From an uncultured Synechococcales cyanobacterium (GTDB lineage Bacteria; Cyanobacteriota; Cyanobacteriia; CAIUCS01): a stretch of DNA of 64,000 nt. Of this stretch, positions 1 through 64,000 are shown in pieces. The notes beneath the pieces were generated by a model. That model was not told where the DNA came from. It made no database searches and saw only the letters and a list, made by a program, of their open reading frames with translations. The stretch spans positions 1-64,000 of the forward strand of contig CAIUCS010000033.1 in NCBI GenBank assembly GCA_903897715.1, given 5' to 3'. The position numbers and the translations under genes are program-made. Numbering within the stretch: the stretch's first letter is position 1; the number at the start of each line of letters is the position of its first letter.

Positions 1-140
1 CTGGCTCTGGCTCTTCCCTCGGCGATCCGCAAAGATCTCCTTGAGTCCTTCCTGAGCCTGTTTTTTCCATTGAGTAATCTGGGTTGCGTGAATCCCCATT
101 TCACTGGCGATTTTGTTTTAGCATCCCTCTCGTTTTGACA
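1..140 (-). pseudogene. IS3-family transposase OrfA remnant, cut by window edge
   Basis: Read on the minus strand, bases 117 down to 1 encode IASEMGIHATQITQWKKQAQ followed by EGLKEIFADRRGKSQSQ. This is the typical helix-turn-helix plus linker of IS3/IS911-type OrfA proteins (pattern IAxEyGvHptQixqWKkqxlEG). Upstream the frame meets TAA at about 118-120, while the +1 frame reads ERDAKTK, which would normally precede IASE. One base has therefore been lost or gained and the gene is dead. The rest lies outside the window to the left. Confidence 0.75.
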
Positions 141-180
141 GAGGGAGAGTTCAACAGAAGGTAAAAAGTTCCTTGGTGAA

Positions 181-217
181 TGGTATAATCAAGTACGAAA
201 TTTTTTTGTTCAAGGAG
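181..217 (+). promoter_or_regulatory. ndk promoter (extended -10) and ribosome binding site
   Basis: A perfect TATAAT at 184-189 is preceded by TG one base upstream, giving an extended -10 element. No good -35 hexamer is seen at the expected distance, which an extended -10 tolerates. AAGGAG at 212-217 is a strong Shine-Dalgarno seven bases before the TTG start of ndk at 225, and it decides that unusual start. Confidence 0.6.
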
Positions 218-224
218 TCATTCT

Positions 225-674
225 TTGGAACGTACTTTTATTGCAATTAAGCCCGATGGCGTACAACGCAAACTTGTAGGCGAAGTAATCCGTCGATTTG
301 AGGCAAAAGGGTTTACATTAATTGGGTTGAAATTAGTCAAGGTAAGTCAAACCCTGGCTGAAAACCATTACGCCATCCATCGAGACCGTCCTTTTTTTAA
401 TAGCCTGATCACCTTTATTACCTCCAGTCCGGTTGTAGCAATGGTTTGGGAAGGAGAAGGTGTCGTCGCTGCTGCCCGGAAAATAATTGGAGCAACCAAT
501 CCATTAAATGCTGAATTAGGAACCATTCGGGGTGACTTTGGAGTCAGTGTGGGACGTAATTTAATTCACGGCTCCGATGCCATCCCTACGGCTCAGCAAG
601 AAATTAGTTTGTGGTTTCAAGAGGAAGAATTGGTTAATTGGCAACCCTCTCTAACTTCATGGCTATACGAATAA
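225..674 (+). CDS. ndk: nucleoside diphosphate kinase
   Basis: Cytosolic kinase that transfers the gamma phosphate from NTP to NDP through a phospho-histidine, balancing nucleotide pools. The 149-residue protein has the family hallmarks: KPDGVQR at the N terminus (about residues 9-15), RDRPFF around 53-58 and the active-site histidine in NLIHGSD near residue 115. Length is normal for bacterial NDK. It starts with TTG, supported by a strong AAGGAG seven bases upstream and by the fact that [11 protein letters not shown] is the expected N terminus. It appears monocistronic, with its own extended -10 promoter, and is followed by 129 non-coding bases. Confidence 0.97.
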
Positions 675-803
675 ACCTCCTCTTTTAGTGAATCCGATCC
701 TCTCTGTTCGGTTCTACTCAATGATGGATTCAACTCTCCCTGATACATTAATAAACAATGATTGACATGAACAACCATACCTATTAATCACGGGGAATGC
801 GAA

Positions 804-1154
804 GTGAATAATACACCAAACCAAAAACCAGACTTTCCATCCGCTGACGTTGAACAAGGGGGGATGCTGTGGCACTATATTCAATCCATGCATCCTGAAA
901 CCATATCCCAGTTGTCTAAACCCAGTTCCCCTGAAGTGTTACAAGCGATGGAGCAAAATATCGTGGGCATGTTAGGGCATTTGCCTTCTGAACATTTTGA
1001 TGTCATGATCACTACCAATCGGGAAAACTTAGGTCGATTGTTGGCGGGTGCCATGATGGGTGGATATTTTCTTCGGAATGCTGAACAGCGACTATCCCTA
1101 GAAAAGTCTTTACAACCCCAGAGCGACCATTTTGACTCTTCCGAAAATCCTTAA
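804..1154 (+). CDS. DUF760 family protein
   Basis: A 116-residue soluble protein of the DUF760 family, which is found in cyanobacteria and, as longer forms, in chloroplasts. The recognisable core runs from LWHYIQSMHPETISQLSKP through NIVGMLGHLPSEHFDVMITT to RENLGRLLAGAMMGGYFLRN. The sequence itself points to no catalytic function. It starts with GTG at 804, with GGGGAAT just upstream as a weak ribosome binding site. It sits 25 bases before pyrE on the same strand and may be co-transcribed with it. Family assignment is firm; function is unknown. Confidence 0.85.
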   Translation: MNNTPNQKPDFPSADVEQGGMLWHYIQSMHPETISQLSKPSSPEVLQAMEQNIVGMLGHLPSEHFDVMITTNRENLGRLLAGAMMGGYFLRNAEQRLSLEKSLQPQSDHFDSSENP

Positions 1155-1179
1155 ATTCTGTGAGGAACTCTTAAACTGA

Positions 1180-1797
1180 ATGTCTTCCCCATTCTATCCT
1201 CTGCTTCAATTCCCCATTCAGGGTGATTTACTTGAGTTACGTCAGCAATTATTGGATCTTTTTTGCCAAGTTGCCTATCGGGAGGGAGACTTTCTTCTTT
1301 CGTCGGGGCAACGAAGTTCTTACTATATTAATGGTAAGCAGGTAACGTTACATCCCCAAGGGGGTGTGGCTGTGGGAAGAATATTGTTATCATTATTATC
1401 GTCTTCAGTTGAAGCAGTGGCAGGGTTAACTTTGGGGGCTGACCCCTTGGTTACGGCTGTCAGTGTGGTGGCTGCTTACCAACAGCGATCCATTACCCCT
1501 CTCATCGTTCGTAAAGCATCAAAGGAGCATGGAACTCAAGCATTTATTGAGGGTCCAGCCCTTGCTGCGGGTACAGAGGTGGTGGTATTGGAAGATGTGG
1601 TCACCACTGGCAAGTCAGCGTTGATTGCTGTTGAACGTTTGCAGGCAGCAGGGTATGGGGTTCGCCAGATTTTATGCCTTGTGGACCGGCAACAGGGGGG
1701 AAAGGAGCTTTACAGCCACCATGACTTACATTTTCAATCCGTCTTTACCCTTGATGATGTACGTTCCCGTTTCCATGAATTGTCTATTTCAGGTTAA
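1180..1797 (+). CDS. pyrE: orotate phosphoribosyltransferase
   Basis: Catalyses orotate + PRPP to orotidine 5'-phosphate, the fifth step of de novo pyrimidine synthesis. The 205-residue protein shows the PRPP-binding loop in VVVLEDVVTTGKSALIA, the orotate-site segment SSYYINGKQVTLHP near residues 47-60, and the KASKEHGTQAFIEG flexible-loop region. The length matches bacterial PyrE. The start at 1180 is the first ATG, with a GAGG 14-15 bases upstream. It follows the DUF760 gene closely and precedes a sugar transporter permease. Confidence 0.95.
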   Translation: MSSPFYPLLQFPIQGDLLELRQQLLDLFCQVAYREGDFLLSSGQRSSYYINGKQVTLHPQGGVAVGRILLSLLSSSVEAVAGLTLGADPLVTAVSVVAAYQQRSITPLIVRKASKEHGTQAFIEGPALAAGTEVVVLEDVVTTGKSALIAVERLQAAGYGVRQILCLVDRQQGGKELYSHHDLHFQSVFTLDDVRSRFHELSISG

Positions 1798-1863
1798 TGG
1801 TTGATCTTCCTGCTTCGACGGCTTAATTCGGTTTGAATTGATAGTCCCTTTAATTCCGGTTCC

Positions 1864-2721
1864 ATGCCATCCCCCCTCCAACCCAAACCTTCTTCAGCCC
1901 ATCGTTTTGTTTCAATCTTAGGATTGTACGGGCTTTTGGGGGCGATCGCCGTCGTTATGTTATTGCCCTTAATCTGGCTACTCAGTACCTCCCTTAAAGC
2001 ACCCACAGAGGATATTTTTCAATTTCCCCCCCAATTTTTACCCCGCCACCCAACATTTCATAATTTCATCACCGTTTGGCAATCCTATCCCTTTGGGCGC
2101 TATCTATTGAATAGCACCCTTGTATCAGGGTTAACCGTAACGTTGAATCTAATTTTTTGTTCCTTAGCAGCCTATCCATTAGCTCGGCTTCACTTTAAGG
2201 GAAGAAATGCGATTTTTTCATTAATCGTATCCACCATCCTCATCCCTTTTCAGATCGTGATGATTCCCCTATTTATTCTCACAGTTCAACTGGGGCTAAG
2301 AAATACCTATTTGGGATTAATCTTCCCCTCCATTACCTCAGCATTTGGTATCTTTCTTTTACGTCAGGCATTCCAAGGGGTTCCGAAGGAATTAGAAGAA
2401 GCAGCCCGTATGGATGGATGTACAGAATTAGGAATATGGTGGCATATTATGATTCCTGCCATCCGTCCAGCCCTCATTACACTAGCGATTTTTGTATTCA
2501 TTGGCTCTTGGAGTGACTTTCTTTGGCCCCTAATCGTACTCGATCGCCCCGAATCCTATACCTTACCCTTGGGAGTGGCGACCCTAGCCAGTGCTTTCTC
2601 CCTAGATTGGCGTCTGATTGCCGCTGGTTCAATCATATCCATTACTCCCATTTTACTTTTTTTCCTGGTTATGCAGCGATATATTGTCCCCACCGACATC
2701 AGCAGTGGAGTAAAAGGTTAA
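1864..2721 (+). CDS. carbohydrate ABC transporter permease (MalG/UgpE type)
   Basis: Inner-membrane permease subunit of a CUT1-type sugar or polyol importer. The 285-residue protein has about six hydrophobic segments, the first at about residues 17-40. The cytoplasmic EAA loop is clear in ELEEAARMDGCTELGIWWHI near residue 180, which contacts the ATPase. The partner permease, binding protein and ATPase are not in this window, so the substrate cannot be inferred. It lies 66 bases after pyrE on the same strand and lacks an obvious Shine-Dalgarno. In cyanobacteria such lone permeases often belong to transporters with scattered genes. Confidence 0.88.
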   Translation: MPSPLQPKPSSAHRFVSILGLYGLLGAIAVVMLLPLIWLLSTSLKAPTEDIFQFPPQFLPRHPTFHNFITVWQSYPFGRYLLNSTLVSGLTVTLNLIFCSLAAYPLARLHFKGRNAIFSLIVSTILIPFQIVMIPLFILTVQLGLRNTYLGLIFPSITSAFGIFLLRQAFQGVPKELEEAARMDGCTELGIWWHIMIPAIRPALITLAIFVFIGSWSDFLWPLIVLDRPESYTLPLGVATLASAFSLDWRLIAAGSIISITPILLFFLVMQRYIVPTDISSGVKG

Positions 2722-2747
2722 TTTGAACAAGTTGGGCACTTCCTCCC

Positions 2748-3179
2748 TTAGCTCTGTCGTTCCTCGGTTTTATAAATATAAAACGAATTAAAAATACCCA
2801 CCGTTTCAGAATAGTAACGGGGTGCGATTTCCTTGGGTACGAAAGGCAGAAAATCACTGAGAGCCAAATTAGTTTTATATAAACTGAACATAACGTAATT
2901 CTGACGCTCAGTGTGATTTATCACAAAGTCCTTAAACTGTCCCCGGTTAACATCCACAAAGGAGTGACATTGGGACGTTAACCCTGATATTTGCACATTA
3001 ATGAGTTCCTTTACGGTTTCCGTTAGCCCGGGACAACCTTCTGTCTTAATCTGGTTGATCAATTGGTCTTCAGCAAACTGAAAATAGGCTGGTTTGCCAG
3101 GGTTCGTTGCAATTGAGGCAACCGCCGTTCCCACAATTGTTAAGCCTATGAACCCACCGATTACTTTCATAACCATCAT
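2748..3179 (-). CDS. DUF4359 family protein, membrane-anchored or secreted
   Basis: A 143-residue protein with an N-terminal hydrophobic segment (about residues 4-25, VIGGFIGLTIVGTAVASIA), either a signal peptide or an anchor. This is followed by TNPGKPAYFQFAEDQL and, near the C terminus, the HTERQNYVMFSLYKT segment and SETVGIFNSFYIYKT. This pattern matches the cyanobacterial DUF4359 family as I remember it. A pair of cysteines (in EGCPG and SQCHS) could form a disulfide outside the cytoplasm. Function is unknown. It is transcribed convergently with the ABC permease gene. Confidence 0.7.
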   Translation of the reverse strand: MMVMKVIGGFIGLTIVGTAVASIATNPGKPAYFQFAEDQLINQIKTEGCPGLTETVKELINVQISGLTSQCHSFVDVNRGQFKDFVINHTERQNYVMFSLYKTNLALSDFLPFVPKEIAPRYYSETVGIFNSFYIYKTEERQS

Positions 3180-3252
3180 TATTACAATTCAATTGGAATA
3201 GGATATAAATTGAGGATGCACCAACGAATACTGCATTACGGCAAAATGTTAT

Positions 3253-3663
3253 CTACTGCCCTTGGTTGGATAAGTATGTCCTCCAACTCCCGAAGTGGGA
3301 AATTTCAGTCCCATTTATTATTGCATACGGTTCACAGATAAAGCCTTTAACAACGTGATCATCCTCTAAGATTACATTACCCATCCCTAGGGGGGGTGGA
3401 ATTTGGACTACAAAACGACCGAACCCTGTTACGGAAATCTCCCAAACTTCTACTTCAATTGCCCACCCCCTCCCCTCTCCCTGCCTGACCAAACCTGGCT
3501 TTGGTATGACTCCTTCAATGGCATATAGTTTATAGATTGACTTGGTTCTAGTCGTTTGAATCAATATTGCCCCCTCATCCGTTAGTTGATAATTGAGGGG
3601 TTGTCCTGTCAGGTGAGCACCAACAACAGCAACTTTCACCATTTGATCAGATGGATGCACCAT
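3253..3663 (-). CDS. atzF: allophanate hydrolase C-terminal domain, separated by a stop codon
   Basis: This 136-residue product matches the C-terminal domain of allophanate hydrolase (AtzF): VKVAVVGAHLTGQPLNYQL, then RTKSIYKLYA, PKPGLVR, IEVEVWEI, IPPPLGMGNV, VKGFICE and FGSWRTYL. In typical AtzF it is fused to the amidase domain in one chain of about 600 residues. Here it lies in the same reading frame as the amidase gene upstream, with only TAA plus four codons between them. No good Shine-Dalgarno precedes the ATG at 3663. It may be a split subunit made by reinitiation, a readthrough product, or half of an inactivated gene. Confidence 0.85.
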   Translation of the reverse strand: MVHPSDQMVKVAVVGAHLTGQPLNYQLTDEGAILIQTTRTKSIYKLYAIEGVIPKPGLVRQGEGRGWAIEVEVWEISVTGFGRFVVQIPPPLGMGNVILEDDHVVKGFICEPYAIINGTEISHFGSWRTYLSNQGQ

Positions 3664-3675
3664 AGGGAAGACAGA

Positions 3676-5124
3676 TTAAGACACAACTGGGGAATAGGGT
3701 ATCACATGGAGGGCACCAACCGGCAAGTTCATCATCTGTTGAAATTCCTGACTAAGCTTGCACAAGGCTTCATCGTATCCCGATTGTGCCATAAAAGTAA
3801 TTCCCGTTGGCAATCCATTTGCCTGAAACCCACTGGGAACTGAAACGGCTGATAGATCCATTAAGTTAACAAAGTTGGTATACCGTCCTAAATTTCGATT
3901 CAATTCCAACGGATGATTGGCAATGTCCTTCACTGTATAAATGGTGCCTGTGGTCGGCAGTGCCAAAATATCCACCAACCCCCAGGTTGACTGGGCTTGA
4001 CGACGGTACTCCATCAACCGATAGTAGTCTTGAAAGGCATCCATTGCCCGATATCCATGGCCACCATTGATGATTGAACGCACAATAGAGTTGGTTTCCC
4101 CTTCGGATTGGGTATTGATGAACTCCCCCACGGCAGCGGTACGTTCTGCAACCCAAGCCCCTTCATAGAGCATCAATGCAGTGGCATGAAATGGGTCAAA
4201 GTCAAACTCATGAAAGGTAGCCCCTCTGTCTTTAAGAACATTCAGGGCAGTGGCATAGTTAGTTTCTGCATCAGAATTGTTAAAGAAGTTTAACTGATGC
4301 GGGTAGGGTACTCCAACCCGTAATTGATTCAAACTGGGTAATTCATACACTGGTATGGGTTTGGCAAATGGATCCAATGGATCAAACTGTCCAGCCACTG
4401 CCAAAACTTCCGCCGCTTCCTCACCGGTTAAGGTAAAAATTGAGACGCAATCCAGGGTGCGAACTGCTGGTACTAGCCCTCGGGTACTGATACGTCCGCA
4501 ACTTGGTTTGAACCCCACAATATTCGTAAAGGCTGCTGGAACCCGACCAGAACCGGCTGTATCCGTTCCAAGGGCAAAACTCACTAAGCCTGCGGAAACG
4601 GCACAGGCGGAACCACTACTAGACCCACCGGGAATATAATCAGCATGGAAAGGGTTACGGCAAATGCCATAGGGGGTTCGGGTTCCAACCAGACCTGTGG
4701 CAAATTGGTCTAAATTGGTTTTACCAATGGCAATAGCACCGGCTGCAATTAATCGCTCCACCACTGGGGCTGAATGGTCAGGGAAGTAGGTATAACGGGG
4801 ACAACCAGCAGTGGTGGGTGCCCCGCTCCAATCAATATTGTCTTTGATGGCAAACGGGATTCCATAAAGGGGTAGGTCAGTTTGCCCAGTGATGGATTCT
4901 GCCTGTTTCAGGCTGTCTTCCAATGAAGCGAGGGTGATCCAAATCGCAGGATCACCATACTGGCGAATCCGCTCATACACCATCCGAATGATTTGCGGTG
5001 GACTAGACTGACCGGAACGATAACGCTTTAACAATGATGGAATATGGAAGGGGAGTATGGAATCCGATGGGGGATGACACTGGGAACTTAAGGGACTTGA
5101 AAACGGGGTATTTGGGGTAGTCAT
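3676..5124 (-). CDS. atzF: allophanate hydrolase, amidase domain
   Basis: Amidase-signature enzyme predicted to hydrolyse allophanate to ammonia and CO2, the last step of urea, biuret or guanidine carboxylation routes. The 482-residue protein carries the Ser-cisSer-Lys triad: lysine in PFAIKDNID, serines in PGGSSSGSA, and the nucleophile in GTDTAGSGRVPAA. The match extends to the end of the amidase domain. The stop TAA at 3676-3678 precedes the AtzF C-terminal domain in the same frame, so an intact fusion of about 623 residues seems ancestral. Transcribed divergently from menB across 94 bases. No urea carboxylase gene is visible here. Confidence 0.88.
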   Translation of the reverse strand: MTTPNTPFSSPLSSQCHPPSDSILPFHIPSLLKRYRSGQSSPPQIIRMVYERIRQYGDPAIWITLASLEDSLKQAESITGQTDLPLYGIPFAIKDNIDWSGAPTTAGCPRYTYFPDHSAPVVERLIAAGAIAIGKTNLDQFATGLVGTRTPYGICRNPFHADYIPGGSSSGSACAVSAGLVSFALGTDTAGSGRVPAAFTNIVGFKPSCGRISTRGLVPAVRTLDCVSIFTLTGEEAAEVLAVAGQFDPLDPFAKPIPVYELPSLNQLRVGVPYPHQLNFFNNSDAETNYATALNVLKDRGATFHEFDFDPFHATALMLYEGAWVAERTAAVGEFINTQSEGETNSIVRSIINGGHGYRAMDAFQDYYRLMEYRRQAQSTWGLVDILALPTTGTIYTVKDIANHPLELNRNLGRYTNFVNLMDLSAVSVPSGFQANGLPTGITFMAQSGYDEALCKLSQEFQQMMNLPVGALHVIPYSPVVS

Positions 5125-5218
5125 GGGATGAACTCATCAAGAAAAGTAACAGTTATTGAACCGGTGACATTGAAAACAGGGATAATATCAACCATTTACA
5201 AGCTTTGTTGATTTTCTT

Positions 5219-6052
5219 ATGCAAATTCAATGGCAAATCGCCAAAGTTTATGAAGATATTGGTTACGAAAAGGCAGATGGGATAGCCAAAATTACCATAA
5301 ACCGCCCCCATAAGCGTAATGCTTTTCGCCCCCATACTGTGGTAGAACTGTGTGAAGCATTTGGAAATGCTAGGGATGACCAACGAATTGGGGTAATTTT
5401 ACTGACGGGTGGGGGGCCCCATAGGGATGGTCAGTATGCTTTTTGTGCAGGAGGGGATCAAGGTGTCAGGGGACAGGCAGGATATGTGGATGAGTCGGGT
5501 GTGCCACGATTAAATGTACTGGATCTGCAACGATTAATCCGTTCCATCCCTAAGGTGGTGATTGCCTTGGTTGCCGGGTATGCCATTGGGGGGGGACATG
5601 TGCTTCACCTCCTTTGTGATTTAACCATAGCCGCTGAGAATGCCATTTTTGGACAAACTGGACCGAAAGTCGGTAGTTTTGATGGAGGGTTTGGTGCCAG
5701 CTACTTGGCACGAATTGTTGGACAGAAAAAGGCACGGGAGATTTGGTATCTTTGTCGTCAATACAATGCAGTGCAAGCATTAGAAATGGGGTTGGTCAAT
5801 GCAGTGGTTCCCATAGAACAATTAGAACCAGAAGGAGTTCGGTGGGCACTGGAAATTTTAGAAAAAAGCCCAATTGCCATCCGTTGTCTTAAGTCTGCCT
5901 TTAATGCTGACTGTGATGGGCAGGTAGGACTCCAGGAATTAGCAGGGAATGCTACTTTACTGTATTACATGACCGAAGAGGGAAGTGAGGGTAAAGAGGC
6001 ATTTCTGGAAAAACGTCCCCCTGATTTTAGTCGATATCCCTGGTTGCCCTGA
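5219..6052 (+). CDS. menB: 1,4-dihydroxy-2-naphthoyl-CoA synthase
   Basis: Crotonase-fold enzyme that closes the naphthoquinone ring from o-succinylbenzoyl-CoA, on the route to phylloquinone, the photosystem I quinone cofactor. The 277-residue length is typical. MenB-specific features are [15 protein letters not shown] near residue 24, [11 protein letters not shown] near 80-90, the oxyanion-hole segment [35 protein letters not shown], and the C-terminal [12 protein letters not shown]. The ATG at 5219 gives the expected N terminus. Expressed divergently from the allophanate hydrolase gene. Bacteria with menaquinone use the same enzyme; the phylloquinone role is inferred from the cyanobacterial context. 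Confidence 0.96.
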
Positions 6053-6140
6053 CTTTGATTGAAATACCGCCCCAATTCCCATGATGGCAATATGCAAAAT
6101 GCAACCCTTACCTGATTATCAGAACAGTCTACCCTTATGT

Positions 6141-6195
6141 CTCTAAACAACATGCCTCTAAACAACTATGGGAACTATGTCACCCTCTAAACAAC
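6141..6195 (+). repeat. three direct copies of CTCTAAACAAC at a gene start
   Basis: The 11-mer CTCTAAACAAC occurs at 6141-6151, 6156-6166 and 6185-6195, twice before and once inside the start region of the following oxidoreductase. An ATG at 6138 opens a 17-codon reading frame (MSLNNMPLNNYGNYVTL) that ends at 6188-6190, overlapping the oxidoreductase start. This may be slippage-type duplication of the 5' end of the gene or a small leader. Confidence 0.5.
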
Positions 6196-7277
6196 TTACT
6201 GTGGGAATCGGTGTGGTGGGTACGGGATTTGGACAAAAAGTCCATATTCCTGGCTTCCAACTTCATCCCCATACCCACGTTGTGGCAGTTTATCACCGGG
6301 AAATGGAAACGGCAAAGGCAATTGCAAACACCTATGACATTCCCCATGCCTGTGCCCATCTCTCCAACTTACTAGCACTCCCTCAGGTGCAGGCAGTTAG
6401 TCTGTCCACCCCCCCATTTCTCCATTACGAAATGGGGAAAGCCATCATCAGGGCTGGCAAACATTTGTTGCTGGAAAAGCCAGTCACGTTGACAACCTCG
6501 GAAGCGCAAGAACTCCATCAATTAGCCATCAAGGAGGGGGTTCGGGTGTTGGTTGACTTTGAGTATCGGGCTGTTCCTGCCTGGCAATATTTGGCAGAGC
6601 TGTTAGACAGTGGTTTTGTGGGAAAAAAACGGCTCATTCAAATAGACTGGCTCATGGCCAGTCGTTCCAATCCCATGCGAGCCTGGAACTGGTACTCTAG
6701 TAAGACTCTGGGGGGAGGTTGCCTCGGTGCCTTGGGTTCCCATACCTTTGATTATGTCCATTGGTTATTTGGTGGAACAAAACGGCTCTCCGCTTTTCTG
6801 TCCACCTCTATCCCAACTCGCCCCGATCCCCTGACGGGGGAGATGAAAACCGTTGATGCAGAGGATAGTGCTAGTCTTACCTTGGAGTTGATGGATGGGG
6901 TTCCCTGTCACATTAATCTGAGTGCTGTTACCCACCATGGTCGGGGGCATTGGGTTGAGGTATATGGCGATCGCGGCACCATTATTCTAGGCAGTGGCAA
7001 TCAAAACGATTATGTCCATGGGTTTCAGCTTTGGACAGCCGCTGGGGAGGATAGTTTAACAGAGGTTCATATCCCGGAACGATTGTCATTCCCCCAAACC
7101 TATGGGGATGGGCGGCTTGCCCCCTTCATTGGGATGATCGATAGATGGGTGGAGGCAATTGAATCTGGACAGAACCCGGTTCCCTCCTTGAAGGAAGGGG
7201 TTTATTCCCAACTTTTAATGGATCTTGCCCGTGAGTCGAACCACCGCAGGTCTTGGGTAGAGGTTCCCCCTTTTTAG
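6168..7277 (+). CDS. Gfo/Idh/MocA-family oxidoreductase
   Basis: NAD(P)-dependent dehydrogenase of the glucose-fructose/inositol dehydrogenase fold; substrate unknown. The N-terminal Rossmann motif is GVVGTGFGQKVHIPGF (about residues 16-31). EKPVTL near residue 102 carries the family's EKP lysine. The C-terminal domain starts around VRVLVDFEYRAVPAW, and LGGGCLGALGSHTFDYVHWL gives the conserved histidine-containing helix. The start is uncertain: ATG at 6168 or 6177, neither with a strong ribosome binding site, in a stretch of repeated CTCTAAACAAC. 369 residues is normal for the family. Downstream lies a short inverted-repeat element, then an M20 amidohydrolase. Confidence 0.88.
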   Translation: MGTMSPSKQLTVGIGVVGTGFGQKVHIPGFQLHPHTHVVAVYHREMETAKAIANTYDIPHACAHLSNLLALPQVQAVSLSTPPFLHYEMGKAIIRAGKHLLLEKPVTLTTSEAQELHQLAIKEGVRVLVDFEYRAVPAWQYLAELLDSGFVGKKRLIQIDWLMASRSNPMRAWNWYSSKTLGGGCLGALGSHTFDYVHWLFGGTKRLSAFLSTSIPTRPDPLTGEMKTVDAEDSASLTLELMDGVPCHINLSAVTHHGRGHWVEVYGDRGTIILGSGNQNDYVHGFQLWTAAGEDSLTEVHIPERLSFPQTYGDGRLAPFIGMIDRWVEAIESGQNPVPSLKEGVYSQLLMDLARESNHRRSWVEVPPF

Positions 7278-7295
7278 GGTATGAAGGATCCATTA

Positions 7296-7401
7296 GGGTG
7301 CATCCCAATTTTGCAGCCTTCACCCTAAATTCGTTTCCCATTTCTCCCTTTTAAGGGAAGAGGTTAGGGATGAGGGCAAACGTGCAACATTGGGATACTC
7401 T
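7296..7401 (+). mobile_element. MITE-like element, family B, copy 1
   Basis: A 106-base element opens with GGGTGCATCCCAATTTTGCA and closes with the imperfect inverted copy TGCAACATTGGGATACTCT. The direct repeat GGATCCATTA flanks it exactly on both sides (7286-7295 and 7402-7411), which is what a target-site duplication looks like. It contains no gene. Related copies lie at 24174-24202 and 25583-25691. Confidence 0.75.
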
Positions 7402-7439
7402 GGATCCATTATTTCCCAATTCCCCCGATTTTTAACATT

Positions 7440-8690
7440 ATGAACAACTCCCTAGGGTCAGCCTATTTTATTAATGGCGATCGCCTCCTATCCACTATCA
7501 TGACCCTTGCCACCATTGGTCAACTCCCCAATGGGGGGGTACAACGGTTAGCCTATAGTGGAGAAGACCGACAAGCACGGCAACTCATCCAACAATGGAT
7601 GGTTGAAGCCGGCATGGGGGTTAGGGTTGATGGGGGTGGCAATATCATTGGCTATTACCCCAGTCGCCATTCCCATCGACCCGCCATTGCTATGGGCTCT
7701 CACCTTGATACGGTTCCCAATGCCGGACATTATGACGGAGTGTATGGGGTATTAGCGGCTTTAGAAGTAGTTCGCTCTTGTCAAGAGCAGTCACTCCCCC
7801 TCAACCATCCGCTGGAAGTTATGGTCTTCACCGATGAAGAAGGCACCATGATTGGCAGTAAAGCCATGGCGGGTCGCATTAACCCAAATCTGGACTCCTA
7901 TGGATTGATAGAGGGTAAAGACATTCAAACCTGTTTAAATAGCATTGGGGGCAATTGGCAACAAATTCACCAAGCCAAACGGGATCCCCACACTCTCACT
8001 GCCTTTTTAGAACTCCATGTTGAACAGGGACCGGTTCTGGAACAGGCTGGCACTTCCATTGGGATTGTGACCGGGGTGGTGGGGCAACGACGTTATAGAA
8101 TTACCATTGAAGGGGGGTCCAGTCATGCCGGTACTACCCCAATGCCCCTCCGTCATGATGCCCTTGTTGCGGCTGCCCAGGTGATTTTGGATATAAACCG
8201 CCTTGGTAATTTACCCGGTAATCAAGTGGCAACGGTGGGTAAAATTGAAGTAAAACCCAACGTCCCCAATACTATTCCAGGTTTTGTGGAAATGTCCCTG
8301 GATATTCGAGACTTATCAGAAAATAATTTAGATGACTTGATGGCAACATTGGAATCTGACATCCATGGAATCGCTCACCATACCCAAACTAAAATCAATC
8401 TGCAACCCGTCTTAAACAATCAGCCAGCCTTGGCAAGTGGATCCATTCAGTTGGCAATTGAAGAGGCTTGCGGGTTGTTGAATTTATCCCATACCCACTT
8501 ACCCAGTCGAGCCGGACATGATGCCCAAGAAATGGCTAAACTAACGGAGATGGGCATGATTTTTGTCCCTAGTCATCATGGTGTAAGTCATGCTGAAACT
8601 GAATACACGTCCCCTGAACACTGTGTACAGGGAGCGAATGTTTTACTGAATACAGTGCTTCTTTTAGACCGACAACGTTTCAACTTATAA
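7440..8690 (+). CDS. M20-family Zn amidohydrolase (N-carbamoyl amino acid / allantoate amidohydrolase type)
   Basis: Zinc-dependent hydrolase of the hydantoinase/carbamoylase branch of peptidase family M20, predicted to cleave an N-carbamoyl or ureido bond. The 416-residue protein shows the metal ligands and neighbourhood in MGSHLDTVPNAGHYDGVYGV (residues about 80-100), TDEEGTMIGSKAMAG near 138-152, LELHVEQGPVLEQ near 199, the dimerisation-domain SSHAGTTPMPLRHDAL, and the C-terminal SRAGHDAQEMA and SHHGVSHAETE. Close homologues are annotated HyuC, AmaB or AllC; the exact substrate cannot be read from sequence. An allophanate hydrolase 2 kb away makes a ureide-nitrogen role plausible but unproven. 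Confidence 0.9.
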   Translation: MNNSLGSAYFINGDRLLSTIMTLATIGQLPNGGVQRLAYSGEDRQARQLIQQWMVEAGMGVRVDGGGNIIGYYPSRHSHRPAIAMGSHLDTVPNAGHYDGVYGVLAALEVVRSCQEQSLPLNHPLEVMVFTDEEGTMIGSKAMAGRINPNLDSYGLIEGKDIQTCLNSIGGNWQQIHQAKRDPHTLTAFLELHVEQGPVLEQAGTSIGIVTGVVGQRRYRITIEGGSSHAGTTPMPLRHDALVAAAQVILDINRLGNLPGNQVATVGKIEVKPNVPNTIPGFVEMSLDIRDLSENNLDDLMATLESDIHGIAHHTQTKINLQPVLNNQPALASGSIQLAIEEACGLLNLSHTHLPSRAGHDAQEMAKLTEMGMIFVPSHHGVSHAETEYTSPEHCVQGANVLLNTVLLLDRQRFNL

Positions 8691-8711
8691 TGGGAATATG
8701 GGCTGGTGGTG

Positions 8712-9293
8712 ATGACTGTGTTAATCTGTCCCGGCATTCATTCTGCCGATGTAACTGGGCAGTTTCTAGTGAGCATGGGAATGGATCAAAGACCCTATTC
8801 ATATTTGGTATTACCCACCCCCACCCATCCCCCCTACTCTGGCTATCATGTTCATCAGTACCTGAGGAACTGTTTGGATCCATCCCATTCCTTATTATTG
8901 ATTGCCTTTAGTGCGGGGGTGGTGGGAGCAATGACGGCAGCCTCCCAATGGCATCGCCAACATGGCTCTGTTGTGGCTTTGATTGCGTTAGATGGCTGGG
9001 GTGTACCCCATCCCATGGAGCGGATGTTTCCAATTCATTATTTGAGCCATGACTTCTTTACCCATTGGAGTTGTACCTTATTGACCCGTCCAACGGATAA
9101 CTTTTATGCCGATCCCGCTGTTCCCCATATGCAGTTATGGCGATCGCCCCATGCCGTCCGGGGAGTCCATGTCAGACCTGATACTCCCCCCCAAGCCATG
9201 ACAGCTGATCACTTTTTGCACTGCCAAATTGGGTATTATCAAAAAATACAACCCAAGAAATACAACTATCGTTTTAATTGCAGTAATGGCTGA
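8712..9293 (+). CDS. small alpha/beta-hydrolase-like protein
   Basis: A protein of about 193 residues with features of a minimal alpha/beta hydrolase: an N-terminal strand MTVLICPGIHSADVT, a nucleophile-elbow-like motif AFSAGVVGA (Ser near residue 75), then LIALDGWGVPHP and a late histidine in MTADHFLH. I recognise the general type, present as an uncharacterised family in cyanobacteria, but no substrate. An alternative GTG start lies six bases upstream at 8706; ATG 8712 is preferred. It begins 21 bases after the M20 amidohydrolase on the same strand, so the two are probably co-transcribed. MFS exporter gene follows after 53 bases. Confidence 0.65.
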   Translation: MTVLICPGIHSADVTGQFLVSMGMDQRPYSYLVLPTPTHPPYSGYHVHQYLRNCLDPSHSLLLIAFSAGVVGAMTAASQWHRQHGSVVALIALDGWGVPHPMERMFPIHYLSHDFFTHWSCTLLTRPTDNFYADPAVPHMQLWRSPHAVRGVHVRPDTPPQAMTADHFLHCQIGYYQKIQPKKYNYRFNCSNG

Positions 9294-9346
9294 AACACCA
9301 TAATCTCCAACAGTTATCATTCATCATCATTTATGACCAACCTCCC

Positions 9347-10576
9347 ATGACTGAAATCGGTTTTTGGCAATTATTGAAAAATCGCCCATTCCTGACCCTT
9401 TGGATCGGACAAATTCTATCTCAAATTGCAGATAAGGTTTTTTTTGTCCTATTGATTGCTTTATTAGTAGAATATCTCCCATCACCGGATCTGGAAAATT
9501 CTCGACGTTCAGTTTTACTGGTAGCCATTACCATACCAGCCATCCTGTTAGGGTCCTTGGCTGGGGTAATAGTAGATCGTTACTCCAAACGCCAAATACT
9601 AATACACTGTAACCTTTGGCGCGGACTAATGACGTTAGGTCTGATATTTTTACCAAAAGTATTTTTAGTTTTGATCCTCTTGGGGTTTATGGAATCGGTC
9701 TTGACTCAATTTTTTGCCCCGGCTGAACAAACTGCCATTCCATTATTAGTTGAAAAATCAGGACTTTTATCAGCAAATGCCCTATTTACCACCACCATGA
9801 TGGGGTCAATGGTGGTGGGGTTTGCAGTGGGTGAACCCTTATTGACCTTTGCAACCCAGTTGGGTGAATTTGGTCCGGTTTGTATTGTTGCAGTTCTTTA
9901 TATCCTGTCTGCCCTAGTCTTCTATGGCTTGCCAGTGAATGAAACAATTCATGGCTCAGAGGGATTTAAAATCCACCCTTGGGCAGATTTCAAGGATGGA
10001 CTCCGCTATCTAAAAAAGGACCGGTTGGTGAGTAATGCACTGTTGCAGCTCATGATTCTTTATTCCGTTTTTGCAGCCTTAACCGTTCTGACCATTAATT
10101 TAGCTGAGGAAGTTGGACTCAAGCCAACCCAGTTTGGGTTTTTGTTGGCAGCAGCTGGCATTGGAATGGTTTTAGGTGCCGGTGGTTTAGGACATTGGGG
10201 AAGTCGTTTTCACCACCTGCCCTTACCCTTGTATGGATTTTTAATGATGGCGTTTGCATTGACTACCTTTACGTTTATAACTCACTTGTACCTCAGTCTG
10301 GGTTTGTCCGTAGTATTAGGCATTGGGGCATCCTTCATTGGCTTACCCATGCAGACGTTAATTCAACAACAAACACCGGAAGGTCTGCGAGGAAAAATAT
10401 TTGGATTTCAAAATAATGTTATTAATATTGCCTTGAGTCTTCCACTGGCCATCGCTGGTCCTTTAACGGATATTTTAGGACTACGGGTTGTCCTATGGAT
10501 TATCAGTGCTATTGTGACTGGTGTGGGAATTTGGACATGGCGTGCTCATCATCTGGTGTTATCAGAAAGGATTTAG
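9347..10576 (+). CDS. MFS transporter (MFS_3/EntS-like)
   Basis: A 409-residue integral membrane protein with about twelve hydrophobic helices. It begins with the exporter-type segment LTLWIGQILSQIADKVFFVL, followed by GVIVDRYSKRQ (the MFS A-loop pattern GxxxDRxxkR) between helices 2 and 3, and the acidic or aromatic motif TQFFAPAEQTAIPLLV. This places it with the enterobactin-exporter-like MFS_3 group, usually efflux. The substrate is unknown. It is clearly paralogous to the MFS gene at 30523-32205, which shares these motifs but has a long N-terminal extension. Confidence 0.9.
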   Translation: MTEIGFWQLLKNRPFLTLWIGQILSQIADKVFFVLLIALLVEYLPSPDLENSRRSVLLVAITIPAILLGSLAGVIVDRYSKRQILIHCNLWRGLMTLGLIFLPKVFLVLILLGFMESVLTQFFAPAEQTAIPLLVEKSGLLSANALFTTTMMGSMVVGFAVGEPLLTFATQLGEFGPVCIVAVLYILSALVFYGLPVNETIHGSEGFKIHPWADFKDGLRYLKKDRLVSNALLQLMILYSVFAALTVLTINLAEEVGLKPTQFGFLLAAAGIGMVLGAGGLGHWGSRFHHLPLPLYGFLMMAFALTTFTFITHLYLSLGLSVVLGIGASFIGLPMQTLIQQQTPEGLRGKIFGFQNNVINIALSLPLAIAGPLTDILGLRVVLWIISAIVTGVGIWTWRAHHLVLSERI

Positions 10577-10650
10577 GAGGAGTCGTAGGGGTGCTACCCC
10601 CATCCTCCTAACCAATTCCCATCCTTACTGGTTAAGGACTACCAAATTTT
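10572..10650 (+). repeat. dispersed repeat family C, copy 1
   Basis: Contains a GGGGTGCTACCCCC-type small hairpin followed by AACCAATTCCCATCCTTACT and GGTTAAGGACTACCAAATTT. The same order (G-rich/C-rich hairpin, AACCAATYCYTATYCTTACT, TTAAGGACTACC) recurs at 25515-25705 and, inverted, at 48949-49013. The copy lies between two convergent genes and reaches the stop codon of the ATPase gene. Confidence 0.6.
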
Positions 10651-11369
10651 TATGGATCAATTTGTTGGGCGCTGAGTTTTCCATCTTCCATGTAAAAGAT
10701 ACGATCGGCAATGTCTAGAATCCGGTTGTCATGGGTAACTAACAAAATGGTACACCCTTGTTCCTTGCTAAGTTGTTGCAAAATATTCACTACATCACGA
10801 CCTGATTTTTTATCCAAGGAAGCCGTTGGTTCATCAGCTAATACGATTTTAGGATGACTGACAAGGGCGCGGGCGATGGCGACCCGTTGCTTTTGCCCCC
10901 CCGATAATTGGTCAGGATAGTAATCTACCCGATCCTTCAGTCCTACTGCTTCTAGCATTGCAGCCGCCCGAATATCCGGGTGGGGGATGGTTGGGTGTAA
11001 TTCCAGGGACATGCGCACATTTTGTCGTGCAGTCAATGACTTTAATAAGTTATGGGACTGAAAAATATAGCCAATGTGGGGGCGGATGCGGAATAATTGC
11101 CGCTGACTGGCTTCACACATTTCTTCCCCTAGGATTTTTAAACTACCTTCGTGGGCAGAACGTAAACCACCCAATAAGGTAAGTAAGGTGGTTTTCCCTG
11201 AACCTGAAGGACCAGTGAGAATAACGATTTCCCCCGATGAAATCGTGAAATTAATATTGTATAAAACTTGTTTTCGTAACTGACCACGACCAAAGTAATG
11301 GCTGAGGTTCTGGACTGCGATCGCCGTTAAATTTGTATTGGTTACCAAAGGGGTTGAACTCATCACCAT
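10650..11369 (-). CDS. ABC transporter ATP-binding protein, DevA/MacB type
   Basis: ATPase subunit with Walker A GPSGSGKTTLL, Q-loop IGYIFQSHNLL, signature LSGGQKQRVAIARAL, Walker B IVLADEPTASLD and the H-loop LVTHD. The HYFGRGQLRKQVLYNINFTI N-terminal pattern is that of DevA, the ATPase of the DevBCA exporter family. The GTG at 11393 would add eight residues; ATG 11369 or 11363 is more plausible. The usual partners DevB (membrane fusion) and DevC (permease) are absent. Instead a TolC-type channel gene lies 65 bases upstream on the same strand, suggesting an efflux assembly completed elsewhere. Confidence 0.9.
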   Translation of the reverse strand: MVMSSTPLVTNTNLTAIAVQNLSHYFGRGQLRKQVLYNINFTISSGEIVILTGPSGSGKTTLLTLLGGLRSAHEGSLKILGEEMCEASQRQLFRIRPHIGYIFQSHNLLKSLTARQNVRMSLELHPTIPHPDIRAAAMLEAVGLKDRVDYYPDQLSGGQKQRVAIARALVSHPKIVLADEPTASLDKKSGRDVVNILQQLSKEQGCTILLVTHDNRILDIADRIFYMEDGKLSAQQIDP

Positions 11370-11434
11370 GGCATTAAAGAGTACAGAACACACGCACTGA
11401 AACAGTTAAACTAGCTGAAGACCATCTTTCAATC

Positions 11435-13123
11435 CTACCCCCCTGCTGTAAAACTAGCCGTAGCACGTTGTAGGGAAGCCATGGCTCGATTGTAATCCAA
11501 TATAGCTTTGACCCGATTACCTTCTGCCCGAGTTAGATCCGTTTCCGCATCAATCACCTCAGTTTGGGTTCCCACCCCAGCCTGAAACCGTAAGCGGGCT
11601 AATCGCAAAGATTCCTTTGCTTGATCGAGGGCTAAGGTGGCAGTGTCAATATTTTTTTTATTTGCTACTAGATTACTAAAGGACTGTTCGACCTGAAAAC
11701 GGATCTGATTTCGGGTTTCGGCAACCGTTGTATTTGCGATTCGGGCATTGAGTTGTTGTTGTTCAAGGCGTGCTTGGGCGTTACCCCCATCAAAAATATT
11801 CCAAGTGAGTTGAGCCCCTACTGCATACCCGTCTTCAAATCCAATATTATCGTCTAGATTATTTGCAAGGTTATATCGGGCAAAAACATTAATTTGAGGG
11901 CGGACAGCGGCAAGAGCCGCCCGGGCTTGTTGTAGACTAACCTGACTTTGCAGTAGTTGTTTCTGTAATTCAGCTCTGTTTTGAAATGCCAACACAATTG
12001 ATTCTTCCAACCCAAGTTTCCATTGTCCGGCTAAATCCACCTTATCAGCGGCGGTAATATCCACATCTTGGGATAAGTTCAGTCGTTGAACAAGTTGACG
12101 ACCAGCAATGACTTGCTTACTTTCTGCCCGGACTAATTCTTGTCGGGCATTGGCTAATTGAACCTGGGACTGTAAAACAGCAAATCGTGTCCCAACGCCA
12201 GCTCGCTCTAGGGCTTGGGCATCCCCCAGGCTTTTTTCAGCATTGGTAACTGCGGCTTTGGCGATACGGACGCTTTCATTGGCATCTTGCAAGCCATAAT
12301 AGTCTTCAGTGATGTCAAGCTGTAATTCTGCCATCCGGATTTGATAGTCTAATTGACTAATACGCAACTGCCCTTCAGCCGCCCGAATTGTTGCATCTCT
12401 TTTTCCTGAAGTGAATAAGGCATAACTGAGTTCTAAAGTACTATTTAAGAACCGATTGACGTTCGGATCACCGCTAATAATACCAATCCCTGAACCAGTG
12501 GATATTGGGGTTCCTCCATTTAATTGCAGACGGGTATTGACTAATTGAGTTGTGGCACTTACTTCCCGAGTGACGGCAGTTTGAAAACTGACTGTAGGAA
12601 ACAGGGTTGACTTAGCCTCTGTGACAGCGGCGCGACTCCGTTCCAGTTGTAAGGCACTAATTTGTAATGAAGGATTATTACGACGAGCTAAATTGATGGA
12701 CTCTTGGAGGGTAATTGCCTGGGTACGCTGAATTTTCACCTCAATGGGTTGGGTAGGGGATTCGAGTAAATTTGGATTATTCAATGAACTGGGAGAAGTA
12801 TCGGTTCCTAGGGTAGACTGAACCACCAAGTGGGGTCTAATATCAGAAGATGACACTGTGGATGATTGCTCTTCTTTTATGGAACGATGGTGAGCCTGAA
12901 CAGTTGGTGTTATCCCCATAGTGGCGAAATCTAGGGTTTTTAAGGAGGGGATGCCCAACTCTTCATTCAGTGGAAATGAAGGGTCGGGAATATGGTCAAT
13001 GGATAAATTGGAATGTTCATTGGCTAAAACGATGGTAGAGGTTCCCATAACAGTCATTGAAACCCCAATTCCTAACCCTACCCGGCACAAAAAACTTACC
13101 ATAACTGTTCTCACTAGACCCAT
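11435..13123 (-). CDS. TolC-family outer membrane efflux protein
   Basis: Outer-membrane channel protein with two TolC/OEP repeats. The first repeat starts near ITLQESINLARRNNPSLQISA; the second is seen in LVANKKNIDTATLALDQAKE followed by RFQAGVGTQTEVIDAETDLT, the characteristic G-V-G-T-x-T-E-V-x-D motif. Glutamine- and alanine-rich amphipathic helices fill the rest. A signal peptide is visible (VSFLCRVGLGIGVSM to IVLANE). A TTG at 13168 extends the frame upstream; ATG 13123 or 13102 gives a better signal peptide. It resembles the cyanobacterial HgdD type and sits directly upstream of a DevA-like ATPase. Expressed divergently from rsmG. Confidence 0.88.
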   Translation of the reverse strand: MGLVRTVMVSFLCRVGLGIGVSMTVMGTSTIVLANEHSNLSIDHIPDPSFPLNEELGIPSLKTLDFATMGITPTVQAHHRSIKEEQSSTVSSSDIRPHLVVQSTLGTDTSPSSLNNPNLLESPTQPIEVKIQRTQAITLQESINLARRNNPSLQISALQLERSRAAVTEAKSTLFPTVSFQTAVTREVSATTQLVNTRLQLNGGTPISTGSGIGIISGDPNVNRFLNSTLELSYALFTSGKRDATIRAAEGQLRISQLDYQIRMAELQLDITEDYYGLQDANESVRIAKAAVTNAEKSLGDAQALERAGVGTRFAVLQSQVQLANARQELVRAESKQVIAGRQLVQRLNLSQDVDITAADKVDLAGQWKLGLEESIVLAFQNRAELQKQLLQSQVSLQQARAALAAVRPQINVFARYNLANNLDDNIGFEDGYAVGAQLTWNIFDGGNAQARLEQQQLNARIANTTVAETRNQIRFQVEQSFSNLVANKKNIDTATLALDQAKESLRLARLRFQAGVGTQTEVIDAETDLTRAEGNRVKAILDYNRAMASLQRATASFTAGG

Positions 13124-13171
13124 CTGCACGAATAAACAACGTAGAAAATTATCGATATAAGGATTCAATAG

Positions 13172-13990
13172 ATGCCATCACCGCTTCCATGGGATGAGAA
13201 ACTGTGGCAACAACATTTAGAAGCTTGGTTGTACTGGCAGCCAACCCTGACCCAAATAACCCAATTTAAGATTCTCTACGATACTTTAATTTTAACAAAT
13301 CGTTACTTGAATCTGACTCGAATTACTAAACCAGAAGAATTTCTAGAAAAACATCTATGGGATTCACTTTATGGTGTCAGTCCTTGGCTTACAAACCTTG
13401 GCAGAAGACAGCAGACCCATGGAATAGACGAACCAGTGGATTACCATACATCCACACCTAACTTTACTCTACCATTAGCCCCACGGAACGTAATTGATAT
13501 TGGAACCGGAGGGGGGTTTCCTGGAATTCCAGTGGCTATTGCCTTTCCAGATTGGTATATCACGTTACTAGACGCTACTCGCAAAAAAATAGATTGTTTA
13601 TCTGAACTGGTCAGGACAGTAAACCTACAACATACCCAACTCCTGCTGGGGCGGGCTGAATCCGTAGGTCAAGAACCTCTCCATCGGGGACAGTATGATT
13701 TAGCTTTAATTCGAGCGGTGGGTGGGGTTGCCCTATGCGCCGAATATGCACTTCCCTTGTTGAAATTAGATGGAATGGCAATTTTCTATCGGGGGCAATG
13801 GACTACTGAAGAGGAGGGAACCTTGGTACAAGTCCTCCAGTTATTAGGAGGACAATTGGAGGAGGTAACAACCACCACTACTCCATTGACTAACGGACAA
13901 CGCCATTGTCTTTACATTCGCAAAAGCCAACCCACCCCCTTAACCTATCCACGCCCCGTTGGGATTCCTGGCAAGAAACCTTTACCCTAA
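13172..13990 (+). CDS. rsmG: 16S rRNA (guanine527-N7)-methyltransferase
   Basis: SAM-dependent methyltransferase that makes m7G527 in 16S rRNA; loss in other bacteria gives low-level streptomycin resistance. Visible features are the N-terminal NRYLNLTRITKPEEFLEKHLWDS, the SAM-binding motif VIDIGTGGGFPGIPVAI near residue 110, LDATRKKIDCLSELV, and the RNA-interacting ALIRAVGGVA. The 272-residue length includes a short insertion (TNLGRRQQTHGIDEPVDY) before the SAM domain. Its 3' end overlaps the convergent cobD-like gene by nine bases. Confidence 0.95.
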   Translation: MPSPLPWDEKLWQQHLEAWLYWQPTLTQITQFKILYDTLILTNRYLNLTRITKPEEFLEKHLWDSLYGVSPWLTNLGRRQQTHGIDEPVDYHTSTPNFTLPLAPRNVIDIGTGGGFPGIPVAIAFPDWYITLLDATRKKIDCLSELVRTVNLQHTQLLLGRAESVGQEPLHRGQYDLALIRAVGGVALCAEYALPLLKLDGMAIFYRGQWTTEEEGTLVQVLQLLGGQLEEVTTTTTPLTNGQRHCLYIRKSQPTPLTYPRPVGIPGKKPLP

Positions 13991-15025
13991 AATGGCATTG
14001 ATTAACCTTTGATTGTCTTCTAGGGTGCGAACGGCAATACGGAAAAAGTGATCCCCCAATTCTGGGAAACTGATGCAGTCACGAATTAAAATCTGATGGT
14101 GTTTTAATAACCGTAGTTGTAATTGACCAACAGAAAAATGGGAATTGACTAGAATATAGTTGGCTGAACTGGGATAGGGGGTGAAATGGGGAATATCGTT
14201 TAAACTCTGCCACAATTGACAACGGGTATTGTTTAACCAAATCCAAGTTTTGGCTTGGAATTCTTTAGATTGCAAAGCAGCGATCGCCGCCACCACGGCT
14301 AACTGATTCACTGGCCAGGGGTCTCGCCAAGTTCGCCATAACCGGAGGCGATCGGGATGGGCGATGGCATAACCAATTCGTAATCCAGGCAAACTATAGA
14401 ATTTTGTGAACGATCGTAGAATAACTAAATTTGGATATTGCTCAATGGAATCAATGAGGCTTTGCTGCTCTTCAGGGGGTAGAAAATCCATAAATGCTTC
14501 ATCTACCACCACTAAGGCAAATTGATTCAAATACGGCAATAGTTCATCACAGGTTCGTAACAGCCCGGTGGGGTTATGGGGATTGTTAATCAATAAACCC
14601 GATTGACCTGAACCATTGGGTAGTTCGGGTATTTGAAGAAAGGGTGGTGTAAGAGGGTGGGTAACAATCTGACCCTCAAAAGCCCGAATTGCTCGAAAGT
14701 AGTCTCCAAAGGCAGGGGTGAATAAATGGGTTTGGGGCAATGCAGCCAATTCTCTCCCAGCCCAGGTGAGAAGTTCCGCTGACCCGTTTCCAGGCAGAAC
14801 CCACTGGGGTGATAGACCATGATAATCCGCAATTGCGTCACATAATTGGGAATAATCAGGATTGGGGTAGGATAATAACTGTTGTAAACTATTTTGAATG
14901 GCAACCAATACTGCTTCGGGGGGACCCATGGGGTTGATACTAGCTGAAAAATCAAGCAGATGGGATGGACTACATCCAGCTAGAGACGCAGCCCAAGACA
15001 AGTTTCCACCATGGGAGGGGGACAT
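13982..15025 (-). CDS. cobD: CobD/HisC-type PLP aminotransferase-fold enzyme (probable threonine-phosphate decarboxylase)
   Basis: Fold-type I PLP enzyme. The N-terminal HGGNLSWAASLAGCSP and DFSASINPMGPPEAV are the hallmark of CobD, the L-threonine-O-3-phosphate decarboxylase that makes the aminopropanol arm of cobalamin-type corrinoids. The PLP lysine lies in RSFTKFYSLPGLRIGYA, and NPHNPTG and VVVDEAFMDF give the cofactor site. The 347-residue length is normal. Histidinol-phosphate aminotransferase is the main alternative, but the HGGN and SASINP motifs favour CobD. No other cobalamin gene lies nearby. Confidence 0.82.
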   Translation of the reverse strand: MSPSHGGNLSWAASLAGCSPSHLLDFSASINPMGPPEAVLVAIQNSLQQLLSYPNPDYSQLCDAIADYHGLSPQWVLPGNGSAELLTWAGRELAALPQTHLFTPAFGDYFRAIRAFEGQIVTHPLTPPFLQIPELPNGSGQSGLLINNPHNPTGLLRTCDELLPYLNQFALVVVDEAFMDFLPPEEQQSLIDSIEQYPNLVILRSFTKFYSLPGLRIGYAIAHPDRLRLWRTWRDPWPVNQLAVVAAIAALQSKEFQAKTWIWLNNTRCQLWQSLNDIPHFTPYPSSANYILVNSHFSVGQLQLRLLKHHQILIRDCISFPELGDHFFRIAVRTLEDNQRLINAILG

Positions 15026-15095
15026 AAAAACAACCGTAAGAGTTGAATAGACTAACTGGGAAGTTCAATACATTAACTTCATCTCCCCAGACTTA

Positions 15096-15131
15096 AAACC
15101 GGAGTCAGCCTTGACAGATGTGCTCCGGTTT
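15096..15131. other. inverted repeat, nine-base arms
   Basis: AAACCGGAG at 15096-15104 pairs perfectly with CTCCGGTTT at 15123-15131 around an 18-base loop. It lies between the cobD-like start and the TnpB remnant. On the minus strand the stem is followed by TTTTAAG, so it could be a weak terminator for anything read from the remnant, or part of the cobD leader. I see no cobalamin-riboswitch consensus. Confidence 0.4.
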
Positions 15132-15159
15132 CATCAAAAAAATAAACTGATGGATCTAT

Positions 15160-15250
15160 TTGCCACTCTCCGCTCTGAAGAGACGGGGATTCTGAAGAAC
15201 ACAAAGCCTTAGTAGACCTTGATTCTTAACGGCTGTGCCAAACAGCCTCT
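15160..15250 (-). mobile_element. right end of an IS200/IS605-type element (remnant 1)
   Basis: Read on the minus strand, this follows the TnpB C-terminal codons (SRGCLAQPLRI) and ends in a hairpin at 15168-15188: outer arm CCCCG with CGGAG, an unpaired T, inner arm CTCT with AGAG, loop TC. About 90 bases match the sequence at 41735-41829 closely. Such an imperfect hairpin just past tnpB is typical of right ends in this family and overlaps the region that specifies the TnpB guide RNA scaffold in active elements. Confidence 0.65.
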
Positions 15251-15815
15251 AGACAGTCTGGTAAGACCATTCTGCTTACTGTTACGTCCAATATTCGCAA
15301 CACCGTTAGTATGTGAATTAATCAAATGTCCTTTATACGATTCTTCTTGTTCTTGATAGACTAACCCATATCCCTCACAGAGAGATTTAAGCTTGTTTCT
15401 CAAAGAATAGAAGGGAACCTGGACAACGTTTTGATTATTGCAACTATTGATACCATCTTTCATCCCAATATTGAAGCCCACAATTAGACGTTCAATTTTA
15501 GTGTCGATACAATGGTGGATAATCAGTCTAGCCGCCTTGTTCAAATCATCTCTAACTTGGCTGCTGCGGTTAATATACAGTCTCAATTGACGTTGGGTGA
15601 GTTGCTTAATTCCCTGCAAGTCTTTAATAGACTGCAACCTGACATTCTCTTTGTTGAACCACTGGTTAATAGATTTACGTTTGCGACCATCTACGATAAA
15701 GGATGCCCATTGGTGTCAACACAAGTAGCCAAATTATCAAGCCTGAAATCAATCGCCAAAGAACTATCTGTGACTGTTTTTACAGCTTGGATTTCACCTT
15801 CAGAAAAATGTACTC
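15209..15815 (-). pseudogene. TnpB (IS200/IS605 OrfB) pseudogene
   Basis: Fragments of one TnpB can be read in order on the minus strand. EIQAVKTVTDSSLAIDFRLD carries the RuvC-I aspartate, then NLATCVDTNG; a one-base loss follows, then FIVDGRKRKSINQWFNKENV, LQSIKDLQGIKQ and KAARLIIHHCIDTKIERLIV. The C terminus is NGVANIGRNSKQNGLTRLSR plus GCLAQPLRI. The zinc-finger region between EEESY and KGHLINSHTN has been deleted, and the N-terminal part is missing. The gene cannot make a working nuclease. A long antisense reading frame at 15512-15907 is a shadow of it. Confidence 0.85.
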
Positions 15816-15927
15816 AACTTGAAAAAATTGAACACCATACTTTGAGTGAATTCTCACTTCTTTCAAATAGTTTAACATTATTAAACCATACAATAGTTCG
15901 AAAGTGATCAGGGCTTTCCCCCATTCC

Positions 15928-16947
15928 CTAACGATGAAGCTGACGAATGAAGGATTGGGTGATTAAAGTGGGCTGATCCGCCTGCATAATTGCTCTGACC
16001 ACAGCAACCCGCTGGGCACCGTGATCCAGCACTTCTCCCACATTATTCGTATCAATCCCACCAATGGCAAACCAAGGCAAGGTGGAATGCTCCCGAGCAT
16101 ACCGGATATACTCAAAGCCAGTTGGCACTTTTCCAGCTTTGGTGGGAGTAGCAAAAACGGGACCTACGCCAATGTAATCGGCTCCCATTGCTATTGCTCG
16201 TTCCATCTCTTCAGGATTGGTAGTAGAACAACCAATAATTCGATGGGAACCAAGTATGTTGCGAGCAACTTCAATGGGTAAGTCTTGTTGTCCCAAATGT
16301 ACCCCATCTCCATCTACCGCTAATACCATGTCTACCCGGTCATTCAAAATGAATAGGGCATCATAACGTTGGCACAATTCTTTCAATTGCCTGGCATTCT
16401 TGAGACGTGTAAGGTCATCAGCGTCCTTATCCCGATATTGGACTAAACGAACCCCTCCTTTTAAGGCTGACTCCACCACAAACAGTAACTCTGGAACAGG
16501 GGTAGTAATTAAATACAATGATGACTGTAGTAACTGTTGGCGATTATAGGCAAATAGTTTGGTCTCTAAAATATAGACCTGATAACGCATAGCCTTGGCA
16601 TCCATGCCCAATTCAGAGGAATACAATTTGCCATATTCCTCCACAACCCTTAGGGCTTCCTGAACCCGACATACATTTGCTAGTAAAACCTGACCTATCC
16701 CTTCCCGTCTTTGTTCCTGAAGGTGGGTTAGACCTGTACCCGGATCCTGTTGAGTATCCCGCGCTGCCCGCATCTCAGGCGTGTGCCAGGTTGCAATTTT
16801 CTGCCTGAGTTCCTTACATAGCCCAGTTAATTCCGGGTGGCGTAACTCAAACCTGCACCATTCTTCTATAACTCGTAATCCCTCTCGCGCCCTGTCTAAA
16901 TTGGCATCTAGGATTCGGTAAAGGGAGGGTTGGGATAGATATGGCAT
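15928..16947 (-). CDS. thiE: thiamine-phosphate synthase with N-terminal ThiD2-like domain
   Basis: Joins the thiazole and pyrimidine moieties to thiamine phosphate. The C-terminal TIM barrel is clear from LYLITTPVPELL onward: VQYRDKDADDL, FILNDRVDMVLAVDGDGVHL, GQQDLPIEVAR, GVGPVFATPTKAG and WFAIGGID. The N-terminal 150 residues (ILDANLDRAREGLRVIEEWC and on) form the helical domain typical of cyanobacterial ThiE. A TTG at 17004 allows 19 more residues, but ATG 16947 gives the family's usual N terminus and length of about 339. The upstream region holds inverted repeats but no convincing TPP riboswitch in this orientation. Confidence 0.93.
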   Translation of the reverse strand: MPYLSQPSLYRILDANLDRAREGLRVIEEWCRFELRHPELTGLCKELRQKIATWHTPEMRAARDTQQDPGTGLTHLQEQRREGIGQVLLANVCRVQEALRVVEEYGKLYSSELGMDAKAMRYQVYILETKLFAYNRQQLLQSSLYLITTPVPELLFVVESALKGGVRLVQYRDKDADDLTRLKNARQLKELCQRYDALFILNDRVDMVLAVDGDGVHLGQQDLPIEVARNILGSHRIIGCSTTNPEEMERAIAMGADYIGVGPVFATPTKAGKVPTGFEYIRYAREHSTLPWFAIGGIDTNNVGEVLDHGAQRVAVVRAIMQADQPTLITQSFIRQLHR

Positions 16948-17088
16948 GGGAAATGTATCTAAATCGTTGAAGGAAAAGGGGAGAACTACTGGGGCGGCAA
17001 CCAATGGTATTGACCAACTAAATCGTCGTCATCCTCTTCCATGGACAGGATAAATGGTATGACCTATGGATGGAACGTCAGTGGGTAC

Positions 17089-17211
17089 CCACGGTCACCA
17101 GTGAACCTGATAAGTAACCGTGGAAATCCCTGCCCCTGTAACTATGAGCATTAGTCTACCATTGTTTCAATGGGATAAATGAGTAAGACCGAAACCCTCC
17201 TAGTTTCGGTC
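17089..17211 (-). other. structured region between thiE and psaM
   Basis: Two inverted repeats occur here. CCACGGTCAC (17089-17098) pairs with GTAACCGTGG (17114-17123) with one mismatch. GACCGAAAC (17187-17195) pairs perfectly with GTTTCGGTC (17203-17211), with loop CCTCCTA. The region could be the thiE leader on the minus strand or the psaM upstream region on the plus strand. A short minus-strand frame at about 17045-16989 (MEEDDDDLVGQYHWLPPQ) overlaps the thiE upstream region; I cannot say that it is translated. Confidence 0.35.
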
Positions 17212-17297
17212 AATAATTTATGTAAAAAAATAAACCTATCTGCGTCAATATATTCCAAATTATTGAAAGATTTGTTTTTAATCTGGAGTTGAAACCC

Positions 17298-17387
17298 ATG
17301 ACTGATACCCAAGTTTATATTGCCCTAGTAGTTGCCATTATCCCTGCCATACTTGCATTTCGTCTTTCTACGGAGCTTTATAAATAA
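17298..17387 (+). CDS. psaM: photosystem I reaction centre subunit XII
   Basis: A 29-residue single-helix membrane protein: MTDTQVYIALVVAIIPAILA followed by FRLSTELYK. This is the PsaM pattern (DTQVYIALVVAxIPxxLAxRLxxELYK), with the full expected length of about 30 residues. PsaM sits in the thylakoid membrane at the photosystem I monomer-monomer interface and helps hold PsaB and antenna chlorophyll in the trimer. GGAG at 17285-17288 is a well-placed ribosome binding site. The gene is monocistronic. It is followed by a perfect 18-base inverted repeat that could end its transcript. Confidence 0.95.
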   Translation: MTDTQVYIALVVAIIPAILAFRLSTELYK

Positions 17388-17450
17388 ATTAAATCTACTA
17401 CCTTGTTAGGAGTCCTGGTTGGTTAGTCGATGATGCTCCATGGAAACTGA

Positions 17451-17493
17451 CAATTTCGCCAGCCAAATATTAAGCATTTGGCTGGCGAAATTG
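17451..17493. terminator. perfect 18-base inverted repeat between convergent psaM and creatininase-like gene
   Basis: CAATTTCGCCAGCCAAAT (17451-17468) is exactly complementary to ATTTGGCTGGCGAAATTG (17476-17493), with loop ATTAAGC. The right arm encodes the last residues of the minus-strand creatininase-family protein, and its stop codon lies in the loop. No U-run follows on either strand, so it would be a non-canonical bidirectional terminator or an RNA-stability hairpin. Confidence 0.6.
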
Positions 17494-18270
17494 GTGTACG
17501 TCATGGATAACCTGCATCCAACCCCTTCCCAGTGATTCCAGAATACGGTCTCCTTTGTCCCTAGTGGCTGTCGTTGGATCACCAAGGGTGCCACTACGAC
17601 TTAAATCTCGCGTTGCCCAAGCAAAGGGTAATTGCCCCTCCATGGACAGGCAACTGTTGGTGGGTAAATCTTGGGGGTATTCAGCAATAGCTTTTTCCAT
17701 GGAAACGTGATCGGGTAAAATTGAAAGCATGAGACTGGTTTCACCATCTCCAGCATGAATACCGAGTTCTTGTTCCTTTTCGGTCAACAGTTCATGGGAT
17801 AGATTGGGAACCCGCCAAACAAATAGGGGAAAGATTAAAAAATCAGAATGGGCAATATGTAAATCCCTGGCGACAAGTTCCATGATCTGGGGTTGCCCAC
17901 CATGGGCATTCATTAATATCCATTTACGAAATCCAGACCGGTAAAGACTCTCTCCAATTTCCATTAATAACATCATTAAAGTGTGGCTGCTAAGGCTGAT
18001 GGTTCCGGGAAAGTGTAGATGTTCGTTGGACTTGCCATAGTACAACGTGGGTAGGGCGTAAGCGGGAATTTCCGCTGGTAATTGGTTAAGTGCATAAGCA
18101 AGTACGGCGGTGGCGATCGCCCCATCCACAATTAATGGTAAATGGGGTCCGTGCTGCTCAATTGCTCCAATGGGCTGAATAATCACCACATCCCCTTGAT
18201 TTTTCATTGCAGCAACATCAGTCCACTTTAAGTAGGGAAAGAATCGGTGGGGGGGAATGCTGATGGACAT
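17470..18270 (-). CDS. creatininase-family (creatinine amidohydrolase-like) protein
   Basis: Cyclic-amide or formamide hydrolase fold with a two-metal site. Conserved elements are IQPIGAIEQHGPHLPLIVD near residue 32, YYGKSNEHLHFPGTISL, the MNAHGGQPQI metal segment near 120, and the IHAGDGETSLM acidic/histidine motif near 172. Length 266 is normal. Members range from creatininase to F420 and mycofactocin or riboflavin-related enzymes, so the substrate is open. The last codons lie inside a perfect inverted repeat that may end transcription. Separated by 39 bases from the secreted protein gene upstream, so they may share a transcript. Confidence 0.87.
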   Translation of the reverse strand: MSISIPPHRFFPYLKWTDVAAMKNQGDVVIIQPIGAIEQHGPHLPLIVDGAIATAVLAYALNQLPAEIPAYALPTLYYGKSNEHLHFPGTISLSSHTLMMLLMEIGESLYRSGFRKWILMNAHGGQPQIMELVARDLHIAHSDFLIFPLFVWRVPNLSHELLTEKEQELGIHAGDGETSLMLSILPDHVSMEKAIAEYPQDLPTNSCLSMEGQLPFAWATRDLSRSGTLGDPTTATRDKGDRILESLGRGWMQVIHDVHQFRQPNA

Positions 18271-18309
18271 TAACCTAGAGGGAACCGTATCATCAATCTA
18301 TTAATATAT

Positions 18310-18726
18310 TCACCAAAGAGCCTGAACCGTCGTAGAAGCAGTAGTTGGGGACGGAACGGGGGAAGGGGGAGTAAAGCGCAAATCATCCAAGGGATCCTTC
18401 ACAGACACCGAGGGAGAGGGGCTGGGTAATGCCTGGGTAACCAGGGTGGGATTGTCATAGACAGCCGACAATGGTAAAGGGACAGAACCAAGGTTAGGGG
18501 TACCAGGAAATAACTTGGATGTTAGAGAAAGAGTGGATTGAGGGGGAGTTAGAATCGTTACACCCATAGACTTGACGGGGTCATTCATCATCAAAGATTG
18601 TGAATTAGCACCAGGAACCAGGGTAGACCCGAGTTGACCGATACCTGATGATGAACCAATTCCTGACAGAACTACAGCAGTTGTTATTCCACCAATAACC
18701 AAAGGCATCCTTACAAATTGAAACAT
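18310..18726 (-). CDS. hypothetical exported Pro/Ser-rich protein
   Basis: A 138-residue protein I do not recognise. It begins with a short basic stretch and a hydrophobic segment (VRMPLVIGGITTAVVLSGIG), likely a signal peptide or membrane anchor. The rest is low complexity: Ser, Pro, Thr and Leu dominate, with short repeats such as PSPSPSVSV and TPPSPVPSPTTAS, and no cysteines. Such proteins are usually periplasmic or wall-associated linkers. It is preceded by 373 non-coding bases, so it probably has its own promoter, and it is followed by the creatininase-like gene. Confidence 0.55.
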   Translation of the reverse strand: MFQFVRMPLVIGGITTAVVLSGIGSSSGIGQLGSTLVPGANSQSLMMNDPVKSMGVTILTPPQSTLSLTSKLFPGTPNLGSVPLPLSAVYDNPTLVTQALPSPSPSVSVKDPLDDLRFTPPSPVPSPTTASTTVQALW

Positions 18727-19099
18727 AGTTAAACCTTTAACGTAATCAGAATATCGTTCTCTAAGCGTTCAATGAAAAGACGAAAGTTGGAGACTGGATC
18801 AAAAACCTGTTAATCACTCTTTTGTTATATATTACATTGACCGAATTAGGATTTAGTATTTTTTCTTTAAAACTTTTAATTCAGGGGCAGCGGGGGTTGT
18901 TGCTCCCCCCCCAGCCGTCATGCAGGATAAATCAGAGAAAATCCCTAAGCCTAGATCTTCCAAATAATAATAATTTTTGTAAAGAATAAGCATTTTGTAG
19001 CATTAGATACAGAATATCTTTGCTATCATTTAATTGTAAAGTCAATCTCATATCTCATTCAATTGTTAAGCTACTTTATTAAACCTTTGGAGAATAACC
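18727..19099. other. divergent intergenic region, AT-rich
   Basis: Separates a minus-strand secreted-protein gene from a plus-strand 66-codon gene, so it should hold two promoters. I see an AT-rich stretch around 18990-19075, GGAG at 19090-19093 serving the downstream gene, and a G/C-rich stem (GGGGCAGCGGGGG against an eight-C run) around 18890-18912. I find no gene in it. Confidence 0.4.
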
Positions 19100-19300
19100 A
19101 TGGATACTCAAGAGCAAGCCCGTAATTTAATGATGCGCCATCATCATTTGGTAAAACAACGGCAACAATCACTGTTAGGACGTTCCGCTGGTGAAGTGGG
19201 TATGGATGGGAATGGAACTGAATATTGGACCCACATTCAAGGCAAGCCAGCTTTAGCCTCTAGTTTGAGCTACGATCGCTCTCATGCAACCATGAGTTAA
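19100..19300 (+). CDS. small conserved-looking protein of unknown function
   Basis: A 66-residue hydrophilic protein beginning MDTQEQARNLMMRHHHLVKQ and ending SYDRSHATMS. It is histidine-rich near the N terminus (RHHH) and has no transmembrane segment or cysteine. It is probably real: the ribosome binding site (GGAGAATAACC before ATG) is good, an AT-rich promoter region precedes it, codon use is ordinary, and an inverted repeat lies downstream at 19422-19457. I cannot place it in a named family. Confidence 0.7.
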   Translation: MDTQEQARNLMMRHHHLVKQRQQSLLGRSAGEVGMDGNGTEYWTHIQGKPALASSLSYDRSHATMS

Positions 19301-19421
19301 CTAGGTGTTACCCATGTTACTGTTCACATTCCCGCCGGTAAAAGGATTGCAGGCTACGCCCGCTGGTTCCTTCCCTGGGGTGGAGTGAACGGTTGCCAAT
19401 CATTGACCTATTTCCCCTATC

Positions 19422-19457
19422 CCCCCAGTCCTTGTATCCTGAAGAGAGGACTAGGGG
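19422..19457. terminator. hairpin between convergent genes
   Basis: CCCCCAGTCCT (19422-19432) pairs with AGGACTAGGGG (19447-19457) with one internal mismatch. It lies between the 66-codon gene and holA, which converge. On the plus strand it is followed at some distance by GGTTTCT, a weak U-tract. Confidence 0.5.
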
Positions 19458-19487
19458 AGGGGTTTCTCCATGCTCCCCATTCCCAAC

Positions 19488-20492
19488 CTATCCCATATTC
19501 TGATTGTGTCCACTTTTAAATAATTGACAAAGTCGGATGACAGTTGTTTGCATGGCGATCGCTTCATCATCCCCCTTTTTAAGCATGGATTCCAGTTCCA
19601 GTAAAATTGGTAAAGACTGTTGCAATTGGTTTAAGCTCAATGTCTTTACTTCTTGTTGGATAAAGTAAAGGCGTTTAGGATTACTAATCTCGGCACTTTG
19701 AACAATTACCCGTTTGTCCTGTTCTCCCATGTCTAATAATAACTTCACCCATAACCAAGTTCGGAACTGACCAGTGAGGGTGGCGGCAATGCGTAAGCAT
19801 GGTTCATTGCGATTTAATAATTCAGCCACTACTTCCAAGGCGTGGGATAGGTTGCCTTCCCGAATAGCCGCCAGTAATTGCAAGCTATTTTGGGTCGTTG
19901 TTCTGACTAGATTAGAAATTGCCTCGATGGGAATGGTTCGATGGGAATCGGCAACATAAAGTTTTAGCTTCTGTAATTCGTTATAAAGTTGACGGGTATC
20001 AGTACCAGTGGCTTGAGCCAACAGTTCAGCTCCTTTTGGTGTGAGTTTAACCCCCATGCCTTCAGCAACTGTTCTTACCCGTTGCACCAATTCTTCCGTT
20101 TTCCACGGAGAGATGGAGGAAAATTCTTGGATATGTGCATATTGTAGAAGTAATTTAGTGGACTTCAGTCGCCCATCTAATTTTGTCAGACTGGTGATTA
20201 ATAGGACTGAAGTGTTGGGAATGGAGGGAATAGTCCGTTGTAACTCAATCAGCCAGTCCTCTGGACACCGTTGGGCTAAAGGACTGTTCCTGAGCCATAT
20301 AAACCGTTGACCAATTCCAAACGGAGGAGTCATGGCTAAATTTAACCCCTCAATTAAACCATTAGGGTGGTCGGGGGAGATTTTCTGAAAATTAAAGCTG
20401 AACCATGCTGGGTCAAGGGTGCGATCGCGTAATGCTACCACTGCCTGCTCAATGGCGAATTCATCATCTCCCCAATAAATATAAACCGCCAT
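19488..20492 (-). CDS. holA: DNA polymerase III delta subunit
   Basis: Clamp-loader subunit that opens the beta sliding clamp. The 334-residue protein starts MAVYIYWGDDEFAIEQAV, the usual HolA beginning (xYxxxGxDExxxxxA). AAA+ domains I/II follow with NTSVLLITSLTKLDGRLK (sensor region) and WKTEELVQRVRTVAEGMGVK. The C-terminal collar helices contain LQLLAAIREGNLSHALEVVA and LTGQFRTWLWVKLL. The length is standard. Convergent with the small gene at 19100; the 109 bases upstream toward thf1 may contain its promoter. Confidence 0.93.
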   Translation of the reverse strand: MAVYIYWGDDEFAIEQAVVALRDRTLDPAWFSFNFQKISPDHPNGLIEGLNLAMTPPFGIGQRFIWLRNSPLAQRCPEDWLIELQRTIPSIPNTSVLLITSLTKLDGRLKSTKLLLQYAHIQEFSSISPWKTEELVQRVRTVAEGMGVKLTPKGAELLAQATGTDTRQLYNELQKLKLYVADSHRTIPIEAISNLVRTTTQNSLQLLAAIREGNLSHALEVVAELLNRNEPCLRIAATLTGQFRTWLWVKLLLDMGEQDKRVIVQSAEISNPKRLYFIQQEVKTLSLNQLQQSLPILLELESMLKKGDDEAIAMQTTVIRLCQLFKSGHNQNMG

Positions 20493-20601
20493 GGTAAAGA
20501 CTCTTCATTGTTACAAAAAATCAATGATCATTAATACAATAATCTCTGCCCCCACTCATTTCATAATTTTCAGTCTTTACGAACCGATTCCCGTTAATGG
20601 T

Positions 20602-21330
20602 TTAGGTTTCGGTGTCATGAACCGGGGTATTTTCAGCCTGATCTGACCCTGCCTTTTCTTGGAGTCTCTGGGAACGCTTTTTCCGTTCAGACTGAACAGC
20701 CTCTTCAATTGCCAAACGGGCTTGGCTCATTTTTTCCAGGTTAGCGCGGTATAACTCTAAATCCTTTTGTAACTTATCGTCATTAAAACGTAGGGCTGAA
20801 GCAACTTTGCTGAGTACTTCAGCTCGTTTAGTATCATCCTTCACCAAATCAGCATCAGTTAATTCCAACAAGGTAAATAAGCCAATTCCAAATAGGCGAC
20901 TATACTTAAATTTAGTTCGGAGGGTGATTTGTTCAATAACTTTCCTCAGAACTGTGATATCTTGCCCTTCTGGTGGTTCTGTACCAGTCAAGGTAGAAGT
21001 AAGTGCTTCCAGCGATGTATGGCTACAGAGAGTTTGTAATGTTTCTGCATCTTGAAGAAAACGAACTGGATCGTCATTTAAGGCAGTACATAAACTATTA
21101 AAAATGGACGTGGATTCACGGTCAGGTTGATAACCCAACATAAATCGATTGAACGTAGTTACCACTCCTAAGGCAAAGATTGGATCGTAGTAGAAATCAA
21201 CATTCACTGAAAGTAAATGGATTTCCACCATTAATTCATCCACTACCCGGCGATAGATGGAGTTGATCGGGCGGGTATAGAGGGTGTAAAAGGCACGTTT
21301 AGTATCCGATACGGTGCGAGGGCTAGTCAC
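20602..21330 (-). CDS. thf1: Thf1/Psb29, photosystem II biogenesis and thylakoid formation protein
   Basis: Soluble, mostly helical protein that binds FtsH proteases and is needed for normal thylakoid and photosystem II biogenesis. The 242 residues show the family core: TVSDTKRAFYTLYTRPINSI, RVVDELMVEIHLLSVN, YDPIFALGVVTTFNRFM and FKYSRLFGIGLFTLLEL. A C-terminal coiled coil (LEKMSQARLAIEEAVQSERK) follows, with a short acidic tail. The start is GTG at 21330, which gives the conserved N terminus. Monocistronic as far as can be seen; 284 non-coding bases lie upstream. Confidence 0.95.
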   Translation of the reverse strand: MTSPRTVSDTKRAFYTLYTRPINSIYRRVVDELMVEIHLLSVNVDFYYDPIFALGVVTTFNRFMLGYQPDRESTSIFNSLCTALNDDPVRFLQDAETLQTLCSHTSLEALTSTLTGTEPPEGQDITVLRKVIEQITLRTKFKYSRLFGIGLFTLLELTDADLVKDDTKRAEVLSKVASALRFNDDKLQKDLELYRANLEKMSQARLAIEEAVQSERKKRSQRLQEKAGSDQAENTPVHDTET

Positions 21331-21614
21331 AGTTCACAAAAAATAAAATATGTATTTATTTTCGCATTGTATTTACGAATTTGAGTAACAGGAATTGACT
21401 CATAACGGATTTCAGTGTATTTACTTTTCTTGTTAACATATCCGGCGTGAATGAGGGGGATACTTAGTTCAGACAGCGGACGCAGGCATACCCTGTTAAA
21501 CATCGCCTAACTTTAGGGGTTGATGCCCCAACCGCACCAACATTCTTACCAGTATTTTATCTCTGCCGGTAATCTCTTTGTCATTTTCAGCAAGGTATCC
21601 TTTCCCATACTCCC

Positions 21615-22973
21615 TCAAAGAGAGTGGGTAACCATCCGAAATCCGGCATGTTGATAAAAATTGGGACGGAACCAATTCCGATAACTGGGCATCGCTTGAG
21701 CTCCACAGGTTATCCAGGAACCGCCAATCATCATTTGATGTTGGGTGTCAAAATAGGAAGCCGAGTAATCTGGGTATAGAAAATGAGGTTCATACCCAGG
21801 TAGGGGAGTCAGGTGGTCACTTAACCATTCCCAGACATTACCATTTAAATCGTAGATACCAATGTCATTTCGAGACGTTTCCAGTGACCCCACCCCATGG
21901 GGAGAGCCAAATTGACCATCAAGGTTATAACCGCTTATGGATTGGGGATGGTGGGTCAAATCAGAGGCTATCCGTTGCCACTCTCCCTCCTTCATCAGGC
22001 GGGTATGTTTCCCAGAATGGTGACCATACCAACGGCAATAGGCGATCGCTTCATAGTAATTGATTTCAACGGGATAGTTCAGGGGCATTGCCAATTCATC
22101 AAATAATGCTCGATACCGATAGGTGCCAGGGGTTTGGGAATCTGCAGTCCAGAATTGGGGATGGACGCTGTGATGTTCAGTCTTCCATTGCCAAGCATCA
22201 GCCGACCAGTAGGATGGTATTTCGTAACCCCCTGCTTTAACAAACTCCAGAAATTCAGCATTAGTAATCAGATATTTGCTAACTTGGAATGGTTCCACCT
22301 GAAGCGGTCGATAGCCATAATCAATATCCCAGCCATAGGTGCTGTCATTCCAGGATTTACCCAAATGGACAACTCCTCCTTCAACGGAAATCCATTCATT
22401 GGAACGCGGACAATCATGATCAGGTAAATACTCCCAACCATCAGGACATTTGAGCATTGTTATGGGCAGTTGCCGGATGAGTACGGAGGAAGTTTCAATG
22501 TGGATATACTGATGTTCCATTGCCATCATTAATGCCCAAAGGGGATGAGCAGGGGTAATGGGGGAACTGAAATCACTCCTGTGAATCAAAGCGGTAATGG
22601 AATCATAGACAGCCTGACGATAATGCCAAACCGAGGGTAGGTCAGTGGAACGCAACCGGGAAAATTGACCAGCAATTTCATCAGGCTTTTGGGGATCAAC
22701 TCCAACGGCAAACATATCTTCATAGTGGGAATCTAACCCTGTTTGGATTAAGCCAACCCCCATCAGTTTATTGATATAAAAAACAGCGGTATGCCCCAGG
22801 TAGAAAATTAGTACGTTGCGTAGGGGATCAGGGTTGGTGTAAAAGGGTTCATCCCCCACCAGACTATTCCATAGCCTGTCTTCTAGCATCCAAGCTCGTT
22901 GGTAATAGGTCAAAATTGCCTGAGGATCGCAGGAATCTAGACGGGGTGGGGGGAGGGAAATAGCTTGGTTCAT
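21615..22973 (-). CDS. egtB: iron-dependent sulfoxide synthase (EgtB/OvoA type)
   Basis: Non-haem iron enzyme that inserts a C-S bond between a histidine derivative and cysteine. The N-terminal DinB-like domain has the three iron-binding histidines: H61 in YLGHTAVFYINKL and H154/H158 in MEHQYIHIE (HX3HXE). The C-terminal formylglycine-synthase-like domain runs from WISVEGGVVHLG to FYQHAGFRM. The N-terminal half (DEPFYTNPDPLRNVLIFYLG, SSVLIRQLP) resembles OvoA more than mycobacterial EgtB. However, OvoA's fused methyltransferase is absent and an egtD gene lies just upstream, so hercynine is the likely substrate. Probable operon with egtD and a PLP lyase. Confidence 0.88.
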   Translation of the reverse strand: MNQAISLPPPRLDSCDPQAILTYYQRAWMLEDRLWNSLVGDEPFYTNPDPLRNVLIFYLGHTAVFYINKLMGVGLIQTGLDSHYEDMFAVGVDPQKPDEIAGQFSRLRSTDLPSVWHYRQAVYDSITALIHRSDFSSPITPAHPLWALMMAMEHQYIHIETSSVLIRQLPITMLKCPDGWEYLPDHDCPRSNEWISVEGGVVHLGKSWNDSTYGWDIDYGYRPLQVEPFQVSKYLITNAEFLEFVKAGGYEIPSYWSADAWQWKTEHHSVHPQFWTADSQTPGTYRYRALFDELAMPLNYPVEINYYEAIAYCRWYGHHSGKHTRLMKEGEWQRIASDLTHHPQSISGYNLDGQFGSPHGVGSLETSRNDIGIYDLNGNVWEWLSDHLTPLPGYEPHFLYPDYSASYFDTQHQMMIGGSWITCGAQAMPSYRNWFRPNFYQHAGFRMVTHSL

Positions 22974-23040
22974 GATTTGCCATTACAAATCTGGATAGTT
23001 TAGAACTCCAAAAAAAGTGAAGTTGGTTAAAGCTTATTGA

Positions 23041-24066
23041 TTATCGACGGCACAGAATAACTCCAAACCATTGTTTCGGGTCAGTCCAAATTTGCAAGGG
23101 TGACAGTCCGTGTGTTTGCAAATACTGCTGCATTTGCTGTAAATTAAATTTTCGGGAAATTTCGGTGCGAATACCCTCTCCCTGAGCCAGTGTGATGTTC
23201 AGATTTATTGTTTTTAACTCTACTGACTGGGCTTGGTGACAGTGTAAATACATTTCAATCTGACAATCTACGGGGTTGTAGATGGCTTGATGGTGAAAGA
23301 ATTCTAGGTTAAAATTACCCCCATAGCGATAATTAAGATGACGGAGCATATTCAGGTTAAAGTCGGCTGTAACCCCTTGGCTGTCGTTATAAGCCGCCTC
23401 CAGAATAGCCCTATCCTTTTGCAGGTCAATCCCCAATAAAACATAATCCCCGGCATCTAGGGCAGTGGTGACCTGGGTGAAGAATTGGTCGCACTGGAGA
23501 GGAGTCAAGTTACCCAGGGTGCTGCCCAGAAAGAGTAACATCCGAGGAGAAATGGTTGCCCTTGGTAATGAGATTAGGGCTTGTTCATAGGTTCCAACGA
23601 CAGCCTTCACCTTCAAGGTGGGATAGTCAATCAACAGTTGAGTCGCACTTTCCCTAAGCATCCCTGCACTCACATCAATGGGCTGGTAGGACAAGGGATA
23701 ACCGTAGGATTGATACGCATTGAGCAGTAAACGGGTTTTGGTAGAACTACCACTACCCAATTCTATGAGTTCACAGGAACCGGTTAATTGGGCGATCTCT
23801 GGGGCATAGTGGTGTAAAATCCAAGCTTCAGTCCGGGTTGGATAGTACTCCGGCAATTCACAGATTTGTTCAAATAGTTGGGAACCACGATCATCGTAAA
23901 AGTATTTTGGCGGTAAAACCTTGGGGTATTGCTCTAACCCCTCAACCACATCATGTCCTTCGGGCACTGCTTGGGGAAAGCAGGAAGACTGAAGATATAG
24001 GGTTTGTATGCGGTTGTCGGTGATTTCAAATGGCTCCCCCAAAGATACAGTGGGAGTGGATCGCAT
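23041..24066 (-). CDS. egtD: histidine N-alpha-trimethyltransferase (EgtD)
   Basis: SAM-dependent enzyme that methylates histidine three times to hercynine, the first committed step to ergothioneine. The 341-residue protein has the EgtD signature YFYDDRGSQLFEQICELPEY and YPTRTEAWIL near residue 60, SAM motif IELGSGSSTKTRLLL near 103, and FLGSTLGNLTP near 178. The C-terminal substrate domain contains NMLRHLNYRYGGNFN, and RTEISRKF supplies residues that in EgtD contact the substrate carboxylate. Sixty-seven bases separate it from the sulfoxide synthase downstream, supporting co-transcription. Confidence 0.93.
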   Translation of the reverse strand: MRSTPTVSLGEPFEITDNRIQTLYLQSSCFPQAVPEGHDVVEGLEQYPKVLPPKYFYDDRGSQLFEQICELPEYYPTRTEAWILHHYAPEIAQLTGSCELIELGSGSSTKTRLLLNAYQSYGYPLSYQPIDVSAGMLRESATQLLIDYPTLKVKAVVGTYEQALISLPRATISPRMLLFLGSTLGNLTPLQCDQFFTQVTTALDAGDYVLLGIDLQKDRAILEAAYNDSQGVTADFNLNMLRHLNYRYGGNFNLEFFHHQAIYNPVDCQIEMYLHCHQAQSVELKTINLNITLAQGEGIRTEISRKFNLQQMQQYLQTHGLSPLQIWTDPKQWFGVILCRR

Positions 24067-24173
24067 GGATTCGTTGAACTGATATACGACTAAGTTGACA
24101 ATTAACTATAACTACCATATCAGGAAAAGTGTTTCACAAGATACAAGAAATTTTATCGAGCATCTACTCCATA

Positions 24174-24202
24174 GGGTGCATCCCAATTAATTGGGATACT
24201 CT
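24174..24202 (-). mobile_element. minimal family B inverted-repeat relic
   Basis: Only the two terminal parts of family B remain, back to back: GGGTGCATCCCAATT and AATTGGGATACTCT, giving a 29-base near-palindrome. Flanks CTCCATA (left) and ATCCATA (right) look like a decayed target duplication. It ends at the stop codon of the methionine gamma-lyase-family gene and lies between that gene and egtD. Confidence 0.55.
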
Positions 24203-25461
24203 CAATCCATACTCCCTAGTGGCACAGAATCATCAAGCTTCAAAATTGCCTGGACTGCTGCATCCAAGGCGATCGCCACATGACTCCAGTGGGTACCGCC
24301 TTGGCAAAAGACCAAGTAGGGTTCTCGCATCGGACCATCAGCGGATAATTCAGAAGTACTACCATCAACAAATGTTCCCCCCGCCATAATCAACTGACTC
24401 TCGTACCCGGGCATAGCGGCGGGAACCGGATCTAGGTAAGACCCCACTGGAGAGTTTTGTTGAATGGCACGGCAAAATGCAATTAATTTCTCCGGTGACC
24501 CCAGTTGAACTGCTTGAATCACATCTCGACGGGGGCTGAAGGGGTCTGGTTTAACCGGATACCCTAATTGTTGGAAAACATGGGCAATTAAATGACTCCC
24601 TTTCATCGCCTCCCCAACCATTTGGGGTGCTAAAAATAAACCTTGAAACAACCAACGGTTTTGTTCAAATGTAGCTCCACCGCAACTACCAATCCCTGGG
24701 GCAGTCAACCGGCATGTCGCGGCTTCCACCAATTCTCTTTTACCTGCCACATATCCTCCCGCTGTCACAATGGTTCCTCCGGGATTTTTGATCATCGAGC
24801 CAGCAATCAGGTCAGCACCCACTTCAGGAGGCTCCCTGGTGTCACTAAATTCGCCATAACAATTATCAACGAAGCAAATAAGTTGGGGCTGCTGACGTTT
24901 GACAACGGCGATGATCTGGGCAATGTCTTCAATAGAAAGACTGGAGCGCCAAGAATATCCACAGGATCGTTGAATCAAGACCATCCGGGTTTGGGGTTGA
25001 ATTGCAGTATTGAGGGAAAACCAATCAACCTCACCTCTGCTTGTTAAGGGCACTTCACGGTAACTGATGCCAAAATCCTTCAAGGAACCCTGCCCGTCTC
25101 CCCGTAAACCAATTACCTCCTCTAACGTATCATAGGGAGCCCCTGCCACTGCCAACAACTCGTCCCCGGGGCGTAAAATACCAAACAACCCACAGGCAAT
25201 GGCATGGGTGCCTGAAACAAATTGAATCCGTACAGCTGCAGATGGCGCTCCCATCACCTGTGCAAAAACCTGATCCAATACTTGCCGCCCCAAGTCATCA
25301 TGCCCGTAACCACTGACACTCCCAAAGTGGTGAGACCCTACCCGTTGGGAACGAAAAGCAGTTAATATTTTAAATAAGTTTTTCTTAACTTGATGATCAA
25401 TCTCCCTAAAAATAGGCAGTAATTCTTTTTCTGCCTGGTGCACATATTCAGAATGACTCAT
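24202..25461 (-). CDS. methionine gamma-lyase-family PLP enzyme (aluminium-resistance protein family)
   Basis: A 419-residue fold-type I PLP enzyme of the Met_gamma_lyase family (PF06838 type). Visible are SGYGHDDLGRQVLDQVFAQV, QFVSGTHAIACGLFG, the LAVAGAPYDTLEEVIG loop, VDNCYGEF for the PLP pyridine contact, and the Schiff-base lysine in AGSMIKNPGGTIV. The C terminus has GTFVDGSTSELSADGPMREP. The natural substrate of this family is unclear despite its name. It is the first gene of the run leading to egtD and egtB, so a C-S lyase role in finishing ergothioneine is an attractive inference. The family is also widespread in cyanobacteria outside this context. Confidence 0.88.
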   Translation of the reverse strand: MSHSEYVHQAEKELLPIFREIDHQVKKNLFKILTAFRSQRVGSHHFGSVSGYGHDDLGRQVLDQVFAQVMGAPSAAVRIQFVSGTHAIACGLFGILRPGDELLAVAGAPYDTLEEVIGLRGDGQGSLKDFGISYREVPLTSRGEVDWFSLNTAIQPQTRMVLIQRSCGYSWRSSLSIEDIAQIIAVVKRQQPQLICFVDNCYGEFSDTREPPEVGADLIAGSMIKNPGGTIVTAGGYVAGKRELVEAATCRLTAPGIGSCGGATFEQNRWLFQGLFLAPQMVGEAMKGSHLIAHVFQQLGYPVKPDPFSPRRDVIQAVQLGSPEKLIAFCRAIQQNSPVGSYLDPVPAAMPGYESQLIMAGGTFVDGSTSELSADGPMREPYLVFCQGGTHWSHVAIALDAAVQAILKLDDSVPLGSMD

Positions 25462-25514
25462 TGGTTTTCATTCATGGAATTCAAGGGAATACTATAATTA
25501 GGTGGTGATAAAAA

Positions 25515-25705
25515 AGTAACTATCAGAGGGGTTCAAGGGGCGAAACCCCCAACCAATCCTTATTCTTACTTGTTTAAGACTAAGAGTACCCCAATTTTGC
25601 ACGTTTGCCCCTATCCCCTAACCCCTTCTCCCAAAAAAGAAGAAAGGGAACTGGATTGAGGGTATGAAGGCTGAAAAATTGGGATGCACCCTTAGGACTA
25701 CCTCT
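25515..25705 (+). repeat. dispersed repeat family C, copy 2, interrupted by a family B element
   Basis: The left part, AAGGGGCGAAACCCCC then AACCAATCCTTATTCTTACT and TGTTTAAGACTA, runs to 25582. The right part, TTAGGACTACC, resumes at 25692. The 109 bases between are a family B element. The repeat unit matches those at 10572-10650 and 48949-49013. Confidence 0.6.
25583..25691 (-). mobile_element. MITE-like element, family B, copy 3 (inverted, nested in repeat C)
   Basis: Starts AGAGTACCCCAATTTTGCAC and ends GAAAAATTGGGATGCACCC, the inverse of copy 1 at 7296-7401. It is flanked by TTAAGACTA (25574-25582) and TTAGGACTA (25692-25700), a 9-base duplication with one mismatch. There is no gene inside. 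The element sits in the middle of a family C repeat. Confidence 0.75.
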
Positions 25706-25983
25706 CATTACTATGGATTTGATTCGATTGATTCCTCGCCATAATACGGCGGTTTTTAAAGTTTACCCACCAAATGTATAAACCAATGCAAAAAAATAGC
25801 AGTAAACCTTACGTGAATCACAATCTTTCCCATAAAATAAATGAAAGACTGTGTCCTGCACTCTTTTGAACATTGGTTTACAAGGGGTTAACTTACTGAA
25901 AACTTAATATTTTAAATGTAAAGTATAATAAGTTTGCTATTTATTGTCGTAAAAACCAACCCGTCCACTATCGAGATTGTTGA
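25706..25983 (+). promoter_or_regulatory. upstream region of the desaturase gene
   Basis: An AT-rich stretch holding TATAAT at 25924-25929, 55 bases before the desaturase start, a candidate -10 box. No convincing -35 is seen. A stem-like region CCAATGCAAA to CATTGGTTTA lies upstream. I find no gene in this stretch. Confidence 0.4.
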
Positions 25984-26817
25984 ATGACTGTTGCCACTTC
26001 GCCCAAGCTTAACCTGTCCTGGTCAATCATCCTTTTCATGGCTATTGTTCATCTAGGAGCTCTTTTCGCCCTGCTTCCTAGTAACTTGAACTGGAACGCA
26101 TTTTGTTTAATGTTGCTTTTACACTGGATTACTGGCTGTCTGGGGATCACCCTGGGATTCCATCGTTTAGTTGCCCATCGAAGCTTTCAGACTCCTCGAT
26201 GGCTTGAGTATTTGTTGGTTTTCTTTGGTTGCTTGGCGTGTCAAAGTGGTCCGATTGAATGGATTGGCTTACATCGACACCATCACCTCTATTCTGACCA
26301 AATGGTCGATCATCATGATTCAGGAAAGGGGTTTTGGTGGAGTCATATTCTGTGGATGTTTTATGAGGTTCCTGCCAAAAAAGAAGTCTCCAAATTCACA
26401 AAAGATATTGCCCATGATCCCTTCTACCAGTTTTTAGAAGCCTACTTTTTACCCATTCAAATCACATTTGCGATTATTTTATATCTGCTGGGTGGCTGGT
26501 CTTTTGTGGTTTGGGGTATTTTTATGCGGCTGGTGTTGGTTTATCACTGTACTTGGTTTGTAAACAGTGCCACCCATAAATTTGGTTACCGTACCTATGA
26601 TGCTGGTGACCGGTCTACCAATTGTTGGTGGGTGGCTATACTGACCTATGGGGAAGGGTGGCATAATAATCACCATGCCTTTCAATACTCAGCACGCCAT
26701 GGATTAAACTGGTGGGAGTTTGATTTGACCTGGTTAATTATTAAGCTTCTTGAATTCTTCGGGTTGGCAAGTAAAGTCAAACTCCCTGGTAAGGAAGCTG
26801 TGGAACTAAGATTATAG
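25984..26817 (+). CDS. desC: acyl-lipid/acyl-CoA delta-9 desaturase (DesC type)
   Basis: Membrane di-iron desaturase that puts the first double bond into C18 or C16 acyl chains, essential for membrane fluidity and cold acclimation in cyanobacteria. The 277-residue protein has the three histidine boxes in order: HRLVAHR near residue 60, HRHHHLYSD near 97, and GEGWHNNHHAF near 222. Four or so hydrophobic segments lie between. The box spacing fits DesC (delta-9) and not the DesA or DesB subfamilies, where the second and third boxes differ. An AT-rich upstream region with TATAAT suggests its own promoter. Confidence 0.92.
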   Translation: MTVATSPKLNLSWSIILFMAIVHLGALFALLPSNLNWNAFCLMLLLHWITGCLGITLGFHRLVAHRSFQTPRWLEYLLVFFGCLACQSGPIEWIGLHRHHHLYSDQMVDHHDSGKGFWWSHILWMFYEVPAKKEVSKFTKDIAHDPFYQFLEAYFLPIQITFAIILYLLGGWSFVVWGIFMRLVLVYHCTWFVNSATHKFGYRTYDAGDRSTNCWWVAILTYGEGWHNNHHAFQYSARHGLNWWEFDLTWLIIKLLEFFGLASKVKLPGKEAVELRL

Positions 26818-26839
26818 AATCTGTGTTTTTGGGTTCCCT

Positions 26840-27556
26840 ATGGATGATATACATAACATAATGGCAGCAGACTGCTGGTTTAGTCTTCATCCAAGCCACC
26901 CAATCCAATTCAACCAAAATCCCCAAGTGATTTTTTTAGATGCGGTTGGAACCTTGTTTGGAGTAAGGGGAACGGTGGGAATGATCTATGGGGCAGTGGC
27001 ATCTCAATTTGGGGTTCAAGCCGAAGTTGCTGATTTGGATCGGAGCTTTGCCCTGCAATGGACTAAAGCTTCCCCCATGGCATTTGGTCAATTGACAGGT
27101 GCTACTTTAGCTGAGGCTGAGGTAAATTGGTGGTATGGAATTGTTTTTTCCATTTTTCAACAATTGGATTTGGTCAATCAATTTTCTGACTTTCCTGCCT
27201 TTTTTAGAACTTTATACCATTATTTTGCCTCCCCAGAGCCCTGGTTTGTGTATGATGATGTCATTCCTTCCTTAGTTGAGTGGCAATCTGCGGGGATTGA
27301 ATTGGGAATCATTTCTAATTTCGATTCTCGACTTATCCCCCTTTTACAGTCCCTTAACCTGTCCCACCATTTTAAGTCTGTCACCTATTCCACTGGTGTT
27401 GGCAAAGCCAAGCCTGCCATGGAACTATTTCAAGTAGCACTAGCAACTCACCATTGCTGCCCCCAAAATGCCTGGCACATTGGAGATAGTGTTAAGGAAG
27501 ATTACATTGGAGCTACCGCTGCGGGACTACGGGGTATCTGGTTACAGCGAAATTGA
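26840..27556 (+). CDS. HAD-superfamily hydrolase (subfamily IA)
   Basis: A probable phosphatase with the four HAD motifs: I in VIFLDAVGTLFGV (Asp about 32; the second Asp of DxD is replaced by Val-Gly, DAVGT), II in GIISNFDSRL, III lysine in GVGKAKPAMELF, and IV in WHIGDSVKEDYIGA. The cap domain lies between residues 45 and 130. The DAVGTL form of motif I is common in the REG-2/HDHD3-like subgroup. The gene starts 22 bases after the desaturase gene and may be co-transcribed. The substrate is unknown. Confidence 0.85.
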   Translation: MDDIHNIMAADCWFSLHPSHPIQFNQNPQVIFLDAVGTLFGVRGTVGMIYGAVASQFGVQAEVADLDRSFALQWTKASPMAFGQLTGATLAEAEVNWWYGIVFSIFQQLDLVNQFSDFPAFFRTLYHYFASPEPWFVYDDVIPSLVEWQSAGIELGIISNFDSRLIPLLQSLNLSHHFKSVTYSTGVGKAKPAMELFQVALATHHCCPQNAWHIGDSVKEDYIGATAAGLRGIWLQRN

Positions 27557-27604
27557 TAGATTAGGTCAATTTCTCTCTAACGTGCGGTTTAATAGATAGT
27601 TGGT

Positions 27605-27676
27605 GCGGGCGTAATTCAGTGGTAGAATGTCAGCTTCCCAAGCTGAACGTCGTGGGTTCGAGTCCCATCGCCCGCT
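27605..27676 (+). tRNA. tRNA-Gly (anticodon CCC)
   Basis: Acceptor stem GCGGGCG (27605-27611) pairs fully with CGCCCGC (27669-27675); U27676 is the discriminator. The D-loop has AGTGGTAGA. The anticodon stem TCAGC/GCTGA encloses loop TTCCCAA, giving anticodon CCC that reads GGG. The T-arm is GTGGG-TTCGAGT-CCCAT. CCA is not encoded. Confidence 0.95.
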
Positions 27677-27713
27677 TTTGAGGTATGAAGTTTAAATCCA
27701 AGGGAATTTTGCC

Positions 27714-28319
27714 ATGGTCGTCATCATACCCTCCCTGCTTCTTCCTAAGGTATTGAGTATGTTCCGTAAACCCCAGCGGTCTTGGTCTCGTCCAATTGCT
27801 GGCAGACGTATGTTCCGTAAGTCTGGAAGGATGCGTTCAAGCCATTTGGCTGCCATTGTACTTCCCGACCGAGATGCCGCAATGAGCGGATACCGATTGC
27901 TACAACACCATGGTATTTCTCCAGAACATATTGCAATTGTGGGTTATGGCTATAACACGCCGGAACAGGTGGGAATATTAAGACCACTCGACCATGGGAT
28001 TCAATTTGCCAATCGTACTGTTGTCCATGGATGGGGATTTGGTTTTGCCGTAGGTTTGGTTTTTGTGGTAGTGATTTTACTAGGGGGGATACCCATGACA
28101 GGGCAGCTGTTGATTATCATTCCCCTACTGGGCATAACGTTTGGTTTTCTGTCAGCTATGGCAGGCAGTATTGTTGGGTTTTGTGGCGAGGGTTATTTTT
28201 CTGGGTTATGCCGTTTTCAATTAAGACAGGGGCGGTACTTAATCATGATTGAGGGGACCGAAAAATTGGTGATCCGGGGACAGGATATTTTAGGAGAGTT
28301 TTGGAGTCTGAAAATTTGA
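27714..28319 (+). CDS. membrane protein with general-stress (YflT-like) N-terminal domain
   Basis: A 201-residue protein with a basic N terminus rich in Arg/Ser. It continues with a domain beginning AAIVLPDRDAAMSGYRLLQH and HGISPEHIAIVGYG, resembling the heat-induced stress/YflT or low-temperature-induced type. Two adjacent glycine-rich hydrophobic hairpins (GFGFAVGLVFVVVILLGGIP and LLIIIPLLGITFGFLSAMAG) form a DUF1269-like membrane insert, and a soluble C-terminal stretch follows. The true start may be an internal ATG, as the first 35 residues look unconserved. No enzymatic motif. The next gene begins one base after its stop, so translation is likely coupled. Confidence 0.65.
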   Translation: MVVIIPSLLLPKVLSMFRKPQRSWSRPIAGRRMFRKSGRMRSSHLAAIVLPDRDAAMSGYRLLQHHGISPEHIAIVGYGYNTPEQVGILRPLDHGIQFANRTVVHGWGFGFAVGLVFVVVILLGGIPMTGQLLIIIPLLGITFGFLSAMAGSIVGFCGEGYFSGLCRFQLRQGRYLIMIEGTEKLVIRGQDILGEFWSLKI

Positions 28320-28320
28320 T

Positions 28321-28893
28321 GTGATGATGTTACCTGTCCATACCCAAAAAGCAAATCTTCGACAAACCTTACTACCACAACGGAGATCCCTGCCAAAGGC
28401 AGATTGGCACAGTCGTAGTCAGGCGATATGTGCCCATCTCCAAAGAAATGATTGTTTTAACCAAGCCCGCACCATCCTCTCTTATTTTAGTTTTCATCAA
28501 GAACCCTGCCTGTACTCCCTAATTCAATTGCCGAAAGTCTGGGGTTTCCCTCGTTGTGTGGGTTCATCGTTGGTCTGGCATCAGTGGTCTATAGGGCTTC
28601 CATTACAAGTAGGGAAATACGGCATTCCAGAACCTGACCCTAACCTTCCATTGGTTGAATCAACTCAAGCTGACTTAATATTAGTGCCGGCTATCGGGTG
28701 TGATCATCGTGGGTACCGGTTGGGATACGGAGGTGGCTACTATGATCGATTGATGGGTGAATCATCATGGGAAAAAAAAATGACCATTGGCATCATTTTT
28801 GAATTTGCCTATTTGCCAGAGTTGCCCGTTGACCCGTGGGATCAACCCCTTTCCCTGGTGTGTACAGAACTGGGAATTAGAAATTGTCGTTGA
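28321..28893 (+). CDS. 5-formyltetrahydrofolate cyclo-ligase
   Basis: Converts 5-formyl-THF to 5,10-methenyl-THF using ATP, salvaging a dead-end folate. The 190-residue protein has the family's N-terminal LRQTLLPQRRSLPKADWHSR, a substrate loop FPRCVG, and the diagnostic phosphate-binding motif AIGCDHRGYRLGYGGGYYDR near residues 123-142. The frame opens GTG ATG ATG, so the start could be any of the first three codons (28321, 28324, 28327). It lies directly after the stress-domain membrane gene, and a TnpB remnant follows immediately on the opposite strand. Confidence 0.93.
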   Translation: MMMLPVHTQKANLRQTLLPQRRSLPKADWHSRSQAICAHLQRNDCFNQARTILSYFSFHQEPCLYSLIQLPKVWGFPRCVGSSLVWHQWSIGLPLQVGKYGIPEPDPNLPLVESTQADLILVPAIGCDHRGYRLGYGGGYYDRLMGESSWEKKMTIGIIFEFAYLPELPVDPWDQPLSLVCTELGIRNCR

Positions 28894-28894
28894 C

Positions 28895-29218
28895 ACTCTT
28901 TTGACATACTCACCGGGCTGAAGCCACGGTGATTCTTGACAGTTGACAGCAACTAGCCTCCGAAGAGGTCTTACAGTCGCTCCCCGTCCGTTGAGAGTCT
29001 CCCAATGCCCTATGGTGACTTTGTTCTATATTCTTTGCTGCATTCTCATCCCAGTCGTGTTTAGTGTTACAAATTCAGGCATCGAACCGATGTGCTAATT
29101 TCTTCTGGGGGTCGCCAACTCTACAGTTATGCTTGGAGTAATGAGGACTTTCAGCGTTTTCACCATTACTCATGACCGCAAACGTTTTTATCCCTAAGTC
29201 AATTGCAACACCCCATAA
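28895..29218 (-). pseudogene. second TnpB (IS200/IS605) remnant with its right-end hairpin
   Basis: Starting at the stop codon of the glycosyltransferase gene, the minus strand reads GVAIDLGIKTFAVMSNGENA and ESPHYSK, the RuvC-I region. After a large deletion and frame change comes ICNTKHDWDENAAKNI, the RuvC-III region just past the zinc ribbon. It ends with TLNGRGATVRPLRRL. A hairpin at 28911-28931 has outer arm CACCG/CGGTG, an extra T, inner arm GGCT/AGCC and loop TC. This TnpB is a different subtype from the one at 15209-15815. It is non-functional. Confidence 0.85.
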
Positions 29219-30361
29219 TTAGGCAGTGCTTAATTGATGCTTTTGCTGGATTAAGCTTCCATACAAGGATTCAATTTGGGTAATATTTTGGCTGAGGGTG
29301 TAACGTTCCAAAACCCGTTGACGAGCTTTAAAGCCCATAATACTTGATAATTCTGGTTGGTCACGAAGTACAGGGAGGAGAATCCGCAATTGAGAGAGTA
29401 CTCTTTGGGGGTCAAGTACAATTCCAGCCCCACCTTCAATTGCTTCTCCATCGGCACCGGCATCGGTTGCCAAACACGCCACCCCACAGGACATGGCTTC
29501 GAGGAGAGATAGGGACAATCCTTCCACTAAGGAAGGCAGAATGAACACATCTGCACTTTGAAGAATTTCAATACGTCGATTTTCATCCCCCACAAACCCT
29601 AACCAGTGGATGCCAAGGTCTGCTCCATAGAACAGCTTTAATGAAGATTTGAGTGGACCATCCCCCACAATTACCAGATGGGAGTTTGGTCCCATTTCAG
29701 CTTTTTTCCAAGCCTTCACCATGGGTTCTATATTTTTTTCAAGGGCAATTCGTCCCTGATAAACAAAGAGGCGATCGCATCGGATTTCAGTTTTGAAACC
29801 AGAATAGCCAGGACAATACTTATGGGTATTCACGCCATTGGGAATTACCACCACCCGATCCATGGGCACTCCCAACCGTACCAATAAATCCTGTTGAATG
29901 CGGGAGAAAACAATCACCCGATCATAATTGGCTAGGAATGGAGCATAAAGCTGGTACATCAAATGTTGGGTGCCAGAAGTAAGATTGCGTAACTTCCGGT
30001 CAAAGGGAGGATGAAAGGTTGCCACTAAGGGCAGGTTCAGTTCATCACAGATTTCTGGTAGGACAAAATCAAGGGGGGACAGAGTTAGTGACGCATGGAC
30101 AACATCAGGACGGAGTTGACGAAGGGATGAAGCAAGAATTTTACTCGACTTAAACGAAGGAATGGTATAAATCTGAGATTTATACAGGCAAGGGATGGGA
30201 ACTTCCCCCAATTCCCGGTGGAGGTCTTCTTGGGAATCCTCTTGGGCAAAATGAAGGAAACTAACGTCATAACCCCGATCTAATAAGGCGTTGGTCACCT
30301 CTCGGCTGTAGGTAACATTGCCACAAAAAGGTGATTTTTTGCCTAGCCAAGCAATATGCAT
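29219..30361 (-). CDS. GT4-family glycosyltransferase
   Basis: GT-B fold retaining glycosyltransferase of 380 residues. The N-terminal domain starts MHIAWLGKKSPFCGNVTYSR. The C-terminal nucleotide-sugar domain has RLFVYQGRIALEKNIEPMV, VIVGDGPLKSSL, WLGFVGDENRRIEIL and the EX7E motif ILPSLVEGLSLSLLEAMSCG. The donor and acceptor are not predictable; related cyanobacterial enzymes act in glycolipid or polysaccharide synthesis. A TnpB relic begins right at its stop codon, so the C-terminal tail (QQKHQLSTA) may have been altered by the insertion. Confidence 0.88.
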   Translation of the reverse strand: MHIAWLGKKSPFCGNVTYSREVTNALLDRGYDVSFLHFAQEDSQEDLHRELGEVPIPCLYKSQIYTIPSFKSSKILASSLRQLRPDVVHASLTLSPLDFVLPEICDELNLPLVATFHPPFDRKLRNLTSGTQHLMYQLYAPFLANYDRVIVFSRIQQDLLVRLGVPMDRVVVIPNGVNTHKYCPGYSGFKTEIRCDRLFVYQGRIALEKNIEPMVKAWKKAEMGPNSHLVIVGDGPLKSSLKLFYGADLGIHWLGFVGDENRRIEILQSADVFILPSLVEGLSLSLLEAMSCGVACLATDAGADGEAIEGGAGIVLDPQRVLSQLRILLPVLRDQPELSSIMGFKARQRVLERYTLSQNITQIESLYGSLIQQKHQLSTA

Positions 30362-30522
30362 GGAAGTTAACCTGAACCATCAATAGTCTTTAAGTGTTCA
30401 TGAGTCTGAAGATTTTACAATTTTTGTCAACTTGTATGACTAAAACATAGATGAAATTCATCCTGTCTTGCAAACATCACTCACTTTAATATTACAGAAT
30501 ATTGCTGATTTTTTTAGTATTT

Positions 30523-32205
30523 TTAAGGTTTTTGTGAAGTTGGTAAAGAAATTTGCCAACTTAACAGACTGCCAATTGTGGAAAGTGCTGCCAATCCAAG
30601 AAAAACAGTTCGAAATCCGAGAAAAGTCTCTGATACCCCCGCCAATGCCAAAGGCAGGCTAAGGGCAATATTAACAAGGTTGTTTTGCAGCCCAAATACT
30701 TTTCCACGCATCTCCAATGCCGTTTCCTGTTGGATAAGGGTTTGTAAGGGTATGGCAATTAACGCCGAAAATGCTCCAATGGTGGCAAGTAGGATTAGGG
30801 CGGGCAGTAGATGTTGACCAAACAAGCCTAAGCCAGCTAGGGCACCTGCTAAACCAATGGATCCATAAAGGCTTAAACGAGAGTGGGAACCAGTTTGTCC
30901 CCCATGACCAATGATGGCTGCACTACTGGCCATTCCAACTCCACCAGCGGCTAACAGAAATCCGAACTGAGAGGATTTAATTTCAGGAATGATTTCAGCC
31001 ATCCTTACGGATAAAACAGCAATGGCAGCAAAGATTGAATACAGACCAATTAATTGAACCAATGCCGCTCGCAATCTCCTTGTTTCTCCTAAATAGCGTA
31101 TTCCCTCCCATAGATCTTCAAAAATATGGGTGGATCGTTGAAGAACTATAGTTTCTTTTTCACTGATCTTTAATAGTAGCAGTAACAATCCAGCAACTAA
31201 GTAACCACCACCAACTACGATTTCCTTACCACTGTTGATCCCCATCTGAGAAAAGAGGGTATCGGCGATCGCCAGAGTTGGTTCCCCAATTGCCAGTCCC
31301 ACAATCACGGAAGCCATCATGGTTGTTGCATAGAGGGAATTGGCTGATAGTAAATGTTGGGGGGCAACCAAGAGGGGTATTGCCGATTGTTCAGCGGGGG
31401 CAAAAAACTGGGTTAGGGTAGATACCAACAGCGTCACCAGCACCAGTACCATAAAATTGAGAGGGATGGTGCCCACTACTACCGAATGACCGGAAACCCA
31501 TAGAAAAAAAGGTAAGCCCAAGACTAATAATCCCCGTAGTAAGTTAGTGACTACTAAAACTAACCGTTTGGGCCATCGGTCAACAAACGCTCCGGCAATG
31601 GAGCCAAAGAGTACTGCGGGGACAGTAAAGGCAATCATGATGGAAGAAACCCACCCACTAATGGATTGGTCTTGGGATTGAAAAAGGCTGTCAATCAATG
31701 CAATCATCAAAACCAAGTAAACCTTATCCGCAAGTTGGGAAAAAACCTGTCCACTCCAAAGGGTCAAAAAGTTGGGATTACGCAGTACGGGTAAAAATCC
31801 AGATTCAGTGGCAGATGCTTCTGTGTGAGGATGGGAAATAGGATCCGTAAGGTCTAGGGGTGGATGGTTGGCAAGACCATTTGAATGATCCATAGAATTG
31901 GTCAGTTCCCCGACTGGAATGGATGGTACATTCCCATCCGATGTCAGAGTTGGGGTTGGATGCGGGGGGATAAAACCATTCTCTCTGTTGGGGAGTAGAC
32001 GTTCAGTCTGAGGAAAAGCTGGGTTGACTCCATAGTTGGCTTCTAAACCTGAACCAAGATGACCACCAGATTCCAAATCTGTCTCAAAGTATGAATCTGT
32101 GAGCATTGGAAAGGAAGGAATAGGGTCTGACAACTTGGTCATCATTGAATTACCAGATAAAGTAGTAGGAATTAACAGTGAACTTGACACCCTTCCGATG
32201 CTCAC
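30523..32205 (-). CDS. MFS transporter with long N-terminal extension
   Basis: A 560-residue MFS_3-type exporter. The transporter core begins near residue 145 (LTLWSGQVFSQLADKVYLVL) and contains FVDRWPKRL, LTQFFAPAEQSAIPLLV and MRGKVFGLQNNLVNIALSLP, each matching the 409-residue paralogue at 9347-10576. The first 140 residues are hydrophilic and rich in Pro, Ser, Asn and Gly, with no recognisable domain. The start is GTG at 32205 or the ATG pair at 32145; neither has a good ribosome binding site, so the extension may be shorter in vivo. Confidence 0.85.
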   Translation of the reverse strand: MSIGRVSSSLLIPTTLSGNSMMTKLSDPIPSFPMLTDSYFETDLESGGHLGSGLEANYGVNPAFPQTERLLPNRENGFIPPHPTPTLTSDGNVPSIPVGELTNSMDHSNGLANHPPLDLTDPISHPHTEASATESGFLPVLRNPNFLTLWSGQVFSQLADKVYLVLMIALIDSLFQSQDQSISGWVSSIMIAFTVPAVLFGSIAGAFVDRWPKRLVLVVTNLLRGLLVLGLPFFLWVSGHSVVVGTIPLNFMVLVLVTLLVSTLTQFFAPAEQSAIPLLVAPQHLLSANSLYATTMMASVIVGLAIGEPTLAIADTLFSQMGINSGKEIVVGGGYLVAGLLLLLLKISEKETIVLQRSTHIFEDLWEGIRYLGETRRLRAALVQLIGLYSIFAAIAVLSVRMAEIIPEIKSSQFGFLLAAGGVGMASSAAIIGHGGQTGSHSRLSLYGSIGLAGALAGLGLFGQHLLPALILLATIGAFSALIAIPLQTLIQQETALEMRGKVFGLQNNLVNIALSLPLALAGVSETFLGFRTVFLGLAALSTIGSLLSWQISLPTSQKP

Positions 32206-32313
32206 CCTAGGGGGTAGAGTGGGGGTTTCCCTTCCTCGCGGTTGGTTTTTCTTGCTTCAATTGACCGAACATTTACCCCAGTTTTTCTAGTTTTTTTGTT
32301 TTGCAAGGGCAGG

Positions 32314-32580
32314 CTACCCAATCAACGCTACTATACCAGTGAAGTATCTGGGTTTCCCAGCCAAACCTTGGATAGACTCGGTTAGTTGCAGGTCAAATTC
32401 AACATGTTTGCATTCTAACAGATTTATGCTGCCTGCCAGAACCCACCCATAGTGGGGCACGACATCGAATACCTTAATGGTAGCGGAAAGTCCAGGGATC
32501 CTGTGTTGAAAAAGACCAGAACTGATAGCCTCCTTACTAAAGGAAGCATCGCTTATTCGGACAGTGACCCAGAAAAACAA
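32314..32580 (-). CDS. possible small protein overlapping the recO end
   Basis: An 88-codon frame that begins 28 bases inside the 3' end of recO and reads on the same strand. The product (for example IKVFDVVPHYGWVLAGSINL) has a plausible amino-acid composition, but I recognise no family. No independent ribosome binding site stands out; translation could be coupled to recO. It could equally be a chance frame in the 347-base gap between recO and the MFS gene. Confidence 0.3.
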   Translation of the reverse strand: MFFWVTVRISDASFSKEAISSGLFQHRIPGLSATIKVFDVVPHYGWVLAGSINLLECKHVEFDLQLTESIQGLAGKPRYFTGIVALIG

Positions 32581-33479
32581 GCCTCCAATAAACTGGCTGA
32601 ACGAATCACTCGTTCTAGGTGATAGTGGACATAGTGTCTAAGAATCCGCTCCACCTTCAGACTAGTCGTTAGCAGGTCAATCGGTTGGAGATGAGAAAAA
32701 ACGAGGTTCAAATTCTCCTCTGGTTGGGTTAGTTGTTGTAAAAGCCAGGCTTCTTGAGCGGTGAGCCAAAAAATGCACTGGGAAGGTTTTTCCCATTTTA
32801 CCGGTTCCAGGCAACCCTTAGGGGGATTCGGGAAGCTTAAGGTTGGCTTTTCAACTGCCGGGGGGGTGGGAGACGGTTGTATCGTTGATGGAAGTGCTGC
32901 CAAACAGACCATCCCTCCCATTTCAGGACTAAATCCCACCCGCCAGTCGCAGTTATTCAGTTCGGGGATGATGGTTACTTGGGTGAGGCAACACCTATGA
33001 ATACGGGGGGAGACCCCCGCAAGAGTTAATAAGTCATAAATTCCTTGGTTTAAGTAAATCAATGCCTTTCCTTGAAAATAATTGAAGGGTTCATGCTCCA
33101 ACTGTTCCAGACGGTTGAGGTGGGTTGTCAGAGAGGTAAACAGTTGTTCTTGGGGCTGTTCACTCAATGCCTGTGTCAAAACCAATTCTGCCAGATATTG
33201 ACTGATGGTCAATTTAGATAAATGTTGACTGAGGCGCGGATAGGACTCAATGGTTTCTGCTTGTATGACCTTATCCAGATTACGTCCTCTCACCATCAGC
33301 AGGTGATTAACCACAAATAAACTACTTCGTCCTCCTAAGGAGGACTTATGTTTGCGAGCCCCTGGAACGATGGCACGAACTAAGCCTTCTTCGCGGGTCA
33401 GGATGGTAAGAAGGCGATCGTAGTCTCCCATTGGCATTGATTTCAAATTAATGCCAGTGACTTTGTAAGTACTAGTCAT
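32553..33479 (-). CDS. recO: DNA repair protein RecO
   Basis: RecF-pathway mediator that helps load RecA onto single-stranded DNA. The 308-residue protein opens with the OB fold YKVTGINLKSMPMGDYDRLL and TILTREEGLVRAIVPGARK, followed by the helical domain. The C-terminal region has RHYVHYHLERVIRSASLL. The zinc-binding cysteines typical of some RecO proteins are partly present (HRCCL). A Pro/Ser insertion (QPSPTPPAVEKPTLSFPNPP) lies about residue 205. The start overlaps the end of nblS by eight bases, suggesting translational coupling. Confidence 0.9.
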   Translation of the reverse strand: MTSTYKVTGINLKSMPMGDYDRLLTILTREEGLVRAIVPGARKHKSSLGGRSSLFVVNHLLMVRGRNLDKVIQAETIESYPRLSQHLSKLTISQYLAELVLTQALSEQPQEQLFTSLTTHLNRLEQLEHEPFNYFQGKALIYLNQGIYDLLTLAGVSPRIHRCCLTQVTIIPELNNCDWRVGFSPEMGGMVCLAALPSTIQPSPTPPAVEKPTLSFPNPPKGCLEPVKWEKPSQCIFWLTAQEAWLLQQLTQPEENLNLVFSHLQPIDLLTTSLKVERILRHYVHYHLERVIRSASLLEACFSGSLSE

Positions 33480-35511
33480 TGCCCCCTGTATGGGTAAATA
33501 AAGGACAGACTGACTCCGATTCCCCCATTACCGGGAGATCAAACCAGAAAGTGGTACCGATGCCCACTTCACTCACCAGATGAATGGTAGTATGATGTTT
33601 TTCAATAATATTTCTAACAATGGAAAGTCCTAAACCGGTTCCTTCCAGGGTATGTACCCGGTTCTCCACCCGGAAAAAACGATCGAATATTGCTTGCTGG
33701 TCTTCATGGTCAATGCCAATACCTGTATCGCCAATTTCAATACGGACAACGTGGGGGATTTTGTTGGTTCCCTGTAGGTGACTATAAAATTCCAGTTCTT
33801 CAAATTTTTGCAGTTGTTCATCTGCAAGGGAAATAGTATAGGCACGAAGGATTACCCTTCCCCCAAAATGGGTGAACTTTAAGGCATTGCCCATTAAATT
33901 AGTTAATACTTGCAACAGTAAATCATAGTTACCAATGATGGGGGATAGGTTAGAACTAATTTCATGGATCAATTCAATTCCTTTATCACGGGCATTGAGG
34001 GAATGGGAGCGAATGACCTGCTCAATGGGTTGAACAATATCCACGGGCTCTAAGGGGTAAGTCTTGCCTGACTCCAGTCGAGAAAGGTCTAGCATATCGT
34101 TAACTAGGCGAGTTAGTCGATCAGTTTCTCGATTTGCAGTTTCTAAAAATTCGTGTTGTTCTTCAGGTTGTAAACTATCCCCATATTCTTGTAAGGTTTC
34201 GATGAAGGATTTAATGTTGAAGAGGGGGGTGCGTAGCTCGTGGGACACATTACTAATGAATTGGCTTTTCGCTTCATTTAACTCGGCTTCTCTGGTAATG
34301 TCTTGGATCGTCATTGCTACCCCCTTCACTGTTTCTCGATAGATATCTAGAACAGTAGTTAGTAAAATTCTGACAGTGCGCTTAAATGGATCATTCAAGG
34401 TAATTCGAAACTCAGCCCCGTCCCGATCCCGATCGCCCCCCATAATTTGAAATAGGGTTCGGGTAATCTCCACTTTCATGGGTGTTGGCAAAATGTACAA
34501 AACATTTTGTCCCACTACCCTATCATTTTCCCAATTCAGCAATCGTTTTGCAGTTGGATTGGCTAAAACCACTTGCATGTCATTGTTCAGTAATACTGCT
34601 CCATCCACAATAGTTGAAACCAAGGTTTCAAGTTTGGCTTTCTCAGATGTTAGTTCTTCAATATTTTGCTCTTCATATTTTTCTAGTCGTTCAGCCATCA
34701 GGTTGAAACTAGAAATCAGTTCTCCTAATTCTCCACCAAAGGGAAGGTTGATGCGTTGTTGAAAATTTCCATCGGTAATATTTTTGACTCCTAAGGATAA
34801 TTCTTTAATGGGACGGGTGATGGTTAAGGCATTAAATACCGCGCCCAAAATGACTAACACCCAGATGGTAATAAATGTAGCGATGGTAACATCAATAGTT
34901 AAATGGGAGGATGTTCCTACGGTGGGGTTGGGATTAATTCCAATTGCCAGAGCACCGAAAAAATCATTGTCTTGTACTAATGGCACAAAAACATCGGTCA
35001 CGTTCCCATCGGGGGTAGGATGTTGACGCACCACTGGTAGGCGATTGCCATCGGCATACCCATCTGGCAACTCAATTCGTCGATGAAGAGTCAAAGAATT
35101 TTCAACGGTGGAATCAGAGAATGGGATACCAAACCGAATTTCCCCTGATCCATCCGCATACAAAATATACCGAACACTGGAAGTGCTTTCATAAAAACGC
35201 CGTGAAAATTGGGCAGCTTCCGTAAACTGTTCTGATGCGACTAACGGAGCTACGTTAGTCGCTAACAACAACCCTAAATCTCTACCAAAGCGTGTGTCTG
35301 TGAACCGGGCATCCATCTGAATGGTATTGACTGCCCAGAAGGTTAGTCCACTCATGAGTAAGGATACGACAAAGGTTGCTGCCGCCAATAACTTGGTCTG
35401 GAGCGTAAAGCCTGTCCACCATCGACTAATTAGATTTCTGCAGATATGAAAGAACGTGAACATTGGTAAAATGTCAAGGGTGGGAATGGGGGTTTGAACA
35501 TCAATAACCAT
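33472..35511 (-). CDS. nblS: sensor histidine kinase NblS/Hik33
   Basis: Membrane-bound kinase controlling high-light, nutrient and osmotic responses, and in some strains phycobilisome degradation. The domain order is TM1 (LLAAATFVVSLLMSGLTFWA), a periplasmic loop, TM2 near residue 210, HAMP (ALTITRPIKELSLGVKNITD), PAS near 290-400, HisKA with phospho-acceptor His in ISNVSHELRTPLFNIKSF, then HATPase boxes NLMGNALKFT, IGDTGIGI and EGTGLGLSIVRNI. 679 residues matches the Ycf26/NblS family. Methionine 17 is an alternative start. Neighbours recO (overlapping) and purD recall the purD-nblS synteny I know from other cyanobacteria. Confidence 0.93.
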   Translation of the reverse strand: MVIDVQTPIPTLDILPMFTFFHICRNLISRWWTGFTLQTKLLAAATFVVSLLMSGLTFWAVNTIQMDARFTDTRFGRDLGLLLATNVAPLVASEQFTEAAQFSRRFYESTSSVRYILYADGSGEIRFGIPFSDSTVENSLTLHRRIELPDGYADGNRLPVVRQHPTPDGNVTDVFVPLVQDNDFFGALAIGINPNPTVGTSSHLTIDVTIATFITIWVLVILGAVFNALTITRPIKELSLGVKNITDGNFQQRINLPFGGELGELISSFNLMAERLEKYEEQNIEELTSEKAKLETLVSTIVDGAVLLNNDMQVVLANPTAKRLLNWENDRVVGQNVLYILPTPMKVEITRTLFQIMGGDRDRDGAEFRITLNDPFKRTVRILLTTVLDIYRETVKGVAMTIQDITREAELNEAKSQFISNVSHELRTPLFNIKSFIETLQEYGDSLQPEEQHEFLETANRETDRLTRLVNDMLDLSRLESGKTYPLEPVDIVQPIEQVIRSHSLNARDKGIELIHEISSNLSPIIGNYDLLLQVLTNLMGNALKFTHFGGRVILRAYTISLADEQLQKFEELEFYSHLQGTNKIPHVVRIEIGDTGIGIDHEDQQAIFDRFFRVENRVHTLEGTGLGLSIVRNIIEKHHTTIHLVSEVGIGTTFWFDLPVMGESESVCPLFTHTGGND

Positions 35512-35605
35512 TCCTATTATCGATGAGTTTATCTACGAGTGCATCCCCGTTTTATCGAAAAATTGGGTTTAAAACCCCGTCCTTCCAGCACGGCTTTGTA
35601 TTAGA

Positions 35606-35725
35606 CTATTCATAGTCACAGACCCACCCAGATTTAAGATACTCCGAAACGAACAACACGGTTGAAATTCCTATAAGAGTTGCGATCAGAAACAGGGAAA
35701 GCAGCAAGGGCAATGGAAAGACCAC
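35606..35725 (-). CDS. possible 39-residue single-helix membrane protein
   Basis: In the gap between nblS and purD a minus-strand frame reads VVFPLPLLLSLFLIATLIGI, then STVLFVSEYLKSGWVCDYE and stop. It has one strong hydrophobic helix followed by a polar tail, the layout of many small thylakoid or respiratory-complex subunits. Start candidates are GTG at 35725 or TTG at 35737; neither has a clear ribosome binding site. I cannot match it to a named subunit. A hairpin resembling a transposon right end (ACCCCGTCC to GGACGGGGT type) lies just beyond its stop. Confidence 0.35.
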   Translation of the reverse strand: MVFPLPLLLSLFLIATLIGISTVLFVSEYLKSGWVCDYE

Positions 35726-35925
35726 CCCTGAAAGCAAACAATTATTTTACTTGTGTACAAAAAAGAAAAGTCGCCATCGGGCATTGGTAGACTTTAAACG
35801 GGCATAGAGAGAAGATAAGACTGGCTTGCCAGTACATCTCAATCCAGCCTTTTGAGAGAATCTGCGACCAACCTCTCCCTTGGGGTAAAGGATTGGGGAA
35901 TGCATGGGAATGGTTCTCTTTTCCA

Positions 35926-37206
35926 CTATCTAACTTGGTGACCAATGTCTCGGCGATAATAAATCCCATCAAATTGAATAGTGTTTAGGGCACTGTAAGC
36001 CAGACTAAAGGCAGTTTGAAAATTATCCCCAAGAGCGGTCACCCCGAATACCCGTCCGCCATTGGTGACCAAAACGGGCGGATTAGTGGAGGTGTTCAGG
36101 CGGGTGCCAGCATGAAAGATCATGACTCCCGGATCTGTTCCCATACCAATGCCTGTTATGAGATTTCCCTTATTATAGTGACCCGGATAGCCTTGGGCTG
36201 CTGCTACAACACAGGCTGCAACCCTAGGCTTCCAGGTAATTGTTTCCTCAGCCAGGGTTCCGTTTACACAAGCTAGCAAAAGCTGATCCAATTGGGTCTC
36301 TAAGAGGGGTAAAACCACTTGGGTTTCCGGATCCCCAAAACGGCAATTAAATTCAATAACCTTTGGTTCTCCATCTGGAGTAATCATCAGCCCAGCATAT
36401 AAAACCCCACGATAAGTAATATCTCGTTGTTTAAGTTGGGCTATAGCTGGTTCAAGAATATCCTGTTGGATCCGTCTCATTAATTCTGCAGTAACCCATG
36501 GTATTGGACCATATACCCCCATTCCACCAGTATTCGCTCCAGTATCGTTTTCCCCAATTCGTTTATGGTCTTGAACCGGAATCAAAGGACAAATAGTGGT
36601 GCCATCGGTGAGTGCTAACACGGATATCTCCCGACCCGTGAGATATTCTTCAATGATAAGTCGCTGACCCGCATCCCCAAATTGTCCGTCAAACCCGGCA
36701 GCGATCGCCGACTGTGCCTCTTCAACTGTCATGGCAACTGTAACACCTTTACCGGCGGCTAATCCATCCACCTTGACTACAATTGGCGTCGTCTGTTGCT
36801 CCACATAAGTATAAGCTGATTCAGCATCGGTAAATGATGCCCACCGTCCGGTGGGAATTCCCGCCTCTTCCATTAATGTTTTTGCCCAAGTTTTGCTCGC
36901 CTCAATTTGAGCCCCTAGTTGACTAGGACCGAATACCAAAACCCCATATTGACTAAAATAATCAGTTATGCCCTTCGCCAAAGGGACTTCCGAACCAACT
37001 ACTACCAAACGTATGGCGTTGGTGAGGACAAACCGATAAAGTCCTTCAAAATCATCAGATAGTAAAGGCACATTACAACACTTTGCCAGCAACGCTGTGC
37101 CACCATTGCCAGGGGCACAAAAAACCCCCGTAACCCGACTAGATTGCAATAACTTCCAAGCAATGGCATGCTCCCGTCCCCCGTCCCCAACCACTAAAAT
37201 TTTCAC
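35926..37206 (-). CDS. purD: phosphoribosylamine-glycine ligase
   Basis: ATP-grasp enzyme that makes glycinamide ribonucleotide, step 2 of de novo purine synthesis. The 426 residues show VVGDGGREHAIAWKL at the N terminus, GPSQLGAQIEASKTWAKTLM near 95, the ATP-grasp segment VKVDGLAAGKGVTVA, the HKRIGENDTGANTGGMGVYG loop, and EFNCRFGDPETQVVLPLL for metal binding. The start is GTG at 37206. A MITE-type element lies upstream at 37330-37479, within what should be its leader or promoter region. Confidence 0.96.
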   Translation of the reverse strand: MKILVVGDGGREHAIAWKLLQSSRVTGVFCAPGNGGTALLAKCCNVPLLSDDFEGLYRFVLTNAIRLVVVGSEVPLAKGITDYFSQYGVLVFGPSQLGAQIEASKTWAKTLMEEAGIPTGRWASFTDAESAYTYVEQQTTPIVVKVDGLAAGKGVTVAMTVEEAQSAIAAGFDGQFGDAGQRLIIEEYLTGREISVLALTDGTTICPLIPVQDHKRIGENDTGANTGGMGVYGPIPWVTAELMRRIQQDILEPAIAQLKQRDITYRGVLYAGLMITPDGEPKVIEFNCRFGDPETQVVLPLLETQLDQLLLACVNGTLAEETITWKPRVAACVVAAAQGYPGHYNKGNLITGIGMGTDPGVMIFHAGTRLNTSTNPPVLVTNGGRVFGVTALGDNFQTAFSLAYSALNTIQFDGIYYRRDIGHQVR

Positions 37207-37329
37207 GGTAAATGTATCCTTTCAAGTTAAGCACCCCGTCAATACCCCCGACCAAGAACCGAGGTCTGCCAAATACAGAAACATTTAGTTTGTAACAATT
37301 GCTACATCTGTGGTTTCTAGCAGTGTATT

Positions 37330-37479
37330 CTGTTGACTGACAAAAGTTGTACGCCCTCACCCCCAACCCCTCTCCCAGGGGGCGAGGGGAGCCGAGCCAC
37401 CCCCGGTTGCCTCTTCCATCGGTAGAGGGCTAGGGTGAGGGCTTTTGGGGTTTTGGCTGAGAGGTTTTGTCAGTCAACC
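37330..37479 (-). mobile_element. MITE-like element, family A, copy 1
   Basis: 150 bases with terminal inverted repeats GTTGACTGACAAAA. It is flanked by a perfect 11-base direct repeat AGCAGTGTATT (37319-37329 and 37480-37490), a clear target-site duplication. The interior is a long imperfect GC-rich inverted repeat built on GCCCTCACCCC and its complement. No reading frame of note. Copies 2 and 3, at 45419-45526 and 49056-49208, lie in the opposite orientation. Confidence 0.85.
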
Positions 37480-37666
37480 AGCAGTGTATTATAGATTACC
37501 TGATTAAAGGGTATCCCTATTGAATAAAATAAAAACTGTTCTAACCTATTCCATTAAAGACTGTGGAAGGTTAGTTAATATCAGGGTGCAGAACTGACCA
37601 ATTCCACGGCTCACCTTGGTTAAATCCGCTATAGTCTTAATTGTCATTGATTCAGGTGGTTAAACC

Positions 37667-39103
37667 GTGTATTTTGATGATTACGATCCAGGTGATTTTT
37701 ACGATGAATTATTTGTTGCAAAAGGGCACCCCCGTCCTGATGCACTCCCCCTCATCGAGCGAATTAATACTTTAGGGGAAGGGGAATTATTTCAACGGCA
37801 GGAAGCGGCTCAAAATGCCTTAAAACGCCTTGGTGCCACCTTTAATGTCTATGGAGATACCCAGGGTTCAGAACGGATTTTCCCCTTTGACATTATTCCA
37901 CGCATTGTTTCGGCTCAGGAATGGGCTTTTTTGCAACTGGGTTTGAAACAACGGATTTATGCCCTTAATTTATTGATTGCTGACCTTTATGATGGGCAAA
38001 AAATCATTAAAGATGGGATATTACCTGAGGAATTGATTGGGTCAGCTAAAAATTTTCTTCCCCCTTGTTTTGGGTTGAAACCCCCCCGGGGAATTTGGAC
38101 CCATGTGACAGGTACGGATTTAGTCCGAGATCGGGATGGACGATGGTATGTGCTAGAGGATAATATGCGATGTCCGTCCGGGGTTTCCTATGTGTTGGAA
38201 AACCGTCGAGTCATGAAAAGTACGTTTCCTCAGGTATTTAGTCGCGTTGATGTACAACCTGTGGATGAATATCCCGGGCATCTCCTGGAAACGTTACTCA
38301 ATTTGGCACCTGATCATGTCCCAAGTCCAACCGTGGTGGTACTCACACCGGGTTTATATAACTCTGCCTATTTTGAACATTCCTTTTTGGCACAACAAAT
38401 GGGGGTGGAACTGGTGGAAGGACGGGATTTGGTTGTGGTGGATAATTATGTTCAAATGAGGACTACAAAAGGTTTACAACGGGTTGATGTGATTTATCGT
38501 CGTATGGATGATGATTTTATTGACCCCCTCGCCTTTCGTCCTGACTCCATGCTGGGTGTACCCGGATTGATGGATGTGTATCGTGCTGGACGGGTGGCGA
38601 TCGCCAATGCCCTTGGTACTGGGGTAGCGGATGACAAGGTGGTCTATTCCTATGTACCCCAGATTATTCGTTACTATTTGGGTGAAGAACAAATTTTGGG
38701 TAATGTACCAACCTATCTTTGCTGGAATGACCAGGATCAACAGTATGTGTTGGAAAATTTAGACCAATTAGTAGTTAAAGCTGCCAATGAGTCTGGTGGT
38801 TATGGAATGCTGGTTGGGGTTTCGTCCACCAAGGAACAACGGGAGGATTTTGCCGCACGAATCAGGGCTACCCCCCGAAATTATATTGCCCAACCCACCC
38901 TTTGCCTGTCACGGGTACCAACGATTGTGGACGGTGAGTTTCTTGGCTGTCACGTAGACCTGAGACCTTATATCCTTTATGGCAAAGAAATTTATATCAG
39001 CCCGGGGGGGTTAACCCGTGTTGCCCTTCGTCGTGGGTCATTGGTGGTCAATTCGTCTCAAGGTGGAGGAAGTAAAGATACATGGGTGATTGAATCCAAG
39101 TGA
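37667..39103 (+). CDS. circularly permuted ATP-grasp protein (DUF404/DUF407 type)
   Basis: A 478-residue enzyme of the circularly permuted ATP-grasp type 2 family, thought to ligate amino acids or peptides but without an assigned product. Motifs include [40 protein letters not shown], the [20 protein letters not shown] core near residue 165, [15 protein letters not shown], and [20 protein letters not shown] in the ATP site. In many bacteria it is encoded beside an alpha-E (DUF403) protein and a transglutaminase-like protease; neither is here. It starts with GTG at 37667. Confidence 0.88.
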
Positions 39104-39183
39104 TGAATTGTAATGTATAACCAATTTAGGGATGCAATCCGTCAACTTCTATTTCCCCCCGACCCTTTTCCCCATCCTATTCC

Positions 39184-39660
39184 ATGACAACCATTATCCT
39201 CACCTCTGACCACCTCCAAACCTTAAACCTGGCACCAGTGGAAACGTTAGTATTACCATGGTTGGAAAAAGCAGAGATCGTCAACCATGAACAAACCCTG
39301 GAATTTACCATTGACTATCCCCGTGACCCCACCGATCCCCGTGAATTATCGGAAATCCCTGAAGTACGGTTATGGTTTGTTCGCCTAGATGCTCGTTACC
39401 CATGGTTTCCGTTTTTACTAAACTGGAAGACTGGGGAACTAGCCCGTTATGTGGCAATGGTGGTTCCCCATCAATTTCATCGCCAAGATGGAATACAGTT
39501 CAACCCGGAGGCGCTGGAACTATTCGTCATGGGCAAACTCTTTATCTTGGCTGATTGGTTTAAGGAAAATGGCATCGAGCAACCAAGCCGTTTACAGGCG
39601 ATCGCCCAAATGTTAGGCTATGAAGTTGATAATCATTTCTTTACGTTTCTTACCCTTTAA
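39184..39660 (+). CDS. crr6: CRR6-family NDH-1 maturation factor
   Basis: A 158-residue soluble protein of the chlororespiratory reduction 6 family (DUF1817). In plants and cyanobacteria CRR6 helps assemble the NdhI-containing arm of the photosynthetic NDH-1 complex. Recognisable stretches are EFTIDYPRDPTDPRELSEIP, EVRLWFVRLDARYPWFPFLL, and PHQFHRQDGIQFNPEALELF followed by FILADWFKENGI. The length agrees with cyanobacterial members. It lies 80 bases after the ATP-grasp gene on the same strand; the functional link between them, if any, is not known to me. Confidence 0.9.
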   Translation: MTTIILTSDHLQTLNLAPVETLVLPWLEKAEIVNHEQTLEFTIDYPRDPTDPRELSEIPEVRLWFVRLDARYPWFPFLLNWKTGELARYVAMVVPHQFHRQDGIQFNPEALELFVMGKLFILADWFKENGIEQPSRLQAIAQMLGYEVDNHFFTFLTL

Positions 39661-39820
39661 AGCTCTCTAAAATTGAGATACTTTTAGGTTCTATTTTTAT
39701 GCAAAAGTTGGTGTTGATGATTCTCCAACTGCCAAAACCTTTTTTATCCCATGGCTAGAGTAATAGGAAAAACAATGTATTCATCGAAATGATAGTTGTA
39801 TATCAAACCCTAGAGTCATT

Positions 39821-40684
39821 ATGAAAACCATTGCGATTTACCACAATAAAGGTGGGGTTGGCAAAACTACCACCGCCGTTAACCTCGCTGCTGGTTTGCG
39901 TAATAAAGGCAAAAAAGTATTACTCATTGACATTGATGCCCAAGCCAACTCCACCTTTGCCACAGGATTGATTAAATTTGAATTTGAAGAAGATGATGAC
40001 CTTAAACACAAAAACGTGTTACAACTCATCAGTTCTGCCGACTTTGACTTCATCCCTGATATTGTCCGTCGTTCCAGCGGGTTTAATCATCCAGAGATTG
40101 ATGTCATTCCTTCCCATATTACTTTGATTGACCAGCAACAACATCTGACTCGTATTGCTGCCAGTCGGCTACGGTTATTATTCAAGCTGGAAAAAATAGA
40201 AGATGATTATGACATCGTAATCATCGATGCCCCACCCTCCAGAGACCTCTATGCTGAAATAGCCCTGATTACAGCTGATTATCTTATCATTCCTTCTGAC
40301 TTAAAACCCTTTGCCAATCAGGGACTGAATAATGTTAAAAACTTTGTAGCTGAAGTGAATGAATTCCGTTCAAATCTCAAAAAAGAGCCATTAGAAGTTT
40401 TAGGAGTACTTCCGTCTAAGGTGTTAACCAATAATCGATTCTTACAACATATTTTCCCCCGACTACTGGAGACAGTGGAAATCCGCTATTCTTTACCTGT
40501 ATTTAAAACGATTATTTATGAGAGAGTTGCTCTATCCAACTGTGTTAATCAAACATCCAATATGGGAGTAAGGGAAATCCCTTCACCAAAATCAATTTTT
40601 GAGTATGAACCCCATTGTGAATCGGTGAGAGAGTTTAGAAATCTTTCCACTGAATTATTGAAGAAAATTGGAGAATCAACATGA
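39821..40684 (+). CDS. ParA-family ATPase
   Basis: Deviant-Walker ATPase of the Soj/ParA type, 287 residues. Walker A' is KGGVGKTTTAVNLAAGLR at residue 10, Walker A-prime partner LLIDIDAQANSTFATGL, and Walker B DIVIIDAPPSRDLYAEIALI near 135. It lacks the N-terminal HTH of plasmid type Ia ParA. The acidic insert EFEEDDDLKHKNV and the C-terminal SPKSIFEYEPHCESVREF are typical of a cyanobacterial subgroup. The stop overlaps the start of the next, ParB-like gene by four bases (ATGA), so the two proteins are very likely partners in segregating DNA or positioning a protein complex. Confidence 0.9.
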   Translation: MKTIAIYHNKGGVGKTTTAVNLAAGLRNKGKKVLLIDIDAQANSTFATGLIKFEFEEDDDLKHKNVLQLISSADFDFIPDIVRRSSGFNHPEIDVIPSHITLIDQQQHLTRIAASRLRLLFKLEKIEDDYDIVIIDAPPSRDLYAEIALITADYLIIPSDLKPFANQGLNNVKNFVAEVNEFRSNLKKEPLEVLGVLPSKVLTNNRFLQHIFPRLLETVEIRYSLPVFKTIIYERVALSNCVNQTSNMGVREIPSPKSIFEYEPHCESVREFRNLSTELLKKIGEST

Positions 40685-41382
40685 GTGAATACTATTTAGT
40701 TGATGTAAAAAGTATTACTTGTCATGTACCTCGCTCCCAATTTCAAGCAGATGAATTGGATATGTTAGCCCAAAGTATATTAACGACCAAGGGGTTACTA
40801 TTGCCACTGCTCTTAAAACAAACAGCTATCAACTCCTTTGAAGTGTTGGCTGGCGATCGCCAATATTATGCGGCAGTTAGAGCGATGGAAATCAACCCCC
40901 GTGCTGCTGAAATGGTCAATGCGTTTATCATTCCCATGGGCTTAGAAAATGCAGCTCTTGACCAATTTAACCATCTATCCATGGGAGATGCAACCCCACT
41001 CCAATCGTCCACTTCTCCCACAGTCTCATCGGATCTTGAACAACGCCTCATACAATTAGAATCCCTAGTTCAATCCGCATTCATCCAGTTACAAACAGCT
41101 CAAACATTAAATACCCAACGATTGGAACGTCAAATTATCCAATCCAATTTACCAAAGCCAAATCCCTTAACAATGTTCAATTCTGCACCCATCCCAGACT
41201 TAATTCATCAGTTAACCCAAGCAACTAGGTTAGGTGCCAAAGTCAAGAAAGTGGTAGAAGACTTGGATATCGCTCGCCAACAATCTCCATTCACCTCTTA
41301 CTCTGATTTAGTTAATCGAGTGAGCGGTTTAGGAGAGAAGAGTGTGTTGAAAATAATTGATGCATGGATGGGAACTGATTAA
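40681..41382 (+). CDS. ParB-like partner protein
   Basis: A 233-residue protein encoded in an ATGA overlap with the ParA gene. The N-terminal 80 residues resemble a ParB/Srx-type domain: DELDMLAQSILTTKGLLLPL followed by the arginine box FEVLAGDRQYYAAVRAMEIN. The middle contains a Gln/Leu-rich helix (SDLEQRLIQLESLVQSAFIQ), likely a coiled coil. The C terminus TSYSDLVNRVSGLGEKSVLK looks like a helix-hairpin-helix DNA-binding unit. No central ParB HTH is obvious. The role is probably DNA binding and ATPase stimulation. No parS-like repeat was found nearby. Confidence 0.75.
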   Translation: MSEYYLVDVKSITCHVPRSQFQADELDMLAQSILTTKGLLLPLLLKQTAINSFEVLAGDRQYYAAVRAMEINPRAAEMVNAFIIPMGLENAALDQFNHLSMGDATPLQSSTSPTVSSDLEQRLIQLESLVQSAFIQLQTAQTLNTQRLERQIIQSNLPKPNPLTMFNSAPIPDLIHQLTQATRLGAKVKKVVEDLDIARQQSPFTSYSDLVNRVSGLGEKSVLKIIDAWMGTD

Positions 41383-41427
41383 TCTGAGTTGGGGTTAAGC
41401 TGTTAGCTTCATGAGACCAGTAACTGA

Positions 41428-41690
41428 TTTCACCTTTCATGGACATCCAGACCCCGTAACATGCCCCCCGAAAGGCAGACAGTCATTGGCTCTTTATTAT
41501 TACAGCAATGGCAGACCCAAGCACGAGCTGAGACCATTCCACTAGAATCAGAGCACCCTATTTAAAGATTGACCTGGAGAAGACTTTCTATGCCAGACCA
41601 CCGCTATGAGAGTAACGTCAATCTTGCGCAGCATTATACCCCCCGCAGCACTATCTGCATACAAGAAAGCGGCTACAGCTATCAGACGAT
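41428..41690 (+). pseudogene. 2OG-Fe(II) oxygenase C-terminal fossil
   Basis: The plus strand reads TFHGHPDPVTCPPKGRQSLA then LYYYSNGRPKHELRPFH before a stop. After a frame change it reads TLFKD, stop, PGEDFLCQT. The HGHPxPxxCPxxxxRxSLALYYYxxGRP block is the C-terminal active-site region (last iron-binding His and the 2-oxoglutarate-binding Arg) of a 2OG-Fe(II) oxygenase family. The N-terminal part is missing and the frame is broken, so this is a decayed fragment. It lies between the ParB-like gene and a transposon-end relic. Confidence 0.6.
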
Positions 41691-41734
41691 AATCAGTCTT
41701 CAACTACTTGCTGATTTGCTGAAAAACCACGGAT

Positions 41735-41829
41735 TGTCTAGAGGCTGTTTGGCACAGCCATTAATAATCTAGGTCTACGAAAGCTTTATGTTCCTCAGAA
41801 TCCCCGTCTCTTCAGAGCGGGGAATGTCA
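41735..41829 (+). mobile_element. right end of an IS200/IS605-type element (remnant 3), overlapping rdgB
   Basis: About 95 bases match the element end at 15160-15250: the last TnpB codons LSRGCLAQPL, then AGGTCTAC, GCTTTATGTTC, CAGAATCC and a hairpin at 41802-41822. The hairpin has outer arm CCCCG/CGGGG, an extra T, inner arm CTCT/AGAG and loop TC. Nothing of the element is left upstream. Its last 55 bases serve, on the other strand, as the final codons of rdgB. Confidence 0.75.
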
Positions 41830-42407
41830 AGATTCAGCATTTTTTGCTCAAGTTGAGGCAATAGGGAGGCAAATGCCTGCCCTCGATGGCTGGTTTTAGC
41901 TTTTAGTTGGGGTTCCATTTCAGCAAAGCTTAGCCCATATTCTGCAACCCAAAAAATTGGATCATACCCAAACCCATTTACTCCTCTAGGTTCGGCTAGA
42001 ATTTCACCCCGACATATCCCTTCCGCCTCCAATACAAGTTCACCTGTGGGATTGGCAATAGCAATGGCACATACAAATTGGGCTCCCCGGTTAGGATTGT
42101 TTGCTAATGCTTTTAATAATCGGTCTATCCGTTCAGCATCTGTGGTGCCATAACGGGCTGAAAACACACCAGGGGAACCATCTAATGCATCAACAGCCAA
42201 ACCAGAATCATCGGCGATCGCCCATTGATGAGTCACCATTGCCACTTGGGATGCCTTAAGACGGGCATTACCGAGGAAGGTGGATTCGGTTTCTTCAATT
42301 TCCAGGTTCGTTGGTTTTAGAGCAAGTTCCAAGGGGAAGTGGGATAAATAGGATTGAATTTCTGCTAATTTACCAAGGTTGCCAGTTGCTACAACTAAAA
42401 TAGTCAT
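41775..42407 (-). CDS. rdgB: XTP/dITP diphosphatase (HAM1) with transposon-derived C-terminal tail
   Basis: House-cleaning pyrophosphatase that removes deaminated purine nucleotides. The family core is intact: VVATGNLGKLAEIQ at the N terminus, IEETESTFLGNARLKA near 42, ADDSGLAVDALDGSPGVFSARY near 66-87, and GFGYDPIFWVAEYGLSFAEM near 145, then KTSHRGQAFASLLPQLEQKM. About 18 further residues (LDIPRSEETGILRNIKLS) and the stop codon are encoded by the IS200/IS605-type right end at 41735-41829. The 210-residue length exceeds the usual 190-200 by this tail. The enzyme is probably still active, since the tail follows the complete fold. Confidence 0.93.
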   Translation of the reverse strand: MTILVVATGNLGKLAEIQSYLSHFPLELALKPTNLEIEETESTFLGNARLKASQVAMVTHQWAIADDSGLAVDALDGSPGVFSARYGTTDAERIDRLLKALANNPNRGAQFVCAIAIANPTGELVLEAEGICRGEILAEPRGVNGFGYDPIFWVAEYGLSFAEMEPQLKAKTSHRGQAFASLLPQLEQKMLNLDIPRSEETGILRNIKLS

Positions 42408-42586
42408 GGAAAAATAAGTCCTGTGTTAATCAATGCTACTGGATATCATTCGCCTCTATTTAAGGGTAACCCAATGATGTACACCCCACATCTGACAACC
42501 CTGGCGAAAGGATGGTGACCAGTGAAGGGATGAATAGATATAAGAGATAAACGGAATTGCACATTGCACTATCCTTTCAATAGCCT

Positions 42587-44332
42587 TTACATCCGTTGAA
42601 CCAGTTGCCAGCCCCGAATTTGACCAAGGTATCGGTAATCTGATACTTGAAGCAGTGGCTCTTGCACCCAGGCAAATTCAAGCTGGGGTAAATCTGCTAA
42701 ATGAGTGAACTGTCTGCCTAGTTGAGGAGTATAAAAACTGATTAAGATTAATGATTGGTGAATGTTTGCATCCATCTGTCGGGGACGAATGAGGTTGACT
42801 GGATGATGTTTTAGGTGTACCTGGATGATAGGCTGACTCAGAAAAGACTTTATATCAGGGCTATAATTTCCCCACAATCCCCCAAAGCCAGCCCCCGCCA
42901 AAGCTGACCAGGAACTCACCAACGTTACCACTACCCACCAACCCATCCTATGGCGTTGGGCAAAGAGGGGTAGGCTAAGCCATCCCATGGATGCTAGGGT
43001 TATAACGGTTAGATAAGGTTTTATTTCATCGGGCAGTGGTATGGCACCAGTCCCGGAAAATATCATCAATCCTACAACGAAGCCCCCACAACTTGCGAAA
43101 AATCCACTGATCCCCCAGACTATCCTCCGTTGAATAGTACGCCCCAGCCACCATAAGGTGAGTCCAGCGAGCATACCCACCCATGGGTAGAGTTGGAGTC
43201 CATAGTAAGCCGTACGAGTGGAAAATAGGGTTAACTCAGTGAATAGCAGAACCGGATAAGCTACTAATAACAAATAGGTTCGCACAAGTAAATAACGTGC
43301 AAGTAACACCTCTTCCTTTTCATTGGGGAGCATTGGGGGGATTAATGGATGTAAACGTTGCTGAGAAAACAGCCATCGGAGCAACAACCCTAGTCCTGCC
43401 AATGCAAATAAACTCCATGGAAAGGCATTAACAGGTATGTTCCAAAAATAGTACCCAATTCCGCCATCTGAATGATAAGACTTGGAACCCAGAAATAACA
43501 ACTTGCCAAATAACTCTGTAACGGGAAGCAATCCATACCGACCCAGGCTAAGACCAAGCCAAATCGAACAGGGAATGAAGCCTAACAGCAAGCCAACATA
43601 AATCCCCCGATTACCCAGATGATAGGGGACAGTTCTTGCCAGTTGTCTCCACCCAAAGGGATTCAGCAAATAAGGTAAGAGAGCGACGAGAGGAAGAATA
43701 ACCATGACACTTTTTAAGAAAAAGCCAATCCCCACCAAAGTGCCCACCCCCACTCCCCACCAGAAGCGACTGCCTTTCCCTTCTTCTGCCTTTAATAAAG
43801 CCCAAATTAGTAATAATTCTATCCCCACTAAGGGGACATCCTGGGTTGCCATCCGACTGTAGTTCAACCATAGGGGGCATACCCCCAGGGCGGCTGAACC
43901 GGTGGCGGCAATAATTCGATGGCTTCCTGCCATTTTTTCTTCTGGTAATATGGATTGGATGGTTATCGAATTAGACGTAATTGCCTGGATGAGGGGAGGG
44001 AATAATCGTTTACCAATGGAATATGTTAATTGTACCGAGAGTAAACTGGCAACCAAACTAATCAATCTGGCAACACTGTCATTCACACCAAATAGACTAT
44101 ATGCCCAACTAATCATCCATTGAAGACCAACGGTGCGATCATAAACTGGTTCCCCCCACCACTGAGGAGTAATCCAATCTCCCGACTCTACCATCCACCG
44201 AGATTGTAGGGCATACCACCCTTCATCATAAGCCATTAAACTTTGTTCACCATTGGTGGCGAACAACAATATTCCCATCCATCCCAGTAATCCAAGGCGA
44301 ATCAACCAATCTTCCGTTGAAGTATGTTTCAT
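42587..44332 (-). CDS. GT39-like (ArnT-type) membrane glycosyltransferase
   Basis: A polytopic protein of 581 residues with about twelve hydrophobic segments. It matches the dolichyl-phosphate-mannose mannosyltransferase/ArnT group, which transfers sugars from polyprenyl-phosphate carriers on the outer face of the membrane. The signature is the first-loop acidic motif MAYDEGWYALQSRWMVESGD plus WWGEPVYDRTVGLQWMISWA, followed by RLISLVASLLSVQLTYSIGK. A perfect AAGGAG lies six bases before ATG 44332 and decides that start over an upstream in-frame ATG at 44407. The acceptor is unknown. It is separated from neighbours by long non-coding stretches. Confidence 0.85.
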   Translation of the reverse strand: MKHTSTEDWLIRLGLLGWMGILLFATNGEQSLMAYDEGWYALQSRWMVESGDWITPQWWGEPVYDRTVGLQWMISWAYSLFGVNDSVARLISLVASLLSVQLTYSIGKRLFPPLIQAITSNSITIQSILPEEKMAGSHRIIAATGSAALGVCPLWLNYSRMATQDVPLVGIELLLIWALLKAEEGKGSRFWWGVGVGTLVGIGFFLKSVMVILPLVALLPYLLNPFGWRQLARTVPYHLGNRGIYVGLLLGFIPCSIWLGLSLGRYGLLPVTELFGKLLFLGSKSYHSDGGIGYYFWNIPVNAFPWSLFALAGLGLLLRWLFSQQRLHPLIPPMLPNEKEEVLLARYLLVRTYLLLVAYPVLLFTELTLFSTRTAYYGLQLYPWVGMLAGLTLWWLGRTIQRRIVWGISGFFASCGGFVVGLMIFSGTGAIPLPDEIKPYLTVITLASMGWLSLPLFAQRHRMGWWVVVTLVSSWSALAGAGFGGLWGNYSPDIKSFLSQPIIQVHLKHHPVNLIRPRQMDANIHQSLILISFYTPQLGRQFTHLADLPQLEFAWVQEPLLQVSDYRYLGQIRGWQLVQRM

Positions 44333-44705
44333 GCCACTCCTTTTATAAAACCTAATCCCATAGATGAAGATTTTGAGGGTTAATCTAAGTCTTTTCATCC
44401 GTTTCATGTTGGGTTTTAAGTTGATTTTATCTGAATGGGAGGCATGGGAGACTCCGAGACTAGCACCACACTTTGATGGGGTTTAGAACATCTCCATTGA
44501 TAAATCTGAAGAGGTCTGAGGATGGTTTTGTATCCCTACTTAGGCGGCTCAGGACTTAGTTTACATGAGTGGATGCCCTTAGCACAGAATAAACTGACCC
44601 CAAAGGATGAATGAATCATTAACGATTTGAACGGCAGAGTGGAAGGTGAGGGACTTAGCAGAAATATCAATAGAACTTTTTGGAACCCCCCGTGTACCTG
44701 TAAAG
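44333..44705. other. intergenic region without a recognisable gene
   Basis: It separates two minus-strand units. Apart from the AAGGAG ribosome binding site of the GT39-like gene at its left edge, I see only a CCCCCC to GGGGGG pair around 44687-44717 that could fold as a weak hairpin at the end of the DUF3593 gene. Both short frames here (for example 44627-44845 plus) look like chance. Confidence 0.35.
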
Positions 44706-45008
44706 TTAATGGGGGGGAGATGTTAATTGGGTTATCGCCTGACGGAAACCCAAGACAACGAAAATATTCGCTAAGGTTAAAAAAAACTCTGCGCCACCAT
44801 GTAACCAGTCTACATTGGCTAACTCGTTTCCGTAGACTACTTTAGCAACGATTCCAGCCGGAATCGTCACCGCTACAAATAATAAGGTCATATAGAACCC
44901 AATTAAAGCCAGACGGGGAGTTTGTCCAGATTGGGTTAGAAACCACAAAAAACCAAGGTAGGGGAATAGGGAAAGGGCAAAAAGTAAGTCTTTACTAAAG
45001 AATGACAT
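44706..45008 (-). CDS. DUF3593 membrane protein
   Basis: A protein of about 100 residues with three hydrophobic segments. It matches the DUF3593 family of cyanobacteria and plastids: MSFFSKDLLFALSLFPYLGF, then LTQSGQTPRLALIGFYMTLL, VAVTIPAGIVAKVVYG, and the conserved NVDWLHGGAEFFLTLANI. An upstream ATG at 45047 would overlap the previous gene by 11 bases, but ATG 45008 gives the family's usual start. It pairs with the DUF2499 gene directly upstream. Both are small thylakoid or inner-membrane proteins of unknown role. Confidence 0.8.
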   Translation of the reverse strand: MSFFSKDLLFALSLFPYLGFLWFLTQSGQTPRLALIGFYMTLLFVAVTIPAGIVAKVVYGNELANVDWLHGGAEFFLTLANIFVVLGFRQAITQLTSPPH

Positions 45009-45036
45009 ATATCCACAATTAGGTTTGTTTACCGAG

Positions 45037-45345
45037 CTATTGTCCATGGGGATGAAGGCGCGATCGCCAGATCCACCATGCCGCCATCATCAAGGTACAG
45101 TTGCCAATTAAGGTCATCGCAGCTTGTAATGTTACTAACCAATCTAAATCCGAAGCATTATCAAAAAAATGCCAGGTGCAAGCACACATCGCACCAACCA
45201 GTGCGGGTAACATCCCCCAAGATAAGGTATGCCAAGCCGACTGACCACTAAGATTCGCAAATATTCTAACTAGCCAAATGGCAACCAGCCATTCAATGAC
45301 GCTAGAGGTATGAATGACCCAAGTAGGAATGGAAAGAATGTGCAT
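45037..45345 (-). CDS. DUF2499 membrane protein
   Basis: A 102-residue integral membrane protein of the DUF2499 family, shared by cyanobacteria and chloroplasts. The pattern is LSIPTWVIHTSSVIEWLVAI, then WHTLSWGMLPALVGAMCACT and WHFFDNASDLDWLVTLQAAM, followed by TLIGNCTLMMAAWWIW. Three helices with conserved His and Trp residues suggest a pigment or haem contact, but that is only inference. It is followed after 28 bases by a DUF3593 gene; the two are probably one operon. A family A MITE lies 74 bases upstream. Confidence 0.83.
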   Translation of the reverse strand: MHILSIPTWVIHTSSVIEWLVAIWLVRIFANLSGQSAWHTLSWGMLPALVGAMCACTWHFFDNASDLDWLVTLQAAMTLIGNCTLMMAAWWIWRSRLHPHGQ

Positions 45346-45418
45346 GGGAGATATAACAAAACAGGGATTTTTATAGACTAGTAAATCGTATTAATGGGCT
45401 TCTGGAGGAGAGAAATAG

Positions 45419-45526
45419 CTGATTGACTGACAAAACTTCTCAGCCAAAACCCCGAAAGCCCTCACCCTAGCCCTCTCCCAGGGGGCGAGGGCTAGGGTGA
45501 GGGCGTACAACTTTTGTCAGTCAACC
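45419..45526 (+). mobile_element. MITE-like element, family A, copy 2 (short form)
   Basis: 108 bases with the family A ends (ATTGACTGACAAAA and TTTTGTCAGTCAA). The core is a perfect 18-base inverted repeat: GCCCTCACCCTAGCCCTC (45458-45475) against its complement at 45487-45504, with an 11-base loop. Flanks GAGAAATAG (left, ending 45418) and GGAGAAATAG (right, from 45528) are a near-perfect target duplication. The rest of the 45346-45879 gap holds no gene that I can see. Confidence 0.8.
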
Positions 45527-45828
45527 AGGAGAAATAGTTTAGAACCGTCCTTTAGGGAACTCAGACTCTCCTTCTCAAAAACGGATATAATGAATTATTA
45601 TGACAAAGCCTTTTTATTCCAAGAATGGCAGGGTTTAAACTAGAGCAACTGAACACGTTTCTTAACACTCTATATATAGTGTACCTCACTATTAAAAACA
45701 CTAGTTTAGAGGATCTTTATTCTCAATGAGCCTTGACTAATGAGAATTTTTGCAAAAAGATGATTAAAATTGGCTCTTATTAATATTAAGTTTTGTGTGC
45801 GGTTGTCCTAGGGTTTAACATCACTTGT

Positions 45829-45873
45829 TATTGGATAGTAGTGTTTCCTAGACTGAAGCACTACTATCCAATA
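45829..45873. terminator. perfect 15-base inverted repeat downstream of the DUF805 gene
   Basis: TATTGGATAGTAGTG (45829-45843) is exactly complementary to CACTACTATCCAATA (45859-45873), with a 15-base loop. It begins seven bases past the stop of the minus-strand DUF805 gene and is a candidate terminator for it, although no U-run follows the stem on that strand. Confidence 0.5.
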
Positions 45874-45879
45874 TCTTCT

Positions 45880-46188
45880 TCAGCTATTCAAAGAAGGTTG
45901 ACAATAGAGCACAATTAACCAGATGGCTCCAATAAGGGGAATCAGCCCGATGAAAATCCAAACCCAAGACTTACCAATGTCCCGTAAACGACGCACCACT
46001 AACGGAAGAGATGGGAAAATCGTTGCTAGTGCATAAACGGTCTGAAGTTGGGGATTTTTAACGAGACCCAGTATTACACTAACAATCATATTTGCCAGAA
46101 AATACCACCAAAAATCCCCTCGGTTAGACCGTCCCCCATAGTCAAAAGACCGACTCCAGGCGGAGACATAAGCATCAATTAATCGCAT
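45880..46188 (-). CDS. DUF805 family membrane protein
   Basis: A 102-residue protein of the DUF805 family. The N-terminal motif DAYVSAWSRSFDYGGRSNRG followed by DFWWYFLANMIV is diagnostic (family pattern Y...F..f.GRssRseFW...L). Two or three membrane helices follow, and PLVVRRLRDIGKSWVWIFIG near residue 70 is the second conserved block (RRLHDiGkSgWw). The start at ATG 46188 is favoured by GAGG nine bases upstream over a frame extension to 46206. The function of the family is unknown. Confidence 0.85.
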   Translation of the reverse strand: MRLIDAYVSAWSRSFDYGGRSNRGDFWWYFLANMIVSVILGLVKNPQLQTVYALATIFPSLPLVVRRLRDIGKSWVWIFIGLIPLIGAIWLIVLYCQPSLNS

Positions 46189-46516
46189 AGAAAAATCCTC
46201 AATCATTGAAACAACTGGAGTCCCTACTCTGTACGGATAAAGTCCCCGTAGTTAAGGTACAACGAAAATGTAATTCATTAAAATAGTCCGATGCAATATT
46301 TTAACTTTTCCAATAATATATTTTCCAAACGGAAATATCCCTTTACCCTTGATTATCAAGTATTGGGATAGCTATTTTTCTGCATTCCATTCCCAATTCA
46401 CCTCATCATAAAATTTCTTTAATAATATTAATCTTTGTGAAGTTATCCCTGGCTACCTCGTTCTAATAGGTAGTCTGAAAGGTAATTATGTTCAGGTTGG
46501 AGAGACGGTATTCTGT
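46189..46516. other. divergent promoter region
   Basis: 328 AT-rich bases separate the minus-strand DUF805 gene from the plus-strand membrane protein at 46517. Several TATAAT-like strings occur (for example around 46310-46330 and 46420-46435), and GGAGAG lies at 46499-46504 as a ribosome binding site for the plus-strand gene. No gene or long repeat is visible. Confidence 0.4.
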
Positions 46517-47197
46517 ATGACATCTGGTTTTGTGGAGCGGGACTACACCGTCAAGATTGGTCAATACTTCAGGGAAGGTTGGATCGTATTCAACCAATAT
46601 GGCTCAGGATTTATTGGTTTTTTGATTATTAATCTCATCATCTATACAGTTTTAATGTCCGTTCCCCTCTCTGGACAAGTGATTTCAGGACCGTTGAGTG
46701 CTGGATCTCTCATAGTTGCATTTAAAATCTTAAAAAAACGCTCCCATTCATTTGAAGATTTCTTCCGAGGATTTGAGAGCTTTTTGCAGCTTTTTCTAGT
46801 AACCTTGATGTCAGGTATTTTCATCTTCATTGGTACGTTACTGTTGATCATACCTGGAATTTATCTCTCCGTTGCCTATGCCTTTGCCGTACCCCTAGTG
46901 TTAGAAAAACGACTAGAATTTTGGGATGCCCTAGAGGCAAGTCGAAAAATTATATCTAAAGATTGGTTTTCGTTTTTCTGGTTATTTATTCTAATTGGCT
47001 TACTAAATTTCGCAGGCTTACTCCCATTTGGGGTGGGTTTACTGGTTACAATACCATGGTCAGTATGCATCTTGGCAGCAGCCTATAAAGATGTGGTAGG
47101 GTTTAACCTTGCAGATACTGACCAGACCATATCAGATACTATCGGGGGGTCTTCCCAAACTGCTAAAGTGATTCGTCGGGATTCTGACGATATATAA
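46517..47197 (+). CDS. polytopic membrane protein of unknown function
   Basis: A 226-residue protein with an amphipathic start (FVERDYTVKIGQYFREGW) and about five to six hydrophobic helices (for example FIGFLIINLIIYTVLMSVPL, SGIFIFIGTLLLIIPGIYLS). It closes with a hydrophilic Asp-rich tail. The layout, with the PGIYLSVAYAFAVPLVLEKR block, resembles the glycerophosphodiester phosphodiesterase membrane-domain/YciC-like family of helical bundles. I cannot assign a function. The ribosome binding site GGAGAG lies about a dozen bases before ATG 46517. Confidence 0.7.
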   Translation: MTSGFVERDYTVKIGQYFREGWIVFNQYGSGFIGFLIINLIIYTVLMSVPLSGQVISGPLSAGSLIVAFKILKKRSHSFEDFFRGFESFLQLFLVTLMSGIFIFIGTLLLIIPGIYLSVAYAFAVPLVLEKRLEFWDALEASRKIISKDWFSFFWLFILIGLLNFAGLLPFGVGLLVTIPWSVCILAAAYKDVVGFNLADTDQTISDTIGGSSQTAKVIRRDSDDI

Positions 47198-47441
47198 GGC
47201 ACGGCAATTTTTGATTTGATGTCAACCCTTTCAAAGGTGAATTGAAGATTACCTTCATGCTTAAGTTGTTTGGTCATAAATCCTGTTGTTGAGGAGTGGC
47301 GGGGTTGATAGTTCTCGGTTTTATTGTAAATTAGGATTGAATATGGTAGCGGCATCCAATGCCCCGACCAACCCGTAGCATTCTTGGTTCGGTATACTGG
47401 GAATCAATCCTTCAACCATAGGTCCATCGGAATTTGACACC

Positions 47442-47657
47442 ATGACAACCTTCATTCATACTCCCCACCAACCAAATCATCATTTTTCTGAAGCAGAGGT
47501 AGCCACTTTAGCCTCTAGATTGGAAAAAGATGACTATGATAATGCCTTTGCCGCTCTAAAGGATTGGCATCAATTACGGGCGATCGCCTTTCAGCAGCCA
47601 GACTTGGTTGAACCCTATTTACATTTACTCGACTTGGAAGCCTATGATGAAGCATAA
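47442..47657 (+). CDS. DUF2555 family small protein
   Basis: A 71-residue soluble acidic protein matching the cyanobacterial DUF2555 family: FSEAEVATLASRLEKDDYDN, then AFAALKDWHQLRAIAFQQPD and LVEPYLHLLDLEAYDEA. It appears complete, with the conserved C-terminal DLEAYDEA end. Function is unknown. It precedes coaBC by about 45 bases on the same strand and probably shares its transcript. Confidence 0.82.
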   Translation: MTTFIHTPHQPNHHFSEAEVATLASRLEKDDYDNAFAALKDWHQLRAIAFQQPDLVEPYLHLLDLEAYDEA

Positions 47658-47702
47658 AGATGTAAAGTATTCCTTTTTTACCTTTGTCTGTGATTGTCCA
47701 CC

Positions 47703-48905
47703 ATGTCCGACCATCTCCTAATTGCCGTCACTGGCGGAATTGCTGCTTACAAAGTATGCGAAGTAGTTTCCACCCTAGCTAAAGGTGAACGGGAGGTACG
47801 GGTTGTAATGACCCACCACTCCCAACAATTCATCACACCCCTCACCCTCGCCACCCTGAGTCGCCATCCCGTCTACACAGACGCAGATTTTTGGCAGCCC
47901 ACCCATGGACGACCCTTACATATTGAACTGGGGGAATGGGCTGACTTAATTGTCATTGCCCCATTATCAGCCCAAACCCTGGCAAAGTTAGCCCACGGAT
48001 TTGCCGATAACTTATTAACAAACACCATCTTGGCTTCTACTTGTCCAGTATTATTGGCTCCAGCGATGAATACGGATATGTGGGAACAAACAACAGTACA
48101 CCGAAACTGGCAACAACTGATGGGCGATCGCCGCTATCACAGCGCGCCGCCGGAAGCTGGAAGGTTAGCTTGCGATCGAGTTGGTATGGGACGGATGGCA
48201 GAACCAAAGGATTTGTTGATCCACATCGAATCCTTACTGTATACCCGTGGAAAACGAGATTTAATGGGTAAACACCTATTAGTCACGGCTGGTAGTACTA
48301 GGGAACATTTTGACCCTGTCCGTTTCATTAGCAACCCTTCCACGGGTAAAATGGGAATTAGTATTGGCATGGCAGCTTTCCATCGGGGAGCTACCGTAAC
48401 ATTAATTCATGGACCTCTACACGGTCACGAGTTGAATGTAACGGGGCTAAACCCCATCCCAGTCACCAATGCCAAGCAAATGCGTCAATGTGTCCTCGAT
48501 GAATTTACCCAAGCCCATTGGACAATCATGGCGGCAGCGGTAGCAGATATGAAGCCTATTCACTATACAAGCCACAAACTACCTAAAGCATCACTTTCAA
48601 ATACTATACAACTAGAGCTGGTACCCGACATTTTGACCGAATTAAGTGTTCTCAAACAACCTCATCAATTACTGATTGGGTTTGCCGCCCAGACTGGGGA
48701 TAGTATCACCCCAGCATTGGAAAAATTAAGGTGTAAGCACCTTGATGTAATTGTGGCAAATGCCATTGATCAACCAAATTGTGGATTTGCCAGTGACACT
48801 AATGAAGCTGTATTAATAGGGAGCCGGGGACATCGACACAGTATTCCACTCAATTCCAAACTCCATCTAGCTCACCAACTATTGGATTTTATTGGACAGA
48901 TTTAA
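47703..48905 (+). CDS. coaBC: bifunctional phosphopantothenoylcysteine synthetase/decarboxylase
   Basis: Makes 4'-phosphopantetheine for coenzyme A in two steps. The N-terminal CoaC half is an FMN flavoprotein: LIAVTGGIAAYKVCEVV, then the active-site His in RPLHIELGEWADLIVIAPLS and APAMNTDMW. The C-terminal CoaB half is a CTP-dependent ligase: HLLVTAGSTREHFDPVRFIS, NPSTGKMGISIGMAA, and the lysine segment with AAAVADMKP. The order and length (about 400) are standard. TTG 47694 is the first possible start, but ATG 47703 is preferred. A C-terminal GFAAQTGD and DVIVANAI complete the ligase signature. Confidence 0.95.
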   Translation: MSDHLLIAVTGGIAAYKVCEVVSTLAKGEREVRVVMTHHSQQFITPLTLATLSRHPVYTDADFWQPTHGRPLHIELGEWADLIVIAPLSAQTLAKLAHGFADNLLTNTILASTCPVLLAPAMNTDMWEQTTVHRNWQQLMGDRRYHSAPPEAGRLACDRVGMGRMAEPKDLLIHIESLLYTRGKRDLMGKHLLVTAGSTREHFDPVRFISNPSTGKMGISIGMAAFHRGATVTLIHGPLHGHELNVTGLNPIPVTNAKQMRQCVLDEFTQAHWTIMAAAVADMKPIHYTSHKLPKASLSNTIQLELVPDILTELSVLKQPHQLLIGFAAQTGDSITPALEKLRCKHLDVIVANAIDQPNCGFASDTNEAVLIGSRGHRHSIPLNSKLHLAHQLLDFIGQI

Positions 48906-48948
48906 CCCGTTACAATAAAGAATAATTTCTATAGGGCACAACCACATT

Positions 48949-49013
48949 GTAATTTAGGAAGTCCTAAACAAGTAAGGATAGGAATTGGTTGGGGGTTTGA
49001 GGGCTTTCGCCCC
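48949..49013 (-). repeat. dispersed repeat family C, copy 3 (inverted)
   Basis: The inverse of copies at 10572 and 25515: AATTTAGGAAGTCCTAAACA, AGTAAGGATAGGAATTGGTT, GGGGGTTT, then a GGGCTTTCGCCCC hairpin. It lies just upstream of a family A MITE between coaBC and the sugar transferase gene. Nothing else is seen in the 48906-49273 gap. Confidence 0.6.
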
Positions 49014-49055
49014 ATGTATGAGGAATGCCCATGGGTTCCCTCTTAACTCCTTGCC

Positions 49056-49208
49056 CTGATTGACTGACAAAACTTCTCAGCCAAAAAACCGAAAGCCCTC
49101 ACCCTAGCCCTCTCCCGATGGGAGAGGGAACCGGAGGGGTGGATCGGCTCCCCTCGCCCCCTGGGAGAGGGGTTGGGGGTGAGGGCGTACAACTTTTGTC
49201 AGTCAACC
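49056..49208 (+). mobile_element. MITE-like element, family A, copy 3
   Basis: 153 bases with ends ATTGACTGACAAAA and TTTTGTCAGTCAA. The inside has nested inverted repeats (CCCTCTCCCGATGGGAGAGGG; the outer GCCCTCACCC matches GGGTGAGGGC). Flanks AACTCCTTGCC (49045-49055) and AGATCCTTGCC (49209-49219) share nine of eleven bases, consistent with an aged 11-base target duplication. Confidence 0.8.
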
Positions 49209-49273
49209 AGATCCTTGCCTTTTTACCACCATAATTTAAAGATGTCAAAATTGACCAGGATGAATCAATTAAA

Positions 49274-50674
49274 ATGCTGGAAGTAAAGTCTGGTAAAGTA
49301 AGGCGTATTGCAAAGATGATTCCCAGGCTCATCTTTATTGCTGATATTATTAGTTTATTTACTTTAATAACATTAGATTTATACCTAAGAATTGGGTATA
49401 TTCAAGTTATTTCTAGTGTAGTGATGTATGGATTTGGGTTATTCATCATCATAGGCTTATACCTTTTAGATACCTATCACCCAGATAAACAAATTGCTGG
49501 AATGCGATCTGGAGCTAGAGTTTTACTGAGTAATAGTATCACTTACATTATTTGTTCCTATTTATCCTACCCAATTAAAATCCGATTACCAGAACTTTCA
49601 ATTGATAAGATAACATTTCTCTATGGCATAACTTTGTTTACATTTTTTGCCATTACCATGCGATTATTTCTAGCAAAATTAGAACGTTTAGATGGAGAAA
49701 AGTATCCTTGGTTATTAATTGGTTTAGGGGAAAAATCTAAAACATTTATCAATATCCTTGATCAAGAAAAAATTAAATCTCAATTTATACTGATTGGCAA
49801 AGATAAACAAGATATTTCCCAATTTAAAGTCCAGAATCAATTATTGATAAAGACTGATCATTCCCTTCACCTTGAACATTGGATACAGTCTCCCCTTGCC
49901 GGAGTAATTGTGGGAGATGGATTGGGTATATCAGAGTCTTTGGTTAGAATTCTCATGAAATTAAGATTATATGGTACACCAGTTTATAAACTGCCGGATG
50001 CGTGTGAAGAGTTATTTCTAAAGATCTCTCCCTCCCTACTTGATGATAATTGGTTTACGTTCAACAATGGTTTTAATTTGATTTCTGGTGGTATTACTAT
50101 AAGGCTTAAAACCATTATGGATTTCATTTTTGCTATGATGCTTATAGTTCTACTTTCACCAATTTTAATCATCACAGCAATTTTAATTAAATTAGATAGT
50201 CCAGGAACAATTATTTATCATCAAAAAAGAACTGGTTTACATGGTAAAACATTTCAAATCTATAAATTTCGTTCCATGTATGAAAATGCTGAAGAAAAGG
50301 GAGTTCAGTGGACTAGTAAACGAGATTTACGGATTACCAGAGTGGGATATTGGCTCAGGATATTACGAATTGATGAATTACCTCAGATTATTAATGTTTT
50401 AAGAGGAGAAATGAGCTTGATTGGTCCTCGTCCTGAACGACCAGAATTTGATGTTCAGCTTGAAAAAATTATTCCCTACTATGAGTTGCGATATTTAGTT
50501 AAGCCAGGGATTACGGGTTGGGCTCAGGTTTATTACCCCTATGGAGCCTCCATTGAAGATGCCTATGAAAAGTTGGCTTATGATTTGTACTACATTAAAA
50601 ATTATTCCCTATGGTTAGACTTTGCCATAACATTAAAAACAATTAGAGTAATACTGCTGGGAAAAGGTAGATGA
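49274..50674 (+). CDS. polyprenyl-phosphate sugar-1-phosphate transferase (exopolysaccharide initiating enzyme)
   Basis: A 466-residue membrane protein of the WbaP/CpsE/ExoY polyprenol-phosphotransferase family, which loads the first sugar of a surface polysaccharide on undecaprenyl phosphate. Several N-terminal helices and a Rossmann-like CoA-binding region are followed by a re-entrant helix (FIFAMMLIVLLSPILIITAI) and the catalytic core. Core motifs are GTIIYHQKRTGLHGKTFQIY then KFRSMYENAEEKG, LRILRIDELPQIINVLRGEM, and SLIGPRPERPEFDVQLE. Its stop overlaps the start of galE by four bases, so the pair is a small polysaccharide operon. Confidence 0.93.
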   Translation: MLEVKSGKVRRIAKMIPRLIFIADIISLFTLITLDLYLRIGYIQVISSVVMYGFGLFIIIGLYLLDTYHPDKQIAGMRSGARVLLSNSITYIICSYLSYPIKIRLPELSIDKITFLYGITLFTFFAITMRLFLAKLERLDGEKYPWLLIGLGEKSKTFINILDQEKIKSQFILIGKDKQDISQFKVQNQLLIKTDHSLHLEHWIQSPLAGVIVGDGLGISESLVRILMKLRLYGTPVYKLPDACEELFLKISPSLLDDNWFTFNNGFNLISGGITIRLKTIMDFIFAMMLIVLLSPILIITAILIKLDSPGTIIYHQKRTGLHGKTFQIYKFRSMYENAEEKGVQWTSKRDLRITRVGYWLRILRIDELPQIINVLRGEMSLIGPRPERPEFDVQLEKIIPYYELRYLVKPGITGWAQVYYPYGASIEDAYEKLAYDLYYIKNYSLWLDFAITLKTIRVILLGKGR

Positions 50675-51657
50675 ATCAAAAAGTCTTGCTGACGGGTGGT
50701 GCCGGTTATATTGGTTCCCATGTTGGACTTTATTTAGCCGAAGCTGGTTATGACGTTATAGTATTTGATAATTGTTCTACAGGCACTCCTGAATCAGTGT
50801 TCTTTGGGGAGTTAGTGGTGGGAGACTTGTCTGATGTAGAATTATTGCTCCATACGTTAATCAATCATCAAATTAGCAAAGTCATGCACTTTGCCGCCAG
50901 TATCAGTGTGCCAGAATCAGTCTTACGACCTCTTGACTATTATGACAATAATACTCGCAATACATTAAATCTCCTCCAATGTTGCAACAAAGTTGGAGTT
51001 AAAGAGTTTGTCTTTTCCAGCACTGCAGCAGTTTATGGTCAGGCTGAGGAAAATCCTTTGAAAGAGAGTAGTATAACTGTACCAATAAATCCCTACGGTC
51101 GCTCAAAGTTGATGAGTGAGTGGATGATACAAGATGCTGGACAGGCATCTAATCTGAATTATGTGATTTTAAGATATTTCAATGTATCCGGGGCGGATTC
51201 AAAAGGAAGAATTGGGTCTTATTCCCGTAATGCAAATCATTTAATTGATAACGCCTGCAACGTTGTCCTTCACCATCAATCCCATCTAAAAGTATTTGGT
51301 ATTGACTTTCCCACTGTGGACGGAACTGGAGTCAGGGATTATATCCATGTCCAAGATTTAGCACTAGCCCACATAGCAGCCTTGAATTACCTAGAAAATG
51401 GAGGCTCATCCCAAATCTTAAATTGTGGCTATGGGGTTGGTTACAGTGTATTGGAAGTGGTAGAGCGAGTGAAGGTGATTTCAGGGATTGATATTCCATT
51501 GGTGATCGAAAGTCGTCGTCCTGGCGACCCAGCCTGTGTCATCGCCCACGCTGAAAAGATTAGACATATTTTAGACTGGCATCCCCACCATGATAATCTT
51601 GATGATATTATATCCACTGCCTTGGAGTGGAAGAGGAAAAATGTATCTATTAAGTAA
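50671..51657 (+). CDS. galE: UDP-glucose 4-epimerase
   Basis: NAD-dependent epimerase interconverting UDP-glucose and UDP-galactose. The 328-residue SDR protein has the Rossmann motif VLLTGGAGYIGSHVGLYL at residue 6, FVFSSTAAVYGQ near 115, the YxxxK catalytic pair in INPYGRSKLMSEWMI, LRYFNVSGADSKGRIG near 168, and DYIHVQDLALAH near 225. The ATGA overlap with the upstream sugar-phosphate transferase shows translational coupling and points to supplying UDP-galactose for the same polysaccharide. The N-terminal ATG at 50671 is clear. Confidence 0.93.
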   Translation: MNQKVLLTGGAGYIGSHVGLYLAEAGYDVIVFDNCSTGTPESVFFGELVVGDLSDVELLLHTLINHQISKVMHFAASISVPESVLRPLDYYDNNTRNTLNLLQCCNKVGVKEFVFSSTAAVYGQAEENPLKESSITVPINPYGRSKLMSEWMIQDAGQASNLNYVILRYFNVSGADSKGRIGSYSRNANHLIDNACNVVLHHQSHLKVFGIDFPTVDGTGVRDYIHVQDLALAHIAALNYLENGGSSQILNCGYGVGYSVLEVVERVKVISGIDIPLVIESRRPGDPACVIAHAEKIRHILDWHPHHDNLDDIISTALEWKRKNVSIK

Positions 51658-51726
51658 TTCCCCACGGCTGAGGAAACGTTTTCATTGCATACTATAATTA
51701 AATTAACTAATATTCCCGTTCTACCT

Positions 51727-51900
51727 ATGACCACCCATTTCATCACTGCTGAAATCAATATGCAGGAATCTGTTGCAGACTTACACCAGGAAATTAGTGC
51801 CACTTTATCCAATTATGGTCAACCCCTGCGTTGGGCAGTCACATCCGTTGATGCACAGCAGCAAACCCTGGCTTTGGAGGCGGTGGTAACCACTGACTAG
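51727..51900 (+). CDS. small conserved protein of unknown function
   Basis: A 57-residue soluble protein: MTTHFITAEINMQESVADLH, then SNYGQPLRWAVTSVDAQQQT and LALEAVVTTD. The pattern of two strands around a short helix, with GQPLRWA and a C-terminal LEAVV, resembles a small cyanobacterial family I have seen upstream of DUF3326 genes, but I know no function. ATG 51727 is preferred over 51685 because the extra residues (MHTIIKLTNIPVLP) look unconserved. It is followed 41 bases later by the DUF3326 gene, probably in the same operon. Confidence 0.65.
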   Translation: MTTHFITAEINMQESVADLHQEISATLSNYGQPLRWAVTSVDAQQQTLALEAVVTTD

Positions 51901-51941
51901 ATTGTCCATCGTTACTGAAGTTGTTGCGTAGTTATCCACCG

Positions 51942-53021
51942 ATGGTCTCCTTGGGAGTAAACCGCCCCTATGTTGTTGTGCTTTTAATTCCTACAGGAAT
52001 TGGGGCATCAATTGGTGGTTATGCGGGGGATGCCATACCCATTGCACGAAGCATTGCTGCGGTAGTTGACTGCTTAATTACCCATCCCAATGTGTTAAAC
52101 GGGGCTCAACTATATGGGTCAGCATCCAATATTTTGTATGTGGAGGGGTATGGGCTAGATCAATTTGCTTCAGGAAAGTGGGGACTACGACCAGTACACC
52201 AAAATCGAGTTGGGTTATTGTTGGATCAAGGAATTGAACCGGAATTAAGGATACGGCACTTACAGGCTGCCGACGCAGTTCGGGCTACCCTAGGTGTATC
52301 CATGACCGATTATGCACTGACCGATACTCCTTTAGATGTAGGTCTCCATCTTTCATCCTCCGGGGCAGCTTGGGGTACAATTACCAACCCTGATAGTTTA
52401 TTGCGGGGTGCAGAAAAACTCATCCGTGACGGGGGGGCTGAAGCGATCGCCGTAGTATCTCGGTTCCCCGATGAACCAAACAGTCCATCCCTTCAAGCCT
52501 ATCGCCATGGACAGGGGGTTGATCATCTTGCAGGGGCGGAAGCGGTCATTAGTCATTTAGTCGTTCGTACATTTCACATTCCCTGTGCCCATGCCCCGGC
52601 ACTTCAACCCCTGCCCTTAGATTTAGACCTGGCACCCCGTTCAGCAGCCGAAGAGTTGGGGTATACTTTTTTACCAAGTGTTTTAGTTGGCTTGAATCGG
52701 GCTCCCCAGTTCATCACCCATTCCCCACTCCGTCCGGTAGATAGGATTGATGGGTTGTGGGCGAATCAAGTAGATGCGGTGGTGGTGCCAGATTCAGCCT
52801 GCGGAGGGAGTGCCGTGTTGAACTTTAGTCACTCTGCAACCCGGTTGATCACCGTCACTGAGAATCAAACTCAGATGGCGGTTTTTCCTAATCAACTTCA
52901 GCTTCCAGCCCTAAGACTGAATTCATATTTAGAGGTAATTGGGGCGATCGCAGCTCATCGCGCCGGTGTTCATGTGGAAACACTAGTTTCCCACCTTTCT
53001 TCTATAAAACCCATCCCCTAG
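51942..53021 (+). CDS. DUF3326 family protein
   Basis: A soluble protein of about 359 residues belonging to DUF3326, widespread in cyanobacteria and some plants. The start segment NRPYVVVLLIPTGIGASIGG and YAGDAIPIARSIAAVVD is diagnostic, followed by GAQLYGSASNILYVEGYGLD, AEAVISHLVVRTFHIPCAHA, and VDAVVVPDSACGGSAVLNFS. ATG 51942 is preferred to TTG 51921. The glycine-rich opening and Ser/Gly loops look like a nucleotide- or phosphate-binding fold, but no function is established that I know of. Confidence 0.83.
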   Translation: MVSLGVNRPYVVVLLIPTGIGASIGGYAGDAIPIARSIAAVVDCLITHPNVLNGAQLYGSASNILYVEGYGLDQFASGKWGLRPVHQNRVGLLLDQGIEPELRIRHLQAADAVRATLGVSMTDYALTDTPLDVGLHLSSSGAAWGTITNPDSLLRGAEKLIRDGGAEAIAVVSRFPDEPNSPSLQAYRHGQGVDHLAGAEAVISHLVVRTFHIPCAHAPALQPLPLDLDLAPRSAAEELGYTFLPSVLVGLNRAPQFITHSPLRPVDRIDGLWANQVDAVVVPDSACGGSAVLNFSHSATRLITVTENQTQMAVFPNQLQLPALRLNSYLEVIGAIAAHRAGVHVETLVSHLSSIKPIP

Positions 53022-53060
53022 TCATTCCTATTCATCCTTTATCCCTGAGCGAGGGTTCCG

Positions 53061-53657
53061 TTGACTAATTCTAACCAACCTGAGTTGAGTGGTTTAACCC
53101 GTACCCAAGTGCTGGTGACCATCGCCATTAGTGCAATTGTTTTTTTAGCGCTGACTAAACTCTGGCTTTATTTTAGTTCCCTATCCCTATTGACTGCCCG
53201 TTCTGAACCCTGGGATTATGTCATTGGTATGGGGTTAGGAATCGGAATTACCCTGATGGGGTTCCTAGTCTACTGGTTATGGCCTGGTTATCGCCGTAGT
53301 GTAGACTCTTACCTTAACTTAGTATTGCCTCCATTGACATGGGCTGATTTAATATGGTTAGGGCTATTACCCGGGTTGAGTGAAGAACTATTCTTTAGGG
53401 GTACATTACTCCCTACTTTTGGGCTCAATACTGAAGGGGTTTTACTCACAGCGGTATGCTTTGGTCTTTTGCACTTTAGTAAATTAGAAAACTGGCCCTA
53501 TGTAATCTGGGCAATCATTGTAGGTACCATTCTTGGCGTTAGCACACTTTGGACCGATAATTTATTGGTACCGGTGATAGCCCACATTGTCACCAATGGA
53601 TTATCTGGGGGTTTCTGGAAATGGCGGACCCTGGGTGGGTCTGGGATTGCTCGCTAG
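53061..53657 (+). CDS. CPBP-family intramembrane metalloprotease
   Basis: A 198-residue membrane protein of the CAAX protease and bacteriocin-processing (Abi/CPBP) family. The conserved motif EELFFRGTLLP (E-E-x-x-x-R near residue 115), the second-motif region CFGLLHFSK and the third VPVIAHIVTN supply the Glu and His residues that hold the catalytic metal. Four to six hydrophobic helices surround them. The start codon is TTG at 53061. The physiological substrate is unknown; cyanobacterial members may be stress or pigment-related. It is followed 49 bases later by a VWA-domain gene. Confidence 0.88.
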   Translation: MTNSNQPELSGLTRTQVLVTIAISAIVFLALTKLWLYFSSLSLLTARSEPWDYVIGMGLGIGITLMGFLVYWLWPGYRRSVDSYLNLVLPPLTWADLIWLGLLPGLSEELFFRGTLLPTFGLNTEGVLLTAVCFGLLHFSKLENWPYVIWAIIVGTILGVSTLWTDNLLVPVIAHIVTNGLSGGFWKWRTLGGSGIAR

Positions 53658-53706
53658 TCACCACCCATTATTTATTTCCTGACTGAACATCAATCAATGA
53701 AAGATT

Positions 53707-54966
53707 ATGAAACTAGCATTAGAGTATAAACTCAGTGATACCAATCTGGATGTAGCACAAACCAGCCAGCAACGCCAACTGTCAATTTCAATTTCAGCCA
53801 TAACAGAGTCCCCCTCAGGGCGAAATGTACCTCTCAATTTGTGTCTCATTTTAGACCATAGCGGGTCGATGAAAGGCAGACCTTTGGAAACGGTCAAACA
53901 GGCTGCTTGTGAATTAGTCCAACAGTTGAGTGTGGGGGATCGCCTGTCCATTGTTGCCTTTGACCATCGGGCTACATTGTTATTACCCACCAAGGTTATT
54001 GATAGCCCTGAAGCCGCCGGGGGGCCAGGGGGGATTTGTGAAAAAATCAAACGATTGGAAGCAGAAGGGGGGACTGCCATTGATGAAGGGTTAAAACTAG
54101 GAATTGAACAAATGGCCGTCGGCAAATCAGGAGCCATCTCCCAAATCCTACTATTAACCGATGGGGAAAATGAACATGGTAGTAATGACCGTTGCTTGAA
54201 ACTGGCGGGGGTTGCAGCGAGCTACAACCTGACGGTCAACACCTTGGGTTTTGGAGATCATTGGAATCAAGATGTCTTAGAAAAAATCGCTGACCTTGGT
54301 GCCGGCACCCTAGCTTACATTCCTCGACCTGAAGCGGCTATCACTGAATTCAGTCGCTTATTTGAACGGATACAAACGATTGGATTAACCAATGCCCATT
54401 TAGTCATTACCCCCGCTGCCCATGTCCGTCTGGCAGAACTCAAACCCATCGCTCAAGTTTTACCCGAGACCATTGAATTAACGGCAAAACAAGAGGGAAA
54501 TCAATTGGTGGTTCGGTTGGGAGATTTAATGAATGGCAACCCACGGATTATACTTGCAAACCTTTATGTAGCCCAACTACCGACCGGAGAGCAACAAATT
54601 GCCCAACTACAGGTTCGTTATGACGACCCAGCCCATCAACGGGAAGGGATAGCATCTCCAACTGTCCCTGTATATGCCACCATCCAAACGAATTACCAAT
54701 CTCAACCCAATTCAGAAGTACAGCAACATGTTCTTGCCCTAGCTAAGTACCGCCAAACCCAAATTGCTGAGGCAAAACTAAAGTCAGGGGACCCAACTGG
54801 GGCAGCAACCATGTTGCAATCTGCCGCCAAAACCGCCCTTCAAATGGGGGATCAAGAAGCTGCAACCGTATTACAAAAAAATGCCACCCAATTACAAGCG
54901 GGAGAAGCATTGTCTGAAAGTCAGCGTAAACAAACCCGCATGGTTTCTAAAACCACCTTACAGTAA
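53707..54966 (+). CDS. von Willebrand factor A (VWA) domain protein
   Basis: A 419-residue protein with a full MIDAS metal-binding VWA domain: DxSxS in LILDHSGSMKGRPLETV near residue 48, the threonine in EAEGGTAIDEGLKLGIEQMA near 118, and the aspartate in ILLLTDGENEHGSNDR near 146. Residues 220 to the end form a beta-rich region and a Gln/Ala-rich helical tail (AATMLQSAAKTALQMGDQEA). No signal peptide is seen, so it is likely cytoplasmic. Such proteins often bind metal-dependent partners or act with MoxR-type chaperones, but none is encoded beside it. An RND pump gene lies 74 bases downstream. Confidence 0.87.
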   Translation: MKLALEYKLSDTNLDVAQTSQQRQLSISISAITESPSGRNVPLNLCLILDHSGSMKGRPLETVKQAACELVQQLSVGDRLSIVAFDHRATLLLPTKVIDSPEAAGGPGGICEKIKRLEAEGGTAIDEGLKLGIEQMAVGKSGAISQILLLTDGENEHGSNDRCLKLAGVAASYNLTVNTLGFGDHWNQDVLEKIADLGAGTLAYIPRPEAAITEFSRLFERIQTIGLTNAHLVITPAAHVRLAELKPIAQVLPETIELTAKQEGNQLVVRLGDLMNGNPRIILANLYVAQLPTGEQQIAQLQVRYDDPAHQREGIASPTVPVYATIQTNYQSQPNSEVQQHVLALAKYRQTQIAEAKLKSGDPTGAATMLQSAAKTALQMGDQEAATVLQKNATQLQAGEALSESQRKQTRMVSKTTLQ

Positions 54967-55040
54967 TTTTCCAGGGGGTTGGAGTCCATTGGGAACTTCC
55001 CATATCGTCATCTTTAGTTTTTTATATTTGATTGGTACCA

Positions 55041-58000
55041 ATGTCTCTGATTGAAACCGCAATTCGTTGGCGCCATGGCACTTTTGTTAGCGTTTGCCTG
55101 TTAGGTTTGTTGGGGTTATTTTGTGGGATGCACCTCCCCTTAGAATTACAACCGGGGGGCGATCGCCAGGAAATTACCATTACCACCAATTATCCAGGAG
55201 CCGCTCCGTCGGATGTGGAAGACTTGATTACCCGACCCATTGAAGAACAAATGGAAGGGGTTCTGGGTGTTCAGGAAATTAGCAGTTCATCCCGTTCCGG
55301 ACGTAGTAGTATCACGTTGGAATTTGGGGTTAATCGTAACCTACAGGAAGGATTGTTGGATGTCATTACCCAATTACAACGGGTATCTGGTTTGCCCACG
55401 GAAGCCAATTCATCTGAAGTAAGGTTGGTTGGCGGTAACACTTCCCCAATGATGTGGATTCCCCTAGATTCTAAACCCGGTTTTACTCCCGATGCCGATC
55501 GCTATCGAGACTTGGTGGAAGATGTATTAGCACCCCGATTACGACAAGTGGACGGAGTCGGGCAATTACTCATTACTGGCGGACAACTGCGGGAAGTGGA
55601 GGTTCGGGTAGACCCCCAATCCCTGGCTGATCGCAACCTAACCATCGGGGATGTAGTACGGGTATTACGGGATAATAATCGTGATATTCGGGGTGGTCCC
55701 TTAGTGGTGGGACGACGGGAATATCGGGTGAGGACGGTAAGTCGCTCCCAGAATCTCAATCAACTAGGAGAGTTTATTCTCCGTCGCAATGAGAGGGGGG
55801 TGGTATATCTTCGGGACGTGGCGACCATTGTGATGGGACGAAAACTCCAGGATAGTGCGTTGATGCTAAATGGAAAACCAGCGGTAGCATTAGGTATTAT
55901 CCGTCAGGTAGGGGCTAATGTCCCTGCAGTCTCCCGGGGGGTGCGACAAGTAATTGCCCAGACGCAATCTGAATTGGATCGGTTAAATTTTGGGGTTCAG
56001 TTTTCCTATAACTATGATGAAAGCGATTACATTACCCAAGCGGTTTCCCTGGTTCAACAGAATTTATTCAGTGGGGCTCTGCTGGCTGTTCTTATCTTGA
56101 TATTATTTTTGGGCTCTATGAGAACGGTGGCAGTGGTGGCTTTGACAATTCCCACCAGTTTGGTCAGTGTGTTCATCATCATGGCATTGACTGGGCGAAC
56201 CCTAAATATTATTAGTCTTGCAGCCCTGGGGTTTGCCTCTGGCATGGTGGTGGATAGTGCAATTGTTGTAATTGAAAATATTTTCACCCATTTACAACAG
56301 GGGAAGGGTCCGGTGCGGGCAGCAATTGACGGAACCCATGAGGTATGGGGGGCGTTGGTGGGCTCCAGCCTCACCAATGTGGCAGTGTTCTTACCCCTTG
56401 CCTTGGTACAGGGGGAAGTAGCCCAGTTATTTATTGATATGACCATCACCATGACCGCTGCCACTGGCTTTTCACTACTGTCAGCAATCACCATTGTACC
56501 CATGTTATCAGGATTATTTCTCAGCCAGTCAGAGGCACTGCAAGTACTATCAGGAGACTATTCCCTCACGGGTAATTGGATGTGGCGGGCGATCGCCCGC
56601 AGCTCTGCTATTTTTCGGATATGGCAGGGACGCTTGGAAAAGGGGTTGTTGACAACGGTAACATGGGGTATTGGTCGGGGACGATTAAAGCAGCGACTCA
56701 TAGTATTAACCATCCCCCTATTCCTAATTGGGTTTAGTTATTTCACCCTCCCACCAGCGGATTATTTACCCCAGGGAAACCGCAATCAGATTTTATGGCG
56801 GGCTGAACCATTACCAGGCACCAGTATCCCTGAATCTATCGCCTTATCCCAACCCCTCCAGCAATTCTTACGCCAACAACCCGAAATTGACCGAACCTTG
56901 TTTATTGACCGTCCCGGTGGTCTACGAGCCATTTCCATTATCCTTAAGCCGGAGTATGGAACCGATGGGATGTTATCGGCAATGGTGCAACGGCTCCGAC
57001 AACAGAGTGGTAACTTTGCAGGGTATCGTTTTTTGATCCCAAGTCGTTCATCCATTTTTCGGGATCCTGGGAAGGAATTTAAGATTCATATAATCGGTTC
57101 CGACCTAGATCAACTGAATCAATTTGATCAAGAAATCACCACCTCCTTACGCACCCTACCGGGGGTGAATAGTGTCCGGTCTAATTTTGTTTTCGGAGCT
57201 GCTGAATTACAAATCATTCCCAACCGTGAACGATTGGCAGAAGCGGGCATTTCTGAATCTGACCTGGCGGGATTGGTGGAAGTAGGATTAGGAGGACGAC
57301 TGGCTTCTAAATTGGTTGATGGTGCAAATGAATTAGATGTGGTAGTCAAGTTGAAAAAGGGGACTGTGGGAACCCCATCTCAACTTCGTCAGTTACCCCT
57401 ATTCACTGGGAATGGTCGCCGCTTACAATTGAGTGATGTGGCGGAAGTTAGGGAAACCACCGCACCCGATGTCATTCATCGGATCAATTCACAACGGTCT
57501 ATCACCCTCACCATTGGACTGGCTGATGACGCTCCCCTCGGTGCCCTATTAAAACGGGTTCAGGATCAAATTATCCTTCCATTTCAGGAGGCGGCTCCCC
57601 CTGGGTACCAGATTAATTTAGCGGGTTCAGCAGACCGATTAGCTGAGACTACTGCCCAGCTCGCCGCCGCATTTTCAGTCTCCATTGGGGTGATTTATCT
57701 ACTGCTAGTTGCCCTCTATCGCTCTTGGATCTATCCATTAGTCATTATGGCAACAGTTCCCATGGGAATGAGTGGCGGATTATTAAGTTTGGTATTGGTC
57801 AATTGGATCCCTGGTGTCCTCATTCCCTTCGATATGATCACTGCCTTAGGGTTTATTATGCTCTCAGGCATTGTGGTGAACAATGCCATCCTGATCGTGG
57901 AACGTTCATTACAACTACAACGGTCTGGCATAGCCTATGAACAATCCCTCTATGAAGCCACCCAGGATCGGCTACGAGCAATTTTTATGTCGGCTGGCAC

Positions 58001-58172
58001 CAGTGTTTTAGGTATGTTACCTCTGGCATTAGTGCCAGGACAGGGAGCAGAACTTTATCAGGGATTAGGGATTGTTTTAACTGGTGGTCTTGCTCTATCA
58101 ACCCTCCTCACCCCTACGGTAGTTCCTGCGTTAATGGGGTTAATCCAGGATATTGTTCCGTCTAAATCGTGA
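55041..58172 (+). CDS. RND-family efflux pump, AcrB/HAE1-like
   Basis: A 1043-residue inner-membrane proton-driven efflux pump. The N terminus MSLIETAIRWRHGTFVSVCL and the early porter motif TTNYPGAAPSDVEDLITRPI with EEQMEGVLGVQEISS are typical. The TM4 region shows FASGMVVDSAIVVIENIF, whose Asp/Asn belong to the proton relay, and the C-terminal half repeats the topology (LGFIMLSGIVVNNAILIVER). Length is normal for AcrB or MdtB-type proteins. No membrane-fusion gene is adjacent, so partners are encoded elsewhere. ATG 55041 is preferred to the in-frame TTG at 55032. Confidence 0.92.
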   Translation: MSLIETAIRWRHGTFVSVCLLGLLGLFCGMHLPLELQPGGDRQEITITTNYPGAAPSDVEDLITRPIEEQMEGVLGVQEISSSSRSGRSSITLEFGVNRNLQEGLLDVITQLQRVSGLPTEANSSEVRLVGGNTSPMMWIPLDSKPGFTPDADRYRDLVEDVLAPRLRQVDGVGQLLITGGQLREVEVRVDPQSLADRNLTIGDVVRVLRDNNRDIRGGPLVVGRREYRVRTVSRSQNLNQLGEFILRRNERGVVYLRDVATIVMGRKLQDSALMLNGKPAVALGIIRQVGANVPAVSRGVRQVIAQTQSELDRLNFGVQFSYNYDESDYITQAVSLVQQNLFSGALLAVLILILFLGSMRTVAVVALTIPTSLVSVFIIMALTGRTLNIISLAALGFASGMVVDSAIVVIENIFTHLQQGKGPVRAAIDGTHEVWGALVGSSLTNVAVFLPLALVQGEVAQLFIDMTITMTAATGFSLLSAITIVPMLSGLFLSQSEALQVLSGDYSLTGNWMWRAIARSSAIFRIWQGRLEKGLLTTVTWGIGRGRLKQRLIVLTIPLFLIGFSYFTLPPADYLPQGNRNQILWRAEPLPGTSIPESIALSQPLQQFLRQQPEIDRTLFIDRPGGLRAISIILKPEYGTDGMLSAMVQRLRQQSGNFAGYRFLIPSRSSIFRDPGKEFKIHIIGSDLDQLNQFDQEITTSLRTLPGVNSVRSNFVFGAAELQIIPNRERLAEAGISESDLAGLVEVGLGGRLASKLVDGANELDVVVKLKKGTVGTPSQLRQLPLFTGNGRRLQLSDVAEVRETTAPDVIHRINSQRSITLTIGLADDAPLGALLKRVQDQIILPFQEAAPPGYQINLAGSADRLAETTAQLAAAFSVSIGVIYLLLVALYRSWIYPLVIMATVPMGMSGGLLSLVLVNWIPGVLIPFDMITALGFIMLSGIVVNNAILIVERSLQLQRSGIAYEQSLYEATQDRLRAIFMSAGTSVLGMLPLALVPGQGAELYQGLGIVLTGGLALSTLLTPTVVPALMGLIQDIVPSKS

Positions 58173-58238
58173 ACTCAATTTAAATTTACATCAGGTTGAA
58201 CCCTAAGAACCCCATTACCGTCGTTGGTAAACCAGACC

Positions 58239-59306
58239 CTAGGGAAGAGGTAACACTTGAACGGGTAACTGAGCTTGGCGTAACTGTTTTTCCACTTCGT
58301 CAGCAGTTTGTCGATCCCGAAATAACCCAGCCTGCATGACAACTTGACCATTTAATTGAGTTCGGAAAGCATCAGGAACGATGGTTCTGACTTGGTTTTG
58401 TTGGATAGGATTAGTAGCAGGTACAACTACCCGATACTTAAAACCTGATGGTATAACTCTAGGGGGGGTGGTAGGAGTTGAGGGATTGGTGGGTCTGACC
58501 GAACTATTGGCTGTGGAAACGGGAACGGCACTAAACTCGATCTCCCTGAGGGGACCCTTACCAGTGGGTTGATTAGGGATATTGCTGGGTGGTTTAGATG
58601 TACGGATAGTGGGCGGGGGCGGCAAGATAGAAGGTGCTTGAGAGGTGGAGGGAGGTACGGTGGGCTTTGGACTCACTGGCTTTGGACTAGAGGGAGGCGT
58701 GACTGAATTGGGAGTAGGGACGGTAGCAATAAGACCAGGGATGGCTTGATCATTGGTAAGGTAAATGTGTCCAACTGCTTTGCCCTCAAATACCCGTCGC
58801 GTCATCCTCCAACCAGGATTCATGATGATCTTGGTAAAACCACTGGTTACTCCGCGAGTCCGACCAATTTCCACCGAACTGGCTTTGGAAGACCTTGTAG
58901 GAACACCCATCAGCACTAAGTCGTTCCCCTGATTAACCATTCGAAGGCTATATTGTAATCCTAAATCCTGACCAGCAACTCTTAGAGAGTATCCATTGCT
59001 ATCTGTACTGCGCCCACATATCCCCGTAAAGTCAAACTTGAGGAGTAAAGGATCAATGGAAACTGGATTATTTCCCGATTCAGTCCAGCAAGGACGACTG
59101 TTGGAAATTTGTTCAAGGATCAATAACTGATGGGTAAGACCACCAGCAAGTTTTCTATTTGACCCAATGGGCGCTGCGATCGCCACCACTCGCTGGGGTT
59201 CAATTTCAATATTTTGAAAGCGAAAGGCTAAGACGGACTGACTACTGAACCATCCCCAACCTAAACCGGACAAAATTGCCAACCCGAACCACTGATGTGT
59301 TTTCAT
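58239..59306 (-). CDS. exported DUF3747 protein with Pro-rich linker and SPOR-like C terminus
   Basis: A protein of about 355 residues. The N terminus MKTHQWFGLAILSGLGWGWF ending near VLAFRFQ is a signal peptide. The first 180 residues (FQNIEIEPQRVVAIAAPIGS, FDFTGICGRSTDSNGYSLRV, GHIYLTNDQAIPGLIA) match the cyanobacterial DUF3747 family. A long Pro/Ser/Thr linker follows (PKPVSPKPTVPPSTSQAP), then a peptidoglycan-binding SPOR-type end (GQVVMQAGLFRDRQTADEVE, KQLRQAQLPVQVL). An upstream in-frame ATG at 59405 would add a second hydrophobic start, but ATG 59306 fits the signal peptide better. Likely periplasmic and wall-associated. Confidence 0.78.
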   Translation of the reverse strand: MKTHQWFGLAILSGLGWGWFSSQSVLAFRFQNIEIEPQRVVAIAAPIGSNRKLAGGLTHQLLILEQISNSRPCWTESGNNPVSIDPLLLKFDFTGICGRSTDSNGYSLRVAGQDLGLQYSLRMVNQGNDLVLMGVPTRSSKASSVEIGRTRGVTSGFTKIIMNPGWRMTRRVFEGKAVGHIYLTNDQAIPGLIATVPTPNSVTPPSSPKPVSPKPTVPPSTSQAPSILPPPPTIRTSKPPSNIPNQPTGKGPLREIEFSAVPVSTANSSVRPTNPSTPTTPPRVIPSGFKYRVVVPATNPIQQNQVRTIVPDAFRTQLNGQVVMQAGLFRDRQTADEVEKQLRQAQLPVQVLPLP

Positions 59307-59569
59307 GATAGATTTCCTGATTAAGACAAAGTTGAGTGCTAGTGATATTTTCAGAAATTCACTAATTTTTAACCGTAATGAAAGGTAATGAACCATCCTC
59401 CCCAAAAACCAGGATTATGTTTCTCTACTCTACGAATTTATTGAAGTCACTCAATCAAAGTTTGCTATAAATTCGCTTCACTTCTTCTAAGGACGATTCA
59501 GGAAGAAATAGGTTGCAGTTTTTCTAAAAAACCTTTCAATTCAAACTTAAATGATATAAATTAACATCT

Positions 59570-61924
59570 TTATTCCATCCTCAGGGTGAGGGAATTAACC
59601 ACCACACTGATGGAACTGAAAGCCATCAGTGCTCCTGCGGTGGCGGGGTTGAGAACTATTCCCCAAGAGGGTAATAAAACACCAGCGGCAATAGGAATTC
59701 CTATTATATTGTAGGTCATAGCCCAGAAAAGGTTTTGACGAATTTTGTTGAAAATAGACCGACTTAACCAAATTGCAGACACCACATCCTGGAGGCGATC
59801 GCCCATTAAGACAATTTGGGAGGATTCAACCGCCACATCAGTGCCAGAATGAAGGGCAATTCCCACATCCGCTTGTGCTAGGGCTGGTCCATCATTGATC
59901 CCATCTCCAACCATTCCAACCCGTTCTCCAGCTTGTTGCAGACGGGCGATCACTGCCGCCTTTTCATCAGGACGAACATTTGCCAGCACCTGGGTATTCG
60001 TCAGCCCCAGTTGGTTGGCAACCGCTTGAGCAGGGACTTCCTGATCTCCGGTCATTATCATTACGTTTAAGCCAGATTTTTGTAAAATCGCTATGGTAGA
60101 TTGAGCATCTGCCCGTAAGTCGTGGCTAATAGCCAATAGACCAGCTAATTGATGATTAACAGCCAAAAAAGTGATTGACTTATTGGCATGAACCAATAGG
60201 TCTGCCTGGATAGTTGCTTCGGCAGGGATGATTACTCCTTCCGATTGAAGCCAGGGTACTGTTCCCACTAATACCCGCTGCTCCACTGCTGTGCTATTGA
60301 GATCCACCAAGGCACTTACCCCTTCACCGGGAGCAGTATAAAAATTTCGGGCAGGGAGTAGGGTAATGCCTTCGGCGGTTGCCTGTTGTTGAATGGCAGC
60401 CGCAAATGGATGATAAGTGCCACTTTCCACAGTAGCCGCAAGTTGTAGCAGGGAAGATGGTGAGAAATCACCAGTAGTCGGGATATAATCTGTGAGGCGA
60501 GGTACAGGGAGAGTCAGTGTACCTGTTTTATCAAAAATAATGGTGGTTAAATTATGTACAGATTCCAAAACATCTCCACCACGAATTAATAAACCCCTTG
60601 CCGCTCCAATGCCCGACCCAACAAGTATGGCGGTGGGTGTAGCTAGTCCAAGGGCGCAGGGACATGCTACCACTAAGACTGCAATGGCAAGTTTCAGACT
60701 GAATAAAAGGGGCGAACCGGTGGAAGAGGGGAGTTGATGATGCCCCATGGATGAAGCCGACTCCCATAACTGGGGCCATAAATGGGTACCGATACCATAC
60801 CAAAATAAAAAAGTCAGGAAGGCAATGGTCATAACAATGTAAGTGAACTTGCCAGCTACCCAATCAGCTATTCCCTGAATAGGGGCTTTACGAGTTTGGG
60901 CAGTTTCTACAAGGCTAATAATTTGGGCGAGGGTAGTTTCTTCTCCAATGCGAGTAGCTCGAATTGTAATCAACCCCGATTGATTGAATGTACCGGCAAT
61001 TACCCCATCCCCTGGTTGCTTGCCTATAGAAACTGACTCTCCCGTAATCCATGATTCATCTGTTGTGGTTTTTCCATCCATTACTTCCCCATCCACAGGG
61101 ATTTTTTCCCCTGGCATGACTTGCAACCAATCTCCCACTTGGACCTGTTCCGTGGGTATGTCTAGGGTTGATTGGGTCTTGATAGTTATGGGATGGGATT
61201 GTAATACCAAATGAACTGTAGATGGTAATAAAGAAATTAAATGATGTAATGCACCATGGGCTCGGGTACGAGCCCGATGTTCTAGGGTTTGTCCCAGTAG
61301 AATAAAACCAATCAGCATCACTGGTTCGTCAAAGAAACAATCCCAGCCGAGTTTTGGAAAAAATAAAGCGACCATACTAGCAGTATAGGCAGTCACTATT
61401 CCCAATCCAATTAATGTGTCCATGGTGGGAGCATTATTCCTGAGACCCCGCCAGCCATTTATCAACATGAATCGTCCTGGTCCCACCATGGATAGGGTTG
61501 CCAGTCCGGCATGAAACCAAATATTAGATAGTAGGACTAAATCTAAACCAAAAAAATTGGCTATATGTCCCAAACTTGAAAAACACAGGAGGAGACTGGC
61601 AAAAACTAACCGTTGTATTTGAGTGGTAAACTCACGTTTTTCCAGTTCCTGCCGCTGTTGTAAAACCTTAGTGGTGGTGCCTTGACGGGGTTGACTGGGG
61701 AATCCTGCTTCAGTGAGTATCCCAGCCAGGTTTGCAGGTGTGGCCATCCCTGGTTCGTATTCCACTACAGCTAGTTTGGTAACCCAATTTACCGTTGCCG
61801 CAATTACACCGGGATGTTGGATCAGCCGTTGTTCTACAGTTTGTACGCATCCTGCGCATCTCATTCCATCAACATCTAAAGTGGCTATGGTTTGTAGTGG
61901 CGGTATTCGCGATTGGGTTTCCAT
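59570..61924 (-). CDS. copper-type heavy-metal translocating P1B ATPase
   Basis: A 784-residue P-type ATPase that moves a soft metal, most likely Cu(I), across a membrane. The cytoplasmic N-terminal HMA domain carries MRCAGCVQTV (C23, C26). The transmembrane CPC motif is VACPCALGLATPTAIL, the phosphorylation site FDKTGTLT, then the HP motif YHPFAAAI and hinge MVGDGINDGPALA. The TM7/TM8 YN and MAFSSISVVVNSLTLRM segments are those of Cu-ATPases. In cyanobacteria two paralogues exist, CtaA (plasma membrane) and PacS (thylakoid); I cannot tell which this is. Single gene with a 342-base upstream gap. Confidence 0.92.
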   Translation of the reverse strand: METQSRIPPLQTIATLDVDGMRCAGCVQTVEQRLIQHPGVIAATVNWVTKLAVVEYEPGMATPANLAGILTEAGFPSQPRQGTTTKVLQQRQELEKREFTTQIQRLVFASLLLCFSSLGHIANFFGLDLVLLSNIWFHAGLATLSMVGPGRFMLINGWRGLRNNAPTMDTLIGLGIVTAYTASMVALFFPKLGWDCFFDEPVMLIGFILLGQTLEHRARTRAHGALHHLISLLPSTVHLVLQSHPITIKTQSTLDIPTEQVQVGDWLQVMPGEKIPVDGEVMDGKTTTDESWITGESVSIGKQPGDGVIAGTFNQSGLITIRATRIGEETTLAQIISLVETAQTRKAPIQGIADWVAGKFTYIVMTIAFLTFLFWYGIGTHLWPQLWESASSMGHHQLPSSTGSPLLFSLKLAIAVLVVACPCALGLATPTAILVGSGIGAARGLLIRGGDVLESVHNLTTIIFDKTGTLTLPVPRLTDYIPTTGDFSPSSLLQLAATVESGTYHPFAAAIQQQATAEGITLLPARNFYTAPGEGVSALVDLNSTAVEQRVLVGTVPWLQSEGVIIPAEATIQADLLVHANKSITFLAVNHQLAGLLAISHDLRADAQSTIAILQKSGLNVMIMTGDQEVPAQAVANQLGLTNTQVLANVRPDEKAAVIARLQQAGERVGMVGDGINDGPALAQADVGIALHSGTDVAVESSQIVLMGDRLQDVVSAIWLSRSIFNKIRQNLFWAMTYNIIGIPIAAGVLLPSWGIVLNPATAGALMAFSSISVVVNSLTLRME

Positions 61925-62266
61925 GATCCTGACAACTGAAATTAATAACCAAACATACTCTATCGAATCCCGATTCTAGTTTTAGCAAGCACACATTAAA
62001 AGGAGACTTTTAAAAACCTCATTCTTTATATTTTATGGTTTGATAAAATAAACCTAAAATCCTCAAACTGGGTTGATATTCTATCATAGATGAAGCTGAA
62101 CTGTTTTCCATAGTCATTTCCAGTTCCATTAGTCCTTCACTGGATGTCAACACTGAGCCAGTCGTTGGTAGAAATTTCTGTAGCACGGTTATACGCTACA
62201 CTAGTTAAAAATCCTTAAATTGTTAAGATATTCTTAAATTTAGTATCAATATATCGATTTACAGCA
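61925..62266. other. divergent intergenic region
   Basis: An AT-rich gap between the minus-strand metal ATPase and a plus-strand 110-codon gene. A short direct pair, CTTAAATTGTTAAG with TTCTTAAATTTAG, lies close to the plus-strand start, around 62215-62245. I see no CopY- or CueR-type operator that I could defend, and no gene or long repeat. Confidence 0.35.
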
Positions 62267-62599
62267 ATGACAGAAATCATTTCATCTATTACTCTTCCCC
62301 CCGTGGTTAATGCCGATGAAGAAGGACAATGGTTATATCATGCCCTTCACCAATGGCTGGATCAGGAATTTTTACCCGAATTAATTAATACAACCATTGC
62401 CAAAAGAACCTCCCAGGTGTATGTTCGACAACGGTTAGAGGGGGAAAATGACCTGGGTGCATTAGTAATTGCCATTCTTACAGAAATGCGGGGGTTTGAT
62501 TTTTCTAAAAGTTTTTATAGTGAGTTTGCTGTAGCCAATGCCGTTAGTGAACTATTACTTGCTAGTTTGGGAATTGATCAGTGTTGTGGTCAACCATAA
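62267..62599 (+). CDS. hypothetical cyanobacterial protein
   Basis: A 110-residue protein that I do not recognise with certainty. It reads as a mostly helical, soluble acidic protein: NADEEGQWLYHALHQWLDQE, FLPELINTTIAKRTSQVYVR, then GENDLGALVIAILTEMRGFD and a late SEFAVANAVSELLLASLGID. The pattern of a Trp- and His-rich helix followed by R-Q-R-L suggests a conserved small family. A cysteine pair (QCCGQ) ends it. Convergent with the LpxB-related gene, whose end lies 7 bases away. Confidence 0.6.
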   Translation: MTEIISSITLPPVVNADEEGQWLYHALHQWLDQEFLPELINTTIAKRTSQVYVRQRLEGENDLGALVIAILTEMRGFDFSKSFYSEFAVANAVSELLLASLGIDQCCGQP

Positions 62600-62606
62600 T
62601 TCCCAG

Positions 62607-63848
62607 TCAACGGGTGCCCCAAATTGTTTCTAGATAATGGGCAATACGGTGAGCCGCTCCTGGTTTTCCTAGACGATTGCGCCCATTTTGGCTAATTATA
62701 TACAATCGGTCTGGATCGTCAAGGATAGTTTTGAGTGTCGTTCCAGCTTGAGTTGGGTTAGTAATTAGGGTGACGGATGATCCTAATAGGCGGGTTTGGG
62801 CTTCTGCAAAGGCTCGAGTAAATTGGGGTCCTTGTCCGGGAATGGAAATAACCGGCTTTCCCAACCCCGCAAATTGTTCAGTTGCGGTTCCTGCCATGGC
62901 GATCGCCACATGGGCACGGTGTAAATAATCTGCAAAATCCCGTTGACTAATGGAGAATTGTACCGGTCCTTTGTTGAGATGAACAGCAGCATCAGATAGA
63001 TTGATATGGGTAGTCTGTAGTTGCCAACCCTTAGTCAAGAGGGATTGAACGAAGGGTTGACAATCAAGATTAGCAGCAATGGCTGCTAAAATTTGCAAGT
63101 CTACCCTCCGGTATTCTCCCATCACCCTATCTAATGCCATCAATAGTTGTTCCCAATTACGATATACTTCAGGAGCCCTAGAACCAGGGAGTAGTAGCAC
63201 TGTGAGTCGGGCAGATTCATTGATTTCATAATTGGTGGAAGGATGTAACCCATCCATCATGGGGTTGCCTAAATCCACAGCAGGAATTTTAAATCGTTGT
63301 AAAGTCAATGATGTCAACCGGTCTCTTGGAAATACGCCGCGACAACGGGTTCGGCTCATCAGCCAACGTTCCCACGGAAAGTAAATACACTGAGTCATTC
63401 GTTCAAGCCCATAACTCCACCAGTTTTTTGAGGGAAGCCAACCCGCTTCATCGCGGAGATAGTACTCTGATTTAGCAGTGCCTACAAAAGCATAGTCCAC
63501 CCCACTCCACCATGCCATTAATAGAGGTACAATATCCCCTACCGCTAGAATCTTAGCACCCTGTTTTGACCACGACTTGATTGCTGTTAGTTGTTGAAGA
63601 GTCAGGGGAAATAGACCACTTCCCACATCCTTTAATAATTCCTTACTGTCCATGTTAATAAAGCCACCGGAAGGCATATTTTTAACTGAACCAATTATGG
63701 GAATATGGCTTTGCTGATAGACCACTCCTTCCCCAACTAAGGGTAATGCAACAGCTTGTAAGTCTAAGTTCTGTTGTTGCCAAGACTGGAGAATACAAGC
63801 CCCAATCATATCTTCCCCATGACCGTTACTTAAACAAAGGATGTGCAT
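62607..63848 (-). CDS. lipid-A-disaccharide synthase-related protein (TIGR03492 type)
   Basis: A GT-B glycosyltransferase-like protein of 413 residues. MHILCLSNGHGEDMIGACIL, the IPIIGSVKNMPSGGFINMDS segment and ILAVGDIVPLLMAWWSGVDY are typical of the LpxB-related cyanobacterial family. The C-terminal half has LLLPGSRAPEVYRNWEQLLM, AMAGTATEQFAGLGKPVISI and PGQGPQFTRAFAEAQ, the nucleotide-sugar site of LpxB. True LpxB is a separate gene, so a different lipid or sugar acceptor is likely. ATG 63848 is preferred to the in-frame TTG at 63857. Confidence 0.88.
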   Translation of the reverse strand: MHILCLSNGHGEDMIGACILQSWQQQNLDLQAVALPLVGEGVVYQQSHIPIIGSVKNMPSGGFINMDSKELLKDVGSGLFPLTLQQLTAIKSWSKQGAKILAVGDIVPLLMAWWSGVDYAFVGTAKSEYYLRDEAGWLPSKNWWSYGLERMTQCIYFPWERWLMSRTRCRGVFPRDRLTSLTLQRFKIPAVDLGNPMMDGLHPSTNYEINESARLTVLLLPGSRAPEVYRNWEQLLMALDRVMGEYRRVDLQILAAIAANLDCQPFVQSLLTKGWQLQTTHINLSDAAVHLNKGPVQFSISQRDFADYLHRAHVAIAMAGTATEQFAGLGKPVISIPGQGPQFTRAFAEAQTRLLGSSVTLITNPTQAGTTLKTILDDPDRLYIISQNGRNRLGKPGAAHRIAHYLETIWGTR

Positions 63849-64000
63849 AATTTGCAAAATCTGAATATTTGTAAAGTAGATAGCAACGTTATGATGGATG
63901 AATCAGTGTAGGATAAGTGAGTCAATATTGACCATAGCTTAAACCCTTCCCATTGATACTGCCATGGGTGATGCTTAACAGAGAACCAAGTTGAATGATT
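63849..64000. other. right edge, intergenic
   Basis: 152 bases upstream of the LpxB-related gene. No gene or repeat is recognised. The start region of a neighbouring plus-strand gene could lie just beyond the window. Confidence 0.3.

Follow-up and report, generated by a model that had tools for sequence, protein, structure and literature searches.

Layout of the Gene Pair

The window, that is, the whole stretch of 64,000 nucleotides analysed here, carries on its minus strand two adjacent genes whose products correspond to the two parts of an allophanate hydrolase. The amidase subunit of the enzyme (3676..5124) is encoded by an ORF of 482 aa, which runs from 5124 to 3676 and ends with TAA (3678-3676). 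The AH_C subunit (3253..3663) is encoded by an ORF of 136 aa, which runs from a putative start codon, ATG at 3663, to 3253 in the same frame as the amidase and has a second in-frame ATG at 3642. Reading of the sequence gave a junction (3664..3678, minus strand) that consists of the TAA (3676-3678) and the four codons TCT GTC TTC CCT (3664-3675), directly followed by the ATG at 3663-3661. From 5124 to 3253, a single frame of 622 sense codons is obtained, and the TAA at the junction is its sole internal stop. The sequence-only reading of this locus had placed both halves on the same strand and in the same frame, parted by TAA and four codons, and had called them otherwise undisturbed. The re-read sequence agrees with this description, since no further stop or frameshift occurs in the 622 sense codons and both domains are covered.

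Downstream of the pair, on the same strand, a 143-aa ORF (2748-3179) gave no NCBIfam match. A few genes away, on the opposite strand, lies a hydrolase of the hydantoinase/carbamoylase family (7440-8690), which is allantoate-amidohydrolase-like.

Identity of the Two Halves

The amidase half matched PF01425 (Amidase) of Pfam at 1.8e-87, and the AH_C half matched PF21986 (AH_C) at 1.6e-45 over profile positions 1-122 of 123. The amidase half alone exceeded the curated cut-offs of PRK08186 (603.1 bits; cut-off 487) and TIGR02713 (544.3 bits; cut-off 511.05), while the AH_C half corresponded to the C-terminal end of TIGR02713 (positions 434-562 of 563). The halves are consecutive parts of these two allophanate hydrolase models. 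Among PDB entries, the amidase half matched 4gyr (7.9e-124) and the AtzF amidase 4cp8 (1.2e-121), and the AH_C half matched the C-terminal part of 4gyr (1.9e-34). The fold of the window halves is settled because they are homologous to solved structures. In the alignment with 4gyr, the amidase-signature Lys-Ser-Ser segments kdnid, ggsssgsa, and lgtdtagsgr were the same in the window, and we take these segments to be catalytic. Allophanate hydrolase, a nitrogen-releasing enzyme, usually consists of a single long protein. The solved full-length enzymes are single polypeptides, whereas the window pair is interrupted by the in-frame TAA.

Fused and Split Forms in Other Cyanobacteria

The search set comprised 388 cyanobacterial genomes, including that of the window (G000), with no other genome of the window's order among them. 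Relatives were searched with the amidase at E ≤ 1e-80 and with AH_C at E ≤ 1e-24. The amidase search found 32 of the 388 genomes, 21 with AH_C adjoining and 11, from family f13, at 45-48% identity. For these lone f13 amidases, no AH_C lay alongside in any of the nine inspected (of 11), the stretch being shorter than 350 bases for three of them. The f13 loci L052-L060 carry allophanate-hydrolase-like amidases in genomes without urea carboxylase above the cut-off.

AH-type AH_C was found in 23 of the 388 genomes. It was fused to the amidase in eight (G013, G032, G046, G071, G113, G124, G160, and G276) and formed a split pair with both halves intact in twelve (G000, G015, G033, G082, G016, G034, G062, G084, G095, G097, G191, and G259). 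The remaining three were broken or incomplete: G048 is split with a frame-disrupted AH_C, G009 is broken, and G017 has an AH_C near a contig end for which no amidase match was obtained at 1e-80. The comparison with relatives proposed in the sequence-only reading therefore rests on intact pairs of which 12 are split (including the window) and 8 fused, all the relatives coming from orders other than the window's. From this comparison of sequences, the split state is a mark of a variant of allophanate hydrolase and not of exclusion from the family, the intact cyanobacterial pairs being split in 12 of 20 cases.

Leaving the window aside, there were 11 intact split pairs, and in 9 of them the halves were out of frame with each other. 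The two same-frame exceptions, G033 and G097, have at least 75 bases from stop to start, and with the window counted, 3 of the 12 intact split pairs share one frame. The genes overlap by ATGA in G016, G062, and G034, by GTGA in G082 (putative start), and by about 30 bases in G084, while gaps were observed in G015, G033, G095, G097, G191, and G259, the longest being about 300 bases. A GGAGGTG stretch lies 5' of the overlapping ATG in G016 and G062. Judged by their sequences, the junctions of the split relatives look like ordinary gene boundaries. The split pairs of G015, G033, and family f17 resemble the window in that the genes are adjacent, in the same order, and 55-63% identical, but their junctions are unlike the window's.

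To compare the position of the stop, residues were counted to the end of the amidase, beginning at the start of its LGAT-like motif (VGAL in the window). This distance was 14 in the window, 13-16 in six split relatives, and 8-17 in five lone amidases. The comparison covers six of the twelve split relatives, the motif pattern having not been found in six split rows (G048, G084, G095, G097, G191, and G259). The window TAA thus appears to fall about where stand-alone amidases end.

In G062, a truncated second copy (L086:14286-15326) is an in-frame fusion of the C-terminal half of the amidase and AH_C, in which the internal Met of the split form is kept. Stand-alone AH_C paralogs are common (for example, L078:3663-4079 in G000:C67, and L017-L030), with about 30-40% identity to the window AH_C; no amidase match occurred within about 1.5 kb of the paralogs at L017-L030. 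Some AH_C match was present in 53 of 96 genomes, and it was of the AH type in 16 of those.

Phylogeny of the Split Pairs

In the amidase tree, which took 5 of the 11 lone f13 amidases, the window fell into an 8-row clade that contained split genes only, with a support of 96/94. The concatenated two-domain tree gave a clade of 7 rows, again all split (95/91), and the tree of the 21 cyanobacterial rows only gave an all-split clade of 8 rows (94/92). The AH_C-only tree left the window's place unresolved. The AH_C tree, the concatenated tree, and the invariant-column counts described below did not include G048, which was represented in the 21-row tree only by its amidase. In 1000 bootstrap trees of the 21 cyanobacterial rows, the sister group of the window consisted of split genes alone in 973, of fused genes alone in 16, and of both in 11. 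The window's branch was long in three trees (0.96-1.13, compared with medians of 0.22-0.25), and its place in the tree is therefore less sure. A single clade of all split rows was rejected (p-AU 5.7e-7); the best trees required 4 changes between the fused and split states, 2 of which were forced by well-supported branches. Therefore, the fused or split state has changed several times. The split of the window would most simply have been inherited together with that of G015 and family f17.

Among the alternatives, a fission confined to the window's lineage fared best. According to this explanation, the interdomain linker of a once fused gene acquired a stop, and both products remained functional. 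The shared frame and the four codons from stop to ATG are in agreement with it, as is the spacing from the motif to the AH_C core, which is 31 codons in the window (stop counted) and 25-37 in seven fused cyanobacterial proteins; since the spacing lies within the fused linker range, a single point change would be enough to turn a fused gene into the present layout. The outgroup AtzF genes, taken from eight plasmid stretches, were fused in 7 of the 7 analysed (L071, with a truncated 302-aa amidase-family annotation over the AH_C match, was left out), and the recurrent changes of state noted above also favour a separate event. Moreover, placement of the window with the fused genes of G276, G160, and G124 was not rejected at 0.05 (p-AU 0.0654), under a constraint that was chosen after the tree had been seen and that also forces those three together. 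However, the all-split sister group prevails in the bootstrap trees, and a shared frame has a one-in-three chance of arising anyway and is seen in a quarter of the intact split pairs. A fission private to the window's lineage is consequently considered rather unlikely, and a split inherited with those of other cyanobacteria is preferred.

Pathway Context

Of the 388 genomes, 52 had urea carboxylase (TIGR02712) above the cut-off, among them 18 of the 23 with AH-type AH_C. The carboxylase was not over the cut-off in the window genome, G009, G097, and G124, and G113 had partial matches beside its gene. The best TIGR02712 match of the window genome (1.1e-159) was below the cut-off and is taken as another biotin carboxylase, its value being similar to that of most genomes. 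Urease is present in the window genome.

Many carboxylases of this type are nowadays regarded as using guanidine as their substrate. Guanidine-I riboswitches were searched for at the loci of 5 relatives and then at the other 10 context loci. They were detected at 6 of the 10 searched amidase-AH_C loci of relatives (G015, G033, G034, G062, G276, and G160), whereas none was found at the loci of G082, G097, G124, and G191 or in the window. The loci with riboswitches near the allophanate hydrolase genes of these six relatives are among L061, L079, L080, L081, L086, L091, and L087, the last of which belongs to G061. Two more guanidine-I riboswitches lie near a urea carboxylase and an AH_C paralog of G061 (L087), and in both G061 (L087) and G060 an AH_C paralog directly adjoins a urea carboxylase match. 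A carboxylase was located within about 5 kb of the split pair in G015, G033, and G062. Because riboswitches occur at 6 of 10 searched loci, the breakdown of guanidine is a probable role of the enzyme in some of the relatives. The window differs from the riboswitch loci of G015, G033, G034, and G062 in having no riboswitch match in the window and no carboxylase over the cut-off in its genome.

A search for AtzD gave no match, but the controls were silent too, so that the result does not speak for its absence. It is conceivable, if doubtful, that the enzyme has two subunits whose halves have been repeatedly joined and separated, and that the window pair, freed from carboxylase and riboswitch and with a fast-changing amidase, uses allophanate or a related compound from an undescribed source. 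A literature search for N-carboxycarbamate found nothing.

Constraint and the Nature of the Stop

Columns invariant in the 19 other rows were used to compare the conservation of the two halves. In the amidase, the window kept 114 of 118 such columns, a share that three rows fall short of, and in AH_C it kept 34 of 38. Some relaxation of the window AH_C is possible because this is the lowest share of the 20 rows.

The sequence-only reading had left three options, namely a recent nonsense mutation, readthrough, and a functional two-gene enzyme. Decay would be one form of the first: the TAA would be a fresh nonsense mutation, and the window genome would be on its way to losing the pathway. The enzyme may be a relict, given that the window genome has no carboxylase over the cut-off; in addition, the urease, the long branch, the low AH_C share, and the broken copies in the relatives G048 and G009 would suit decay. 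On the other hand, the reading frame has stayed open apart from the junction, almost all invariant amidase columns are kept, and the stop stands about at the end point of stand-alone amidases. This last observation and the tree disfavour a recent nonsense mutation, and we judge decay improbable. As far as comparison of sequences can tell, the stop that separates the halves more probably marks a long-standing gene boundary than recent damage, and the heading of the earlier reading, a gene split by a stop, suggests damage and is probably misleading.

Programmed readthrough of the stop codon, yielding some full-length protein, was the second option. It draws on the open frame on either side of the TAA, but it cannot explain 9 of the 11 other intact split pairs because their halves are in different frames, which argues against the need for a joined product. 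An ATG also follows within 12 nt of the TAA, and readthrough is accordingly given very little credence. If the gene were in fact fused and the stop a sequencing or assembly error, conceivable in a draft assembly of 207 contigs, the error would by coincidence lie about at the natural amidase end and inside a clade of split genes; this is most improbable. The two-gene enzyme was favoured among the options by the split relatives in several families, the 9 of 11 pairs out of frame, and the tree position.

Translation of the AH_C Subunit and Proposed Function

No Shine-Dalgarno match was found before the ATG at 3663, which bears out the earlier remark that the second half has no obvious ribosome binding site. 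The starts inspected were those of 31 of the 45 listed window ORFs (one GTG) and of AH_C. The absence says little because only 9 of these 32 starts have a match of at least 4 bases and the amidase start has none. In a start-site model trained on the 31 window ORFs, which was weak (AUC 0.72), the ATG at 3663 was middling, with 31.5% of 336 internal ATGs scoring as high. The six bases before it are all pyrimidines, a feature noticed post hoc and shared by 0.9% of internal ATGs and by 13% of the starts used in training. The Met of the window AH_C lies 12 residues before the VVGAHL core (the second Met 5 before), and in nine split relatives that have one clear Met the distance was 8-14. In G097, Met occurred at 5, 13, and 18 residues before the core, and in G082 there was none.

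Taken together, it is likely that the allophanate hydrolase of the window is encoded by two adjacent genes. Its split state probably goes back to an ancestor that the window lineage has in common with other cyanobacteria. Of the two genes, the first would give the amidase, which would remove the first amide from allophanate, and the second an AH_C subunit that would act on the amidase product and may help assembly. The AH_C subunit would be translated from the shared mRNA by re-initiation or by independent initiation at the ATG at 3663, 12 nt past the TAA. Both genes would be expressed, and their products would meet and act together.

Comparison with Known Systems

A genome annotation could list the window pair as two partial genes or as one that is broken. 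It seems from the present comparison that encoding the amidase and AH_C in separate genes is among the normal arrangements of this enzyme in several families of cyanobacteria. A survey of urea carboxylase and allophanate hydrolase covered 308 cyanobacteria, and the word 'split' does not appear in its main text (PMC6737895). The genes for both enzymes are also mentioned for hot-spring Synechococcus in another study (PMC4477158). The literature search, which covered few subscription papers, turned up no account of an allophanate hydrolase split in cyanobacteria, and this is weak evidence of novelty. Split pairs offer a natural test of what an untethered C-terminal domain contributes; a study of AtzF tested the role of this domain by truncating a fused enzyme (PMC3944691).

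The window halves match, in order, consecutive parts of the chains of 4gyr/4gys, 4iss/4ist, and the urea amidolyase 5i8i. Unlike the window pair, these are fused, and the 5i8i chain (1829 residues) adds other urea amidolyase domains. AtzF from Pseudomonas sp. ADP (amidase part, PDB 4cp8) shares the amidase family with the window amidase but is a single polypeptide and acts in the cyanuric acid pathway. AtzF is described as a large amidase at the N-terminus followed by a small C-terminal domain, and the two can be parted with trypsin, cleavage at Lys467 giving pieces of 48 kDa and 14 kDa (PMC3944691). On biuret, its 467-residue amidase had an activity equal to that of the whole enzyme, and it was dimeric, unlike the whole enzyme (PMC3944691). 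For the fungal enzyme, a review of urea amidolyase describes the reactions of the N and C domains of the allophanate hydrolase part as sequential (PMC5770610). The two-gene form is biochemically plausible by analogy, because the domains of AtzF are separable and the N and C domains catalyse sequential reactions.

Follow-up and report, generated by a model that had tools for sequence, protein, structure and literature searches.

The three co-oriented genes described here very probably amount to an egtD/egtB-IV pair for ergothioneine synthesis whose C-S lyase is likely to be encoded elsewhere, together with a PLP-enzyme gene, a member of PF06838, that lies beside the pair by local coincidence rather than as part of a conserved operon. 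The pair itself is unremarkable, and the conserved gene beside it probably has a different function. It lies in a 64,000-nucleotide stretch of a contig from an uncultured Synechococcales cyanobacterium, referred to below as the window. ORF calls in the window gave three complete minus-strand reading frames, for the PLP enzyme, EgtD and an iron sulfoxide synthase, in the order that the original prediction had given them; all are real genes, correctly placed and with strong family matches. The PF06838 gene is separated from egtD by 135 bp and egtD from the synthase gene by 67 bp. The features of the locus and its borders are:

20602-21330, minus strand: psb29/thf1, the downstream neighbour, outside the pathway (PF11264 and TIGR03060)
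21615-22973, minus strand: egtB-IV, OvoA-derived iron sulfoxide synthase of the EgtB-IV clade, 452 aa (TIGR04344; best PDB match 8VIH)
23041-24066, minus strand: egtD, histidine N-alpha trimethyltransferase that makes hercynine, 341 aa (TIGR03438, PF10017)
24180-24197, no strand: perfect 18-bp palindrome ATCCCAATTAATTGGGAT, directly past the stop codon of the PF06838 gene and not terminator-like
24202-25461, minus strand: PF06838 (YnbB/COG4100-like) PLP enzyme, 419 aa (PF06838; PDB 3HT4)
25984-26817, plus strand: DesC-like fatty acid desaturase gene, divergent to the PF06838 gene (PF00487)

Going by family membership, EgtD would trimethylate histidine to hercynine and EgtB-IV would place cysteine sulfur on C2 of the imidazole to yield the sulfoxide; the final, PLP-dependent C-S cleavage would then fall to an enzyme probably encoded elsewhere. 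In mycobacteria this last step belongs to EgtE, a member of the PF00266 superfamily. No canonical egtE was found over the TIGR04343 cutoff in any of 116 cyanobacterial genomes, this one and 115 others, TIGR04343 being an equivalog model with a strict 400-bit cutoff by which distant EgtE relatives would be missed. The original prediction had held that a C-S lyase is needed and that none is evident, and had named a true EgtE at some other locus of the genome as evidence against its proposal; the first point is correct, and no such EgtE came to light over the cutoff here or in the other genomes. The gap is real and was recognised before: a 2023 review reports that egtE has not been identified in cyanobacteria (PMC10295655), and our search of open-access papers returned no gene assigned to the role. 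That cyanobacteria make ergothioneine, yet according to the review have no reported egtE, with which the present searches agree, is the useful remainder of this analysis.

Genome context does not solve the last step, since none of the multi-locus ORF clusters from 40 egt loci, which represent the genes that recur beside egtB/egtD, resembled a PLP lyase; these clusters, mostly named by eye, appear to be EgtD, the synthase, a DUF427-like ORF and transporter genes, with egtC in type-I loci. Yeast given only the upstream gene made some ergothioneine, the last step perhaps being supplied by a host activity or proceeding abiotically (PMC11993508). Several unlinked PLP enzymes, PF06838 among them, are possible candidates for it; this genome has 12 matches to aminotransferase class I/II alone. 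In a separate observation, the best matches to the EgtE model among the cyanobacteria searched were L140 (in G321) and L141 (in G302), which at 169-171 bits, cutoff 400, stand above nearly all the rest and are possibly distant EgtE relatives.

That the last step is carried out by some other unlinked PLP enzyme, for example the ortholog of the L-cysteine/L-cystine C-S lyase C-DES, is a specific form of the preferred explanation rather than its opposite, and one we regard as unlikely. The C-DES ortholog of this genome (L006, on contig C133 of G000) matches PDB 1ELQ with E=2.9e-121, belongs to PF00266 and matches the EgtE model weakly, and orthologs occur in 103/116 genomes. Its score against the EgtE model, 57 bits, is however below that of this genome's own SufS (75 bits); C-DES is near-universal, genomes without egtD included; and it was not found at E<=1e-60 in five genomes that have egtD (G301, G311, G342, G359 and G367). 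C-DES is thus plausible as EgtE, but not as a pathway-specific enzyme.

The PLP enzyme encoded beside egtD matches PF06838 over its full length (644.8 bits, positions 3-404 of 405), with Lys225, in the motif GSMIKN, as its Schiff-base lysine. Its closest solved structures are those of 'aluminum resistance'/YnbB proteins (PDB 3HT4, E=8.1e-130), and it shares its full-length match and Schiff-base motif with the rest of that PF06838/COG4100 family, which includes YnbB, synpcc7942_2562 and the structures 3JZL and 3FD0; with the Synechococcus elongatus member it also shares a divergent desaturase neighbour, desC in that organism. It differs from the family in having egtD and egtB directly downstream. 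Its earlier assignment to a methionine gamma-lyase family is right as the Pfam name, but not in the sense of the NCBIfam methionine gamma-lyase models, the best of which gives 47.6 bits against a cutoff of 666. Like mycobacterial EgtE (TIGR04343; structure in PMC10805701) it is PLP-dependent, and it is by hypothesis a candidate for the same reaction; unlike EgtE it belongs to PF06838 and is not hit by TIGR04343 at E<=0.001, so that its placement in a family other than that of EgtE was correct. Of the 156 columns in which at least 95% of 99 PF06838 orthologs agree, it departs from the consensus at three (L223M, L270W and L378M, two of them conservative), other orthologs differing at a median of 1 and a maximum of 15 of these columns; by this indirect test we see in its sequence no clear sign of an active-site specialisation.

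PF06838 is present in 289/292 genomes of the phylum, and by our control lists both Synechococcus elongatus and Bacillus subtilis have PF06838 and lack egtD; since it is near-universal with or without egtD, it does not track the ergothioneine pathway. A metabolomics study likewise found egt homologs absent from S. elongatus PCC 6301 (PMC3826126), and in PCC 7942 the PF06838 homolog synpcc7942_2562, which adjoins desC, is a gene on which biofilm formation depends (PMC12647202). Two draft genomes, G237 and G383, carry egtD and have no detectable PF06838, for which assembly gaps are a possible cause.

Gene neighbourhood points the same way. Neither egtD nor an OvoA-type synthase gene was present in the flanks of any of 80 named PF06838 loci, of which 72 offered at least 3 kb of downstream sequence and 57 at least 8 kb. 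A divergent desaturase gene, by contrast, lies within 1.5 kb of PF06838 in 67/77 named loci with enough upstream sequence; it is the usual, ancestral neighbour of the gene, and the window retains it. Viewed from the other side, none of 40 egt loci (9.5-19 kb each) includes PF06838, and in the 37 other genomes that have egtB-IV, PF06838 never comes within 10 kb of it: where the two are on one contig they are 370 kb to 3.8 Mb apart, and in the other 28 genomes they are on separate contigs. Given the lack of any such adjacency in the other genomes and loci, the PF06838-egtD-egtB array is, within our sample, confined to this genome. Nor is one such case surprising, since a rough estimate from about 18 PF00266, PF00155 and PF06838 genes among ~2,800 genes per genome, two neighbour slots and about 38 egtB-IV genomes leads us to expect 0.4 to 0.5 adjacencies of a PLP enzyme and egtB-IV by chance. 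The arrangement would be accounted for most simply if PF06838 were an old housekeeping gene in its usual spot by the desaturase, downstream of which, in this lineage, the egtD-egtB pair came to lie.

The central proposal of the original prediction, that the PLP enzyme is a non-homologous replacement for EgtE that entered the egt operon in this lineage and converts hercynylcysteine sulfoxide to ergothioneine, must be judged improbable in the face of these data. The gene does adjoin egtD on the same strand with no terminator called between them, it encodes a PLP enzyme whose relatives are C-S lyase-like, and no canonical egtE came to light in the cyanobacteria searched. But PF06838 is held whatever the egtD status of the genome, including by two organisms that have no egtD; its adjacency to egtD occurs in one genome among those sampled; the window copy shows no clear specialisation; and the two drafts with egtD and without detectable PF06838, assembly gaps permitting, add to the case against it. 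Replacement of EgtE by PF06838, for which the single-genome adjacency is the sole support, accordingly strikes us as quite unlikely, and there is equally little likelihood that PF06838 is the missing C-S lyase in a normally unlinked form, joined to egtD-egtB here by chance or selection. The count of co-occurrence across cyanobacteria that had been suggested as a check turned out against the proposal, and as a pathway-specific EgtE PF06838 was rejected, being unsupported by distribution, synteny or clear sequence specialisation.

PF06838 and egtD may possibly be co-transcribed in this genome, as they share a strand, the gap that separates them is short and no terminator was called in it. Co-transcription in a single genome, if real, would not show a shared function. 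The core of the palindrome in the gap, ATCCCAATTAATTGGGAT, occurs once in the window.

The preferred reading, an ergothioneine pair with its lyase probably elsewhere, draws its positive evidence from the two remaining genes. On its sequence, the synthase is an EgtB-IV, a kind already described. It scores 523.9 bits (cutoff 400) against TIGR04344, the NCBIfam model of the OvoA N-terminal part, and its top PDB matches are EgtB-IV structures (8VIH, E=5.6e-156; the next, 1.6e-147), of which there are five entries (8VIG, 8VIH, 8VII, 8VIK and 8VIL), with OvoA itself (8KHQ) third at E=6.5e-89. In a maximum-likelihood tree with one bona fide OvoA only, on a long branch, it pairs with L036, to which it is 62% identical, and lies with L036 and the f27 genomes in a 21-row EgtB-IV clade with support of 100/99. 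At 52 diagnostic columns, conserved in EgtB-IV and different in OvoA, it has the EgtB-IV state in 45 and the OvoA state in 3. His61, His154 and His158 are its candidate iron ligands, a role suggested by analogy with the EgtB family. The reading frame ends past the synthase domain, with no methyltransferase domain in it, and the next gene is psb29. The enzyme therefore resembles OvoA minus its methyltransferase because it is a member of EgtB-IV: the earlier description of an OvoA-like synthase that lacks the fused methyltransferase was accurate, and what it describes is the known EgtB-IV. Its synthase domain is homologous to that of OvoA (8KHQ), from which it differs in having no C-terminal methyltransferase and in its residues at the diagnostic columns. 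A reading of the locus as one for ovothiol or 5-thiohistidine, with a true OvoA, is very improbable: the model whose cutoff the synthase passes is named for 5-histidylcysteine sulfoxide synthase, but the OvoA methyltransferase is neither fused nor adjacent, the diagnostic columns are overwhelmingly those of EgtB-IV, and egtD adjoins the synthase gene, as it does across the EgtB-IV clade generally.

Between these two genes lies an unexceptional egtD (TIGR03438, 403 bits, cutoff 290.9; PF10017, E=2.7e-117). As had been proposed, it is paired with the synthase gene, lying immediately upstream, and the EgtB-IV route to which such pairs belong has been described already; the majority of egtB-IV loci that we examined have egtD adjoining the synthase gene. 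The window thus resembles the cyanobacterial egtD/EgtB-IV pathway in having, beside egtD, an OvoA-derived synthase with no methyltransferase and with EgtB-IV diagnostic residues, and differs from it in the upstream PF06838 gene, which is absent beside the other sampled egtB-IV loci. For canonical EgtC, nothing in this genome exceeded the cutoff of 218.65 bits (top score 49), in keeping with cysteine being used directly. Recruitment of an OvoA-type enzyme for ergothioneine by a small cyanobacterial group is, in what PMC9516567 and PMC11993508 relate of it, the finding of Liao & Seebeck 2017, and the EgtB-IV/EgtD pair of the window adds one more lineage to this known case of convergent evolution. 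Among 242 cyanobacterial genomes EgtD exceeds its cutoff in 200 and an OvoA-type synthase is found in 39.

Some egtB-IV loci depart from the paired arrangement. In L153, L165 and L168 no egtD is present in the flanks fetched (about 8-9 kb per side), and in G056, the genome of L165, egtD lies about 280 kb from egtB-IV, so that the pair is not always linked. L172 (8702-10078, in G321) encodes an OvoA/EgtB-IV-related synthase with DinB_2 and FGE domains that at 379 bits falls below the cutoff; an ISL3-type transposase gene lies downstream of it, and no egtD is detectable in G321.

Near egtB-IV/egtD of the Nostocaceae type, L150 (12465-13988) encodes an ABC transporter in which a permease is fused to an OpuAC binding domain (PF00528 and PF04069); similar ORFs, in a size range of 508-519 aa, are present in L154, L155, L157 and L159, the domains having been tested in L150 only, and in some loci of this type an ABC ATPase ORF is also nearby. 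We take the fused transporter to resemble the ergothioneine transporter EgtUV. Loci with the other EgtB type (L174, L175, L176, L177, L179 and L183) have by eye an egtC-like ORF, a class II amidotransferase of 262 aa, which does not recur in egtB-IV loci and which fits gamma-glutamylcysteine or glutathione as the sulfur donor in the loci that carry it.
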